A stretch of DNA of 64,000 nt from Streptomyces sp. TG1A-8 (GTDB lineage: Bacteria; Actinomycetota; Actinomycetes; Streptomycetales; Streptomycetaceae), in the NCBI RefSeq assembly GCF_030499535.1, contig NZ_JASTLB010000001.1:682001-746000 (forward strand). The letters are read 5' to 3'. Of this stretch, positions 1-64,000 are shown in pieces. Within the stretch, counting starts at the first letter, position 1; every line of letters begins with the position of its first letter. The notes beneath the pieces were generated by a model that saw only the letters and a program-made list of their open reading frames with translations, did no database searches and had not been told where the DNA came from. A program made the position numbers and the translations under genes.

Positions 1-978
1 GCCGACGAGGGAGGCCTCCACGCGGCGGATGCGGTCGAAGGAGGAGTCGCGCAGCACGATGGAGTACTCGATCTCGGTGCTGGTGATGCGGCAGTTCTCC
101 GCGACGGACGTGGACGGGCCGATGTAGGAGTCGGTGACGACGCTGCCCGCGCCGATGACGGCGGGGCCGACGATGCGGGAGCGGCGGACCTCGGCGCCGG
201 CCTCGATGCGGACGCGTCCGATGATCTCGCTCTCGTCGTCCACGAAGCCGTCGACGCGGGGTTCGACGCGTTCCAGGAGGGTGCGGTTGACCTCCAGCAT
301 GTCGGTGACGTTGCCGGTGTCCTTCCAGTAGCCGGTGATGACCGTGGAGTGGACGGCCAGCCGGTGGTCGATCATCCACTGCAGGGCGTCGGTGATCTCC
401 AGCTCGCCGCGGGCGGAGGGCCGGATGGCGCGGACGGCGTCGTGGACGACGGGGGTGAAGAGGTACACGCCGGCGACGGCGAGGTCGCTGCGCGGGTGCC
501 GCGGCTTTTCGGCGAGTTCGGTGACCCTGCCGTCGGCGTCGGTCACGGCGACGCCGAAGGCCGACGGGTCGGCGACGCGGGTGAGCAGGATGTGGGCGTC
601 GCGGCGGTCCTTGCGGAACTCCTCGACGACGTCGGTGATGCCGTCCATGACGAAGTTGTCGCCGAGGTACATCACGAAGTCGTCGTCGCCGAGGAAGGGC
701 TGGGCGATGAGGACGGCGTGGGCCAGCCCGAGGGGTTCGCTCTGCGGGATGTAGGTGACCCGCAGACCGAAGGCGGAGCCGTCGCCGACGGCGGCCTGGA
801 TCTCCGCGGCGGTGCTGCCGACGACGACGCCGACCTCGGTGATGCCGGCCTCGGCGATGGCCTCCAGGCCGTAGAAGAGGATCGGCTTGTTGGCGACCGG
901 GACCAGTTGCTTGCTGGACGTGTGGGTGATCGGCCGCAGGCGCGTACCGGATCCCCCCGCGAGCACGAGAGCCTTCAC
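1..978 (-). CDS. rmlA: glucose-1-phosphate thymidylyltransferase (3' end outside window)
   Basis: This enzyme joins dTTP and glucose-1-phosphate to give dTDP-glucose, the first step of deoxysugar supply. The GTG start at 978 is followed by the nucleotidyltransferase signature LAGGSGTRLRP (residues 6-16) and KQLVPVANKP (23-32). The sugar-binding region includes EKPRHPRSD and GELEITDAL. From about residue 245 a beta-helix-like tail begins (VGPAVIGAGSVV), which marks the long form (about 355 aa) common in antibiotic clusters. 326 codons are in the window and the stop is not. It lies 66 bp downstream of the second PKS gene on the same strand, probably in one transcript. A tiny out-of-frame ORF (Met-Glu-Lys-stop) overlaps the GTG start, and the ribosome site is weak, so translation may depend on upstream ribosomes (inference). 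An alternative nucleotidyltransferase specificity is possible but unlikely. Confidence 0.93.
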   Translation of the reverse strand, partial: MKALVLAGGSGTRLRPITHTSSKQLVPVANKPILFYGLEAIAEAGITEVGVVVGSTAAEIQAAVGDGSAFGLRVTYIPQSEPLGLAHAVLIAQPFLGDDDFVMYLGDNFVMDGITDVVEEFRKDRRDAHILLTRVADPSAFGVAVTDADGRVTELAEKPRHPRSDLAVAGVYLFTPVVHDAVRAIRPSARGELEITDALQWMIDHRLAVHSTVITGYWKDTGNVTDMLEVNRTLLERVEPRVDGFVDDESEIIGRVRIEAGAEVRRSRIVGPAVIGAGSVVTDSYIGPSTSVAENCRITSTEIEYSIVLRDSSFDRIRRVEASLVG

Positions 979-1044
979 TTTTCCATCCAGGTGACAGGGG
1001 GCGGACGGCGGCCGGGCGGGGGCCCGGCCGCGACGGTCGGGTGG

Positions 1045-15984
<14,940 letters not shown>

Positions 15985-16031
15985 GGCAGATGAGCCCTTC
16001 GAGAAAACGGGAGGTCGTGTCGGGGGTCCGC

Positions 16032-19000
16032 TCAGGAGATCCCGAGTTCCCTGTCGATCAGGTCGAACATGTCCTGGTCGGAGGCGCCGGCCAGTTCCTC
16101 GTCCACGGCCGTGTGCTCCGGTTCGTCGGCCGGTTCCGGTGCCGCCCAGGTGTCGAGGAGGGTGCGCAGGGCGTCGACGAGCGCCTGTCGCTCGGCCGGG
16201 CCGGTCGCGTCCCGGTAGGCGGCCTCGACGTCCCGCAGCCGCGGGTCCGTGCCGCCGGCGCCCGTGGCCGCCGGGTCCGGGCCGTGGTCCGGCTCCGGGA
16301 GGAGTTCGGCGGCCAGGTGGTCGGCGAGCGCGCGCGGTGTCGGATGGTCGAAGACGACCGTCGCGGAGAGTTTGGCGCCGAGGGCGGCGCCGAGGCGGTT
16401 GCGCAGTTCCACCGCGGTCAGCGAGTCGAAGCCCATGTCGCGGAAGGCCCGTGCGGCCTTGACGGCGTCGCCGGGACCGAGTCCGAGGACGGCGCTCACG
16501 TGCGTGCGGACCAGGTCCACCAGGCGCCGCCGACGCCGGGCCTCGGGCAACGCGGCCAGCTCGCGCAGCAGTTCGTTTCCGGTGTCGTCCCCGCTCCGCG
16601 CGCCGGGGTCGGGGTCGCCGGCCCGGCCGGCCGCCGTCAGCTCCCGTGCCTCGGGCACCTCGTCGATCAGCGGACGGTGCCCGTGGGCGCAGTAGGCCGC
16701 CACGAAGCGGTCCCAGCGGATGTCCGCGACGACCAGCGCGGTGTCCCGCGCGGTGACGGCGTCGCGCAGGGCGCGCACGGCGAGCCGCGGCTCCATGGCG
16801 GGCACGCCGCGGCGCAGCAGCTGCTCGCCCACCTCCTCGTCGACCATGCCGCCGCCGGCCCAGGCGCCCCAGGCGATCGCCGTGGCGGGCAGCCCCTCGG
16901 CGCGGCGCCGTTCGGCGAGGGCGTCGAGGAAGGCGTTGGCCCCGGCGTACGGCGCCTGGCCGCCGTTGCCCCAGACGCCCGCCCCGGAGGAGAAGAGGAC
17001 GAAGGCGTCGAGCGGCTGCCCGGCGAGCAGGTCGTGGAGGTTCCGCGCCCCCGTGACCTTGGCCTCCATCAGGGCGATCGCCTCCTCGTCGGTCATCTCG
17101 GCCAGCGGCCGGGCCCGGTCCACCGCGCCCGCCGTGTGTACGACCGCGGTCAGCGGGAAGCCGTCCGGCACCGAGTCCAGGAGCCGGGCGAGCGCCCCGC
17201 GGTCGGCCACGTCGCAGGCGGCGACGGTGACCGCGCAGCCGTGCGAGGCCAGTTCCCGCTCCAGCTCCGCGGCGCCGGGCGCGTCGGGTCCGCGCCGGCC
17301 GGCCAGCAGCAGGTGCTCGGCGCCCGCGCGGGCCAGGTCACGGGCCACGTGCGCGCCGAGGGCACCGGTGCCTCCGGTGATCAGGACGGTTCCGCGCGGA
17401 CGCCACGGCGCGTCGGCCCCGGCACGCGCGCCCAACGGGGAGCGCACCATGCGCCGCACGTGCGTGCCGCCGGGACGCAGGGCGTACTCCGTCTCGCGCC
17501 CCGGTCCGGCCGGGCCGCCGAGCAGCGGGAGCAGGTGGGTCAGCGATTCCTCGGCGGCGTCCGACGCCGGCAGGTCGACCAGTCCGCCGAAGCGCCCGGG
17601 GTCGTCCAGGCCGGCGACCCGGAGCAGTCCCCAGACGGCGGCCTGGGCGGGATCCGGGGTTTCCGTCCCGGCGTCGACCGCGACCGCTCCCCGGGTGACG
17701 CTCCACAGTGAGGCGTCGAGGCCCGCGTCGGCGAGGGCCTGGCTCAGCGCCATGGAGCCGAGGAGACCGCACGGGACTGTGGCACTCCGCCTGTCGACGC
17801 GGTCGTCGAGCGGCAGCAACGACAGCACTCCGGCGAGCGGTGTCCCGGGAACGGCGGCGGCCAACCGGGTGGCGAGCACCACGCGGTCCGTCCGGTCGCC
17901 CGGTACGGCGAACCGGACGACGCGTGCACCCGCCCCCTCCAGCGTCTTGTGGGTCGCCGTCGTGAACGCGTCGTCCTCGAGGTGTCCGGGTACGGCGAGG
18001 AGCCAGGTGCCGTCCAGTGCCGCGGTGTCCGCGTCCGGGGGCGTGCCGGGAGCGGTGTGGGGCCGCCACACCACCCGGTACCGCCAGCCGTCCAGCGTCG
18101 CCCGCTCCCGCCGCCCCTCACGCCAGGCGGCCAGCGCGGGCACCAACGACTCCAGCCCCTCGGTGTCCGCCAGCCCCAACGTCCGCGCGAACCGCCCCAG
18201 ATCACCCTCCCGGACCGTCCGCCAGAACTCCTCCTCCACCGGGTCGGCCGCCGCCTGCGCACCCTTCGGCGCGTCCAGCCAGAACCGCTGACGCTGGAAG
18301 GGATAGGTGGGCAGCTCCACCCGCCGCGGCGACAGCCCCTCGAACGCGGGCGTCCAGTCCACCCCCACACCACGCGCCCAGGCCTCGCCCAGCGACAGGT
18401 AGAACCGCTCCAGACCCCCCTGACCCCGACGCAGCGTCCCCACCACGGCCGCGTCACTCCCCGCGGCCTCCACCGTCTCCGCCACCGGCACCGTCAGCAC
18501 CGGATGCGGACTCATCTCCAAGAACGCACCATGCCCCTCGGCCACCAACTGGGCAATAACCGGCTCCAACTGCACCGTCTGACGCAGATTGCGGTACCAG
18601 TACCCGCCATCGGTCTCAGCCGACTCAACCCACCGCCCCGTCACCGTCGACAAGAACGGAACCCGCGGAACCAACGCCTGAACCGGAGCCAGCAACCGCG
18701 CCAGCTCCCCCTCTACCTCCTCCACATGAGCCGAGTGCGAGGCATAATCCACCTCCACCCGACGCACCCGCACACCCGACTCCTCAGCACACACCACCAA
18801 CTCATCCAGCGCGTCCGCATCCCCCGACACCACCGTCGACGACGGCCCATTGACCGCAGCCACCGACACACGACCCACCCACGGCCGCACGAACTCCTCA
18901 ACCGCCCCCCGCGACAAAGCAACCGACACCATGCCACCACGACCCGCCAACGCCCTGAGCACACCACTACGCAACGCCACCACCCGCGCCGCATCCCGCA

Positions 19001-20880
19001 CACTCAACGCACCCGACACACACGCAGCAGCAATCTCACCCTGCGAATGCCCCACCACCGCAGCAGGCCGCACACCAAACGACTCCCACAACGCAGCCAG
19101 CGACACCATCACCGCCCACAACACCGGCTGCACCACATCCACCCGATCCAGCTCCGGAGCACCCTCCACACCCCGCACCACATCGAACACCGACCACCCG
19201 ACAAACCCCTCAAGCGCCCCCGCACACTCCGCGAACCGAGCAGCGAACACCGGCGAGGAATCCAACAACTCCACCGCCATCCCCACCCACTGCGCCCCCT
19301 GACCCGGAAACACGAACACCGGCGAACACGCCGACGCCAGCACCGAACCCGACACCACCGGCTCCCCACCCACCAGCACCGCCCGGTGCTCGAAAGCCGA
19401 CCGACCCGACACCAACGACCACGCCACATCCACCCGGTGGGCGTTCCCGGTGTCCACGTAGCCGGCCACCTGCCGGATCTGCTCGGTCAGAGCCCTTTCC
19501 GACCGTGCCGACACCAGGAGCGGGAGTGCGGCGGTCTCACGGCGCGGGTCCCCGGCGCGCGCGGACGCTCCGGATGCCCCGTCGTCCTCCGGGGCCTCGA
19601 TGATGACGTGGGCGTTGGTGCCGCTGATGCCGAACGAGGACACGCCCGCCCGGCGCGGACGCCCCTCGCCCTCCTCCCACGGCCGGCTCTGCGCCAGCAG
19701 CTCCACCGCGCCCTCCGCCCAGTCCACGAACGGCGACGGCTCCTCCGCACGCAGGGACCTGGGCAGCACGCCCTCACGCATCGCCTGCACCATCTTGATC
19801 ACACCGGCCATGCCGGAAGCGGCCTGGGCGTGGCCGATGTTGGACTTCACCGACCCCAGCCACAGCGGGCGCTCCGCGGGCCGGTCCTGGCCGTAGGTGG
19901 CCAGCAGCGCCTGCGCCTCGATCGGGTCACCCAGCTTGGTACCCGTACCGTGCGCCTCCACCACGTCCACGTCCGCCGCCGACAACCCCGCGTCCGCCAG
20001 GGCCGCCCGGATCACCCGCTGCTGCGACGGACCGTTCGGCGCCGTCAGACCGTTGGACGCACCGTCCTGGTTGATGGCCGAGCCCCGCACGACGGCCAGC
20101 ACCTGGTGGCCGTTGGCGCGCGCGTCCGACAGCCGCTCCAGCAGCAGCACACCCACGCCCTCGGACAGCGCGAACCCGTCGGCGTCCCTGGAGAAGGGCT
20201 TGCAGCGGCCGTCGGGGGCGAGGGCACGCTGCCTGCTGAAGGCCACGAACGCTCCGGGACCCGACATCACCGTGGCCGCCCCGGCGACCGCGAGGCCGCA
20301 CTCGCCGGAGCGCAGGGCGCGCACCGCCAGGTGCAGGGCGACCAGGGAGGACGAGCACGCCGTGTCGACCGTCACCGCCGGACCCTCCAGACCCAGCGCG
20401 TAGGCGATGCGCCCGGAGGCCACGCTGGCGGCGGCGCCGGTGGCGAGGTACCCCTCGTTCTCTCCGGAGGCGGTGCGCAACCGGTCGGCGTACTCCTGGT
20501 CCGTCAGGCCGACGTAGACACCGGTGGTGGAGCCTCGCAGGGTGCGCGGGTCGATGCCGGCGCGTTCGAGGGCCTCCCAGGTGGTCTCCAGCAGCAGGCG
20601 CTGCTGCGGGTCCATCGCCGTCGCCTCGCGCGGCGAGATGCCGAAGAAGGCCGCGTCGAATCCGGCGGGGTCGTCGAGGAAGCCGCTCTCGCGGACGTAG
20701 CTGGTGCCGAGGTGGTCGGGGTCGGCGTCGTACAGGGCCTCCAGGTCCCAGCCGCGGTCGGCGGGGAACGGGGCGATGGCGTCCGCCTCCTCGCTGACCA
20801 GCCGCCACAGGTCCTCGGGGCTGCGCACGCCGCCGGGGAACCGGCAGCCCATCGACACGATCGCGATCGGCTCGTCCTCC
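16032..20880 (-). other. PKS module 2: KS-AT(methylmalonyl)-KR-ACP
   Basis: KS2 has DTACSSS (C2729). AT2 has YASH (methylmalonyl). KR2 lacks LDD and has Trp in GVWGNGGQAPY with Gln, not His, three residues before Tyr3865: an A1-type KR, giving an L-hydroxyl without epimerising the methyl. A dimerization element (FWRTVREGDLGRF) precedes the KR. The KS-AT linker is almost the same as in module 1. Confidence 0.9.
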
Positions 20881-23800
20881 TCGCCCGGGTCGGCCGCCCG
20901 GGTCGTGGCCGGGGCCGGGGACCGGGACGTGTCGGACTGTTCGCCGCCGAACGCCTGCTCGTGCAGGAACGCCGCGAGCGCCGTGATGCTGGGGTGGTCG
21001 AAGACCACCGTGGTGGGCAGCTTCAGCCCGGTCGCCCGGCTGAGCCGGTCGCGCAGGGCGACCGCGGTGAGGGAGTCGAAGCCCATCTCCTTGAACGCCG
21101 CCTGCGCACCGAGCGCTCCGGCGTCGGTGTGCCCGAGGGTGGCGGCCACCTGGGCGGCGACGAGACCGCGCAGCGCGTCGGCGCGCCGGGCCGGTTCCAG
21201 GGCGGCGATGTCGGCGAGTGCCGCGCTGCGTGCCTGCGCGGGGGCGTCGGCCGACTGCTCCGACGCGTCGCGGACGGCGGGCAGTTCGGTGAGCAGGGGA
21301 CTGGGGCGCACGGAGGTGAACACCTCGGCGAAACGCCGCCAGTCGACGTCGGCCAGGGCCACGAACGTGTCGTCGTGGTCCAGCGCCTGCTGCAGGCCGG
21401 TGATCGCGGTCGCCGGTTCGATGACCGGTACGCCCCGGCGGCGCAGGTCGCCCTGCACCGACTCGGCGATCATGCCACCGCCGGCCCAGGGCCCCCAGGC
21501 CACCGACAGCACGGGGGCGCCCTCGGCCCGCCGTCGCTCGGCGCGCGCGTCGAGGACGGCGTTCGCGGCGGCGTACGCACCGTGCTCGGCGACGCCCCAG
21601 GTGCCGGAGATGGACGAGAAGTGGACCACGGTGTCCAGTTGCTCCGGGTCCAGCACGGCGTCGAGGTGGGCCGCGCCGAGGACCTTGCCGGAGAACGTGG
21701 CGGCGAGGTCGTCGACACCCGTCTCCGCCAGGGGGCCGAGCACGCTCACGCCGGCCGCGTGCACGACCGCCCGTACCGGGTCGCCCTGGTCGGCCAGGTG
21801 CGCGACCAGCTCGGCCACGGCGCGCCGGTCGGCCATGTCGCATGCGGCGGCGGTGACGCGGGTCCCGTACGGCTCCAGCGTCGCCCGCAGTTCGGCGAGG
21901 TGCGGTCCGTCGCCCCGCCGGCCGGTGAGGACGAGGTGCTCGGCGCCGTTGCCGGCGAGCCAGCGGGCCACGTGGGCGCCCAGTGCCCCGGTACCGCCGG
22001 TGACGAGCACGGTGCCCCGGGGCCGCCAGGCGCGGCGGGCAGCGGCCCGTGCGGGTGCCTGGACGAGCCGCCGGCCGAACAGGGTTCCGTTGCGCACGGC
22101 GACCTGGTCCTCGGCACCGCCCGCCGCGACGGCGTCCGCCAGGAGCGGGAGCGCTGCGGCCGTGCCCTCGGTGGGCAGGTCGGCCAGACCGCCCCACCGC
22201 CTGGGGTACTCCAGGGCCGCGGTCCTGCCCAGGCCCCAGGTGGCCGCCTGCTCGGGCGCCGAGGGTGCGTCGTCCGTGCCGGTGCCGACGGCTCCCCTGG
22301 TCACGCACCACAGGGGGGCTTCGATCTCCGCGTCGCCGAGCGCCTGGACGAGCGTCAGCGTCGCGGCGAGCCCCGTCGGCACGGCCTCCCGCGCCGGATG
22401 CGGCCGCACGTCGAGCGGCAGGAGCGAGAGGACCCTCGTGAACGGGGTGTCCGCACCGGTCCGGGCGAGCAGGTCCGCCCACCGCCCGCGGTCCGCGTCC
22501 GCCGCGTCGAGCGTCAGGACCACGGTTTCGACGCCTCGGTCGTTCAGCGTGGAGTCGAGGGCCACGACGAGTGCCTCCTCGCCCGTTCCCGCCGGGGCGA
22601 CGACGAGCCAGGCGCCGTCCGGCCGCGTGGAACGCGGCCGGGGCAGAGCCCGCCAGACGATCCGGTGCCGCCAGCCGTCCACCAGCGCGCGCTCACGGCG
22701 GGTGCGCCGCCACTCGGCCAACGCCGGCATCACGTCCTTGAGCTCTTCCTGCGGCGAGACCCCCAGGGCGTCCGCCAGCAGGGCGGGGTCGCCCGACTCG
22801 ACGGTCCGCCAGAAGTCGTCCTCCACCGGGTCGGCCGCCGCCTGCGCACCCTTCGGCGCGTCCAGCCAGAACCGCTGGCGCTGGAAGGGATAGGTGGGCA
22901 GCTCCACCCGCCGCGGCGACAGCCCCTCGAACGCGGGCGTCCAGTCCACCCCCACGCCGCGGGTCCAGGCCTCGCCCAGCGACAGGTAGAACCGCTCCAG
23001 ACCCCCCTGACCCCGACGCAGCGTCCCCACCACGGCCGCGTCACTCCCCGCGGCCTCCACCGTCTCGGCGACGGGCACCGTCAGCACCGGATGCGGACTC
23101 ATCTCCAAGAACGCACCATGCCCCTCGGCCACCAACTGGGCAATAACCGGCTCCAACTGCACCGTCTGACGCAGATTGCGGTACCAGTACCCGCCATCGG
23201 TCTCAGCCGACTCAACCCACCGCCCCGTCACCGTCGACAAGAACGGAACCCGCGGAACCAACGCCTGAACCGGAGCCAGCAACCGCGCCAGCTCCCCCTC
23301 TACCTCCTCCACATGAGCCGAGTGCGAGGCATAATCCACCTCCACCCGACGCACCCGCACACCCGACTCCTCAGCACACACCACCAACTCATCCAGCGCG
23401 TCCGCATCCCCCGACACCACCGTCGACGACGGCCCATTGACCGCAGCCACCGACACACGACCCACCCACGGCCGCACGAACTCCTCAACCGCCCCCCGCG
23501 ACAAAGCAACCGACACCATGCCACCACGACCCGCCAACGCCCTGAGCACACCACTACGCAACGCCACCACCCGCGCCGCATCCCGCACACTCAACGCACC
23601 CGACACACACGCAGCAGCAATCTCACCCTGCGAATGCCCCACCACCGCAGCAGGCCGCACACCGAACGACTCCCACAACGCAGCCAGCGACACCATCACC
23701 GCCCACAACACCGGCTGCACCACATCCACCCGATCCAGCCCCGGAGCACCCTCCACACCCCGCACCACATCGAACACCGACCACCCGACAAACCCCTCAA

Positions 23801-26800
23801 GCGCCCCCGCACACTCCGCGAACCGAGCAGCGAACACCGGCGAGGAATCCAACAACTCCACCGCCATCCCCACCCACTGCGCCCCCTGACCCGGAAACAC
23901 GAACACCGGCGAACACGCCGACGCCAGCACCGAACCCGACACCACCGGCTCCCCACCCACCAGCACCGCCCGGTGCTCGAAAGCCGACCGACCCGACACC
24001 AACGACCACGCCACATCCACCCGGTGGGCGTTCCCGGTGTCCACGTAGCCGGCCACCTGCCGGATCTGCTCGGTCAGAGCCCTTTCCGACCGTGCCGACA
24101 CCAGGAGCGGGAGTGCGGCGGTCTCACGGCGCGGGTCCCCGGCGCGCGCGGACGCTCCGGATGCCCCGTCGTCCTCCGGGGCCTCGATGATGACGTGGGC
24201 GTTGGTGCCGCTGATGCCGAACGAGGACACGCCCGCCCGGCGCGGACGCCCCTCGCCCTCCTCCCACGGCCGGCTCTGCGCCAGCAGCTCCACCGCGCCC
24301 TCCGCCCAGTCCACGAACGGGGACGGCTCGTCGGCGTGCAGGGACCTGGGCAGCACGCCCTCACGCATCGCCTGCACCATCTTGATCACACCGGCCATGC
24401 CGGAAGCGGCCTGGGCGTGGCCGATGTTGGACTTCACCGACCCCAGCCACAGCGGGCGCTCCGCGGGCCGGTCCTGGCCGTAGGTGGCCAGCAGCGCCTG
24501 CGCCTCGATCGGGTCACCCAGCTTGGTACCCGTACCGTGCGCCTCCACCACGTCCACGTCCGCCGCCGACAACCCCGCGTCCGCCAGGGCCGCCCGGATC
24601 ACCCGCTGCTGCGACGGACCGTTCGGCGCCGTCAGACCGTTGGACGCACCGTCCTGGTTCACGGCCGAACCCCGCACCACCGCCAGCACCCGGTGGCCGT
24701 TGGCGCGCGCGTCCGACAGCCGCTCCAGCAGCAGCACACCCACGCCCTCGGCCCAGTTGGTGCCGTCGGCACCGGCGGCGAAGGGCTTGCAGCGGCCGTC
24801 GGGGGCCAGTCCGCGCTGGCGGCTGAACTCGACGAACATGCCGGGGCTGGACATGACGGTGGCGCCGGCCGCCAGGGCGAGGCTGCATTCGCCGGAGCGC
24901 AGGGCGCGCACCGCCAGGTGCAGGGCGACCAGGGAGGACGAGCACGCCGTGTCGACCGTCACCGCCGGACCCTCCAGACCCAGCGCGTAGGCGATGCGCC
25001 CGGAGGCCACGCTGGCGGTGGTCCCGGTGAGGACGTGGCCTTCGCAGGCCGCGTCGGCCTCGTGGAGGCGGGGCCCGTACTCGGGGGCGGTGGCGCCCAC
25101 GAAGACGCCGGTGTCGGTGGCCGCGAGGCGGCGCGGGTCGAGGCCCGCGCGCTCGACGGTCTCCCAGGCGGTCTCCAGCAGCAGGCGCTGCTGCGGGTCC
25201 ATCGCCGTCGCCTCGCGCGGCGAGATGCCGAAGAACCCTGCGTCGAACCGGGTGGCGTCGTCGAGGAAGCCTCCGGTGCGCACGTAGGTGGTGCCGGAGC
25301 GTTCGGGGTCGTCGTCGAAGAGGGCGTCCAGGTCCCAGCCGCGGTCGGCGGGGAACGGGGCGATGGCGTCCGCCTCCTCGCTGACCAGCCGCCACAGGTC
25401 CTCGGGGCTGCGCACGCCGCCGGGGAAGCGGCAGCCCATCGACACGATCGCGATCGGCTCGTCCTCGCCGCCGGGGCGGGAGCCGCCGGGGCGCGTGGCC
25501 CGGCCGGTGTCCGGGGTGCCGTCCTGTGCGGTGGACAGGTGCCGGGCCAGGCGGGACGGCGTCGGGTACGCGTAGACGGCGGTCGCCGGCAGCGGCAGTC
25601 CGGTGAGGTGGTTGAGACGGTCCCGCAGCTCCACCGCGGTCACGGAGTCGATGCCGAGGTCCTTGAAGGAGCGCTGCGGGTCGATGCCGCCGGGGTCCGG
25701 GTGGCCGAGGACGACGGCGGTGCTGTCGCGGACCAGGTCCAGGGCGTCGTCGGCGGTGAGTGCCGGAGGCTGTGCGGGTGCGGGACCGGTGGTCGTGTCC
25801 GGGGCGGAGGCCGCCGGGGAGGCCTCCGCCGGGGCAGGGGCGGGCGTGGTCCGGCCGGCCGGTGCGGGGACGTCCCCGATCCAGTGGCGGCGGCGCTGGA
25901 AGGCGTAGGTCGGCAGTGCGACGCGGCGGGGCGCGAGTGCGCCGAAGGCGGGCGTCCAGTCGATGGCGGCGCCCCGGGTCCACAGGGCGCCGAGCGCGGT
26001 CTGGAAGCGGGCGGGGCCGCCGTCGTCGCGGCGCAGGGTGCCGGTGACGACCGCCTGGTCGCGGCCGGCGGCGGACTCCACCGTCTCCTGCACGGGCGCG
26101 GTGAGCACCGGGTGCGGGCTGACCTCCACGAAGGCTCCGTGTCCGGCGGCGACCAGGGTGCGCACGGCGTCTTCGAGCAGTACGGGCCGGCGCAGGTTGT
26201 CGTACCAGTACCGGGCGTCCGTGGCGGGGCCCCGGAGCCAGTCGCCGGTGACGGTGGACAGGAAGGGGATGCGGGGCGGCCGGGGGGTGATGGGGGCCAG
26301 CAGCCGCAGCATCTCCTCGCGGGCGGGCTCGACGTGCGCGGAGTGGGAGGCGTAGTCGATGCCGACGCGGCGGGCACGGACCTGTTCGCGTTCGGCGGTC
26401 GCCAGGAGGTCGGTGAGGGTGCCGGCGTCGGTGGAGACCACGACGGAGGCCGGTCCGTTGAGGGCGGCGACGGTGACGCGGTCGCCCCACCGGCCGATGA
26501 AGCGGCGGGTGTCGGCCTCGGACAGGGCGAGCGAGACCATGCCGCTGAGGCCTTCCAGCGGGACCAGGACCTTGCTGCGCAGCGCGACGACGAGGGCCGC
26601 GTCCTCCAGGCTGAGGGCGCCGGCGACGCAGGCGGCGGCGATCTCGCCCTGGGAGTGGCCGATGACGGCGGCGGGCCGGACGCCGTACTCCTCCCACAGG
26701 GCGGCCAGGGAGACCATGACGGCCCACAGCACGGGCTGGACGACGTCGGAGCGGTCCAGACCCGGTGCGCCGGGGTCGCCGCGCAGGATGGCGTGCGGGT

Positions 26801-28541
26801 CCCAGTCGACGTGGGGGGAGAGCGCCCGGGCGCACTCGGCGAGGCGCTGGGCGAACACCGGTTCGGCGGCGAGGAGTTCGGCGGCCATGCCGGCCCACTG
26901 GCTGCCCTGGCCGGGGAAGACGAGGACGGGCCGGTCGATGTCGCCGTTCACGGCGGTGGCGGGCAGGGCGGTGCGCAGGTCGCGCAGGGGGCGGTCGGTG
27001 TCCGTGCCGGAGGCCACGGCCCGGTACGCGTGGTGGGCCCGGGTGGTGAGCAGGGACCAGGCGGTGTCGACGGGGTCCGGCCGGTTGTCGCGGACGTGGC
27101 CGGCGAGGCGTTCGGCCTGGGCGCGCAGGGCTTCGGGGGTGCGGGCGGACAGCAGCCAGGGGACGACGGCGGGGGTGTCGCGGGCGGGGCGGGGCTCGGC
27201 GGCGGCCGGGACGGGTGCCGCTTCGAGGACCAGGTGGGCGTTGGTACCGCCCATCCCGAAGGAGGAGACGCCGGCGCGCAGCGGGCGGCCCGCCCGGGCC
27301 GGGGTCCAGGGGGCGGTCTCCAGCTGGACGCGGAGGTTGAGGGTGTCCAGGTCGATGGCGGGGTGGGCCTCGCGGTGGTTGAGCGTGGGCACGAGCCGGG
27401 CGTGCGACAGGCACAGGACGGTCTTGATCAGACCGGCGATGCCCGCGGCACCCTCCAGGTGGCCGATGTTGGTCTTCACCGACCCGACCGCGAGGGGTGC
27501 GGACCGGCCGGCCGCGGTGCCGAGGACGGCGCCGAGTGCGGCGGCCTCGACGGGGTCGCCGGCCCTGGTGCCGGTGCCGTGGAGCTCGACGTAGTCGATG
27601 TCGGCGGGGTCGACGTCGGCGCGGGCGCAGGCGGCGCGCAGGACGGCGGCCTGGGCGTCGGCGTCGGGGGTGGTGAGGCTGAGGCCGGTGCCGTCGTTGT
27701 TGACCGCGCCGCCGCGCACCACGGCGTGGACGTGGTCGCCGTCGGCGAGCGCGCGGGAGAGGAGCTTGAGGACGACGACTCCACCGCCCTCACCGCGTAC
27801 GTAGCCGTTGGCGCGCGCGTCGAAGGTGTGGCAGGCGCCGTCGGGGCTGAGGGCGCCGAACTGGGCGGCGGCCCGGGTGCTGTCGGGGCTGAGGTTGAGG
27901 TGGACGCCGCCGGCGAGGGCGAGGTCGCAGTCGCCGGAGCGGAGGCCGTCGCAGGCGAGGTGGACGGCGACGAGGGAGGAGGACTGGGCGCTGTCCACGG
28001 TCATGCTGGGGCCGTTGGCGCCCAGGACGTAGGACAGCCGGTTGGCGATGAGGGCGCGGTTGAGGCCGGTGAGGGTGTGGTGGCCGATTCCGTCCGGGCC
28101 CTGCCGGCGGACGACGTCGGCGTAGTCGCACACGTCGGCGCCCAGGAAGACGCCGGTGGCGCGCGGCGTTCCGGTGGGCGGGATGCCGGCGTTCTCCAGT
28201 GCCTCCCAGCCCAGTTCGAGGGCCAGCCGGGCCTGCGGGTCCATGGCGTCGGCCTCGCGGGGCGAGATGCCGAAGAAGGCGGCGTCGAAGTCGGCCGGCG
28301 CGGTGAGGTGGCCGGCCCGGTGGGGTGCGGTGGCGCCCCGGGGTGCCGGGTAGCCGTCGTGCGGTGCCCCGGCCCGGCGGTCCGCCGGGGTGTCGGTGAC
28401 CGCGCTGCGTCCTTGGCTGAGCAGTTCCCAGAAGGCGGCCGGGTCATCGGCTCCCGGCAGCCTGCACGCGAGGCCGACGACGGCCACGGGCTCGTGGCCC
28501 GGGGCGGTGGGGCGGGCGTCGGCGGGCACCGGCTCGGTCAT
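16032..28541 (-). CDS. type I modular polyketide synthase, loading module and modules 1-2
   Basis: A 4169-residue PKS that starts the polyketide chain. Domain order: KSQ(Q186)-AT(S630)-ACP(S966); KS1(C1200)-AT1(S1637)-KR1(Y2323)-ACP1(S2490); KS2(C2729)-AT2(S3166)-KR2(Y3865)-ACP2(S4040); then a C-terminal docking region ending DMFDLIDRELGIS. There is no N-terminal coiled coil, as expected for the first protein of an assembly line. I chose the ATG at 28541 because GGAG lies 8 nt upstream; an in-frame TTG at 28562 has no such site. The gene is first in a leftward operon with the second PKS gene (47-bp gap) and rmlA. All three ATs carry GHSQGE plus YASH. Large tracts of modules 1 and 2 are nearly identical in DNA, so assembly errors here are a real risk. 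Confidence 0.97.
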   Translation of the reverse strand: MTEPVPADARPTAPGHEPVAVVGLACRLPGADDPAAFWELLSQGRSAVTDTPADRRAGAPHDGYPAPRGATAPHRAGHLTAPADFDAAFFGISPREADAMDPQARLALELGWEALENAGIPPTGTPRATGVFLGADVCDYADVVRRQGPDGIGHHTLTGLNRALIANRLSYVLGANGPSMTVDSAQSSSLVAVHLACDGLRSGDCDLALAGGVHLNLSPDSTRAAAQFGALSPDGACHTFDARANGYVRGEGGGVVVLKLLSRALADGDHVHAVVRGGAVNNDGTGLSLTTPDADAQAAVLRAACARADVDPADIDYVELHGTGTRAGDPVEAAALGAVLGTAAGRSAPLAVGSVKTNIGHLEGAAGIAGLIKTVLCLSHARLVPTLNHREAHPAIDLDTLNLRVQLETAPWTPARAGRPLRAGVSSFGMGGTNAHLVLEAAPVPAAAEPRPARDTPAVVPWLLSARTPEALRAQAERLAGHVRDNRPDPVDTAWSLLTTRAHHAYRAVASGTDTDRPLRDLRTALPATAVNGDIDRPVLVFPGQGSQWAGMAAELLAAEPVFAQRLAECARALSPHVDWDPHAILRGDPGAPGLDRSDVVQPVLWAVMVSLAALWEEYGVRPAAVIGHSQGEIAAACVAGALSLEDAALVVALRSKVLVPLEGLSGMVSLALSEADTRRFIGRWGDRVTVAALNGPASVVVSTDAGTLTDLLATAEREQVRARRVGIDYASHSAHVEPAREEMLRLLAPITPRPPRIPFLSTVTGDWLRGPATDARYWYDNLRRPVLLEDAVRTLVAAGHGAFVEVSPHPVLTAPVQETVESAAGRDQAVVTGTLRRDDGGPARFQTALGALWTRGAAIDWTPAFGALAPRRVALPTYAFQRRRHWIGDVPAPAGRTTPAPAPAEASPAASAPDTTTGPAPAQPPALTADDALDLVRDSTAVVLGHPDPGGIDPQRSFKDLGIDSVTAVELRDRLNHLTGLPLPATAVYAYPTPSRLARHLSTAQDGTPDTGRATRPGGSRPGGEDEPIAIVSMGCRFPGGVRSPEDLWRLVSEEADAIAPFPADRGWDLDALFDDDPERSGTTYVRTGGFLDDATRFDAGFFGISPREATAMDPQQRLLLETAWETVERAGLDPRRLAATDTGVFVGATAPEYGPRLHEADAACEGHVLTGTTASVASGRIAYALGLEGPAVTVDTACSSSLVALHLAVRALRSGECSLALAAGATVMSSPGMFVEFSRQRGLAPDGRCKPFAAGADGTNWAEGVGVLLLERLSDARANGHRVLAVVRGSAVNQDGASNGLTAPNGPSQQRVIRAALADAGLSAADVDVVEAHGTGTKLGDPIEAQALLATYGQDRPAERPLWLGSVKSNIGHAQAASGMAGVIKMVQAMREGVLPRSLHADEPSPFVDWAEGAVELLAQSRPWEEGEGRPRRAGVSSFGISGTNAHVIIEAPEDDGASGASARAGDPRRETAALPLLVSARSERALTEQIRQVAGYVDTGNAHRVDVAWSLVSGRSAFEHRAVLVGGEPVVSGSVLASACSPVFVFPGQGAQWVGMAVELLDSSPVFAARFAECAGALEGFVGWSVFDVVRGVEGAPGLDRVDVVQPVLWAVMVSLAALWESFGVRPAAVVGHSQGEIAAACVSGALSVRDAARVVALRSGVLRALAGRGGMVSVALSRGAVEEFVRPWVGRVSVAAVNGPSSTVVSGDADALDELVVCAEESGVRVRRVEVDYASHSAHVEEVEGELARLLAPVQALVPRVPFLSTVTGRWVESAETDGGYWYRNLRQTVQLEPVIAQLVAEGHGAFLEMSPHPVLTVPVAETVEAAGSDAAVVGTLRRGQGGLERFYLSLGEAWTRGVGVDWTPAFEGLSPRRVELPTYPFQRQRFWLDAPKGAQAAADPVEDDFWRTVESGDPALLADALGVSPQEELKDVMPALAEWRRTRRERALVDGWRHRIVWRALPRPRSTRPDGAWLVVAPAGTGEEALVVALDSTLNDRGVETVVLTLDAADADRGRWADLLARTGADTPFTRVLSLLPLDVRPHPAREAVPTGLAATLTLVQALGDAEIEAPLWCVTRGAVGTGTDDAPSAPEQAATWGLGRTAALEYPRRWGGLADLPTEGTAAALPLLADAVAAGGAEDQVAVRNGTLFGRRLVQAPARAAARRAWRPRGTVLVTGGTGALGAHVARWLAGNGAEHLVLTGRRGDGPHLAELRATLEPYGTRVTAAACDMADRRAVAELVAHLADQGDPVRAVVHAAGVSVLGPLAETGVDDLAATFSGKVLGAAHLDAVLDPEQLDTVVHFSSISGTWGVAEHGAYAAANAVLDARAERRRAEGAPVLSVAWGPWAGGGMIAESVQGDLRRRGVPVIEPATAITGLQQALDHDDTFVALADVDWRRFAEVFTSVRPSPLLTELPAVRDASEQSADAPAQARSAALADIAALEPARRADALRGLVAAQVAATLGHTDAGALGAQAAFKEMGFDSLTAVALRDRLSRATGLKLPTTVVFDHPSITALAAFLHEQAFGGEQSDTSRSPAPATTRAADPGEEDEPIAIVSMGCRFPGGVRSPEDLWRLVSEEADAIAPFPADRGWDLEALYDADPDHLGTSYVRESGFLDDPAGFDAAFFGISPREATAMDPQQRLLLETTWEALERAGIDPRTLRGSTTGVYVGLTDQEYADRLRTASGENEGYLATGAAASVASGRIAYALGLEGPAVTVDTACSSSLVALHLAVRALRSGECGLAVAGAATVMSGPGAFVAFSRQRALAPDGRCKPFSRDADGFALSEGVGVLLLERLSDARANGHQVLAVVRGSAINQDGASNGLTAPNGPSQQRVIRAALADAGLSAADVDVVEAHGTGTKLGDPIEAQALLATYGQDRPAERPLWLGSVKSNIGHAQAASGMAGVIKMVQAMREGVLPRSLRAEEPSPFVDWAEGAVELLAQSRPWEEGEGRPRRAGVSSFGISGTNAHVIIEAPEDDGASGASARAGDPRRETAALPLLVSARSERALTEQIRQVAGYVDTGNAHRVDVAWSLVSGRSAFEHRAVLVGGEPVVSGSVLASACSPVFVFPGQGAQWVGMAVELLDSSPVFAARFAECAGALEGFVGWSVFDVVRGVEGAPELDRVDVVQPVLWAVMVSLAALWESFGVRPAAVVGHSQGEIAAACVSGALSVRDAARVVALRSGVLRALAGRGGMVSVALSRGAVEEFVRPWVGRVSVAAVNGPSSTVVSGDADALDELVVCAEESGVRVRRVEVDYASHSAHVEEVEGELARLLAPVQALVPRVPFLSTVTGRWVESAETDGGYWYRNLRQTVQLEPVIAQLVAEGHGAFLEMSPHPVLTVPVAETVEAAGSDAAVVGTLRRGQGGLERFYLSLGEAWARGVGVDWTPAFEGLSPRRVELPTYPFQRQRFWLDAPKGAQAAADPVEEEFWRTVREGDLGRFARTLGLADTEGLESLVPALAAWREGRRERATLDGWRYRVVWRPHTAPGTPPDADTAALDGTWLLAVPGHLEDDAFTTATHKTLEGAGARVVRFAVPGDRTDRVVLATRLAAAVPGTPLAGVLSLLPLDDRVDRRSATVPCGLLGSMALSQALADAGLDASLWSVTRGAVAVDAGTETPDPAQAAVWGLLRVAGLDDPGRFGGLVDLPASDAAEESLTHLLPLLGGPAGPGRETEYALRPGGTHVRRMVRSPLGARAGADAPWRPRGTVLITGGTGALGAHVARDLARAGAEHLLLAGRRGPDAPGAAELERELASHGCAVTVAACDVADRGALARLLDSVPDGFPLTAVVHTAGAVDRARPLAEMTDEEAIALMEAKVTGARNLHDLLAGQPLDAFVLFSSGAGVWGNGGQAPYAGANAFLDALAERRRAEGLPATAIAWGAWAGGGMVDEEVGEQLLRRGVPAMEPRLAVRALRDAVTARDTALVVADIRWDRFVAAYCAHGHRPLIDEVPEARELTAAGRAGDPDPGARSGDDTGNELLRELAALPEARRRRRLVDLVRTHVSAVLGLGPGDAVKAARAFRDMGFDSLTAVELRNRLGAALGAKLSATVVFDHPTPRALADHLAAELLPEPDHGPDPAATGAGGTDPRLRDVEAAYRDATGPAERQALVDALRTLLDTWAAPEPADEPEHTAVDEELAGASDQDMFDLIDRELGIS
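18294..19321 (-). repeat. AT repeat block, copy in module 2
   Basis: Matches the module 1 copy except for very few changes (for example Glu for Gly in APELDR). Identity with module 1 runs on rightward through the KS-AT linker to about 19735 and resumes in the KS. Identity with module 3 runs on leftward to about 17990. Confidence 0.95.
20881..25470 (-). other. PKS module 1: KS-AT(methylmalonyl)-KR-ACP
   Basis: KS1 has DTACSSS (C1200). AT1 has GHSQGE and YASH (methylmalonyl). KR1 lacks LDD, has Trp in GTWGVAEHGAY and His three residues before Tyr2323, so it is A2-type (epimerised methyl, L-hydroxyl). Its catalytic Lys, Ser, Tyr and Asn are all present, so it should be active. The ACP serine is S2490 in GFDSL. 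Confidence 0.9.
22881..23908 (-). repeat. AT repeat block, copy in module 1
   Basis: Fourth copy of the 1028-bp AT block. The flanking loading AT (about 26000-26950) does not belong to this repeat family: it has different sequence and ordinary C-ending codon use, although it has the same methylmalonyl motifs. Confidence 0.95.
25471..28541 (-). other. PKS loading module: KSQ-AT(methylmalonyl)-ACP
   Basis: The KS active-site motif reads TVDSAQSSS, with Gln186 in place of Cys. This is the KSQ form, which decarboxylates the ACP-bound extender to make the starter. The loading AT has GHSQGE and YASH at about residue 729, so methylmalonyl-CoA is loaded and a propionyl starter results (established for KSQ macrolide synthases). 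The ACP serine is S966 in GIDSV. A Pro/Ala-rich linker joins the AT and ACP. Confidence 0.94.
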
Positions 28542-28894
28542 CGATGGCACTCCAAACACCAAGGGCAGGGGCAGCCCTCACGGTGGCATGCGGTGACGTG
28601 CGGTGGACGGCCCGGCGGAATGCTCTAGGGAAATGTCTAGGCGGCTCGGCGGCCATTGCCGCGGGCGTTCCCGCGCCGCGGATCGGGCGCCGCAATTCCG
28701 TCGCACATAGCCGGTCCGGGAACCGGGCGCAAGAGCGGGACTCTAGGCGCATGCTGGAATTACCGGGGGCAGGATCGCCGGGTGGCCGTCGGGTGCCGTC
28801 GCATTCGCGCGGACGGCGCGGAACGGGGTTTTCCCGCCGGTGGGCCGCGCTCGTGGCCGTGGCCGTGCTGCCGGTGAGAGAAGAGGGCGGAAGG
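28542..28894. promoter_or_regulatory. divergent control region between PKS operon and sugar genes
   Basis: This 353-bp gap separates the leftward PKS operon from the rightward deoxysugar genes and should hold both promoters. The hexamer TCTAGG occurs three times (28624-28629, 28636-28641, 28742-28747); the first two start 12 bp apart, on the side of the PKS start. CTAG is rare in such DNA, so this could be a binding site for a pathway regulator (inference). No clear -35/-10 pair could be assigned. Confidence 0.45.
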
Positions 28895-30277
28895 ATGACC
28901 GCGACGACCCTGCTGAGGCCGTCCCGTTCCGAGGAGTTGCGCATCCGGTCCCGGCTGGCCGCGTCCGCCGCGGCCCGCGACGGCGGAGTGCTGAGCAACG
29001 CCCGGCTCGCCGAGTGGCTCGAGGACCGGCGCCGGGCACAGGCGCAGCGCGTGGAGCGGGTGCCGTTCGCCGAACTTGCCGGCTGGGGGTTCGACGAGGA
29101 GACCGGTGACCTGCGGCACCGCAGCGGGCGGTTCTTCACCGTGCACGGGCTGCGGGTGCGCTCGGACTTCGGCCCGGTGGCGGAGTGGGACCAGCCGATC
29201 ATCGACCAGCCGGAGATCGGGATCCTCGGCATCGCGCTGCGCGACTTCGACGGCGTGCCGCACCTGCTGATGCAGGCGAAGTCGGAGCCCGGCAACGTCA
29301 ACGGTGTGCAGCTGTCGCCGACGGTGCAGGCGACGCGGAGCAACTACACCCGTGTGCACGGCGGTTCGGCTGTCCCGTACCTGGACTGCTTCCGGCGCCC
29401 CCGGCCGGGCTCGGTCGTGGCCGACGTGCTGCAGTCCGAGCAGGGCTCGTGGTTCCTGCGCAAACGGAACCGCAACATGATCGTCGAGGTCGGGCCGGAG
29501 GTGGAGGCGGGCGAGGACTTCGCCTGGCTGACGCTGGGTCAGGTCAACGCGCTGCTCGGCGCGGACGACACCGTGAACATGGACGCCCGGACGGTGCTGT
29601 CGTGCCTGCCGGACTGGCGGCAGGACGCCGGCGGCGCGGACCGGGCCCTGCACACGGACACGGAGGTCCGCAGCTGGATCACGCGGCGGCGGGCCGAGCA
29701 CGAGGTCGTCGCCGCGCCGGTCGGGCTGGCGCGGCTGCGGGGCTGGCACCGCGACGAGCGGGCGGTCTCCCACGAGCGCGGTCAGCACTTCAGCGTGGTG
29801 GCGGTCGACGTGGCCTCGGGCCGGCGCGAGGTGCCCGCCTGGTCCCAGCCGCTGCTGCAACCGCACGGGGTGGGGCTGGCGGCGCTGTTCGTGCGCCGGG
29901 TGGACGGGGTGCCGCACGCACTGCTGCGGGCCCGCGCCGAGGCGGGCTTCGCGACGGTGGCGGAACTGGGGCCCACGGTGCAGTGCACGCCGGAGAACTA
30001 CGCGCACCTGCCCGAGGAGGTTCGGCCCCCGTACCTGGCCGAGGCGCTCGCGTGGCGGGAGAAGGCGGTGTACGACGTGGTCCAGTCGGAGGAGGGGGGC
30101 CGCTTCCTGCACGCGCGCAGCCACTACGCGGTCATCGAGGTGGAGGACGCGCTGCCTCTCGTCTCGGACGAGTTCCAGTGGGTGTCCCGTCCTCAGATCG
30201 AGGACCTGCTGCGCTACAGCCATCATCTGAACGTGCAGGCCAGGACGCTGGTCGCGGCCCTGAGGACACTGTCGTGA
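28895..30277 (+). CDS. NDP-hexose 2,3-dehydratase
   Basis: Removes water across C2-C3 of dTDP-4-keto-6-deoxyglucose, the first step of 2-deoxygenation in 2,6-dideoxysugars (TylX3/OleV/EryBVI family). The 460-aa protein is an internal duplication typical of the family: each half has an RSGRFFTV or RGQHFSVV strand, a W(D/S)QP(I/L)(I/L)xQPxxG motif, a GVPHxLxxAxxE segment and a (S/G)PTVQxTxxNY segment (first half about residues 75-150, second about 285-370). The ATG at 28895 follows a GAGGGCGGAAGG purine run. The stop overlaps the next gene by 4 bp (GTGA), which indicates translational coupling. It supplies the 3,4-diketo intermediate to that gene. Confidence 0.93.
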   Translation: MTATTLLRPSRSEELRIRSRLAASAAARDGGVLSNARLAEWLEDRRRAQAQRVERVPFAELAGWGFDEETGDLRHRSGRFFTVHGLRVRSDFGPVAEWDQPIIDQPEIGILGIALRDFDGVPHLLMQAKSEPGNVNGVQLSPTVQATRSNYTRVHGGSAVPYLDCFRRPRPGSVVADVLQSEQGSWFLRKRNRNMIVEVGPEVEAGEDFAWLTLGQVNALLGADDTVNMDARTVLSCLPDWRQDAGGADRALHTDTEVRSWITRRRAEHEVVAAPVGLARLRGWHRDERAVSHERGQHFSVVAVDVASGRREVPAWSQPLLQPHGVGLAALFVRRVDGVPHALLRARAEAGFATVAELGPTVQCTPENYAHLPEEVRPPYLAEALAWREKAVYDVVQSEEGGRFLHARSHYAVIEVEDALPLVSDEFQWVSRPQIEDLLRYSHHLNVQARTLVAALRTLS

Positions 30278-31272
30278 CCGGGCGCGGGGAGCCCGTGCGG
30301 CTGGGGGTGGTGGGCACCTCGTCGATCGCGTGGCGCCGGGTGCTGCCCACCGCGGCGGCAGCCCCCGAGGTGGAAGTCGTCGCCGTGGCCGGGCGTTCGC
30401 CGCACAAGACGGAACGGTTCGCCGGACGGTTCGGGTGCGCGGCGGAGGAGAGCGAGGAGACGCTGCTGGCCCGGCCGGACGTGGAGGCGGTCTACATCTC
30501 GACGCCGACCGCCCTGCACCACGCGTCGGCGGAGCGCGCACTGCTGGCGGGCAAGCACGTCCTGGTGGAGAAGCCGGCCGGCGTGGACGCCGCCGAGGCC
30601 CGTGCCCTGGCCGGGCTGGCCGCGGAGCGCGGGCTGGTGCTGCGGGAGAACTTCATGTTCCTGCACCATCCGCAGCACGACTTCGTCAGGGACCTGGTGG
30701 ACCGCGGGCGGCTCGGCCGGCTCGCCTCCTTCCGGGCGGCGTTCTGCATCCCGCCGCTGCCCTCCGACGACATCCGCCACGACCCGGCGCTCGGTGGCGG
30801 GGCGCTCCTCGACGTCGGGGTGTACCCCCTGCGGGCCGCGGCCCTGCTGCTCGGCCCGGAACTGCGGGTGGCCGGGGCCACGCTGCGCACCCGGGCCTCG
30901 GACGGACTGGACCTGTCCGGGCAGGCGCTCCTGGTGTCACGGACGGGTGTGCTGGCCGAGGTCGCCTTCGGGTTCGAGCACGCCTACGCCTCCACCTACA
31001 CCCTGTGGGGGGACCGGGCGCGGGTGACGGTGCCCTGGGCGTTCACCCCGCCCCCCGCCCACCGTCCCGAGGTCGTCCTGGAGGAGCAGGACCACGAGGA
31101 GCGGTTCACCCTTCCGGCGGCCGACCAGTTGGCCTCGTGCCTGGCCGGGTTCGCCGATGCGGTACGCCGTGGCGGGGAACGGCGGACCGCGGCGTCACCC
31201 GCCGCCGCCGTCGCGGCGATGGAGGTGGTCGACGCGGTGCGCGAGACGGCGCTGAGAGTGCCCGTCGGCTGA
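30274..31272 (+). CDS. NDP-hexose 3-ketoreductase (Gfo/Idh/MocA family)
   Basis: A 332-aa NAD(P)H oxidoreductase that reduces the C3 ketone left by the 2,3-dehydratase to give dTDP-4-keto-2,6-dideoxyhexose (TylC1/OleW family). The N-terminal Rossmann motif LGVVGTSSIAWRRVLP is followed by VAGRSPHKTERFAGRFG, STPTALHH and the family motif VEKPAGV (about residues 90-96). The C-terminal half is the Gfo/Idh/MocA alpha/beta domain with GGGALLDVGVYPLRAA. The GTG start overlaps the upstream stop. Whether the new C3 hydroxyl is axial or equatorial cannot be told from motifs. The 4,6-dehydratase, C4 reductase and glycosyltransferase are not in the window. Confidence 0.92.
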   Translation: MTGRGEPVRLGVVGTSSIAWRRVLPTAAAAPEVEVVAVAGRSPHKTERFAGRFGCAAEESEETLLARPDVEAVYISTPTALHHASAERALLAGKHVLVEKPAGVDAAEARALAGLAAERGLVLRENFMFLHHPQHDFVRDLVDRGRLGRLASFRAAFCIPPLPSDDIRHDPALGGGALLDVGVYPLRAAALLLGPELRVAGATLRTRASDGLDLSGQALLVSRTGVLAEVAFGFEHAYASTYTLWGDRARVTVPWAFTPPPAHRPEVVLEEQDHEERFTLPAADQLASCLAGFADAVRRGGERRTAASPAAAVAAMEVVDAVRETALRVPVG

Positions 31273-31315
31273 GCGGGGTCGCCCGGGCGCGGCGGGACAG
31301 GACAACCGGAACACG

Positions 31316-31326
31316 ATCAGGCTGAT
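31316..31326. promoter_or_regulatory. palindrome before TetR gene, possible autoregulatory operator
   Basis: ATCAG-G-CTGAT is a perfect 5-bp inverted repeat about a single central base, ending 8 bp before the TetR start codon. The position suits an operator for the regulator's own promoter. It is short, so chance is possible. Confidence 0.35.
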
Positions 31327-31334
31327 TTGAATAG

Positions 31335-31955
31335 ATGATGGCCAAGGCAGCTCAGGCGAACGCTCGTACTTTCACCCAAAAGGCACGGAGGGCCCAGATA
31401 ATTGAGGCAGCCATCGAGACCCTGGCCGAAGCCGGTTATGCGAAGGCCACCTTCAGCAGGATTTCCCAGCAGGCCGAACTGTGCAGCACGGGCCTGATCT
31501 CGTACCACTTCTCCGGTAAGCCGGAGCTCCTGCGCGAGGCCGCCCGCACCATCGTGGCGCAGGCCGAATCGGTGGCGGGCTCGCGCATCGGCACGGAGCG
31601 CACCTACCGCGGGAAGCTCAACGCGTACATCGCGGCCAGCTTCGAGTTCGTCGTCCGGTATCCGGTCCACACGCGGGCGCTGACGGAGATCGTGGCGATG
31701 ATCCGCGACCGGCGCATCACGGGCCTGGACGAGGTCGAGCACACCCTCATGTCCGTGGACCGTCTGGCGAGCCTGCTCGAACGCGGGCGCAGAGCGGGCG
31801 AGTTCGGTACCTTCGACAGCCTCGCGATGGCCCTCGCCATCCGCGGTGCCATCGACAACGTCCTGTGCCACCACTTCCGTACGGCGGAAGTCGACCTGAA
31901 CCACTGTGCCCGGGAGCTGACGACCATGTTCGACCGCTGCACCCGGCCAGCCTGA
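31335..31955 (+). CDS. TetR-family transcriptional regulator
   Basis: A 206-aa repressor-type protein. Residues about 15-60 form the TetR DNA-binding domain (RRAQIIEAAIETLAEAGY, then the helix-turn-helix ATFSRISQQAELCSTGLISY followed by HFSGKPELL). The rest is the all-helical ligand/dimer domain (YIAASFEFVVRYPVHTRALTE). Two ATG codons stand side by side (31335, 31338) and there is no clear ribosome site, so the message may be leaderless (inference). The VC0807-like membrane protein follows 53 bp downstream and is a likely target. It sits at the outer edge of the polyketide cluster, so it may or may not belong to it. Confidence 0.88.
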   Translation: MMAKAAQANARTFTQKARRAQIIEAAIETLAEAGYAKATFSRISQQAELCSTGLISYHFSGKPELLREAARTIVAQAESVAGSRIGTERTYRGKLNAYIAASFEFVVRYPVHTRALTEIVAMIRDRRITGLDEVEHTLMSVDRLASLLERGRRAGEFGTFDSLAMALAIRGAIDNVLCHHFRTAEVDLNHCARELTTMFDRCTRPA

Positions 31956-32008
31956 CATCCGGCTGCGGCCGGCGCGCGGCCTCCGGGCCTTCCACAGGGA
32001 GCACGTTC

Positions 32009-32767
32009 ATGAAACCCCCCACGTCCCGTCCCGACTCGCCGGCCTCCCCCGCGGCCCACGGCGAGGACGACCACTCCGCGTCCGACAGCGCCCCCTCGTC
32101 CCGCTGGGGCTTCGTGGTGACGGTGGTCTGCGACATCGCCCTGCCCGTCGGGCTCTACTACCTGCTGCGTGCCGCCGGCGCGTCGGAGATCGTCGCCCTG
32201 CTGCTGAGCGGTTCCGCACCCGCCCTGCACGCGCTGTACTCCGCCGTCCGCCACCGCAGGGTGGACGCCGTCGGCGTGTTCACCCTCGCCCTGCTGCTGC
32301 TGAGCGCCGGGGCCTCCCTGCTCACCTCCGATCCGCGGATCGCCCTGGCCCGCAACGGGCTGTTCACCGCGCTCGCCGGTGTCTGGCTGCTGGTCACCCT
32401 GTTCATGGCGCGTCCCTTCACCTACCTGGCGCTGCGCACCCTGGTGCAGGGCCGGGCGGACCTGCTGGAGCGGCTGTGGACGTCCGACGCGGCCTTTCGC
32501 CGGGTGTGGCGCGCGCTGACCGTGCTGTGGGGGGTGGGGCTGCTGTGCGACGCGGCGGTGCGGCTGGTGATGGCCTACACGCTGCCCGTCGACACCGTGC
32601 CGGCGCTGGACGCGGGCCTGTACGCCGTGTCCTGGGTCGTGCTGCAGATCATCACCCAGGTCGTGCTGTTCCGCACCGGAACCCTCAAGAAGGTTTTCGG
32701 TGATCTGCGTCCGGGCCACCGCTCCTCCCGCGGCACGCCGGACGCGTCACCGGACACCCGCCCCTGA
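32009..32767 (+). CDS. VC0807-like integral membrane protein
   Basis: A 252-aa membrane protein with a hydrophilic N-terminus (about 35 residues, rich in Ser/Pro/Asp) followed by about six hydrophobic segments (for example VVCDIALPVGLYYLL, AVGVFTLALLLLSAGASLL, NGLFTALAGVWLLVTLFM, YAVSWVVLQIITQVVLF). A basic C-terminal tail is probably cytoplasmic. The pattern resembles the VC0807 family, whose function is unknown. GGGAG precedes the ATG at 32009 with good spacing. It lies downstream of a TetR gene in the same direction, a common arrangement for a regulated transporter or resistance protein, but transport is not shown by any motif. Confidence 0.72.
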   Translation: MKPPTSRPDSPASPAAHGEDDHSASDSAPSSRWGFVVTVVCDIALPVGLYYLLRAAGASEIVALLLSGSAPALHALYSAVRHRRVDAVGVFTLALLLLSAGASLLTSDPRIALARNGLFTALAGVWLLVTLFMARPFTYLALRTLVQGRADLLERLWTSDAAFRRVWRALTVLWGVGLLCDAAVRLVMAYTLPVDTVPALDAGLYAVSWVVLQIITQVVLFRTGTLKKVFGDLRPGHRSSRGTPDASPDTRP

Positions 32768-32846
32768 CCGTGCGCCCGGCCGACGTGCCGCCGGCGTGGG
32801 GCCGCGCCCCGGACGCGGGTGCCGCCGAGCCGGACGGTCGTGCCGG

Positions 32847-32981
32847 TCACCGGCGGGTGCCTTCCTCGCGGATGAGGACCTTGCCGGGGTTGGACAGGTG
32901 GTGCGGGTCGAGGGCGTCCCCGACCGCCCGGTTCGGGGTCAGGACCGCGGGCCCCGCCTCCGCGCCGGGTGCGTCGAAGCC
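32847..32981 (-). pseudogene. C-terminal remnant of an FAD-linked oxidase
   Basis: Reading leftward, an open stretch of about 44 codons ends at 32847 with the C-terminal signature of GlcD/AGPS-type FAD-linked oxidases: AVGDALDPHHLSNPGKVLIR followed by a short basic tail and a stop. The rest of the enzyme is missing. Upstream sequence runs directly into the 5' region of the opposite-strand ATPase gene at 33041. The remnant therefore looks like the 3' scar of a deleted gene. It differs from the C-terminus of the intact FAD enzyme at 43513-45111 (DPDGLLNPGVLLPAD). Confidence 0.7.
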
Positions 32982-33040
32982 CGGGGAGCGGGTACACGCG
33001 CGGACACGGCTTCGGTGATGTTCCCGCGGGGAGGCGAACG

Positions 33041-33475
33041 GTGAGCGATTCTTCGTTGAGGGCGGTCGGCTGGGCGCGTTCGCTGCCGCTCGACACGACC
33101 GTCAAAGCCGCGCGCGACTGGGCGCGCGAGCACATGCAGTCCCTGGACTGGGCCGAGTCCTCGCCGGACACCGTGGACGCCGCGCTGCTGACCATCTCGG
33201 AACTGGTCACCAACGCCCACGTGCACGCGCACAGCGCGGCCGACCTGGTGCTGACGTGGGACGGCTCGTGTCTGCACGTCGCCGTGCACGACACCTCCTC
33301 CCACCTGCCCACGCCCCGCCCGGTCGACTTCGAGCGCCCGAACGGACGGGGCATGCTCCTGGTCGACGCCCTGTCCGACACCTGGCAGGCACGCCCCTGC
33401 CCGGCGGGCAAGATCGTGCACGCCTGCTTCCGGCCGTCGAAGGGTGACGCGGGCGACGGGGCGGGCACCGGCTGA
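33041..33475 (+). CDS. ATP-binding anti-sigma/regulatory protein (HATPase_c family)
   Basis: A 144-aa single-domain GHKL ATPase of the RsbW/SpoIIAB-like class abundant in Streptomyces. It shows the N-box ISELVTNAHVHAH (about residues 48-60), a G1-type segment HDTSSHLPTPR and the G2 box GRGMLLVDALSDTW. Such proteins typically bind a sigma factor or its antagonist through phosphorylation. The GTG at 33041 follows a GGGGAGG run. It stands alone between a decayed oxidase tail and a secreted mannosidase, so its partner is unknown. Confidence 0.88.
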   Translation: MSDSSLRAVGWARSLPLDTTVKAARDWAREHMQSLDWAESSPDTVDAALLTISELVTNAHVHAHSAADLVLTWDGSCLHVAVHDTSSHLPTPRPVDFERPNGRGMLLVDALSDTWQARPCPAGKIVHACFRPSKGDAGDGAGTG

Positions 33476-33622
33476 GGGAACGGCGCCCGCGCCGGCCACG
33501 CGGGCCGCACGGGAAGGCCGGGACCGGGGCACCCGCCCGTACGCGCGCCCGTCCCCCCGCGGGGCCGAGGGCCTGATGGAGGATCAGCTTCGCCGCGCCC
33601 CTGGACGGGGTCCGCATTCCAT

Positions 33623-33657
33623 GTTGTCATGCCCACTACTGTCCATGACAACGTTGT
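33623..33657. promoter_or_regulatory. inverted-repeat operator upstream of the GH92 gene
   Basis: A perfect 9-bp inverted repeat, GTTGTCATG (33623-33631) and CATGACAAC (33644-33652), is separated by 12 bp. The right arm also forms a second perfect palindrome, ACAACGTTGT (33648-33657). The group lies 70-104 bp before the mannosidase start, the usual promoter position. A sugar-responsive LacI-, ROK- or GntR-type repressor site is a reasonable reading (inference). Confidence 0.55.
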
Positions 33658-33726
33658 ACTGGACCGGATCGATCACCTGTCCGCGATCATCCGTCCCACC
33701 CCGTTCCCAACCCTCCCGAGGCCTTC

Positions 33727-36051
33727 ATGACTTGGAAACGGCACCTCGGTCTGTGCCTGGCCGGGACCCTGGCGGCGACCGCGCTGCTCACCGCTCCCGC
33801 GACCGCACAGGCCGACGGGTCCTCCGGCACGCGCCTGACCGACCTCGTCAACCCGTTCATCGGCACCCAGAACGAGGGCAACACCTACCCCGGCGCGGCC
33901 GTGCCCTTCGGCATGGTGCAACTGTCCCCCGACACCGGCCACAACACCGGCTACGACTACGCCGAGGACCACATCCGCGGCTTCTCCCTGACCCACCTCT
34001 CCGGCGTGGGCTGCGGCCTCGGCGGCGACCTGCCGGTGCTGCCGACCACCGGCGACGTCACCTCGACGGACTACGCGCGCTACGCCGCCGGGTTCGGCCA
34101 CGACCACGAGGAGGCGAGCCCCGGCTACTACCGCGTCGGCCTGGACAGCGGCGTCGACGCCGAACTGACCGCGACCGCCCGCACCGGCGTGCAGCGCTAC
34201 ACCTTCCCGGCCACCGACAAGGCCAACGTCCTGCTCAACGCCGCCCAGTCGCTGCACCGCAAGGTCGCCACCCGGGTGGAGATCCTGGACGACCACACCG
34301 TACGGACCACCCTCACCGGCCGCGGCTTCTGCCAGGACACCCTGCCCTACACCGTCTACACCCTGACCCGCTTCGACCGCCCCTTCACGGCCTACGGCAC
34401 CTGGAACGGATCGACCGTCACCGACGGCGCGAGGACGGGTTCCGACGGGGCGTACGTCCGGTTCGACACCACCGGGGACCGTACCGTCGAGGCGACCACC
34501 GCGCTGTCGTACGTCGACGCGCGCGGCGCGGCCGTCAACCTGCGTGCGGAGGGCGGCCGGTCCTTCGACGCCGTGCGCCGCGCGGCCCGGCGGGCCTGGG
34601 AGGACCGGCTCGACGACGTGCGCGTGCGCGGCGGCGGCGACGAGCAGCGCCGCACCTTCTACTCGTCGCTGTACCGCTCCTTCCTCGCGCCGAACACCGG
34701 CAGCGACGCCGACGGCCGCTACACCGGCTGGGACCGGGAGGTGCACCGCGCCAAGGGCTTCACGTACTACCAGAACTGGTCGCTGTGGGACACCTACCGC
34801 ACCCAGTCCCAACTGCTCTCCCTGCTCGCGCCGCGCGAGGCCCGCGACATGGCCATCTCGGTGATCAGGATCGACGAGGAGGGCGGCTGGCTGCCCAAGT
34901 GGGGCTACGGCACCGTCGAGACGAACATCATGACCGGCGACCCGGTCACCCCCTTCCTGACCAACGCCTACCAGCAGGGCCTCCTCAAGGGCTACGAGGA
35001 GCGGGCCTACCGGGCGCTGCGGAAGAACGCCGACGGCGTGCCGCCGGCGGACTCGCCGTCCGTGGGCCGGGAGGGCAACCGGGAGTACCTCGCGAACGGG
35101 TTCGTCCCCTACCTCAAGGACCGCCCGCACGCGAAGCCGGGCGACTCCGACTACGACCACGGCCCCTCGGCGACGCTGGAGTACGCCCTGTCGGACGCGA
35201 TGCTCGCCCGGATGGCGCGCGACCTGGGCCACGAGGCCGACGCCGCCCGCTACGCCGCCCGCGCCCGCAGCTACCGCAACGTCTTCGACCCCTCGACCGG
35301 CTTCTTCCGCGCCCGCGACGCCTCCGGCGCCTTCACCGGACCGGACGACCCGGCCCGCAGCGAGGGCTTCCACGAGGGCACCGCCTGGCAGTACCAGTGG
35401 CTCGTCCCGCAGGACCTGCCCGGCATGGTGGACCTCATCGGCGGACAGCGCGCCGCCAACGACCGCCTGGACTCCTTCTTCGCCTACGACCGGCTGCTGG
35501 AGGACCCGGAGCGCACCGCCCGCGAGGTGTGGGTGCACGGAGGCGCGTACGACTACTACGACGCCGACAAGTACAACCCGCAGAACGAGCCCGACCTGAT
35601 CGCGCCCTACACCTACCTGTCCACCGGCCAGCCCTGGAAGACCACGGACGTGGTCCACGCGGCGCTGACCCTCTTCACCGACGGGCCCACCGGGATGACC
35701 GGCAACGACGACCTCGGCACGATGTCCGCCTGGCACGTGCTGTCGTCCATCGGCCTCTTCCCCGTCCAGCCCGGCTACGACACCTGGGGCCTGTCCACCC
35801 CCGTCTTCGACCGCGTCAACCTCACCCTGGACCGCCGCTACTACCCCCACGGCCGGCTCACCCTCACGGCACCCGGCACCTCGGCCGCGGACCGCTACAT
35901 CCAGTCGGCCCGCCTCGACGGGGCGGCGTACGGCCGCACCTACCTGACCACCGACGCCCTGCGTTCGCACCGGGCGCTGACCCTCACCGTCGGCCCCCGC
36001 CCGTCGGACTGGGGAACGTCACCGCAGGCCGCGCCGCCGGCGCTCGGGTGA
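33727..36051 (+). CDS. secreted GH92 alpha-mannosidase
   Basis: A 774-aa exo-acting, calcium-dependent alpha-mannosidase-type enzyme (glycoside hydrolase family 92), probably trimming mannose from glycans outside the cell. A Sec signal peptide covers residues 1 to about 30 (KRH, hydrophobic LAGTLAATALLTA, then ATAQA). Family motifs follow in order: VNPFIGTQNEGNTYPGAAVP and FGMVQLSPD at the N-terminus, SPGYYRVGL, then in the catalytic domain NWSLWDTYRTQ, EGGWLPKWGYG, and GNDDLGTMSAW with FPVQPG near the C-terminus. Length is normal for the family. GAGG lies 6 nt before the ATG. There is no carbohydrate-binding module or neighbouring transporter. An inverted-repeat operator lies upstream. Confidence 0.94.
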   Translation: MTWKRHLGLCLAGTLAATALLTAPATAQADGSSGTRLTDLVNPFIGTQNEGNTYPGAAVPFGMVQLSPDTGHNTGYDYAEDHIRGFSLTHLSGVGCGLGGDLPVLPTTGDVTSTDYARYAAGFGHDHEEASPGYYRVGLDSGVDAELTATARTGVQRYTFPATDKANVLLNAAQSLHRKVATRVEILDDHTVRTTLTGRGFCQDTLPYTVYTLTRFDRPFTAYGTWNGSTVTDGARTGSDGAYVRFDTTGDRTVEATTALSYVDARGAAVNLRAEGGRSFDAVRRAARRAWEDRLDDVRVRGGGDEQRRTFYSSLYRSFLAPNTGSDADGRYTGWDREVHRAKGFTYYQNWSLWDTYRTQSQLLSLLAPREARDMAISVIRIDEEGGWLPKWGYGTVETNIMTGDPVTPFLTNAYQQGLLKGYEERAYRALRKNADGVPPADSPSVGREGNREYLANGFVPYLKDRPHAKPGDSDYDHGPSATLEYALSDAMLARMARDLGHEADAARYAARARSYRNVFDPSTGFFRARDASGAFTGPDDPARSEGFHEGTAWQYQWLVPQDLPGMVDLIGGQRAANDRLDSFFAYDRLLEDPERTAREVWVHGGAYDYYDADKYNPQNEPDLIAPYTYLSTGQPWKTTDVVHAALTLFTDGPTGMTGNDDLGTMSAWHVLSSIGLFPVQPGYDTWGLSTPVFDRVNLTLDRRYYPHGRLTLTAPGTSAADRYIQSARLDGAAYGRTYLTTDALRSHRALTLTVGPRPSDWGTSPQAAPPALG

Positions 36052-36115
36052 CACCCCGGGGGCGGCAGGCCGCACCGCCGGCCGGGCACGGGCCCGCCGC
36101 TCCTCCGGCCCCCGG

Positions 36116-36146
36116 CCCCGGCACGGCGGGCCTCCCGCTGCCGGGG
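36116..36146. terminator. hairpin between convergent genes
   Basis: CCCCGGCA (36116-36123) pairs with TGCCGGGG (36139-36146), with an inner CGGG/CCCG stem. It lies between the ends of the GH92 gene and the opposite-strand SpoIIE-family gene, so it can serve both. No T-run follows, as is usual in such GC-rich genomes. Confidence 0.5.
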
Positions 36147-36168
36147 ACCGGCACCGGCCGGGACGGCC

Positions 36169-38625
36169 TCAGTCGGGGGTGAGTGACTGTTCGGCCCAGA
36201 TGGTCTTGCCGTCGGTGGTGTAGCGGCTGCCCCAGCGGCGGCACATCTGGGCCACGAGGAACAGGCCCCGCCCGCCCTCGTCGGACAGCCGGGCCCGGCG
36301 CAGCCGGGGCTGGGTCTGGCTGCTGTCGCCCACTTCGCAGACCAGGGTCCGGTCGTGGATGAGGCGCAGTGCGACGTCACCGCCCCCGCCGTGGCGGATG
36401 GCGTTGGTGACCAGTTCGCTGGCGACCAGCTCGGTGGTGAAGTGCAACTCCTGCAGTCCCCAGTCCGTGAGCTGCTGCTGCACGTGCTGCCGGGCGGTGG
36501 CCACCTCGGCCGGGTCGCCGGAGAACCGCCAGGTGGCGATGGACGAGGCGGGCAGGCGGTGGATGCGGGCGAGCAACAGGGACACGTCCCGGTCCAGCGG
36601 CGCGGTGATCAGCTCCCTGCGGATCAGGCTGCTGGCCTGGGAAGCGGAGGAACGGCCCTGCGCGGCGTCGGTGAGCGCCCGGCAGAGCAGCCGCCGCCGC
36701 GTGTCGAAGGCGTCCCCGGTACCGCCGGCCAGCAGCGCGGTGCTGTGGAAGGCCAGCAGGCTGCCGGGGCCGAGGGTGAGGCTGACGGCCTCGAAGGGCA
36801 GCCTGCCGTTGCCGAGCACCGGTCCGGGGACGAGCTTGACCGGCTCGGCGGGTGTTCCGGGGGCGGCGAGCACGGGGGGCGGGTGCCCGGCGCTGGCCAT
36901 CTCACAGCTCCCGTCGACCGGGTCGTACACGCAGTACAGGCAGGTCGCCGCCATGCCGGGCCGGGCGGCGCCCTCCGGGGCCGGCTCGTCGGCGAACGCC
37001 TCGTCCGCGCTTTCGTCCGCCGCGAGGTGGACCACGAGATCGTCCAGGTGGGTCAGCAGTTCGCCCGGTCCCAGGTCGAGGTCGGTCAGCGTGTGGATGG
37101 CCGTGCGCAGGCGCCCCATGGTGGCCGCCGCGGCCAGTCCGCGGCCGGAGACGTCACCGACGACGAAGGCGGTGCGCGAGGACGACAGCGGGATCACGTC
37201 GAACCAGGTGCCGCCGATGTCCTGCGCGCTCGCCGCGGGGATGTAGTGGCCGACGGTGTCCGCCGCGCTGGTCTCCTTGACGCCCTTGGGCAGCAGGCTG
37301 CGCTGCAGCGCCTCGGCCGTCTTGCGCTCGCGGGTGTAGCGGCGCGCGTTGTCCAGCGCGAGCGCGGCCCGGGACGCGATCTCCTGGGCCAGGTCGGCGT
37401 CGCTGCGGCCGAACAGGGCGTTCCTGCTCGTCCGCCACATCACCAGGGCGCCCAGCGGCCGTTCCCTGGCCACCAGGGGCGCGACGAGGTAGGACACCGC
37501 GGCGGGCGGCAGGAACAGCCGGGCATGCTCGGGGTCGTCCGCGAAGTCCCGGAACCAGTCGCTCAGGTCGGCCTTGTAGACGGCCCGGGCGCTGCGCACG
37601 TGGTCGCTCTCCGGCGTGCCGAGCCGGAAGTCCGCTCCGCGCGGGTGCACCTGCGCCGGCCACGGGCCGTGCGCCGAGGCCACGGCCACCCTGCGCACCA
37701 CGGTCTCCAGCCGGAGCCCCTGCGGCTCCGCACCGCGCAGCACACCGTGGGTGAGGTCCACGGCGGCCAGGTCGGCGAACCCCGTCGAGACCATGACGCC
37801 GGCCAGTTCCTCGGCCTCACGGGTGACGTCGAGGGTGGAGCCGATGCGTTCGGCCGCCGCCTGCAGCATCGTCATCCGCTGCCGGGCCAGCTGCTGCTCG
37901 GTGACCTCCGTGAAGATGACGGCCACGCCGCTGGGCGTGCCGCGGGCGTCGTGCAGGCGGAAGGCCTGGAACGACAGGACCCGCTCCCGCTCCGGCGAGT
38001 GGCGGAGCCGGGCCCGGTGCACCCAGTCCATCAGCGGTTCCCCGGTCGCGGCGACCCCTTCGAGCCGCGCGCGCACGGCCGCCGCGTCCTCGGGCACCAG
38101 GACCTCCTCGATGCCCCGCCCGACGGGGTGCATGGCGGCGCCGGCCTCGCTCGGCGGTCCCAGGGAGGCCGGGGTGATGTTGAGCCGCGTGACCCTCAGG
38201 TCCATGTCCCGGATCGACAGGCCCACCTGGCGCTGCGCGAAGAGCGCGCGCACCAGGTCGTCGTTCTCCTCGCGGCGCCGGGCGACGTCCAGGGGGACCA
38301 GGCGCACCCAGAAGTGCGGCCGACCGGCCGTGCGCAGCGGGTGCACCTCGGCGCGGAACACGGCGTCCGCCAGGTCCGCGCCGCGCAGCGTCACCGTCTG
38401 CGGTCCCGAGGCCTCGGCGCGGGCGCGTAGTTCCGGCCAGCCGACGGGCTCCAGCAGCAGGTTGGTGAGGGGCCGCCCGCACACCTGCCGCCACGGCCGG
38501 CCCGCCGGTCCCTGCACACCGCTGCCGCACATGACCACGCGTCCCGCGGCGTCGACCACGAAGAGGGCCTCGCCGGCGGCACGCGCATCGCCGAGCTCCC
38601 ACGCGGAGGTGTTCGGGTTCGCCAT
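36169..38625 (-). CDS. PAS-GAF-SpoIIE-HATPase regulator, phosphatase core degenerate
   Basis: An 818-aa cytoplasmic regulator. Order: two PAS-like sensor regions (about 1-110 and 120-245, the second ending FTEVTEQQLARQR), a GAF-type domain (about 250-430), a SpoIIE/PP2C phosphatase-like domain (about 445-690) and a C-terminal HATPase_c domain (about 700-818). The ATPase boxes are intact (ELVTNAIRHG near 736, DSSQTQPRLR, GRGLFLV). The phosphatase core is not: the GG-D-W motif reads GGTWFD (Thr473 for the metal Asp), and the TDG motif reads STA (Thr629 for Asp). Asp491 (GDVSGRG) and Asp680 (RDVSLLL) remain, and 473-491 have the same 18-residue spacing as D610-D628 of B. subtilis SpoIIE. It may act as a binding scaffold or anti-sigma factor rather than a phosphatase (inference). 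Confidence 0.9.
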   Translation of the reverse strand: MANPNTSAWELGDARAAGEALFVVDAAGRVVMCGSGVQGPAGRPWRQVCGRPLTNLLLEPVGWPELRARAEASGPQTVTLRGADLADAVFRAEVHPLRTAGRPHFWVRLVPLDVARRREENDDLVRALFAQRQVGLSIRDMDLRVTRLNITPASLGPPSEAGAAMHPVGRGIEEVLVPEDAAAVRARLEGVAATGEPLMDWVHRARLRHSPERERVLSFQAFRLHDARGTPSGVAVIFTEVTEQQLARQRMTMLQAAAERIGSTLDVTREAEELAGVMVSTGFADLAAVDLTHGVLRGAEPQGLRLETVVRRVAVASAHGPWPAQVHPRGADFRLGTPESDHVRSARAVYKADLSDWFRDFADDPEHARLFLPPAAVSYLVAPLVARERPLGALVMWRTSRNALFGRSDADLAQEIASRAALALDNARRYTRERKTAEALQRSLLPKGVKETSAADTVGHYIPAASAQDIGGTWFDVIPLSSSRTAFVVGDVSGRGLAAAATMGRLRTAIHTLTDLDLGPGELLTHLDDLVVHLAADESADEAFADEPAPEGAARPGMAATCLYCVYDPVDGSCEMASAGHPPPVLAAPGTPAEPVKLVPGPVLGNGRLPFEAVSLTLGPGSLLAFHSTALLAGGTGDAFDTRRRLLCRALTDAAQGRSSASQASSLIRRELITAPLDRDVSLLLARIHRLPASSIATWRFSGDPAEVATARQHVQQQLTDWGLQELHFTTELVASELVTNAIRHGGGGDVALRLIHDRTLVCEVGDSSQTQPRLRRARLSDEGGRGLFLVAQMCRRWGSRYTTDGKTIWAEQSLTPD

Positions 38626-38823
38626 CTGCTGTGCTTCCGCCGGTCACGTCTGGTCTCGCTTCCTCCCTCCATTCAAGCCCCTCCCCGGCCGTGCTGCGCG
38701 GCAGTCGCCCCGGGCGACGACCCCGCCCTGCACGGGCGGAACCACCCGTGCGCCACGGCACTCCCCGCCGGTCGCGCCACGGGGTCCTCGTGCGTCCGGG
38801 GGCGGCGCACATCGGCCAGGCCG

Positions 38824-38859
38824 GTCCGATCCGGTTCGGTCCTGTCCGATCCGGTTCGG
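38824..38859. repeat. 20-bp-period tandem repeat
   Basis: GTCCGATCCGGTTCGG occurs at 38824-38839 and again at 38844-38859, with degenerate GGTCCGATCC copies just after it. It lies in the 264-bp gap between the MerR gene end and the SpoIIE-family gene start, which otherwise shows nothing I can name. Confidence 0.7.
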
Positions 38860-38889
38860 ACACGTCGTTCCGGTCCGATCCCGTCCCGG

Positions 38890-39300
38890 TCAGCGGGACG
38901 ACGTCCGGCTGGACGGGAGGCGGGCGTGCAGGGTGGCGGCTAGCTCCTCGGCGCGGGCTAGCTGGGTGCGCAGGTCCTCGATCCTGCGCTGCACGGCCTG
39001 CTCGAAGCCGCGGATCTGCTCCAGCAGGTGCGCGCGCTCCTCGGGCGGCAGTTCCTCTCCCGAGTCGAGGCGGTCGGTGGCGGTCAGGAGAGCACGCATC
39101 TCGTCGAGGGTGAAACCGAGCGGCTTCATGCGGCGGATGACCATCAGCCGGGCGACGTCGGCCTCCGTGTGCAGACGGAAACCGCCCTGGGAGCGGGCGG
39201 AGGGGGTGACCAGGCCGGTGTCCTCGTAGTGCCGGATCGTGCGCAGCGACAGCTCGGTCCGCGCGGCGACCTCGCCGATCCGCATGTACTCGCCGCTCAC
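38890..39300 (-). CDS. MerR-family transcriptional regulator
   Basis: A 136-aa regulator. The N-terminus has the winged helix typical of MerR: MRIGEVAARTELSLRTIRHY, EDTGLVTPSARSQGG and FRLHTEADVARL. Then comes GFTLDEMRALL and a long coiled-coil dimer helix (about residues 85-130). There are no cysteines in the short C-terminus, so a metal ligand is unlikely and an organic effector or none is more probable. The GTG at 39300 is preceded by GAGGAAGG. It has no partner gene on its own strand and faces away from the holin-like operon across 343 bp. Confidence 0.88.
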   Translation of the reverse strand: MSGEYMRIGEVAARTELSLRTIRHYEDTGLVTPSARSQGGFRLHTEADVARLMVIRRMKPLGFTLDEMRALLTATDRLDSGEELPPEERAHLLEQIRGFEQAVQRRIEDLRTQLARAEELAATLHARLPSSRTSSR

Positions 39301-39643
39301 CGAGTGCCCTTCCTCGTCCCTCACCGCACCCGCGGACGGCCGGTGCGATCCCTGCCCCTTCCCACCAGCCCCGCTTCCCCCGCCCGCTCGGCGCACGCCT
39401 GCCCGGAACGCTCGGCGTCGAAGTCGCCGGCGGTCACCGACGGCCGGCCCGCGTCGTCCGGGAGCCCCGGCCCCGTCGCCGCCCGCGCCCGGGGGCCCGG
39501 TGGCCGGAAGCCGCCGGCGCCAGGGCGGGAAAAGCGCGTTCACCTGCCCTGAACCGGTCTTTTCGGGGTACTCGCCCTCAGCGGATGGCCGGGTGCCGCG
39601 GCGCCCGGGGGCCAGTACAAGCAAGTGACGCGAGGTGATCGCC
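39301..39643. other. 343-bp divergent intergenic region
   Basis: Separates the leftward MerR gene from the rightward holin-like operon. No coding sequence has support. A GGGGTA element at 39565-39570 resembles the -10 part of a SigB-type stress promoter, but no matching GTTT-type -35 lies at the right distance, so it is only noted. Confidence 0.3.
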
Positions 39644-40072
39644 GTGGCGAGTACGCAGCAACACTACGAATCAGGTCCGCGGACACCGGGTTCCGAGCCG
39701 GTGGGCGAGCTGGTGCAGCGCGCGTCGCAGCAGCTCACGGAGCTGGTGCGCAACGAACTGCGTCTGGCACAGGCGGAGATGAAGGAGAAGGGCAAGTCCT
39801 ACGGCAAGGCCGGCGGGATGTTCGGCGGAGCCGGGGTCCTGGGCTTCCTGATGCTGCAGGCCCTCGTGGCCACCGTCATCGCCGCCCTGGCGGTGCCGCT
39901 GCCGGTGTGGGCCGCGGGTCTCATCGTCACCGCGCTGCTCGGAGTGATCGCCGCGGTGATGGCGATCACCGGGAAGAAGCAGGCCTCCCGGGCCGCGCCG
40001 CCCACGCCGGAGCAGACCATCGAGAACGTCAAGGCCGACGTGGCCGAGATCAAGGAGAGTGCGCACCGATGA
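39644..40072 (+). CDS. phage holin-like family membrane protein (DUF1469 type)
   Basis: A 142-aa membrane protein. An N-terminal amphipathic helix (PVGELVQRASQQLTELVRNE, then LRLAQAEMKEKGKSYGKAGG) is followed by two transmembrane segments (GFLMLQALVATVIAALAV and AAGLIVTALLGVIAAVMAI) and a charged tail. This matches the actinobacterial Phage_holin_3_6 family, a housekeeping envelope protein despite its name. I chose the GTG at 39644 because AGGTGA lies 5 nt upstream; an in-frame GTG at 39635 is less suited. The stop overlaps the next ATG (ATGA), so the pair is translationally coupled. Confidence 0.85.
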   Translation: MASTQQHYESGPRTPGSEPVGELVQRASQQLTELVRNELRLAQAEMKEKGKSYGKAGGMFGGAGVLGFLMLQALVATVIAALAVPLPVWAAGLIVTALLGVIAAVMAITGKKQASRAAPPTPEQTIENVKADVAEIKESAHR

Positions 40073-40509
40073 CCGAGCTTCCCCACGAGACCGCCCAGAG
40101 CCCGGAGGAGCTGCGCGAACAGGTCGAGCAGACCCGCGCCGAGCTCGGCGAGACGGTCGAGGCGCTCGCCGCCAAGACTGACGTCAAGGCCCGCGCCCAG
40201 GAGAAGGCCGGCGAGATCAGGGAACAGGCCGCCGCCAAGGCCGGCGTGCTGAAGGCCAAGGCGGCCGAGGCCGCCTCCCGCGTGCAGGACAAGCTGCCCG
40301 ACCCGGTCAAGGACAAGGCCGCCCAGGCCGCCGATCTGACCCGCGCCAAGGCGGCCCGGGCCGGTTCGGTCTGGGAGGAGAAGGCGCCCGAGCCGGTGCG
40401 GGCCAGGACCGCCCAGTACGCGCAGGTGGCCCGCGACAACCGCACCGCGCTGCTGGCGGGCGCGGGCGTGGCCCTCGTGGTGTGGCTGGTCTGCCGCCGC
40501 AAGGGATGA
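40069..40509 (+). CDS. DUF3618 family protein
   Basis: A 146-aa protein with the DUF3618 hallmark near the N-terminus (SPEELREQVEQTRAELGETV, then EALAAKTDVKARAQ), a long Ala/Lys-rich helical middle with repeats of the type KAKAAEAA and KDKAAQAA, and a single C-terminal membrane anchor (ALLAGAGVALVVWLVC) with a basic end. Function is unknown. It is coupled to the holin-like gene by a 4-bp overlap, an arrangement common in actinobacteria, so the two probably act together at the membrane. Confidence 0.85.
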   Translation: MTELPHETAQSPEELREQVEQTRAELGETVEALAAKTDVKARAQEKAGEIREQAAAKAGVLKAKAAEAASRVQDKLPDPVKDKAAQAADLTRAKAARAGSVWEEKAPEPVRARTAQYAQVARDNRTALLAGAGVALVVWLVCRRKG

Positions 40510-40515
40510 GCCCCC

Positions 40516-40533
40516 GGGCGGCACCGGCCGCCC
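40516..40533. terminator. short GC hairpin after DUF3618 gene
   Basis: GGGCGGC-ACCG-GCCGCCC gives a 7-bp stem with a 4-nt loop, starting 7 nt after the DUF3618 stop codon. A simple terminator is likely. The rest of the gap to 40743 shows no gene. Confidence 0.4.
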
Positions 40534-40743
40534 ACGGCCGGCCGGCCCCCGGGCACTTCGCCGCCGGACCCGCGCGAGCGGGCCGGCCCGTGCCGGGGCC
40601 ACGGCCGGCGCGGGCCGTACCGGTGCCGCCGGCTGATCACGGCACCACCCGGCGGGGACGGCCTCGCACGGGGGTCGGCAGCGGCACGCGCCGGCCCCCT
40701 CCCCCGGCAGAAACCCGCCACCCGCACGGAAAGACCTCTCCCT

Positions 40744-41004
40744 GTGTCCGTACACACGCTCCCCGTCCTGACGGCCGCCGCGGCGGCCGGTGCCGTCCTG
40801 GCCGCCCGCCGGGCCGCCACACACAGGCGGCGCGGACCGGTGCCGCACGGTGCCGGCGCCGCCCGTCCGCCGTGGCGCCGCACCGCCCCGTCCCCCGCCG
40901 CCGGGCCCCCGGCCGAGGCTTCCTGGAACGCCGTGCACCGGGCCGAGGAACACGTCCACCGCTGCTGGCGGCAGCTGTCCGCGGAGTCCGGCCAGGGAGG
41001 CTGA
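40744..41004 (+). CDS. small hypothetical protein
   Basis: An 86-aa reading frame starting with GTG (GGAAAG about 11 nt upstream). A hydrophobic start (TLPVLTAAAAAGAVLAA) followed at once by basic residues suggests a short membrane anchor or poor signal sequence, then a Pro/Arg-rich linker and a more ordered end (ASWNAVHRAEEHVHRCWRQL). The ordered end, same strand and position in the membrane-protein run support a real gene, but I recognise no family. It could be spurious. Confidence 0.45.
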   Translation: MSVHTLPVLTAAAAAGAVLAARRAATHRRRGPVPHGAGAARPPWRRTAPSPAAGPPAEASWNAVHRAEEHVHRCWRQLSAESGQGG

Positions 41005-41265
41005 GAGGCGCCGCGGGGCCGGTGCGCACCCCTGCGGAACCGCGTTCCGGCCGGCCGGAACGCATCCGAACGCCCGCTGCTTCCCCTGCGGGCCCACGCC
41101 GGCCCCCGTTCCGCCCGGCACGAGGACGGCGTCGCGGCCCCCGTGCCGCCCGCCCCCGCCCGGTGGGCCCCGTGCCGAGCCCCTCGCGGTGTCTGCCCCG
41201 CCCACCGGGTGCTTCTCCTCCCGCGAGCGGGGCGTAACGGCGTGACCGGGGGTTACCCGGCAGAC

Positions 41266-42324
41266 ATGGCAAAACCGCACCTTCCAGGACACAAGGACCA
41301 CCACGACGGCGACGAGGCCCCGGCGCCCCCGACGCCCGAGGAGGCCGGGCCGGGGCCCGAGGTGGAACGGCGGGCGCCGCACGCGCCCACCGAACTGCCC
41401 AAGGGCGCCTGGCGCCGGGTCCTGAAGGGCTCGCTGCGCGAGTTCAAGGACGACGAGCTGACCGACCGGGCGGCGGCGCTCACGTACTACGGCGTGCTGT
41501 CGCTTTTCCCGGCGCTGCTGGTGCTCGTCTCGCTGCTGGGCCTGACCGGCAGGTCGACCACGGACAAGCTGCTGTCGAACATCAAGCAGCTCGCCCCCGG
41601 TCCCGCGCGCGACATCCTGACGCGGGCGGTGGAGCAGTTGCAGGGCAGCGCGGGCACCGGTTCCGTCATGGCCGTCGTCGGCATCGCGCTCGCCGTCTGG
41701 TCGGCCTCCGGTTACGTGGCCGCCTTCATCCGCACGGCCAACGCCGTGTACGACATGCCCGAGGGCCGGCCGGTGTGGAAGGTCCTGCCGGTGCGCCTCG
41801 GTGTGACGGTCGTCCTGATGGTGCTGGCCGTGGCGAGCGCCCTGATCGTGGTCTTCACCGGCGGACTGGCCAGCCGGGCCGGGCAGGCGCTCGGACTGGG
41901 GGACGCGGCGCTGACGGCGTGGTCGATCGCCAAGTGGCCCGTCCTGGTCGTCCTGGTCGTCATGATGATCGCGATCCTGTACTGGGCGACGCCCAACGCC
42001 AAGGTGCGGGGCCTGCGGTGGATCACCCCGGGCAGTTTCCTCGCCCTCGTCATCTGGTTGATCGCCTCCGCCGGCTTCGCGTTCTACGTGGCCAACTTCG
42101 CCTCGTACAACAAGACGTACGGCACGATGGCCGGCGTCATCGTCTTCCTGGTCTGGCTCTGGATCAGCAACCTGGCGATCCTGCTCGGCCTGGAGTTCGA
42201 CGCGGAGACCGTGCGGCAGCGGGCCATCGCCGGGGGCCATCCGCCCGAGACCGAACCGTACGCCGAGCCGCGGGACACCCGGAAGTGGGACGAGGAGGAC
42301 GTGCGCCGGCTCGGCGACGCCTGA
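41266..42324 (+). CDS. YihY/BrkB-family inner membrane protein
   Basis: A 352-aa membrane protein. A hydrophilic N-terminus (about 60 residues, acidic and Pro-rich) precedes the family core: LTDRAAALTYYGVLSLFPAL, then LVLVSLLGL and a run of about six transmembrane helices ending in VIVFLVWLWISNLAILLGLE with the typical FDAETVRQ. The family was once called ribonuclease BN, which is now rejected; its function is not settled. The ATG at 41266 has no strong ribosome site. A GTAAC / GTTAC inverted pair lies just upstream (41233-41256). A shorter family member lies at 60343-61134. Confidence 0.9.
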   Translation: MAKPHLPGHKDHHDGDEAPAPPTPEEAGPGPEVERRAPHAPTELPKGAWRRVLKGSLREFKDDELTDRAAALTYYGVLSLFPALLVLVSLLGLTGRSTTDKLLSNIKQLAPGPARDILTRAVEQLQGSAGTGSVMAVVGIALAVWSASGYVAAFIRTANAVYDMPEGRPVWKVLPVRLGVTVVLMVLAVASALIVVFTGGLASRAGQALGLGDAALTAWSIAKWPVLVVLVVMMIAILYWATPNAKVRGLRWITPGSFLALVIWLIASAGFAFYVANFASYNKTYGTMAGVIVFLVWLWISNLAILLGLEFDAETVRQRAIAGGHPPETEPYAEPRDTRKWDEEDVRRLGDA

Positions 42325-42549
42325 CCGGCCCGGCCCCGGGTCACGGAGGGGAGCGTCCTTGCCCGCCCGCCCCGCCCTGCCGCCGAGGAAGGCGGTCACC
42401 CAGCGACCGCGGCAGCCCGGCGCCGGCGGTCCCGCCGCACGCGCCGGCAGCGGTGCCGGCACCGGCACCGAGCGCGTACGGCGGCCCGCCCCGCTCGTGG
42501 TGGGCCGCCGTCCCCCGCACCCCCGCCCGCGCCACCCCCGGCCAGTCCG

Positions 42550-43431
42550 TCAGTACAGTACGGCCAGGTCACCGGGCCGTACCCGCACCGTCACGGGCAA
42601 GACGGCCTCCACCTCGCCGTCGGCACCGCAGGGCACGGGCCGGGAGGCCTCGACGCGCAGTTCCCGGCCGCGCAGGACCCGCACTTCCGGGCGGTGCACG
42701 TGGGCGCCCGTCCTCAGCTCGTTCATCAGGGCGAAGAAGAGGCGGCGCGGTGCCTCGCGGATCAGCACGGCGTCGAGCAGGCCGTCGTCGACCCGCGCGG
42801 CGGGGGCGATGAGGCGGCCGGAGCCGTAGTACGGGGAGTTGGCGGCGACGACGGTGTAACCGCGGTGGGCGTGCTCCCGGCCGTCCAGGGTGACGCGGTA
42901 GTCCGCCGGGCGCCAGGCGGCGACCGCGCGCAGACCGCCCGCGTAGTAGGAGGCGGCGCCGCGCAGCAGGCGGGAGCGGTTGGCGTGCCGGTTGGCCAGC
43001 GCGTCGACGCCGGCGTAGACGCTGCCCAGGACCACCGTGCGCGGGTGGGCGGCCGACTCGACCTCGAGGGTGTCGACCCGTCGGGGCTCGCCGTGCAGCA
43101 GGATCCCGGCGAGGGCGGCGGGGTCGTCGGGCAGGCCCAGGGCGCGGGCGAAGTCGTTGCCGCGTCCGGCGGGTACGAGCCCGAGTACGGTGCCGGTGCC
43201 GCTGAGCGCCCCGCCGATGCCGCCGGCGATGCCGTCGCCGCCGACCGCCAGGACCACCCGGCCGCGTTCGCCGGCCCGGCGGGCGAGGTCCCGGGCGTGG
43301 GCGAGGCTGAGGCTGTACTCGGTCTCCAGCGGGGCGCCGGCCTCGCGGAGCAGCCGGGCCAGCCGGAGGAGCGTCGCCGCCCCGGCGGAGCCGCCCGCGG
43401 TCGGGTTGACGACGGCGGTGAACTGTCGCAT
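42550..43431 (-). CDS. diacylglycerol kinase-type lipid kinase
   Basis: A 293-aa soluble or membrane-associated lipid kinase of the DgkB/YegS fold. It phosphorylates a lipid hydroxyl such as that of diacylglycerol using ATP. Motifs: VVNPTAGGSAG at the start, VLAVGGDGIAGGIG (the GGDG nucleotide loop, about residues 60-75), VPAGRGNDFARALG (GxGNDFA, about 85-100), and DGLLDAVLI in the C-terminal domain. Length is normal. It follows the FAD enzyme on the same strand with an 81-bp gap, probably as one operon, which suggests a shared glycerolipid role. Confidence 0.9.
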   Translation of the reverse strand: MRQFTAVVNPTAGGSAGAATLLRLARLLREAGAPLETEYSLSLAHARDLARRAGERGRVVLAVGGDGIAGGIGGALSGTGTVLGLVPAGRGNDFARALGLPDDPAALAGILLHGEPRRVDTLEVESAAHPRTVVLGSVYAGVDALANRHANRSRLLRGAASYYAGGLRAVAAWRPADYRVTLDGREHAHRGYTVVAANSPYYGSGRLIAPAARVDDGLLDAVLIREAPRRLFFALMNELRTGAHVHRPEVRVLRGRELRVEASRPVPCGADGEVEAVLPVTVRVRPGDLAVLY

Positions 43432-43512
43432 CGGTGTGCCTCCGGGGCGGACGAGCGTGACGGGAGGGGGCGGGGCAAGGGCGGAGCGGGAACGGGGCGG
43501 GTCCGGGACGGG

Positions 43513-45111
43513 TCAGTCGGCGGGCAGTAGGACGCCGGGGTTGAGCAGGCCGTCGGGGTCCAGGCGGCGCTTGACGGCGCGCAGGGCCCCGATGCCCAGG
43601 GGGCCGGCCTCGCGGACGTACCAGTCGCGGTGGTCGGTGCCCACTCCGTGGTGGTGGGAGATGGTGCCGCCGGCGGCGAGGACGGCCTCGTTGGCCGCGT
43701 GCTTGGCGGGCGTCCAGTGCGCGACCGGGTCCTCGCCCCGGGCGCTGACCACGGTGAAGTACAGGGAGGCGCCGTTCTCGTACACGTGGGAGATGTGGCA
43801 CATGACCAGGGGAGGCGTACCTGCCCGGGTGAGGGTGTCGGTGAGCGCGGTGCGCACGGAGTCGTACAGCGCGGGGACGCGGGACCAGAAGGCGGCGGTC
43901 TCCAGGGTCTCGGCGAAGGCTCCCGCGTCGAGCAGGGCGTCGCGCAGGTAGGGGGCGGAGTAGCGTCCGCGGGCCCAGCGTTCGCCGGGTTCCGCGCCGA
44001 GGTGGGTCCCCCCGGCGGCGCGCAGCACGGCCGCCGCCCGCTCGCGGCGCGGACCGGTGTCCCGCCGCGCGCCCTCGTAGCCGGTGACGGCCAGGCATCC
44101 GGTGTCGCCGCGGGCCGCGGCGGCGCCGATCGCGTCGGGCTGGGCGAGGCCGACGAGCGTCTCGGTCTCGTCGGACAGCCTCAGGACGGTGGGCGGCGGT
44201 CCGTCCTGGGCGAGCCGGCGCAGCGCGGCGGCACCCTCCTCGAAGGAGGCGAACCGCCAGCCCTCGTACACGCGGTGCTCGGGCAGCGGGCGGATCCGCA
44301 CGGTGACGGAGGTGATGACGCCGAAGGCGCCCTCGGAGCCGAGGACCAGCTGGCGCAGGTCGGGGCCGGCGGCGGAGCGGGGGGCGCGGCCGGTTTCCAG
44401 GGTGCCCTCGGGGGTGGCGAGGGTGAGGCCGAGCACCATCTCGTCGAAGCGGCCGTATCCGGCCGAGGCCTGGCCGCTGGAGCGGGCGGCGGCGAAGCCG
44501 CCGACGGTGGCCCACTCGAAGGACTGCGGGAAGTGCCCGAGGGTGAACCCGCGGGCGGCGAGGAGGGCTTCGGCCTCGGGGGCGCGCAGGCCGGGCTGCA
44601 GGACGGCGGTGCGGGAGACGGGGTCCAGGTCGAGCAGGGCGTTCATGCGCCGCAGGTCGAGGGCGACGAAGTCGCGCCGCTGCGGGGCGAGGCCGCCGAC
44701 CACGGAGGTGCCGCCGCCGAAGGGCACGACGGCCAGGCCGTGCGCGGCGCAGGCGCGCAGCACGGCGAGGACGTCCTCGTGGGAGGCGGGCAGGACGACG
44801 GCCTGGGGGACGTCACCGGTGTCGCCCGCGCGGATGCGCAGCAGGTCGGGGGTGGACTTGCCGCGGGTGTGCCGGATCCGGCTCTCGGCGTCCGTGCGGA
44901 CGTGCTCCGCGCCGCCGACGGCGTCGGCGAGGGCGCGCAGCGCGGCCGGGGCGGCCGTGGTGGCGGGCGGGCGGAGGTCCGGCAGGGCGAGCGCCCCGGC
45001 GGGGCGCGGTGTGACGCCGAGCAGGTCGCGCAGCAGCGCGGTCGCCGTGTCGGGCAGGGGTGCCGCCTTCGCCGGGTCGCCCCAGCCGTTCCACAGCATG
45101 TCCATCGACAC
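43513..45111 (-). CDS. alkylglycerone-phosphate synthase-like FAD-binding oxidase
   Basis: A 532-aa FAD enzyme of the VAO/PCMH type. The FAD-binding half shows VLPASHEDVLAVLRACAAHG, VPFGGGTSVVGGL (about residues 140-152), and GFTLGHFPQSFEWATVGGFA. The C-terminal half has ISHVYENGASLYFT, the triple-His motif SHHHGVGTDHRDW (about 480-492) and DPDGLLNPG. The HHHGVG motif matches alkylglycerone-phosphate synthase, the enzyme that makes the ether bond in ether lipids by swapping an acyl for an alkyl group on dihydroxyacetone phosphate. A plain D-lactate/glycolate-type oxidase is the alternative. The GTG at 45111 has GAGGA 5 nt upstream. Neighbours are a lipid kinase and GlpD. Confidence 0.82.
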   Translation of the reverse strand: MSMDMLWNGWGDPAKAAPLPDTATALLRDLLGVTPRPAGALALPDLRPPATTAAPAALRALADAVGGAEHVRTDAESRIRHTRGKSTPDLLRIRAGDTGDVPQAVVLPASHEDVLAVLRACAAHGLAVVPFGGGTSVVGGLAPQRRDFVALDLRRMNALLDLDPVSRTAVLQPGLRAPEAEALLAARGFTLGHFPQSFEWATVGGFAAARSSGQASAGYGRFDEMVLGLTLATPEGTLETGRAPRSAAGPDLRQLVLGSEGAFGVITSVTVRIRPLPEHRVYEGWRFASFEEGAAALRRLAQDGPPPTVLRLSDETETLVGLAQPDAIGAAAARGDTGCLAVTGYEGARRDTGPRRERAAAVLRAAGGTHLGAEPGERWARGRYSAPYLRDALLDAGAFAETLETAAFWSRVPALYDSVRTALTDTLTRAGTPPLVMCHISHVYENGASLYFTVVSARGEDPVAHWTPAKHAANEAVLAAGGTISHHHGVGTDHRDWYVREAGPLGIGALRAVKRRLDPDGLLNPGVLLPAD

Positions 45112-45158
45112 GGTCGTCCTCACAGGTCGGTTCGCTCGGTGCGCGCGGTGCCGTCTTC

Positions 45159-45188
45159 CGCCCCGACTCCGGGGCGTTACACTGTGAC
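45159..45188. promoter_or_regulatory. divergent promoter/operator for FAD enzyme and TetR-GlpD
   Basis: Two inverted repeats lie in the 79-bp gap between divergent genes: CGCCCCG-ACTC-CGGGGCG (45159-45176), and GTnACA-n-TGTnAC (45176-45188). The second contains TACACT (45178-45183), a good -10 placed 7 nt before the TetR ATG, so that message is probably leaderless. A TetR dimer bound there would block both promoters (inference). Confidence 0.55.
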
Positions 45189-45190
45189 AC

Positions 45191-45790
45191 ATGGCGCCTA
45201 TTCGTCACAACCGTTCGGGCGGCGACGCCGTGCTCGACGCGGTGCGCGACTGCGTGCTGGCCGTCGGGGTCCGCCGCACCACCCTGGCCGACGTGGCCCG
45301 CCGTGCCGGCGTGTCCCGGATGACGCTGTACCGGCGCTGGCCCGATCTGCGGTCACTGGTGGGCGATCTGATGACCCGTGAGTGGATCGCCGTCGCCACC
45401 GGCGCGATGCCGCCGCGCGCGGACGGCGCGGACACGCGGACCCGGATCGTGGCGGGGCTGGTCGCGGGGGTGGAGGCGTTCCGCGCCCACCCCCTGTTCC
45501 GCAAGATCGTCGACGTCGACCCCGAGCTGCTCCTCCCCTACGTGCTCGACCGGCGCGGAGCCAGCCAGGAGGCGCTGCTCGGGCTGCTCGCCGACGCCCT
45601 GCGCGAGGGCCACGCGGACGGGTCCGTCCGGATCGCCCACGTGGAACGGCAGGCCCGCACCACGCTGCTGGCCGTGCAGTCCTTCGCGCTGTCGCTGCGC
45701 ACCATGACCGACGAGGACGACCCCGAACTCGGCGCGTCCGCCTTCCTCGGCGAGCTGCGCACCCTTCTGGAGAGGACCCTCAGCCCATGA
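45191..45790 (+). CDS. TetR-family regulator of the glycerolipid locus
   Basis: A 199-aa regulator. Residues about 12-58 form the DNA-binding domain (AVLDAVRDCVLAVGVRRTTL, then ADVARRAGVSRMTLYRRWPD). The rest is a helical effector domain (ETRTRIVAGLV-like segment, FRAHPLFRKIVDVDPELLLP, TTLLAVQSFALSLR). The ATG is only 7 nt after a -10 hexamer and has no ribosome site, which fits a leaderless message. Its stop overlaps the glpD start (ATGA), so the two are translated together. Divergence from the FAD enzyme and the palindrome between them make it the likely local repressor. Confidence 0.88.
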   Translation: MAPIRHNRSGGDAVLDAVRDCVLAVGVRRTTLADVARRAGVSRMTLYRRWPDLRSLVGDLMTREWIAVATGAMPPRADGADTRTRIVAGLVAGVEAFRAHPLFRKIVDVDPELLLPYVLDRRGASQEALLGLLADALREGHADGSVRIAHVERQARTTLLAVQSFALSLRTMTDEDDPELGASAFLGELRTLLERTLSP

Positions 45791-47379
45791 GCCCCACCAG
45801 CAGCCGGCCCGGGTCCGCCGCGGCACCGGGGTCCTCCCTCAGCGCCGGGCGGCGTGCCGGCGAACTGGCCGCGGCGGCGGACGGCACGGTGGCCGACGTC
45901 CTGGTCGTCGGCCTCGGCGCGACCGGGGCGGGCGCCGCCCTGGACGCCGCCGCCCGCGGGCTCGACGTGGTCGCCGTCGACGCCCACGACCTCGCCTTCG
46001 GCACGTCCCGCTGGAGTTCCAAGCTCATCCACGGCGGACTGCGCTACCTGGCGTCCGCGCAGTTCGACGTCGCGCACGAGAGCGCGGCCGAACGCGGCGT
46101 CCTGATGACCCGCACCGCCCCGCACCTGGTGGCCGCCCAGCCCTTCGTCCTGCCGCTGACCCCCCTGGTGTCGCGCGCCCAGGCCTCCCTGGCCTGGGCC
46201 GGCTTCCGGGCCGGGGACATGCTGCGGCTGGCCGCGCGGACCCCGCGCCGGGTCCTGCCGGCGCCCCGCCGGCTCACCGCGGCGCAGGCCCGGCACCTGG
46301 CGCCCGCGGTGCGCGCCGCCGGCCTGCGCGGCGGACTGCTGTCCTGGGACGGACGGGTGAGCGACGACGCCCGGCTGGTCACCGCGCTGGCGCGGACGGC
46401 CGCCGCCCACGGCGCCCGCGTGCTCACCCGGGTGCGGGTGCTGGAACTGACCGGCACGGGCGCCCGGATCCGCGACGAGCTCACCGGCGAGGAGGGCGAG
46501 ATCCGGGCCCGCGCCGTGATCAACGCCACCGGCGTGTGGGCCGGCGGGCTCGTCGACGGCGTCCGCATCCGCCCGTCGCGCGGCACGCACCTCGTCCTGC
46601 GCTCGGAGCGGCTCGGCTCCCTCCCGGCGGGCCTGCACATCCCGGTCCCGGGCGAGACCAACCGCTTCGTCCTCGTCCTGCCCCAGGGGGACGGCCGGGT
46701 CTACGTCGGTCTCACCGACGAGCCCGTCGAGGACGGGGTACCGGACGTGCCGGAGGCCCCCGAGAGCGACGTCGGCTTCCTCCTCGACGTCCTCGGACCG
46801 GTGCTGGACGCGCCGGTGCGGCGGGAGGAGGTCGCCGGCGCCTTCGCCGGACTGCGGCCCCTGCTGGACACCTCCGGGCACGAGGGACCCGGCGCCGCCC
46901 GCACCTGCGACATCTCCCGCCGGCACGCGGTGCTCACCTCGTCCGAGGGCGTGGTCACCGTGGTCGGCGGCAAGCTGACCACCTACCGGCGGATGGCCGA
47001 GGACGCCGTCGACGCCGCCGCCGCGGCGCGCGGCCTGTCCGCGGGCCCCTCCCCCACCGCCGCCCTGCCCCTGGTCGGCGCCGCCGCCCCCGCACGGCTG
47101 CGCGCCCTGCCCGCGCCCCGCCGGCTGGTCCACCGCTACGGCACCGAGGCCCCCGCGGTCCTCGCCCTCGCGGAGCGGGATCCGGCCCTGGCCGAGCCGG
47201 CCCTGCCGGGGCACCCGGTCACCCGTGCCGAACTCGTGTGGGCCGCCCGGCACGAGGGCGCCCTGGACGTATCGGACCTCCTGGACCGGCGCACCCGCAT
47301 CGGCCTCGTCCCGGACGACCGCGCCGGGGCGCTACCTGCCGCCCGGGAGGCGCTGGCACGGGCCGCGGCGCACTCCTGA
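45787..47379 (+). CDS. glpD: FAD-dependent glycerol-3-phosphate dehydrogenase
   Basis: A 530-aa flavoenzyme that oxidises sn-glycerol-3-phosphate to dihydroxyacetone phosphate at the membrane. Motifs: DVLVVGLGATGAGAALDAAA (dinucleotide fold, about residues 37-56), GTSRWSSKLIHGGLRYL (about 75-92, the GlpD signature), VINATGVWAGGL, SRGTHLVL, DGRVYVGLTDEP, and VVTVVGGKLTTYRRMAEDAV. The C-terminal cap domain is somewhat short (VHRYGTEAP to the end). The product, DHAP, is the backbone precursor for the divergent alkylglycerone-phosphate-synthase-like enzyme. It is coupled to the TetR gene by a 4-bp overlap. Confidence 0.92.
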   Translation: MSPTSSRPGSAAAPGSSLSAGRRAGELAAAADGTVADVLVVGLGATGAGAALDAAARGLDVVAVDAHDLAFGTSRWSSKLIHGGLRYLASAQFDVAHESAAERGVLMTRTAPHLVAAQPFVLPLTPLVSRAQASLAWAGFRAGDMLRLAARTPRRVLPAPRRLTAAQARHLAPAVRAAGLRGGLLSWDGRVSDDARLVTALARTAAAHGARVLTRVRVLELTGTGARIRDELTGEEGEIRARAVINATGVWAGGLVDGVRIRPSRGTHLVLRSERLGSLPAGLHIPVPGETNRFVLVLPQGDGRVYVGLTDEPVEDGVPDVPEAPESDVGFLLDVLGPVLDAPVRREEVAGAFAGLRPLLDTSGHEGPGAARTCDISRRHAVLTSSEGVVTVVGGKLTTYRRMAEDAVDAAAAARGLSAGPSPTAALPLVGAAAPARLRALPAPRRLVHRYGTEAPAVLALAERDPALAEPALPGHPVTRAELVWAARHEGALDVSDLLDRRTRIGLVPDDRAGALPAAREALARAAAHS

Positions 47380-47624
47380 CCGGCCGGGGTGCGGGGCCGC
47401 CCGGGCACGCCGGTGCCGGAGCCGTGCCCGCCGAGCGCCCCGTGACCGTGCATCGGACGTCCCCGGCCGGCGGCCGCCGGGTGCGGACGGACGGCGAGGT
47501 CCCCGGTCCGGCCCACGGCGTGCGCGACCTGGTGGGGCTCCCGCGCCGGGCCGGGCCGGAGATCGAGCCCGGGGGAGGTGGCGGACTCCCCGCCCATCGA
47601 CTGGCGCGGTCCCGGTCCCGGCCC

Positions 47625-50057
47625 TCAGTCGGCGAGGTGCCGCTGGATCCAGTCGGCGGCGGTGCGGCGGAACAGGCGCCGGTTGTCCGCGCGGCGGAAG
47701 TCGTGCCCCTCCTCGCGCAGCAGCAGGAGTTCCGCCTCCAGCCCGCGCTCCCGGGCCGCCCGGACGAACTGCTCCGACTCCCCCGGCGGCACGTTGGTGT
47801 CGTGCTCGCCGTGCACGGTCAGGACGGGCACGCGCAGGGCGTCGATCCGGCTCATCGGTGACAGGTCCCGCAGCAGGTCGCGGTCGCGCTCCGGATGCCC
47901 GTACTTGTGGGCGGCCGACTCGGCGATCCACGGCTCGGTACCGGCGAAGAACGTGTGCAGGTCCGACATCCCGCACACCGCCACCCCCGTACGGAACAGC
48001 TCCGGGTGCCAGACCAGCGAGGCCATCACCAGGTAGCCGCCGTACGAGCGGCCCATCACCGCCAGCCGCCGGGGGTCGGCCATGCCCTCCACCACCACGT
48101 GGGCCGCGCAGGCGGCCACGTCCTCGATCGCGGCGAAGCGGCCCTCGCCCAGGTCGGCGTCGACGAAGGAGCGGCCGTACCCCGACGAGCCGCGGATGTC
48201 GGGCGCGAAGACGTCCAGGCCGCGGCCCAGCAGCTCGTGGTAGAGCGGTTCCAGGACGGGGCGTTCCTGTTCCTCGGGACCGCCGTGCAGGTGCAGGACG
48301 CACGGCGCCGGCTCACCCGGCGAACGGCCCGGCGCCCGGTAGTACCAGCCGCCCAGGGCGAGTCCGTCGCGGGCGAGGGGGCGCAGCGGTACCGGCCGCA
48401 CCGGCGGCCGGCCGTCCGGCACCTGCTCCTCGTCGCGCGAGGACCAGGGGGTGCGCAGCGCCGCCCCCTGGGGCAGCCACCACACGCCGGGCCGCCGCCG
48501 CGAACCCGACAGGGCCACCACGGGGCCGTCGGGGCCGAAGCCGGGGGCGGCGCGGACGACGACCTCGTGGGGCAGCGCCACGGCGCGGGAGGGGCCGAGC
48601 AGGGGGAGGTCCGGCGGGAGGCCGGGCGGCTCGTGGGCGTCCGCGGCGCCCACCGGGGCGGCCGGGCGCGTCCCGGTGCCGTCCGGGACGGCCGCCGGGA
48701 CGGCCGCACGCGCCGCGGGGACGGGCGGTCCCTGCCCCGGGGCGCCGGCGGCGGCACCGGGACGCCGCGTCCCGTCCGCCCCGTGCCGTTCCGGGGCCGC
48801 CGGCGCCAGGGCCGCGACCTCCAGCTCGCTGACGCCCCGCACGTTCCAGCACAGCACGGCGCTGTGCGCCTCGCGGTCGAGGGCGAGCAGTTCCAGGTCG
48901 CAGTCGGGTCGGGCGGCGGCGACCGTCCGGTCCAGCTGCTGCCCCCGCGGGCCGAGCCGGACCGCGAGCAGGGCGGCGTACTCGCGGCCACTGTCGCTGC
49001 GCAGCCACAGCGTGCGGCCGTCCGGTGAGAAGCCGCCGATCCACGGGTCCCCGTCGGCGACCCGGACCGCGCAGGTGACGGTGCGGTCGGCACCGCGCAC
49101 CACGAGCGCCTCGCGGTTGCCGCGGGGCCCGCGGCGCAGCAGGGCCAGCCGGCCGTCCCGGCTCACGTCGCACACGCGCAGGGTCGGCGCCCCGGGTTCG
49201 CTCGCCAGCAGGACCGGCGCCGCCTCGCCCTCCGGGTCGACCAGGTAGGCCGTCAGGGTCCTCGGGCCGGGCTGTTCGCGCACCGCGCCGGGGTGGGGCG
49301 GGTGGACGCCGGCCGCGGGGGCGTCGAGGTGGACGGGGTGGGGCGCCGTGGTGAGGGCCGTGCCGCCGAGCAGCACCGCGCGGCCGGCGCGGCCGGTCCA
49401 GTCGCGGGTGCGCACGGGCACCTGCGGATCGGCCGACGCGGTCGGCGCGTCGGGTCCGTCCCGGGTGAGGACGGCGGGGCCGGGCTCCCTGACGGTCACC
49501 GCGAGGGCCGAGCCGTCGTGCGTCCAGCAGCCCAGGTGGGCGGAGGTGCCGGGCTCGCCCCCGGCCAGCAGGCGCCGTCCGGTGCCGTCGGGGCGGACGC
49601 ACAGGACCCGGGTCAGCTCCCCGCCGCCGGGGGCGGTGGTGTAGGCGATCCACCGGCCGTCCGGCGACCAGGACACCTCGGTCACCGGCTCCGGATCGGC
49701 GTCCAGGAGCCGGACCTGCCCGCCGTCCACGGGCCCGGCCCACAGCTGGGGCACTCCGGTGCGGTCGCAGATGAAGGCGACGTGCCGGCCGCCGGGGTCC
49801 ACGGAGGGGTACCAGCAGCCGTGGGCGACCAGGGGTTGCGGGACGTCGTAGGGGGCGGCGGTGTCCGCCAGGTGCACCGGCTCCGGCGCCGCGCGGATCG
49901 CGGCCGCGCCGCCCCCGTCCGGCCCCGTGGCCAGGTGCACCGGACCGAACGCGTGCAGCGCCTCGCCGCCTCGCGCGATCACCCCGGAGTCCGCGCGCGC
50001 CTGCCGGGGCCGGCGCGTGTCCACGTGCCCGTGGTGCGCCGGCTCGGTCACCTCCAT
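47625..50057 (-). CDS. S9 prolyl-oligopeptidase family serine peptidase
   Basis: An 810-aa two-domain peptidase. The N-terminal part is a beta-propeller with TolB/DPP-like repeats (HVAFICDRTGVPQLW, EVSWSPDGRWIAYT, LRVCDVSRDGRLALL, IGGFSPDGRTLWL). The C-terminal alpha/beta-hydrolase domain holds the triad: Ser671 in GRSYGG, Asp753 in HGEHDTNVP and His785 in EEGHDF. A Pro/Ala-rich insert of about 60 residues, likely disordered, splits the propeller from the catalytic domain. No signal peptide is seen, so it is probably cytoplasmic. The ATG at 50057 is the first good start; a GTG lies 9 codons earlier. The 263 bp up to the amidotransferase stop stay open in this frame but are low-complexity Gly/Ala and have no better start. 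It is the last gene of a leftward operon. Confidence 0.88.
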   Translation of the reverse strand: MEVTEPAHHGHVDTRRPRQARADSGVIARGGEALHAFGPVHLATGPDGGGAAAIRAAPEPVHLADTAAPYDVPQPLVAHGCWYPSVDPGGRHVAFICDRTGVPQLWAGPVDGGQVRLLDADPEPVTEVSWSPDGRWIAYTTAPGGGELTRVLCVRPDGTGRRLLAGGEPGTSAHLGCWTHDGSALAVTVREPGPAVLTRDGPDAPTASADPQVPVRTRDWTGRAGRAVLLGGTALTTAPHPVHLDAPAAGVHPPHPGAVREQPGPRTLTAYLVDPEGEAAPVLLASEPGAPTLRVCDVSRDGRLALLRRGPRGNREALVVRGADRTVTCAVRVADGDPWIGGFSPDGRTLWLRSDSGREYAALLAVRLGPRGQQLDRTVAAARPDCDLELLALDREAHSAVLCWNVRGVSELEVAALAPAAPERHGADGTRRPGAAAGAPGQGPPVPAARAAVPAAVPDGTGTRPAAPVGAADAHEPPGLPPDLPLLGPSRAVALPHEVVVRAAPGFGPDGPVVALSGSRRRPGVWWLPQGAALRTPWSSRDEEQVPDGRPPVRPVPLRPLARDGLALGGWYYRAPGRSPGEPAPCVLHLHGGPEEQERPVLEPLYHELLGRGLDVFAPDIRGSSGYGRSFVDADLGEGRFAAIEDVAACAAHVVVEGMADPRRLAVMGRSYGGYLVMASLVWHPELFRTGVAVCGMSDLHTFFAGTEPWIAESAAHKYGHPERDRDLLRDLSPMSRIDALRVPVLTVHGEHDTNVPPGESEQFVRAARERGLEAELLLLREEGHDFRRADNRRLFRRTAADWIQRHLAD

Positions 50058-50320
50058 GCCGCCGCGCGCCGGTCCGGGCGCCACCGGAGCACCGTACGCC
50101 CGGCCGGGCGCCCCGTCACCGGTGCGGCCGGGGGCGGGCGCGTCTTCCCGGCCGCGCCCGGCCCGCGCCGCCCCGGCGTGCGCCCGGCCGGCCGCAGGGG
50201 CACCGTCCGCGCCCCGGCCGCCGGCGCCCGCCCCCGCGCCGCCCGGGGCTGGGGCCGGACCGCCGGCACCCCCGGCGGTCCCGTTCTCCCCGGCGTGCCC
50301 GGCTCCCGCGTTCGCCCCGC

Positions 50321-52105
50321 TCAGCGGATGCCGTGGGTCTGGAGCCATGTCTCCAGCAGCGCGACCTGCCACAGTGTGTTCGCTCCTCGCCTGGTCCGGT
50401 GCTCGTTGGGTGCCGCGAGCAGCTCGGCGACGTACTCCTGGCGGAAGACGCCGCGCTCCTTCGCCTCCGGGGAGGTGAGGGTCTCGCGGACCCGCTGCAG
50501 GACCGGGCCCGCCATGTGCTTGATCGCGGGGACCGGGAAGTAGCCCTTGGGCCGGTCGACGACCTCCCGGGGCAGGACCTTGCGTCCGGCCGCCTTCAGG
50601 ATGCCCTTGCCGCCGTCGGCGAGCTTCAGTTCGGGCGGGCAGGCCGCGGCCAGCTCGACCAGTTCGTGGTCGAGGAAGGGCACCCGGGCCTCCAGGCCCC
50701 AGTCCATCGTCATGTTGTCGACGCGCTTGACGGGGTCGTCGACCATCATCACGTGCGTGTCCAGCCGCAGGTCGGCGTCCAGGGCCGTCTCGGCCCCCTC
50801 GGCCGCCATGTGGGCGCGCACGAACTCGGCGGAGGCGTCCTCGGCGGCCAGCAGGCCGGGTTCGAGGATGCGGGCGAGATCGGCGTGGGACCGGTCGAAG
50901 TAGGTGTCGACGTACGCGTCGGCGGCGCTCTGCCGGGGCACGCCCGCCATCGCCGGGTACCAGTGGTAGCCGGCGAACACCTCGTCGGCGCCCTGGCCGC
51001 TCTGCACGACCTTGACCTCCTTGGCGACCTGCTCGGACAGCAGGTGGAAGGCCACCACGTCGTGGCTCATCATGGGCTCGCTCATGGCGCGCACCGCTGC
51101 CTCCAGAGCTCCGGAGACCCGGTCGGAGGGGACCATGAGCTGGTGGTGGCGGGTGTCGAAGTGCCGGGCCACGAGGTCGGAGTAGTGGAACTCGTCGCCC
51201 TCCTCGCCGCCCTCGGACTCGAAGCCGACGCTGAAGGTCGCGAGGTCGTCCTGCCCCTGCTCGGCCAGCAGGGCCACGATGAGGCTGGAGTCCAGCCCGC
51301 CGGAGAGCAGCACGCCGACGGGCACGTCGGCGACCATGCGGCGGCGCACGGCGGTGCGCAGCGCGTCCAGTACGGCGTCCGTCCAGTCGTCCGCGCCCAG
51401 TGCCGCGTACTCGGCGCGGCGGGTGTACGAGGGCTGCCAGTAGCAGTGGTCGCGCCGGGTGCCGTCGGGCTCGACGGTCCGCACGGTGGCCGGGGGCAGC
51501 TTGCGCACGCCGTTCAGGACGGTGTGGGGCGCGGCGACGGTCGCGTGCCAGCTGAAGTACTGGTGCAGGGCCACCGGGTCGAGCGAGGTGTCGACGCCGC
51601 CGCCCGCGAGCAGCGCGGGCAGGGAGGAGGCGAACCGGAGCCGGTCGGGCGTCTCGGCCAGGTACAGCGGCTTGATGCCGAGCCGGTCGCGGGCCAGCAC
51701 GACCCGCCCGGTGTCCTGCTCGACGATCACGAAGGCGAACATGCCGTAGAAGCGGTCGACGCAGTCGGCGCCCCACTGCGCGTAGGCCTTGAGCACCACC
51801 TCGGTGTCGGAGTCCGAGAAGAAGTGGTGGCCCAGGCCGCGCAGTTCGTCGCGCAGTTCCCGGTAGTTGTAGATGCAGCCGTTGAAGACGCCGGCGATCC
51901 GGGCGCGGGGGTCGGACATGGGCTGGGCGCCGGTCTCCGACAAGTCGATGATCTTCAGCCGACGGTGGCCGAGGGCGACCGCTCCCTGGGACCAGACGCC
52001 CCGGCCGTCGGGGCCCCGGGGGGCGAGCCGGTCGGTCATCCGTTCCACGGCCGCCAGGTCGGGGCGTTCGCCGTCGAACCGTATCTCTCCGCTGAGTCCG
52101 CACAT
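50321..52105 (-). CDS. asparagine synthase-like amidotransferase (N-acetylglutaminylglutamine-amide type)
   Basis: A 594-aa class II glutamine amidotransferase. The N-terminal nucleophile Cys2 (MCGLSGEI) and the glutaminase motifs PRGPDGRG, GHRRLKIIDLS and FNGCIYNYRELR are intact. The synthetase half has the ATP pyrophosphatase loop VLLSGGLDSSLI (about residues 262-273) and SGQGADEVFAGYHWYP. It uses glutamine nitrogen to amidate an ATP-activated carboxylate. The FNGCIYNY and WYP-type sequence resembles the AsnO/'trio' amidotransferases that make N-acetylglutaminylglutamine amide rather than asparagine synthetase (from recollection of the family). Its ATG shares a base with the stop of the 48-aa gene upstream (TGATG). 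Confidence 0.85.
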   Translation of the reverse strand: MCGLSGEIRFDGERPDLAAVERMTDRLAPRGPDGRGVWSQGAVALGHRRLKIIDLSETGAQPMSDPRARIAGVFNGCIYNYRELRDELRGLGHHFFSDSDTEVVLKAYAQWGADCVDRFYGMFAFVIVEQDTGRVVLARDRLGIKPLYLAETPDRLRFASSLPALLAGGGVDTSLDPVALHQYFSWHATVAAPHTVLNGVRKLPPATVRTVEPDGTRRDHCYWQPSYTRRAEYAALGADDWTDAVLDALRTAVRRRMVADVPVGVLLSGGLDSSLIVALLAEQGQDDLATFSVGFESEGGEEGDEFHYSDLVARHFDTRHHQLMVPSDRVSGALEAAVRAMSEPMMSHDVVAFHLLSEQVAKEVKVVQSGQGADEVFAGYHWYPAMAGVPRQSAADAYVDTYFDRSHADLARILEPGLLAAEDASAEFVRAHMAAEGAETALDADLRLDTHVMMVDDPVKRVDNMTMDWGLEARVPFLDHELVELAAACPPELKLADGGKGILKAAGRKVLPREVVDRPKGYFPVPAIKHMAGPVLQRVRETLTSPEAKERGVFRQEYVAELLAAPNEHRTRRGANTLWQVALLETWLQTHGIR

Positions 52106-52251
52106 CAGAGGCGCCCCTTCTCCCGGTCCGCGGTGCGTCCCGGACCCGCCGGGCGGCTCCGGGCCGGGCGTCGCGGCCCGGGGGCGCCGGCCGGGACGGC
52201 GGACGCCGGGTGCGGGTGGTCGGAGGTGGCGGGGTGCTGCCTACTGGACAT
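52105..52251 (-). CDS. 48-residue peptide coupled to the amidotransferase
   Basis: A short ORF starting at the ATG at 52251, with a strong GAAGGAGAG purine run upstream, and ending in TGATG overlapping the amidotransferase start. The peptide begins MSSRQHPATSDHPHP, has an Ala/Pro/Gly-rich middle with many Arg, and ends DREKGRL. It has no Cys, no membrane segment and no signal peptide. The ribosome site and stop-start overlap argue that it is translated. It could be a substrate peptide, a small partner protein, or just a leader that delivers ribosomes to the next gene. I recognise no family. Confidence 0.55.
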   Translation of the reverse strand: MSSRQHPATSDHPHPASAVPAGAPGPRRPARSRPAGPGRTADREKGRL

Positions 52252-52325
52252 GACGGTCTGACTCTCCTTCGTCACTCGGGGGTGCCGGCACGGTGGGGGG
52301 GTGCGGCGGGCCGGGAGCGCGGTGC

Positions 52326-53519
52326 TCAGGCGCTCGGGCTCGGGGCGGCCGGCCTGCGGACGGGACCGCGCACACGTCCGGCGCCCACCGGCGCGGTCCG
52401 GTGCGGGGGGCGGGCGGCCGCGCGCCGCGTTCCGCGGTCGCCGCGGGTCTCGGCCACCATCAGGTCGACGCTGGCGAGGAGGTCCTCGGCCTGGGCCGTC
52501 CGGCGCAGGCGGTGGGCGGCGCTGCCGGCCTCCAGGGCCTCCTCCAGGAGCGTGCTCACGGTGTCCCAGTCGCCGGAGGCCTCCAGCGCGGGGCGCAGCC
52601 GGGCCAGCATGCCGCGCAGCACCACGGGGGCGGGGGCCGCGCGGTGCGCGACCGGGTCGACCAGGGGGCCTTCGAGACCGGAGCGCGCGGCCCGCCAGGC
52701 GGCGGCGCGCAGCCGGTCGTGGCGGCCGTCGCACAGCGGGCCGTCCGCGCGTTCCAGGCGCTCGCAGGCGTCGCGCACCAGCGCGCGGAACAGCCCGGCG
52801 ACCAGTACCACGGTCTCCGCGCGCGGACAGGCGTCGCAGATGCGCAGCTCCAGCGTGCCCTGGTGGGCCGAGGGCCGCACGTCGTGGTAGACCATGCCGG
52901 CGTCGGTGATGACACCGGAGTCGATCAGCTCCGCGAGGGCCGCGTCGTAGGCGGCGGCGTCCGGGTGGCAGCCGGCCGGGCCGGCGGTGGGCCAGCGCTG
53001 CCAGAGCATGGTCCGCCAACTGGCGTAGCCGGTGTCCGAGCCGAGCCAGAACGGGGAGCTGGCGGAGAGGGCCAGCAGCGGCGGCAGCCACGGCGAGACC
53101 AGGCACATGGCGCGGACGGCGGTGTCGCGGTCGGGCACGTCGACGTGCACCTGCGCGCTGCAGATGAGCTGTTCGTCGGCGACCAGGCGGTAGTCGTCGA
53201 CCATGCGCTGGTAGCGCGGGTCGGCGGTGACGTCCCGCGGGGTGACGCGGGCCAGCGGCACGGTGCCGGCCGCCACGACGGCGAGGCCGAGGTCGGCGGC
53301 GGCCGTGTCCAGGGCGCGCCGGGCCGAGGACAGGTCGGCGTACAGACCGTCCAGCGTGGCGTGCACGCCGCTGTTGCGCTCCACGACCGAGCGCTGCAGT
53401 TCACCGGTGAATCCGGGTCTGCCGAGCCGGCCGAGCAGTTCCCCGGCGCGTGGGACGAGCCGCCCGCTCTCCACGTCCAGTACGTGAAACTCTTCTTCTG
53501 CCCCAAGGCGCGGCGTCAC
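52326..53519 (-). CDS. carboxylate-amine ligase, GCS2/YbdK family
   Basis: A 397-aa ATP-dependent ligase of the glutamate-cysteine ligase 2 fold, which joins an amino acid gamma- or alpha-carboxylate to an amine. Motifs: LGAEEEFHVLD at residues 5-15 (the family's acidic metal site), ADEQLICSAQVHVDVPDRD, LSASSPFWLGSDTGYASWRT, and the tail segment DVRPSAHQGTLELRICD. An Arg/Pro-rich C-terminal tail of about 35 residues looks disordered. The GTG at 53519 has GGGGAGAA about 5 nt upstream. It is the first gene of the leftward operon with the 48-aa peptide, the amidotransferase and the S9 peptidase. The true substrate is unknown; E. coli YbdK has only weak glutamate-cysteine ligase activity. Confidence 0.88.
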   Translation of the reverse strand: MTPRLGAEEEFHVLDVESGRLVPRAGELLGRLGRPGFTGELQRSVVERNSGVHATLDGLYADLSSARRALDTAAADLGLAVVAAGTVPLARVTPRDVTADPRYQRMVDDYRLVADEQLICSAQVHVDVPDRDTAVRAMCLVSPWLPPLLALSASSPFWLGSDTGYASWRTMLWQRWPTAGPAGCHPDAAAYDAALAELIDSGVITDAGMVYHDVRPSAHQGTLELRICDACPRAETVVLVAGLFRALVRDACERLERADGPLCDGRHDRLRAAAWRAARSGLEGPLVDPVAHRAAPAPVVLRGMLARLRPALEASGDWDTVSTLLEEALEAGSAAHRLRRTAQAEDLLASVDLMVAETRGDRGTRRAAARPPHRTAPVGAGRVRGPVRRPAAPSPSA

Positions 53520-53942
53520 GGCTTCTCCCCTGTGCGTAGACAACAGCCGCCGACGCGCGGCGCCCGCTGGGCGCCGCCGGCCGGCCGACGTCGCCCGAGT
53601 TCCCCGATCAGCCGTTGACAAGCATGTTCACGCGCCGTATGTGACCCCTCACTCTCATGTGAGCGGGTGCGGTCGCCGGGGAGTCACCGGCCTGCGGCCC
53701 ACCCCGGCGCCCACGGCCGCGACCAGCGGCGCCGCGCACGCGGTGAAGACCAGGCCCGCCTCGCGCACCCCCAGCGCCACCGCCAGCGCGCCCACGGCGA
53801 CGAGCGGCGAAGACGCCCGCCGCGGCCGGGTATCCCGGGCGGCGGGCGTGCCGGTGCGTCCCGGCGCCGCCGTTGGCCACACCCCATCATGGGCACGCCG
53901 CCCCCACTGCCGGAGGACGGCGCTCCCCGCGCGGGCCGGACT
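53520..53942. other. 423-bp intergenic region with candidate promoter
   Basis: Lies between the ligase start and the end of the LAxTG protein gene, both on the minus strand. A perfect TTGACA (53615-53620) is followed after 17 bp by TATGTG (53638-53643), on the plus strand, then by CTCAC-tctcat-GTGAG (53648-53663). No gene follows on that strand nearby, so the promoter may be chance. A 75-codon minus-strand frame at 53655-53882 has a hydrophobic middle but no ribosome site and is not called. Confidence 0.35.
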
Positions 53943-55181
53943 TCAGCGGCGGGCCGTCCGGGCGCCCCGGCGCCGGGCGGCGGCGAACAGCAGGCCGCCG
54001 AGCGCCGCCGAGCCGGCGGCACCGGCGGCCACCAGCCCGGTGCCGTCGCTGCCCGTGGCGGCGAGGCTGCCGCCGGCCGGGGTGCCGGCCGGACCGCCCG
54101 TGGCACTGCCGCCCGTGTCACTCCCGGCCGTGGCGCTCGCCGGCGTCGGTGCCGGGGTGCCGGAACCGCCCGTGGACTGGCCGTGCGGGTCGTTGCCGGT
54201 GCCGCCCGTGCCGGAGCCGCCGTCCGTCTCCCCGCCCCCGGAGGTGCCGGTGCCCGGGTCGTGGTCGTCGGTGACGTCGACGGCGAGGTACGCCGTGTCG
54301 TTGGCCGGGTTCTCGTCGTACGCCTGGTGGATTCCGTAGACGGAGGAAGCGGTCACCGCGCCCTTGGTGTCGTGGGCGTGCCCGCCGATCCTCAGCACGA
54401 AGTCGTACGCGAGCGACTGGCCGACCTCGATGGTGTTGTCGTCGTGCCAGCACACGTACGTGGAGTGGCCGGGTTCGGACGGCCCGGTCGGCGCGTCGAT
54501 CCCGAACGGGGCGCACTCCTCGGGGACGTCGACGGCCTCGGTGCCCGGCGGGATGTGCACCATCAGGCCCGGCTGGTCGTCGCTCTCCTGGTTGTGGATC
54601 CAACCGGGGCCGTCGTTGCGCAGGGTGGCCCTGACGGTCACGCGGCTGCCGCGCCGCCCCTCGGCCCGGTCCCCGATCGCGACGAGGTCGGCGGTGCTGT
54701 CCGCGGTCAGCGGCAGCCGGCGGTAGCTGTCGCCGTACCCCTCCGCCGCCGGGGCCGCGCCGGTGGAGGAGGTGCCGTACTCGACGGACTCCAGCAGCGC
54801 CTCGGGCAGCGCCTTGAACCGGACGGGCGTGCTGACGGAGGCGCCGGGTGCGATGGCCGTGGCCAGCTCGCACCGCGCCTGCCTGACCTGGCCGGCGAGG
54901 GTCGAGTAGGTGCAGCCGGGAACCGGCTCCGGGAAGTCGAGGCCGCGGGTCAGCCGGATCTGGAAGGTGACGCGGTCCGCGGCCGCCGTGCCCTCGTTGG
55001 TGATCGTGACGGACCGGTCGTACACGTCGCCCGGCCTGGGCGTGGCGCTCGGCAGCGACGAGACGACCAGGTCGGGTGCGGTGTCCTCGGCGTGGGCCGC
55101 GGGGGCGGCGAGGGCGGGAACGCCGATGCCGATCGCTGCGGCTGCCACGGCTGCTGCCGCGGGCGGGAGGTGTGGACGCAC
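53943..55181 (-). CDS. secreted LAxTG-anchored cell-wall protein
   Basis: A 412-aa surface protein. A signal peptide covers residues 1 to about 31 ([19 protein letters not shown], cut near AAHAE). Two Ig/CARDB-like beta domains follow ([18 protein letters not shown] with [16 protein letters not shown]; later [17 protein letters not shown]), with one likely disulfide each (C-x-many-C pairs). A Gly/Thr/Ser-rich spacer spans about 305-365, and the C-terminus is a sorting signal: LAATGS, hydrophobic stretch, then [10 protein letters not shown]. LAxTG is the motif used by class E sortases in Streptomyces (established). No sortase gene is in the window. The GTG at 55181 has GAGGAG 8 nt upstream. 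Ligand unknown. Confidence 0.9.
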
Positions 55182-55393
55182 GGTGGGTCTCCTCGTCGGA
55201 ACCGGATGGGCGGCGACCGGGGCGGATCACCGCCGGCCGGTCATGTCCTGGACACCCGGGGAGCCCCTTTGGTTGCCCTGGGGGCCGTCCCGGTCCGGCG
55301 GCGGGACGCGGCGGGCCGGGCCGGGGCGACACCGGGCTCCCGGACGGGGACCTTCCGTACGGGGCCGCGCCGGGCACCGGTAGGTTGATCACC

Positions 55394-55885
55394 ATGAGCG
55401 ACAACGTCTACTTCGACATCACCATCAACGACGAGCCGGCCGGCCGGATCGTGTTCAAACTGTTCGACGACGTGGTGCCCCGGACCACGAAGAACTTCCG
55501 CGAGCTGGCCACCGGTGAGCACGGCTACGGTTACGCCGGTTCCTCGTTCCACCGGATCATCCCCCAGTTCATGCTGCAGGGCGGCGACTTCACGCGCGGC
55601 AACGGCACCGGCGGCCGGAGCATCTACGGCGAGAAGTTCGCGGACGAGAACTTCACCCTCAAGCACGACCGCCCCTACCTGCTGAGCATGGCGAACGCGG
55701 GCCCGAACACCAACGGCTCGCAGTTCTTCGTCACCACGGTCGTCACGTCCTGGCTCGACGGCAAGCACGTGGTCTTCGGCGAGGTCGTCGAGGGCAAGGA
55801 GATCGTCGACCGGATCGAGTCCCTGGGCAGCGGGAGCGGAACGCCCGGCGCGAAGGTCACGATCGCCGCGAGCGGCACGGTCTGA
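55394..55885 (+). CDS. ppiA: cyclophilin-type peptidyl-prolyl cis-trans isomerase
   Basis: A 163-aa single-domain cyclophilin that speeds proline cis-trans turns during protein folding; with no signal peptide it is cytoplasmic. The active-site motifs are all present: [20 protein letters not shown] (catalytic Arg and Phe), [18 protein letters not shown] in [14 protein letters not shown]. Length is typical. The ATG at 55394 has AGG about 8 nt upstream. The divergent LAxTG gene starts 212 bp away. A very strong hairpin follows the gene. Confidence 0.96.
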
Positions 55886-55947
55886 CCGGTACCGGTACCG
55901 GGCGACCGGGTCCGCCGTCCCCCGGCGGACCCGCCGCCCGTCCGCGG

Positions 55948-56008
55948 CGGCCGGTCCCCGGACGGGAACGCCCCGGTTCCGGGGGCGTTCCCGTCCGGGG
56001 ACCGGCCG
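55948..56008. terminator. 27-bp perfect-stem hairpin, bidirectional terminator
   Basis: Arms at 55948-55974 and 55982-56008 pair perfectly around a 7-nt loop. It lies between the ends of the convergent cyclophilin and glycosyltransferase genes, so it can stop both transcripts. It has no T-run. Confidence 0.85.
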
Positions 56009-56040
56009 GCGCGCGGTCGTGCCCGTCCCCGCCGGCCGGG

Positions 56041-57213
56041 TCACGACCGGCCGGGCGGAGCCTGGACGCGGGGGCCGGCGAGGTCCGCCACGCACGCCAG
56101 GGCATCGGCCCTGAACAGCTCCCGCGCGCGGGCGGTGCGGCGCCTGCGCTCCGGGCCGGACGGCCGCAGCCGGTCGAGCGCGGCCGGCAGGTCCGCGGCG
56201 CGCGCGGCGAACTCCGACAGTCCCGCCGCGGCCATCCGCCGCACGCCCTCCGCCCCGTGCCCGGGCAGCGGGCGGTACCCCACCACCGGCAGCCGTGCGG
56301 CGAGCGCCTGGACGGCGGTCTGCCCGGCGGCGTTGTCGACCAGGGCGTACGAGGCCCCCATCAGCGCGGGCATGTCGGCCACCCAGCCCAGGGCCACGGC
56401 TCCGGGAAGTCCGGCGAGCCGGCCGAGGAGGCGCTCGTTGCGCCCGCACAGCAGCACGGGCAGGAAGCCGGCCGACGCCAGCAGCCGGGCCGTGCCGGCG
56501 GCGTGCGACAGGGCTCCCCAGGCGCCGGCGGAGACCAGGACGGGCGGGCGGCCCGGAGCGCGCCGGTCGAACCACTCGCGCCGGCGGGCCGACGGGGCAC
56601 CCGGCGGGGCGAAGAACCCGGGGGCGACGACCGGCCCCGTCGTGCGCACCCGGGACTCGACCGCACGCCGGACCTCGCGCGCCGCCTCGTCGGTCAGGCA
56701 CAGGTAGTGGTCGTTGCCCGGGTGCAGCCAGTGCCGGTGCACGGCGAAGTCCAGCAGGAACACGGCGCTCGGGACGTCGAGCCCGCCCCGGCCGCGCAGG
56801 TGGCCGGTCAGCTGGGCCGCGAGGTGGAAGACGGGCACCACCACGTCGGCGCCGAACCGGTCCACCCGTTCGCGCAGCCGGTCACCGGCCAGCCGGGCCA
56901 GCGGGACGCCGCTGGGGCGGGCTCCGGGCCCCGGACGCATGAACGTCCGGTACAGGCCCGCGTACGCCCAGGGAGCGTGCCGCACCGACGCCTGGTAGCA
57001 CTGGCGCAGGGCCGCCCCCAGGCCGCGGGGCAGCAGCTGGAGGACGTCCACGACGCGGGCTTCGTGGCCCTGGACCCGGGCGCGCCGGGCGAGTTCGCCC
57101 GCCACCGTGTCGTGTCCGGCGCCCATGCCCGCGCTGACGACGAGGATCCGCCGGGGCCCGCCGCGCGGGAGCGCGGGCCGGCCGGGTCCGGGGGAGCAGT
57201 CACGCACGTCCAC
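56041..57213 (-). CDS. MGDG synthase-like glycosyltransferase
   Basis: A 390-aa GT-B glycosyltransferase related to monogalactosyldiacylglycerol/diglucosyldiacylglycerol synthases (GT28-like). The N-terminal half has the family start RRILVVSAGMGAGHDTVAGE (about residues 21-40) and VVDVLQLLPRGLG, followed by a membrane-facing segment YQASVRHAPWAYAGLYRTFM. The C-terminal half holds the sugar-nucleotide site: VLVSAGAWGALSHAAGTARL, LLCGRNERLLGRL, GWVADMPALMGASYALVDNA, then GQTAVQALAARLPVVGYRPL. The GTG at 57213 is used. The acceptor could be diacylglycerol or a polyprenol-type lipid; sequence alone does not decide. A short-chain dehydrogenase diverges 200 bp away. Confidence 0.82.
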   Translation of the reverse strand: MDVRDCSPGPGRPALPRGGPRRILVVSAGMGAGHDTVAGELARRARVQGHEARVVDVLQLLPRGLGAALRQCYQASVRHAPWAYAGLYRTFMRPGPGARPSGVPLARLAGDRLRERVDRFGADVVVPVFHLAAQLTGHLRGRGGLDVPSAVFLLDFAVHRHWLHPGNDHYLCLTDEAAREVRRAVESRVRTTGPVVAPGFFAPPGAPSARRREWFDRRAPGRPPVLVSAGAWGALSHAAGTARLLASAGFLPVLLCGRNERLLGRLAGLPGAVALGWVADMPALMGASYALVDNAAGQTAVQALAARLPVVGYRPLPGHGAEGVRRMAAAGLSEFAARAADLPAALDRLRPSGPERRRRTARARELFRADALACVADLAGPRVQAPPGRS

Positions 57214-57413
57214 CGGGCGACCGTACCCCGCGGCGCGCGGGCCGGCGGGCCCGCGCGCGGGTGTCCGGCATGTCGCGTTTCATCCGAATGGCCAGTTGTG
57301 CGTTTCGCGGTCCGGCCCGGAGGATACTCCGGTCACTGCCCGCATCCCCCGACTCCGGGAACGTCGACTGCCCGGCCTCGTTTCCGCCTCCGTTCCCGCA
57401 GCGAGGTCACACC

Positions 57414-58262
57414 ATGTCCCAAGCGCCAGCCCGTGCAGGATCGGCGGCCCCCGCGTCACGGGCGACGGCCCCGGAGACCGGATCGGCGCGCCGGCTCGCG
57501 TCCCGGCCGGCCGCGCCCCTGGGCACGGCCCTGGTGACGGGCGCCTCGTCCGGGATCGGCGCGGCCGTGGCCCGCCGGCTCGCCGCGGACGGCGGCTGGG
57601 ACCTGGTGCTCAACGGGCGCGACACCGCCCGGCTGGAACGGGTCGCGGCCGAGGTGTCCGCCACGGCCCTCGCCGCCGACCTCCGCCTGCCCGACGCCGG
57701 CCGGGTGCTGGCCGAGTTCGCCCTGGAGCACACCGGCCGGGTGGACCTGCTGGTCGCCAGTGCGGGCATCGGCTGGGCGGGCGACTTCACCGCCATGCCC
57801 CGGCACGCCCTAGACGACGTGCTCCGGGTGGACGTGCTGGCCACGCTGCACCTCGTCCGGCAGGTGCTGCCGCACATGGTGGCGGCCGGGCGCGGGCGCG
57901 TCGTGCTGGTCGGATCCGTGGCGGGCTGCGTGGGCGTGCGGGGCGAGGCCGTGTACTCCGCCGCCAAGGCCGCCGTCGCCGCGTTCGCGGACGCGCTGCG
58001 CTACGAACTGCGCGGCACCGGCGTCGGGATCACCCTGGTCGTCCCGGGCGTGGTGGACACGCCGTTCTTCGACCGTCGTGGCGTGCCCTACCGGCGCACC
58101 CGGCCGAGGCCGGTGCCGCCCGAGCGGGTCGCGGACGCCGTGCGGACGGCCGTCCGGCGGGGCCGGGACGAGGTCTACGTGCCCGGCTGGGTGCGCCTGC
58201 CCGCCCGGGTGCGCGGCGCGGCACCCGGCCTGTACCGGCGGCTCGCCGCCCACTTCGGATAA
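57414..58262 (+). CDS. short-chain dehydrogenase/reductase
   Basis: A 282-aa classical SDR. After about 40 disordered Ala/Arg-rich residues come TGASSGIG (cofactor loop, about residues 43-50), LNGRDTARLERVA (an Arg suggests NADPH preference), ASAGIGWAGDF, the Ser of VLVGSVAGCVG and the catalytic YSAAK (about 182-186). The C-terminus is PGVVDTPFFDRRGVPYRR with a short extension. Substrate unknown. Six bases separate its stop from the DMT transporter start, so the two are co-translated. It diverges from the glycosyltransferase gene. Confidence 0.9.
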   Translation: MSQAPARAGSAAPASRATAPETGSARRLASRPAAPLGTALVTGASSGIGAAVARRLAADGGWDLVLNGRDTARLERVAAEVSATALAADLRLPDAGRVLAEFALEHTGRVDLLVASAGIGWAGDFTAMPRHALDDVLRVDVLATLHLVRQVLPHMVAAGRGRVVLVGSVAGCVGVRGEAVYSAAKAAVAAFADALRYELRGTGVGITLVVPGVVDTPFFDRRGVPYRRTRPRPVPPERVADAVRTAVRRGRDEVYVPGWVRLPARVRGAAPGLYRRLAAHFG

Positions 58263-58268
58263 CCGGCC

Positions 58269-59195
58269 GTGAGTGTCCTCACCGTCGTCCTGGCCCTGCT
58301 CGCGGCGCTGTCGAACGCGACCGCCTCCGTCCTGCAGCGGCGGGCCGCGGTGGACGAGGCGGACGACCGGCGCGGCGTCCGGTACGCGGTGCGCTGGCTG
58401 GCGCACCTGCTGCGGCGGCCGTACTGGCTGGCGGGGGCCGGCCTGCTCGCCCTGTCGGCGGTGCTGCAGGCCTGGGCGCTGTCCATGGGCGGCCTGTCGC
58501 TCGTGCAGCCGCTGCTCGCCAGTGAGCTGCTGTTCACCCTCCTCGTGGGCAGTCTGGTCTTCCGCCGGCGTCCGGAGGTGCGGACGTGGCTGGCGTTCGC
58601 GGCGCTGGCGGTCGGGCTGGCCCTCTTCCTGGGGGTGGCCTCGCCGTCGGCCGGGCGCTCCACCGCTCCCGCCGGGCGCTGGCTCGTGGCGGGCGGCCCG
58701 CTGCTGCTCGTGGTGGTGGTCCTCGTGCTGCTGGGCCGGCGGGCCCGGGGAGCACCGCGCGCGGCACTGTTCGGCCTGGCGTCCGCCGTCTCCTTCGCCG
58801 TCACCGCGGCGCTCGTCAAGGAGGTCGTGGGCGGGTTCGGACAGGGGGTGGCGGCCGTGCTGGCGCACTGGTCGCCGTACGCCACCGCGGTCGTCGGGCT
58901 CGTGGCCTTCCTGCTGCTGCAGAGCGCCTTCCGCGCCGGCACGCTGACGGCGTCCCAGCCCGCGCTGACCCTCGGCGACGCGGTGACCAGCGTGGCGCTG
59001 GGCTGGGTGCTCTTCGAGGAGCACATCGCCCTGGGGGTGCGGATCCTCCCCGAGGTCGTCGGCATCGCCCTGATCGGGGCGGGCAGCGTCGGCCTGGCCG
59101 GGGCCCCGTCGGTCAGCGGGGCCTGGGACACGGCGCCGGGGGCGGACCGGCGGACCGGGACGTCGGCCGGGGCCGGGCCCCCGGAGCGACGGTGA
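58269..59195 (+). CDS. DMT-superfamily (EamA-like) transporter
   Basis: A 308-aa membrane protein with about nine to ten hydrophobic helices. It starts VLTVVLALLAALSNATASVL, followed by the segment QRRAAVDEAD typical of this Streptomyces group. It has the two-repeat layout of drug/metabolite transporters (LSLVQPLLASELLFTLLVGS in the first half; TASQPALTLGDAVTSVALGW, VLFEEHIALG in the second). The cargo is unknown. The GTG start follows the SDR stop by 6 bp. A disordered Gly/Arg tail ends the protein. Confidence 0.85.
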   Translation: MSVLTVVLALLAALSNATASVLQRRAAVDEADDRRGVRYAVRWLAHLLRRPYWLAGAGLLALSAVLQAWALSMGGLSLVQPLLASELLFTLLVGSLVFRRRPEVRTWLAFAALAVGLALFLGVASPSAGRSTAPAGRWLVAGGPLLLVVVVLVLLGRRARGAPRAALFGLASAVSFAVTAALVKEVVGGFGQGVAAVLAHWSPYATAVVGLVAFLLLQSAFRAGTLTASQPALTLGDAVTSVALGWVLFEEHIALGVRILPEVVGIALIGAGSVGLAGAPSVSGAWDTAPGADRRTGTSAGAGPPERR

Positions 59196-59238
59196 CCCGC
59201 GCGGCGCGCGGGGACACCGGTGCCCGGTTCCCCGCGCG

Positions 59239-60120
59239 GTGCGGCCCCCGGCCCGCCCCGGCCCCGAAGGGGGCGCCCCGGGCGCCCGGCACCGGGCCCG
59301 TACCGCCCCGAGGGGGACCGCCGGCGTTCCCCCGTCCCGTCGCTCCCGGCGGGCCGCCGCCGTGGCGCTGCCGCTCACCGTCCTGGCGGCGGCGCACATC
59401 GGCCCGGCGGCCACCTGGCTGCCCGGCCTGCGCCGCGCCCTGTTCCCGGCCCTGGCCGGGAGCGGCCGCCCGGACCACGTCGCCCTCACCTTCGACGACG
59501 GTCCGGATCCGCTGTCCACGCCCCGCTTCCTCGACGCCCTGGACGGCCTCGGCGTGCGCGCGACCTTCTTCGTGCTGGGCGAACGCGTCGTGCGGCATCC
59601 CGGACTGGTCCGGGAGACCGCACGGCGGGGGCACGAGCTGGCGGTGCACGGCTGGGCCCACGACCGCCCCTGGTGGCCGGCCCCGGCGCGCGACGCGGCG
59701 GACGTGCTGCGCGCCGTGCGCGCGCTGTACGACGCGACCGGGGTCCGCCCGCACTGGTACCGGCCGCCGTACGGCATCCTCACCTCCGGCCGCTGGCTGG
59801 CCGCGCGCGGGGCCGGGCTGCGCCCCGTGCTGTGGACCGCGTGGGGCCGGGACTGGACGGCGCACGCCACGCCCGCCTCCGTGCGGGCCCGGGTGGGGGC
59901 CGGCCTGCGCGGCGGGGGCACCGTCCTCCTCCACGACTCCGACCGGCACGCGGCCCCCGGGTCCTGGCGCTCCGCCCTCGGCGCGCTGCCCGGCATCGTG
60001 CGCGGCTGCCGGGACGCGGGCCTGTCGGTGGGACCGCTGGCCGAACACGGCACGGCGGCGGCGCGGTGCGGGAGCGCCGCGGAGGAGGGCGGGGAGGTGG
60101 CTGGGGCGGTTGCCGGGTGA
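59239..60120 (+). CDS. polysaccharide deacetylase (NodB domain)
   Basis: A membrane-anchored or secreted deacetylase that removes acetyl groups from GlcNAc-type polymers such as peptidoglycan or chitin. Motifs: ALTFDDGPDPLSTPRF (motif 1, catalytic and metal Asp), HELAVHGWAHDRPWW (motif 2, HxxxH), YRPPYGILTSG (motif 3), and TVLLHDSDRHA (motif 5, leucine and His). A basic, Pro-rich start is followed by one hydrophobic segment (AAAVALPLTVLAAAHIG). The GTG at 59239 has no good ribosome site, so the exact start is uncertain. A GTG at 59192 that overlaps the transporter stop is in another frame. Confidence 0.87.
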   Translation: MRPPARPGPEGGAPGARHRARTAPRGTAGVPPSRRSRRAAAVALPLTVLAAAHIGPAATWLPGLRRALFPALAGSGRPDHVALTFDDGPDPLSTPRFLDALDGLGVRATFFVLGERVVRHPGLVRETARRGHELAVHGWAHDRPWWPAPARDAADVLRAVRALYDATGVRPHWYRPPYGILTSGRWLAARGAGLRPVLWTAWGRDWTAHATPASVRARVGAGLRGGGTVLLHDSDRHAAPGSWRSALGALPGIVRGCRDAGLSVGPLAEHGTAAARCGSAAEEGGEVAGAVAG

Positions 60121-60342
60121 GACGCTTCCCGAAGCGGCGCGGCCCGCGCTCCGGCCGGTGCGCGGCGCCGGACCGGCGCGCCGTGTCCGGCCGGTTGACC
60201 ATCTGCGGCCGGTCCGCCACCCGAGGCCGGGCGCGCGGGCGGCTTCCGGCCGGCCGTGCCACCGGGGACCCGCAGGGGGCCGCGCCCGCCCGTGGCGGCC
60301 CGCGGCCGTCGGTGGGCGGCGCGGCGAGCACGGGAGGGTACC

Positions 60343-61134
60343 GTGAGACAGGGGCGGCGCGGCCTCCACCGCGCCTGGGAGTGGCTCGGGGTGCGCGTGC
60401 TGTTCCGGCGCGGCCGCGAGCTTGAGCTGATGCACCGGGCGATGGGGTTCGCCACGCTGGCCCTGGTGACGCTGGCCCCGCTGCTGATCGTGGTGGCGGC
60501 GGCCGACCCGCTGGGGCGGGGCGGCTTCGCCTCCTGGCTCACCGACGGCATGGGCCTGTCCGGCCGGTCGGCCCGCGCGCTCACCGCCGTCATCTCCCCG
60601 CCCCGCAAGGTCATCGGCACCACCAGCCTGCTGAGCGGCCTGCTGCTCGTGGTGTTCGGCACGTCCTTCGGGGGCAGCGTGCAGAACGGGTACGAACGGA
60701 TCTGGGGTCTGGCCCCCGGCCCCTGGCACCGGGTGTGGCGGCAGGCGACCTGGCTGGTGGTGCTGACCGCCTACCTCTACCAGGAGGTGCTCACGCAGAC
60801 GGCCCTGCGCGGTGACCAGCGGATCGCGCTGTCGACCGTGAGCGGCGTCCTGTTCTTCTGGTGGGGGCAGCGCTTCCTGCTGGGCGGCCAGGTCCACTGG
60901 CGCACGCTCCTGCCGGGCGCGCTGGCCACCGTCGTCGGCCTGGGCGGGCTGCGCGTCTTCTCCTCCCTCGTCTTCGAACCGCTCATCGTCACCAACGCGC
61001 TGAACTACGGCGCGGTCGGCACGGTGCTGGTGGTGGAGTCCTGGCTCATCGGCGTCGGATTCGTCGTCTACGGCGGCGCGCTCCTCGGCCGCTGGTTCTG
61101 CGACCACCACTGGATGCCGCGCCACGACGGGTGA
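60343..61134 (+). CDS. YihY-related membrane protein
   Basis: A 263-aa membrane protein with about six transmembrane helices (ATLALVTLAPLLIVVAAA, LLSGLLLVVFGTSFGGS, TWLVVLTAYLYQEVL, LLPGALATVVGLGGLRVF, GTVLVVESWLIGVGFVVYGG). The helix pattern and the S-x-x-x-G-Y-E-R-I-W region (SVQNGYERIWGL) match the YihY/YhjD family, with shorter ends than the member at 41266. Function unsettled. The GTG at 60343 is preceded by GGGAGGG. It ends WMPRHDG. Confidence 0.78.
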   Translation: MRQGRRGLHRAWEWLGVRVLFRRGRELELMHRAMGFATLALVTLAPLLIVVAAADPLGRGGFASWLTDGMGLSGRSARALTAVISPPRKVIGTTSLLSGLLLVVFGTSFGGSVQNGYERIWGLAPGPWHRVWRQATWLVVLTAYLYQEVLTQTALRGDQRIALSTVSGVLFFWWGQRFLLGGQVHWRTLLPGALATVVGLGGLRVFSSLVFEPLIVTNALNYGAVGTVLVVESWLIGVGFVVYGGALLGRWFCDHHWMPRHDG

Positions 61135-61348
61135 GCGGGCGGCGGGCCGGTACCGGAGCGCGGCCCGGCCGGGGAGGACGCCGCGCAAGCGGGTCCCGAC
61201 GGGGGCTCCTTGACGCCGTGTCGGTTCCGGGCGGCCTTGTCCCGGGCGGGCGGCGTCCGCATGCTCGGACGTACCCGGGGACCGGGGTGCCCGTCACCGG
61301 GTGCGTCCGGTCCCGTTCCGACCGGACCCCTTCCTCCTTGGAGCCGCC

Positions 61349-62719
61349 ATGCCAGCTGCCGCCACCGTGCCCGGTGACCGGGCCGCCGTCTCCCCCGGCG
61401 CACGCCGACTCGCGCTCGTCGGCGGGTCCCTGGGCAACCTCGTCGAGTGGTACGACTGGTTCGTCTACGCCAGTTTCGCGATCTACTTCGCCGACTCGTT
61501 CTTCCCCGGCGACGACCCCACCACCCAGTTGCTGAACACGGCCGGCATCTTCGCGGTCGGCTTCCTGATGCGCCCGGTCGGCGGCTGGATCCTGGGCCGG
61601 GCGGCGGACCGGCACGGCCGCAAGAGCGCGCTCACCCTGACCGTCGGCATGATGTCGGTCGCCGCCCTGCTCATCGCCGCCGCGCCCACCTACGGCCGGG
61701 CCGGCCACCTCGGCGCCGGGGTGCTGCTGCTGGCGCGGCTGCTGCAGGGCCTGAGCATCGGCGGTGAGTACGCCGCCAGCGCCACCTACCTGACCGAGGC
61801 GTCCGCCCGGAACCGGCGCGGACTCGGTTCCTCGTTCCAGTACGTGTCGATGACGTGTGGTCAGCTCCTCGGCCTGGCGATCCTGATCACCTTGCAGCAC
61901 ACCCTGACCACCGGCCAGCTGGAGAGCTGGGGGTGGCGCATCCCGTTCGCGTTCGGGGCCGTCTTCGCCGTGGTGGTGTTCTGGCTGCGGCGCCGGCTGA
62001 CGGAGACGGAGGCCTTCACCGAGGAGTCCGGCGCGGACGGGCCCGCGGACGGCGCGCGCGGCACGCTCGGGGCCCTGTGGGAGCACCGCCGCGAGGCCGC
62101 TCTGGTCATGGCGCTGACCCTGGGGGGCACGGTGGCCTACTACACGTACACCACCTACCTCACCAAGTACCTGGTCGGCAGTGCCGGGATGGCCAGGTCC
62201 ACCGCCACACTGGTGAGTTTCACCGCGCTCACGGTCTTCGCGCTGCTCCAGCCCCTCGCCGGGCTGCTCTCCGACCGGATCGGACGCCGTCCGCTGCTGA
62301 TCACCTTCGCGGTCGGCTGCACGGTGGGGACCTATCCGATCATGACCGCTCTCGGCTCGGCGTCCTCCTACTGGCCGGCGTTGGGCCTGTCCCTGCTCGC
62401 CCTGGTCGTCGTCACCGGGTACACCTCGATCAACGCGGCGGTGAAGGCCGAACTGTTCCCCACCCGGGTCCGTGCCCTCGGCGTGGCGCTGCCGTACGCG
62501 ATCGCCAACGCGCTGTTCGGCGGGACGGCGGAGTACATCGCCCTGTGGTTCAAGGACATCGGCCACGAGAAGGCGTTCTTCTGGTACGTGTCGGGGTGCG
62601 CGCTGGTCTCGCTGGTCGTCTACGTCCTGATGCCGGACACCCGTGGCGCCGCGCTCAGCCGCGCCGAGGCCGGCGCGGACGCGGGTCCCGGCCACGGCGC
62701 GGCGAAGGCCGCCCGTTGA
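61349..62719 (+). CDS. MFS transporter, metabolite:H+ symporter (MHS) family
   Basis: A 456-aa, 12-helix proton symporter. The N-terminus GNLVEWYDWFVYASFAIYFA with DSFFP is the hallmark of the MHS group (KgtP, ProP, ShiA). Other MFS motifs: GWILGRAADRHGRKSAL (loop 2-3), ARLLQGLSIGGEYAASATYL and LLSDRIGRRPLL. Cargo is likely an organic acid such as alpha-ketoglutarate or a dicarboxylate (inference from family). TTGGAG lies 6 nt before the ATG. The prenyl transferase gene follows after 115 bp. Confidence 0.92.
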   Translation: MPAAATVPGDRAAVSPGARRLALVGGSLGNLVEWYDWFVYASFAIYFADSFFPGDDPTTQLLNTAGIFAVGFLMRPVGGWILGRAADRHGRKSALTLTVGMMSVAALLIAAAPTYGRAGHLGAGVLLLARLLQGLSIGGEYAASATYLTEASARNRRGLGSSFQYVSMTCGQLLGLAILITLQHTLTTGQLESWGWRIPFAFGAVFAVVVFWLRRRLTETEAFTEESGADGPADGARGTLGALWEHRREAALVMALTLGGTVAYYTYTTYLTKYLVGSAGMARSTATLVSFTALTVFALLQPLAGLLSDRIGRRPLLITFAVGCTVGTYPIMTALGSASSYWPALGLSLLALVVVTGYTSINAAVKAELFPTRVRALGVALPYAIANALFGGTAEYIALWFKDIGHEKAFFWYVSGCALVSLVVYVLMPDTRGAALSRAEAGADAGPGHGAAKAAR

Positions 62720-62834
62720 TCCGGGGGCGGCGACCGGGCGGACGGCCGGGGCCGAACGGACGCGCCTGGCCCGGGCGGACGGCGTGGCACTATCGTTGCG
62801 CCTTCGATCACGGGTGCGGAGAAGGGACACAGGC

Positions 62835-63611
62835 GTGGCATGGAAAGCCTTGCGGTCGGCGTTGGAAGCGGTTTACGTACGGCGCCTGAACCGCAAGCTG
62901 GAGGGGCTGCCCCGGCCGCGGCATGTGGCGATCATGCTGGACGGCAACCGGCGCTGGGCGCGGGGCGCGGGACACAGGGACGTCCGTGAGGGCTACCGCG
63001 TGGGGGGCGCGAAGGTCACGGACTTCCTGCACTGGTGCACGGACGCCGGGATCAAGCACGTCACGCTGTGGATGCTGTCCGACGACAACCTGCACCGGCC
63101 GGCCCACGAACTCGAGCCCCTGCTCGACATAATCGAGGAGACCGTGCAGCGTGTCTGCGTCCCCGGGGAGCCCTGGGAGATCGAGATCATCGGCGCGCTG
63201 GACCTGCTGCCCGGCAACACCGCGCGGGTGCTGAAGGAGGCCGCCGCGCCGACGAAGGGCCGCGGCGGCCTCAAGGTCGACGTCGCCGTCGGCTACGGCG
63301 GCCGCCGCGAGATCGTGGACGCGGTCAGGGCGGCCTTCGACAGGCACATCGGCGCGGGCGGCGACCCCCGGGACCTGGCGGCGGAGTTCGACCTGGAGCA
63401 CATCACGGACAACCTGTACTCACCGGCCGGGCACGACACCGACTTCATCATCCGCACCTCCGGCGAACAGCGGCTGTCCGGGTTCCTGCTGTGGCAGTCC
63501 GCCTACGCCGAGGTGCACTTCGTGGACGTGCTGTGGCCGGCGTTCCGTCAGATCGACCTCCTGCGCGCGCTGCGCTCGTACGCCGACCGCGACCGCCGCT
63601 ACGGCCGCTGA
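62835..63611 (+). CDS. short-chain Z-prenyl diphosphate synthase (UppS family)
   Basis: A 258-aa cis-prenyltransferase that extends an allylic diphosphate with isopentenyl diphosphate. Motifs: HVAIMLDGNRRWARGAGH (catalytic Asp, about residues 31-48), TLWMLSDDNLHRP, VAVGYGGRREIVDA, and RTSGEQRLSGFLLWQSAYAE (region V, about 215-234). It resembles the M. tuberculosis Rv1086 type (Z-farnesyl diphosphate synthase) as I recall it; the full-length decaprenyl/undecaprenyl enzyme is the alternative. The GTG at 62835 follows GAAGGG. A near ATG at 62839 is out of frame. Confidence 0.9.
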   Translation: MAWKALRSALEAVYVRRLNRKLEGLPRPRHVAIMLDGNRRWARGAGHRDVREGYRVGGAKVTDFLHWCTDAGIKHVTLWMLSDDNLHRPAHELEPLLDIIEETVQRVCVPGEPWEIEIIGALDLLPGNTARVLKEAAAPTKGRGGLKVDVAVGYGGRREIVDAVRAAFDRHIGAGGDPRDLAAEFDLEHITDNLYSPAGHDTDFIIRTSGEQRLSGFLLWQSAYAEVHFVDVLWPAFRQIDLLRALRSYADRDRRYGR

Positions 63612-63909
63612 CCGCGCGCGTCCGCCGCGCGCGGTCCCGCGGGTCGTGCGGCGGGGCGGCCCCGGCCCCGTGGTGCGGGGGTCCTGCCCGGTGGGACGCG
63701 GTGCGGGGGCATCGCCCGGCGGGCCCGCCACGGCCCGCCCCGGTGCCGCGCCCCGCGTCCCGCACGGTCGGGGCCGCGGCCCGCGGGATGCCGCCGCGTC
63801 GCGGAAGCACCCCGGAATCGTCCGTGATCGGTAACAGGCGGATCCTCCCGCGGGTCCCGCCCGTCCTGACAGGTGCACGGGAAACGGCACCACGAGGAAC
63901 GGGGCGGAC
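63612..63909. other. 298-bp intergenic region
   Basis: Between the prenyl transferase and the start of a secreted protein. It is GC-rich with many short palindromes and no supported gene, terminator or promoter that I can assign. Confidence 0.3.
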
Positions 63910-64000
63910 ATGGCACGGCACGGTGGGCGGGGATGGTACGGCCGGGTGGCAGCGGCGGCGCTCGGGGTGACGGCGCTGGCCGCCGCCACCTCGGTGTGGA
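63910..64000 (+). CDS. start of a secreted protein (truncated by window)
   Basis: The ATG at 63910 opens 30 codons in the window. They encode a basic N-terminus (MARHGGRGWYGR) and a hydrophobic core (VAAAALGVTALAAATSV), a Sec signal peptide or membrane anchor. A purine run (GAGGAACGGGGCGG) precedes the start. The mature protein is outside the window, so no function can be given. Confidence 0.6.
   Translation, partial: MARHGGRGWYGRVAAAALGVTALAAATSVW

Follow-up and report, generated by a model that had tools for sequence, protein, structure and literature searches.

A candidate Ngg-independent, NAGGN-type operon in Streptomyces that combines a GCS2 ligase, AsnO and an S9 peptidase

Three minus-strand genes within 64,000 nucleotides of the Streptomyces sp. 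TG1A-8 genome (the whole stretch analysed, here called the window) are best read, with a probability of about 0.6, as the Streptomyces form of a second operon of the N-acetylglutaminylglutamine amide (NAGGN) type that is independent of Ngg. A YbdK-type enzyme would ligate, AsnO would amidate and an S9 peptidase would recycle the product, which is probably an osmolyte. Gene sets of this Ngg-independent type are widespread in actinobacteria. The initial annotation had described a four-part operon of ligase, 48-aa peptide, amidotransferase and S9 peptidase at this place. Its three enzyme genes were found there and their families were confirmed by profile scores, while the 48-aa ORF is present but without support as a meaningful gene. 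The features of the locus are:

53595..53623, minus strand: promoter-like footprint GCTTG-N14-GGGAAC-TCGG, 75 nt upstream of the YbdK start
52326..53519, minus strand: YbdK-type carboxylate-amine ligase (GCS2 family), 397 aa, GTG start
52105..52251, minus strand: 48-codon ORF, its TGA overlapping the AsnO ATG (TGATG)
50321..52105, minus strand: AsnO amidotransferase, 594 aa, ATG start followed by Cys2 (MCG)
47625..50348, minus strand: S9 family peptidase, PF00326 at 144.7 bits, start uncertain (ATG at 50348 or at 50057)

In the window, 220 bases separate the YbdK end from AsnO. A conserved fourth gene was not found, the widest further cluster covering 15 of 105 loci under a crude ORF filter.

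Judged by its sequence, AsnO is an orthologue of the NAGGN amidotransferase. A profile search gave 975.9 bits against TIGR03104 (equivalog cut-off 570.1), and the protein is 60% identical to the AsnO of Sinorhizobium medicae, which adjoins Ngg. A likeness to the NAGGN enzyme had been noticed earlier. The alignment columns of AsnO are nearly unchanged between Ngg-type and Ngg-less loci: 8 of 225 differ between the groups, among them column 570, which is L in the Ngg-type and R in both other groups. Within the genus, dN/dS is low for AsnO and YbdK, and the invariant columns of the alignments are intact at the locus. The AsnO of S. fungicidicus is annotated as N-acetylglutaminylglutamine amidotransferase although its neighbourhood is Ngg-less.

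The known partners of this enzyme are missing from the whole genome of the window and not merely from the locus, which extends the earlier statement that both differ here: the best match to Ngg (TIGR03103) reached 27.5 of 569 bits, below the cut-off, and the M42 peptidase (TIGR03106) had no match. The ligase in their company scores 262.9 bits against TIGR02050 (cut-off 176.4), matches PF04107 and falls slightly below the cut-off of NF010041 (329.9 against 332 bits). Across 78 aligned rows of stand-alone and fused proteins, 84 positions are at least 97% invariant. The window YbdK corresponds, as a stand-alone protein, to the N-terminal half of an actinobacterial fusion of YbdK with a circularly permuted (CP) ATP-grasp domain, whose partner domain matches PF14403 with 334–412 bits in two loci (L142 and L184). 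All three Pfam domains were present in 120 of 120 fusion homologues among the matches listed; there are 1703 relatives in total, some of them perhaps unfused. The window shares with the fusion system the order of upstream YbdK, AsnO and S9, but not the joining of GCS2 and CP ATP-grasp into a single chain: its YbdK is unfused, and PF14403 had no match in its genome. If the CP ATP-grasp domain makes the peptide bond in the full system, the Streptomyces form is therefore incomplete. That the domain is encoded elsewhere was rejected as a general rule, since 34 of 46 other AsnO-positive Streptomyces had no match; the same search found a full copy off-locus in 10, a weak match above the cut-off in one and a match below it in one, and was positive in all four fusion-type genomes. 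A stand-alone YbdK also occurs in Nonomuraea (L230), its frame running without a break as far as residue 376 of the match.

The S9 peptidase scores above the PF00326 cut-off and conserves the Ser/Asp/His catalytic motif columns. Its first ATG (50348) overlaps the end of the AsnO gene. In a model started from the second (50057), pLDDT was below 50 in the first 51 residues and about 75 N-terminal residues lay outside the aligned fold, which ties between acylaminoacyl peptidase and S9 carboxypeptidase. A carboxypeptidase is expected to require a free C-terminus.

The co-occurrence of ligase, AsnO and S9 peptidase in Actinobacteria had been set as a test of the initial annotation, and it is far above chance. 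Within the genus, 246 genomes were scored and 50 have an AsnO above the cut-off. Loci were fetched from 46 of the 49 other AsnO-positive genomes (G242, G017 and G152 were omitted, two of these loci lying near contig starts), from 34 of 41 AsnO-positive genomes outside the genus in a phylum sample (G474, G393, G371, G621, G428, G614 and G581 omitted) and from the best 80 of 586 in a scan of named genomes, which therefore leans towards close relatives. The 165 loci comprised 159 distinct ones, 146 of them with enough flank. Of these 146, 41 have Ngg with AsnO but no other part; in 104 Ngg is missing and one or more of YbdK, CP ATP-grasp and S9 are present. In the genus, with 47 distinct loci including the window, S9 follows AsnO in 45 by threshold (in a 46th the contig breaks off), YbdK precedes it in 32 and the full trio is found in 31 by threshold. 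S. griseofuscus DSM 40191 (L169) is among the strains that carry the operon. Over all non-Ngg loci S9 accompanies AsnO in 98 and YbdK in 80 of 105; this firmer pairing of S9 would fit a role beyond recycling. In many genomes first-look candidates were scored in part only, and within that scope Ngg exceeded the cut-off in 0 of 79 genomes with Ngg-less layouts, a YbdK orthologue appeared in 0 of 60 AsnO-negative genomes (best long match 45%, one 32-residue fragment 59%), and rescue of YbdK-less Streptomyces by a distant orthologue was rejected, the best copies being at most 41% identical, with none in one genome. The earlier proposal of an amidated-peptide type of operon, with GCS2 and S9 enzymes replacing Ngg and M42, thus agrees with the wide co-occurrence of the genes.

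The layouts differ between lineages. Where ORFs were read, loci of Frankia, Pseudonocardia, Actinoplanes and part of Micromonospora carry the YbdK-CP-ATP-grasp fusion and AsnO, usually with S9; FRAAL1888 of Frankia alni may be the AsnO of such a fusion-type locus. The Streptomycetaceae loci seen, Actinacidiphila excepted, lack the CP ATP-grasp domain, and several lineages also lack YbdK. The Streptomyces form would accordingly be a reduced version of the fusion system, the loss of the domain being our reading of the tree. Of 73 Streptomycetaceae loci with sufficient flank (Actinacidiphila not counted), 20 have AsnO and S9 without YbdK, and S9 is absent once (L109). Since AsnO is still under purifying selection in YbdK-less lineages (five pairs), YbdK is not indispensable there for supplying its substrate.

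Upstream of YbdK, the footprint GCTTG-N14-GGGAAC-TCGG was counted in 12 of the 49 loci that have both YbdK and S9 (L068, L069, L070, L074, L075, L101, L110, the window, L148, L152, L154 and L155), against a mean of 0.3 and a maximum of 3 in shuffled sequences, the pattern having been picked by eye from the sequences in which it was counted. It is mainly common to near relatives. The known stress sigma-factor promoter, GNNT-N14-16-GGGTAC/T, was rejected, as it occurred in 1 of the 49 loci, the same as in shuffles.

In the proposed pathway YbdK, in place of Ngg, would activate the carboxylate of glutamate or glutamine with ATP and join it to the amine of a second amino acid. AsnO, in keeping with its orthology, would hydrolyse glutamine and use the ammonia to amidate a short peptide that is blocked at its N-terminus, ends in glutamine and has its C-terminal carboxylate activated by ATP. 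The S9 enzyme would cleave the resulting peptide amide once it is not needed, the role proposed for M42 in the proteobacterial trio. The product would end in a glutamine amide and may begin with either an N-acetylglutaminyl half, the one found in NAGGN, or a gamma-glutamyl one. GCS2 enzymes usually form gamma-glutamyl bonds. Osmoprotection is the likely role, suggested by AsnO orthology and one published protein-abundance result from Frankia. Taken together, and at slightly less than even odds, this could be a second, independently assembled actinobacterial route to glutamine amides, in which a GCS2 ligase whose ancestor was fused to the CP ATP-grasp domain supplies AsnO, with recycling through an S9 peptidase of the acylaminoacyl type. 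The product would then be a new compatible solute such as gamma-glutamyl-glutamine amide rather than NAGGN. AsnO would be the constant part, beside a ligase slot that each lineage could fill differently: with Ngg, the fusion, only YbdK, only CP ATP-grasp, or nothing. ABAGG, an osmolyte of Micromonospora, was dropped as a product because it is an anthranilate-glycine-glycerol ester (PMC10513789).

The initial annotation had also considered modification of the small peptide itself, and a ribosomal precursor of 48 aa, processed by ligase, amidotransferase and peptidase, would fit an ORF that has AAGGAG in front and is coupled to AsnO by the TGATG overlap. This coupling is not confined to the window: TGATG marks the AsnO start in 22 of 76 distinct Streptomycetaceae loci, and a small ORF runs up to the AsnO start in 15 of the 18 loci whose ORFs were read, the other three having none. 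The conservation that had been looked for was not found, however, as tblastn (E 1e-3), which has little power for a peptide of this length, detected no relative in 80 other loci. The small ORFs of the 15 loci are mostly dissimilar in sequence and length, the three alignable ones change in a near-neutral way (dN 0.12–0.21 against dS 0.19–0.24), and no coupled small ORF was present in 27 fusion-type and 41 Ngg-type loci. Because no conserved sequence was found and change was near-neutral, we count the ORF as neither product nor substrate; a modified precursor is extremely improbable, and the 48 codons are probably a lineage-restricted coupling or leader ORF and not a conserved peptide. A spare asparagine synthetase with unrelated neighbours is also very improbable. 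AsnO does exceed the cut-off of TIGR01536 (430.7 against 267.1 bits), but well below its TIGR03104 score, and the two dedicated asparagine synthetases of the same genome score the opposite way (476 and 468 bits for TIGR01536, 349 and 328 for TIGR03104), which argues against plain asparagine synthesis; moreover, the neighbours of AsnO are co-inherited.

Synthesis of NAGGN itself by a non-orthologous replacement of Ngg, with YbdK and/or the CP ATP-grasp domain making Ac-Gln-Gln and a GNAT encoded elsewhere supplying the acetyl group, is unlikely, although several observations favour it. AsnO hardly differs between Ngg-type and Ngg-less loci, and a stand-alone GNAT adjoins AsnO or S9 in three Frankiaceae loci. 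Both layouts also occur within Micromonospora, where M. lupini and M. noduli are fusion-type and M. tulbaghiae is Ngg-type (L225); M. provocatoris makes NAGGN, is reported to carry asnO and ngg and has M. tulbaghiae as closest relative (PMC8146288). Against it, a search with two of the Frankiaceae GNAT sequences found an acetyltransferase beside the locus in L185, L186 and L187 only, none at Streptomyces loci, and the gamma-glutamyl bonds normal for GCS2 enzymes point to another product. A decaying remnant, which is losing its peptide-forming half and whose AsnO has turned to a fall-back substrate, e.g. a simple N-acyl-glutamine, would explain the missing CP ATP-grasp domain, the loss of YbdK in some loci and of S9 in one, and the restriction of AsnO to a minority of the genus. 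We consider it improbable, as the low dN/dS of AsnO and YbdK, the intact invariant columns and the persistence of the trio in most genus loci count against it.

Identifying the product would bring to light a further compatible solute or else another way of making a known one, and it would assign a function to the uncharacterised GCS2-CP-ATP-grasp fusion family. As the finishing enzyme of a known osmolyte is paired here with another ligase and peptidase, many soil bacteria may make a related protectant, and many AsnO-bearing actinobacteria without Ngg may make something other than NAGGN. The product may also account for a Frankia operon with an 'ngg' reported to be less than 15% identical to known Ngg (PMC5563000). 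Among the papers searched, we came across no description of the GCS2-CP-ATP-grasp-AsnO-S9 arrangement and no assay, whether of metabolites or of enzymes, on a locus that lacks Ngg.

Among known systems, the asnO-ngg-peptidase operon for NAGGN (Sinorhizobium meliloti; Pseudomonas aeruginosa PA3459-PA3461) shares with the window an AsnO orthologue above the equivalog cut-off, a peptidase gene and a gene for an ATP-dependent carboxylate-amine ligase, whereas the window has a GCS2 ligase and an S9 peptidase in place of Ngg (GNAT and ATP-grasp) and M42. With the YbdK/GCS2 ligases (TIGR02050; E. coli YbdK, 1r8g) the window protein shares the family, the GxEEE motif and other invariant residues, but it belongs to an AsnO-linked sub-branch, the other long YbdK matches in the Streptomyces genomes searched being at most 45% identical. 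The CP type 2 ATP-grasp proteins (PF14403/PF04174) resemble the fusion partner by its match to PF14403; that partner differs from them in being fused to GCS2 and placed before AsnO. For the peptidase, the nearest solved relatives by sequence and predicted fold are the S9 acylaminoacyl peptidases and S9 carboxypeptidases (5l8s, 8wt1 and relatives).

The operon of the window carries AsnO without the partners known from the proteobacterial operon for N-acetylglutaminylglutamine amide (NAGGN). Whole-genome searches of its 7.66-Mb genome (estimated completeness 100%) recovered no Ngg over the cut-off and no match to the TIGR03106 M42 peptidase or to CP_ATPgrasp_2. Of the 246 genomes of the genus, 50 have AsnO over the cut-off, as do 46 of the 396 in the phylum sample. 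The loci compared were two sets of 80, one being the best 80 of 586 matches and hence biased towards close relatives, four plasmid loci and the window, which left 159 distinct loci after removal of duplicates. Layout counts rest on the 146 whose flanks reach 1600 bases or more ahead of AsnO and 2600 or more behind it.

Gene layouts at AsnO loci (number of 146)
Ngg only: 41
YbdK and S9: 53
YbdK-CP-ATP-grasp fusion and S9: 24
S9 only: 21
CP ATP-grasp only: 3
YbdK-CP-ATP-grasp fusion without S9: 2
YbdK only: 1
None of these parts: 1

Ngg was found together with YbdK, CP ATP-grasp or S9 at none of the 146 loci (Fisher 1.3e-35, inflated by relatedness), and none of 79 genomes with Ngg-less layouts contains Ngg over the cut-off; the top scores among them, in Actinoplanes, Nucisporomicrobium and Jidongwangia, reach 156-179 bits and cover no more than profile positions 241-527. 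At three loci from one family of the phylum (L134, L136, L138) a CP ATP-grasp gene, yet another ligase partner of AsnO, adjoins it without S9 or Ngg; farther upstream, L136 also shows a weak match to YbdK (29% identity). At L147, a locus of a different lineage, the stretch immediately ahead of AsnO (-1100 to -33) encodes a distant YbdK of 32% identity, and there is no S9 match nearby.

In the fusion system YbdK forms the N-terminal and the CP ATP-grasp enzyme the C-terminal half of one chain, roughly 840-950 aa long (1068 aa for a single ORF, whose start is uncertain), followed by AsnO and then usually S9. It is present in Frankia, Pseudofrankia, Pseudonocardia, Actinoplanes, Microlunatus, Amnibacterium, Actinacidiphila and part of Micromonospora, as judged from the ORF in 10 loci, Pfam in two and tblastn in the remainder. 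Relatives numbered 1703 among 8000 candidates scored; all 120 homologues among the matches listed carry the three Pfam domains, and many fusion proteins have domain-only names at NCBI. A GNAT gene comes next in Pseudofrankia and at two of the Frankia loci. An excerpt on Casuarina Frankia strains reports asnO more than 60% identical to others, 'ngg' less than 15% identical and a dipeptidase gene separating the two (PMC5563000), which fits this layout with GNAT; in our reading that 'ngg' is putatively the GNAT of the fusion loci.

Very long outgroup branches make rooting uncertain for the AsnO tree, which has 64 rows. Nonomuraea and Streptomycetaceae group in a single clade (support 98/95), within which Actinacidiphila retains the fusion while other members have a stand-alone YbdK or none. 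Ngg-type rows group with CP-only rows and L147 (87/96) and are not an exclusive group. Within the genus, 32 of 47 loci have YbdK and 45 have S9 by threshold, one of the two misses being cut by a contig end. Orthologous YbdK (65-78% identity) occurs in 31 of 46 AsnO-positive genomes, every time at the AsnO locus; the remaining 15 have copies of at most 41% identity or none. It is absent from all 60 AsnO-negative genomes (best long match 45%, one 32-residue fragment 59%).

The Ngg, fusion and Streptomyces groups of AsnO have 225 columns in which conservation reaches 90% or more within every group. In 217 of them the residue is common to all three groups, and at 92 of those 217 the asparagine synthetases encoded by the window's genome differ. 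The other eight differ between groups, mostly conservatively; column 570 sets the Ngg-type apart from both others. Sinorhizobium medicae AsnO, 60% identical to that of the window, adjoins a 969-bit Ngg. The common columns and this neighbour therefore make it probable that the C-terminal end of the substrate is the same across the three groups. AsnO is described as amidating N-acetylglutaminylglutamine, and a Pseudomonas aeruginosa asnO mutant is reported to show slower growth under high osmolarity (PMC8070244). According to another report, a glutamine amidotransferase of Frankia alni, which may belong to a fusion-type locus, rose 2.20-fold under PEG (PMC5768760).

YbdK would make a dipeptide, AsnO would amidate its C-terminal carboxylate, S9 would degrade the amidated product, and this product may protect against osmotic stress. 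Both AsnO (dN/dS 0.06-0.21 in 10 pairs, five of them without YbdK) and YbdK (0.19-0.26 in five pairs) are under purifying selection. Two points weaken the model: 20 of 73 Streptomycetaceae loci keep AsnO but have no YbdK, and the most constant companion of AsnO is S9, present at 98 of the 105 loci that are not of Ngg type.

The initial annotation described the operon correctly but placed too much weight on its 48-aa ORF (52251-52105, minus strand). The TGATG overlap at the AsnO start occurs in 22 of 76 distinct Streptomycetaceae loci and none of 27 fusion-type loci; none of 41 Ngg-type loci has a coupled small ORF, and one has TG before the AsnO start. The small peptides compared mostly lack mutual resemblance, and the three alignable ones (loci L100, L103, L151) change near-neutrally (dN 0.12-0.21, dS 0.19-0.24; few sites). 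The suggested modification of this peptide is therefore unsupported, and we read the ORF as a coupling or leader ORF.

Before YbdK (window 53595-53623, minus strand) lies a footprint, G[CA]TTG-N12-15-GGG[AC]AC. It occurs at 12 of 49 loci, most of which are closely related to the window, and its pattern was picked after the fact from the sequences scored. It looks like an alternative-sigma promoter but does not match the stress consensus. Streptomyces fungicidicus (locus L231) carries a gene of the OsmC family at 3854-4294, immediately upstream of the operon and in the opposite orientation. Two genes that score below family cut-offs adjoin the operon's 3' end in the window (43513-47379): one for a GlcD-like FAD-linked oxidase and a divergent one that resembles glycerol-3-phosphate dehydrogenase. 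The short ORF that separates them looks by eye like a TetR-type regulator. A glycosyltransferase akin to diglucosyl diacylglycerol synthase, well under family cut-offs, lies at 56041-57213 (minus strand).

No prior description of the Ngg-less arrangement was found in the literature searched, and an earlier mention elsewhere is possible. The proposal of a variant pathway is borne out: the Ngg-less operon is a variant of the NAGGN kind, whose product may be NAGGN or a gamma-glutamyl relative of it.
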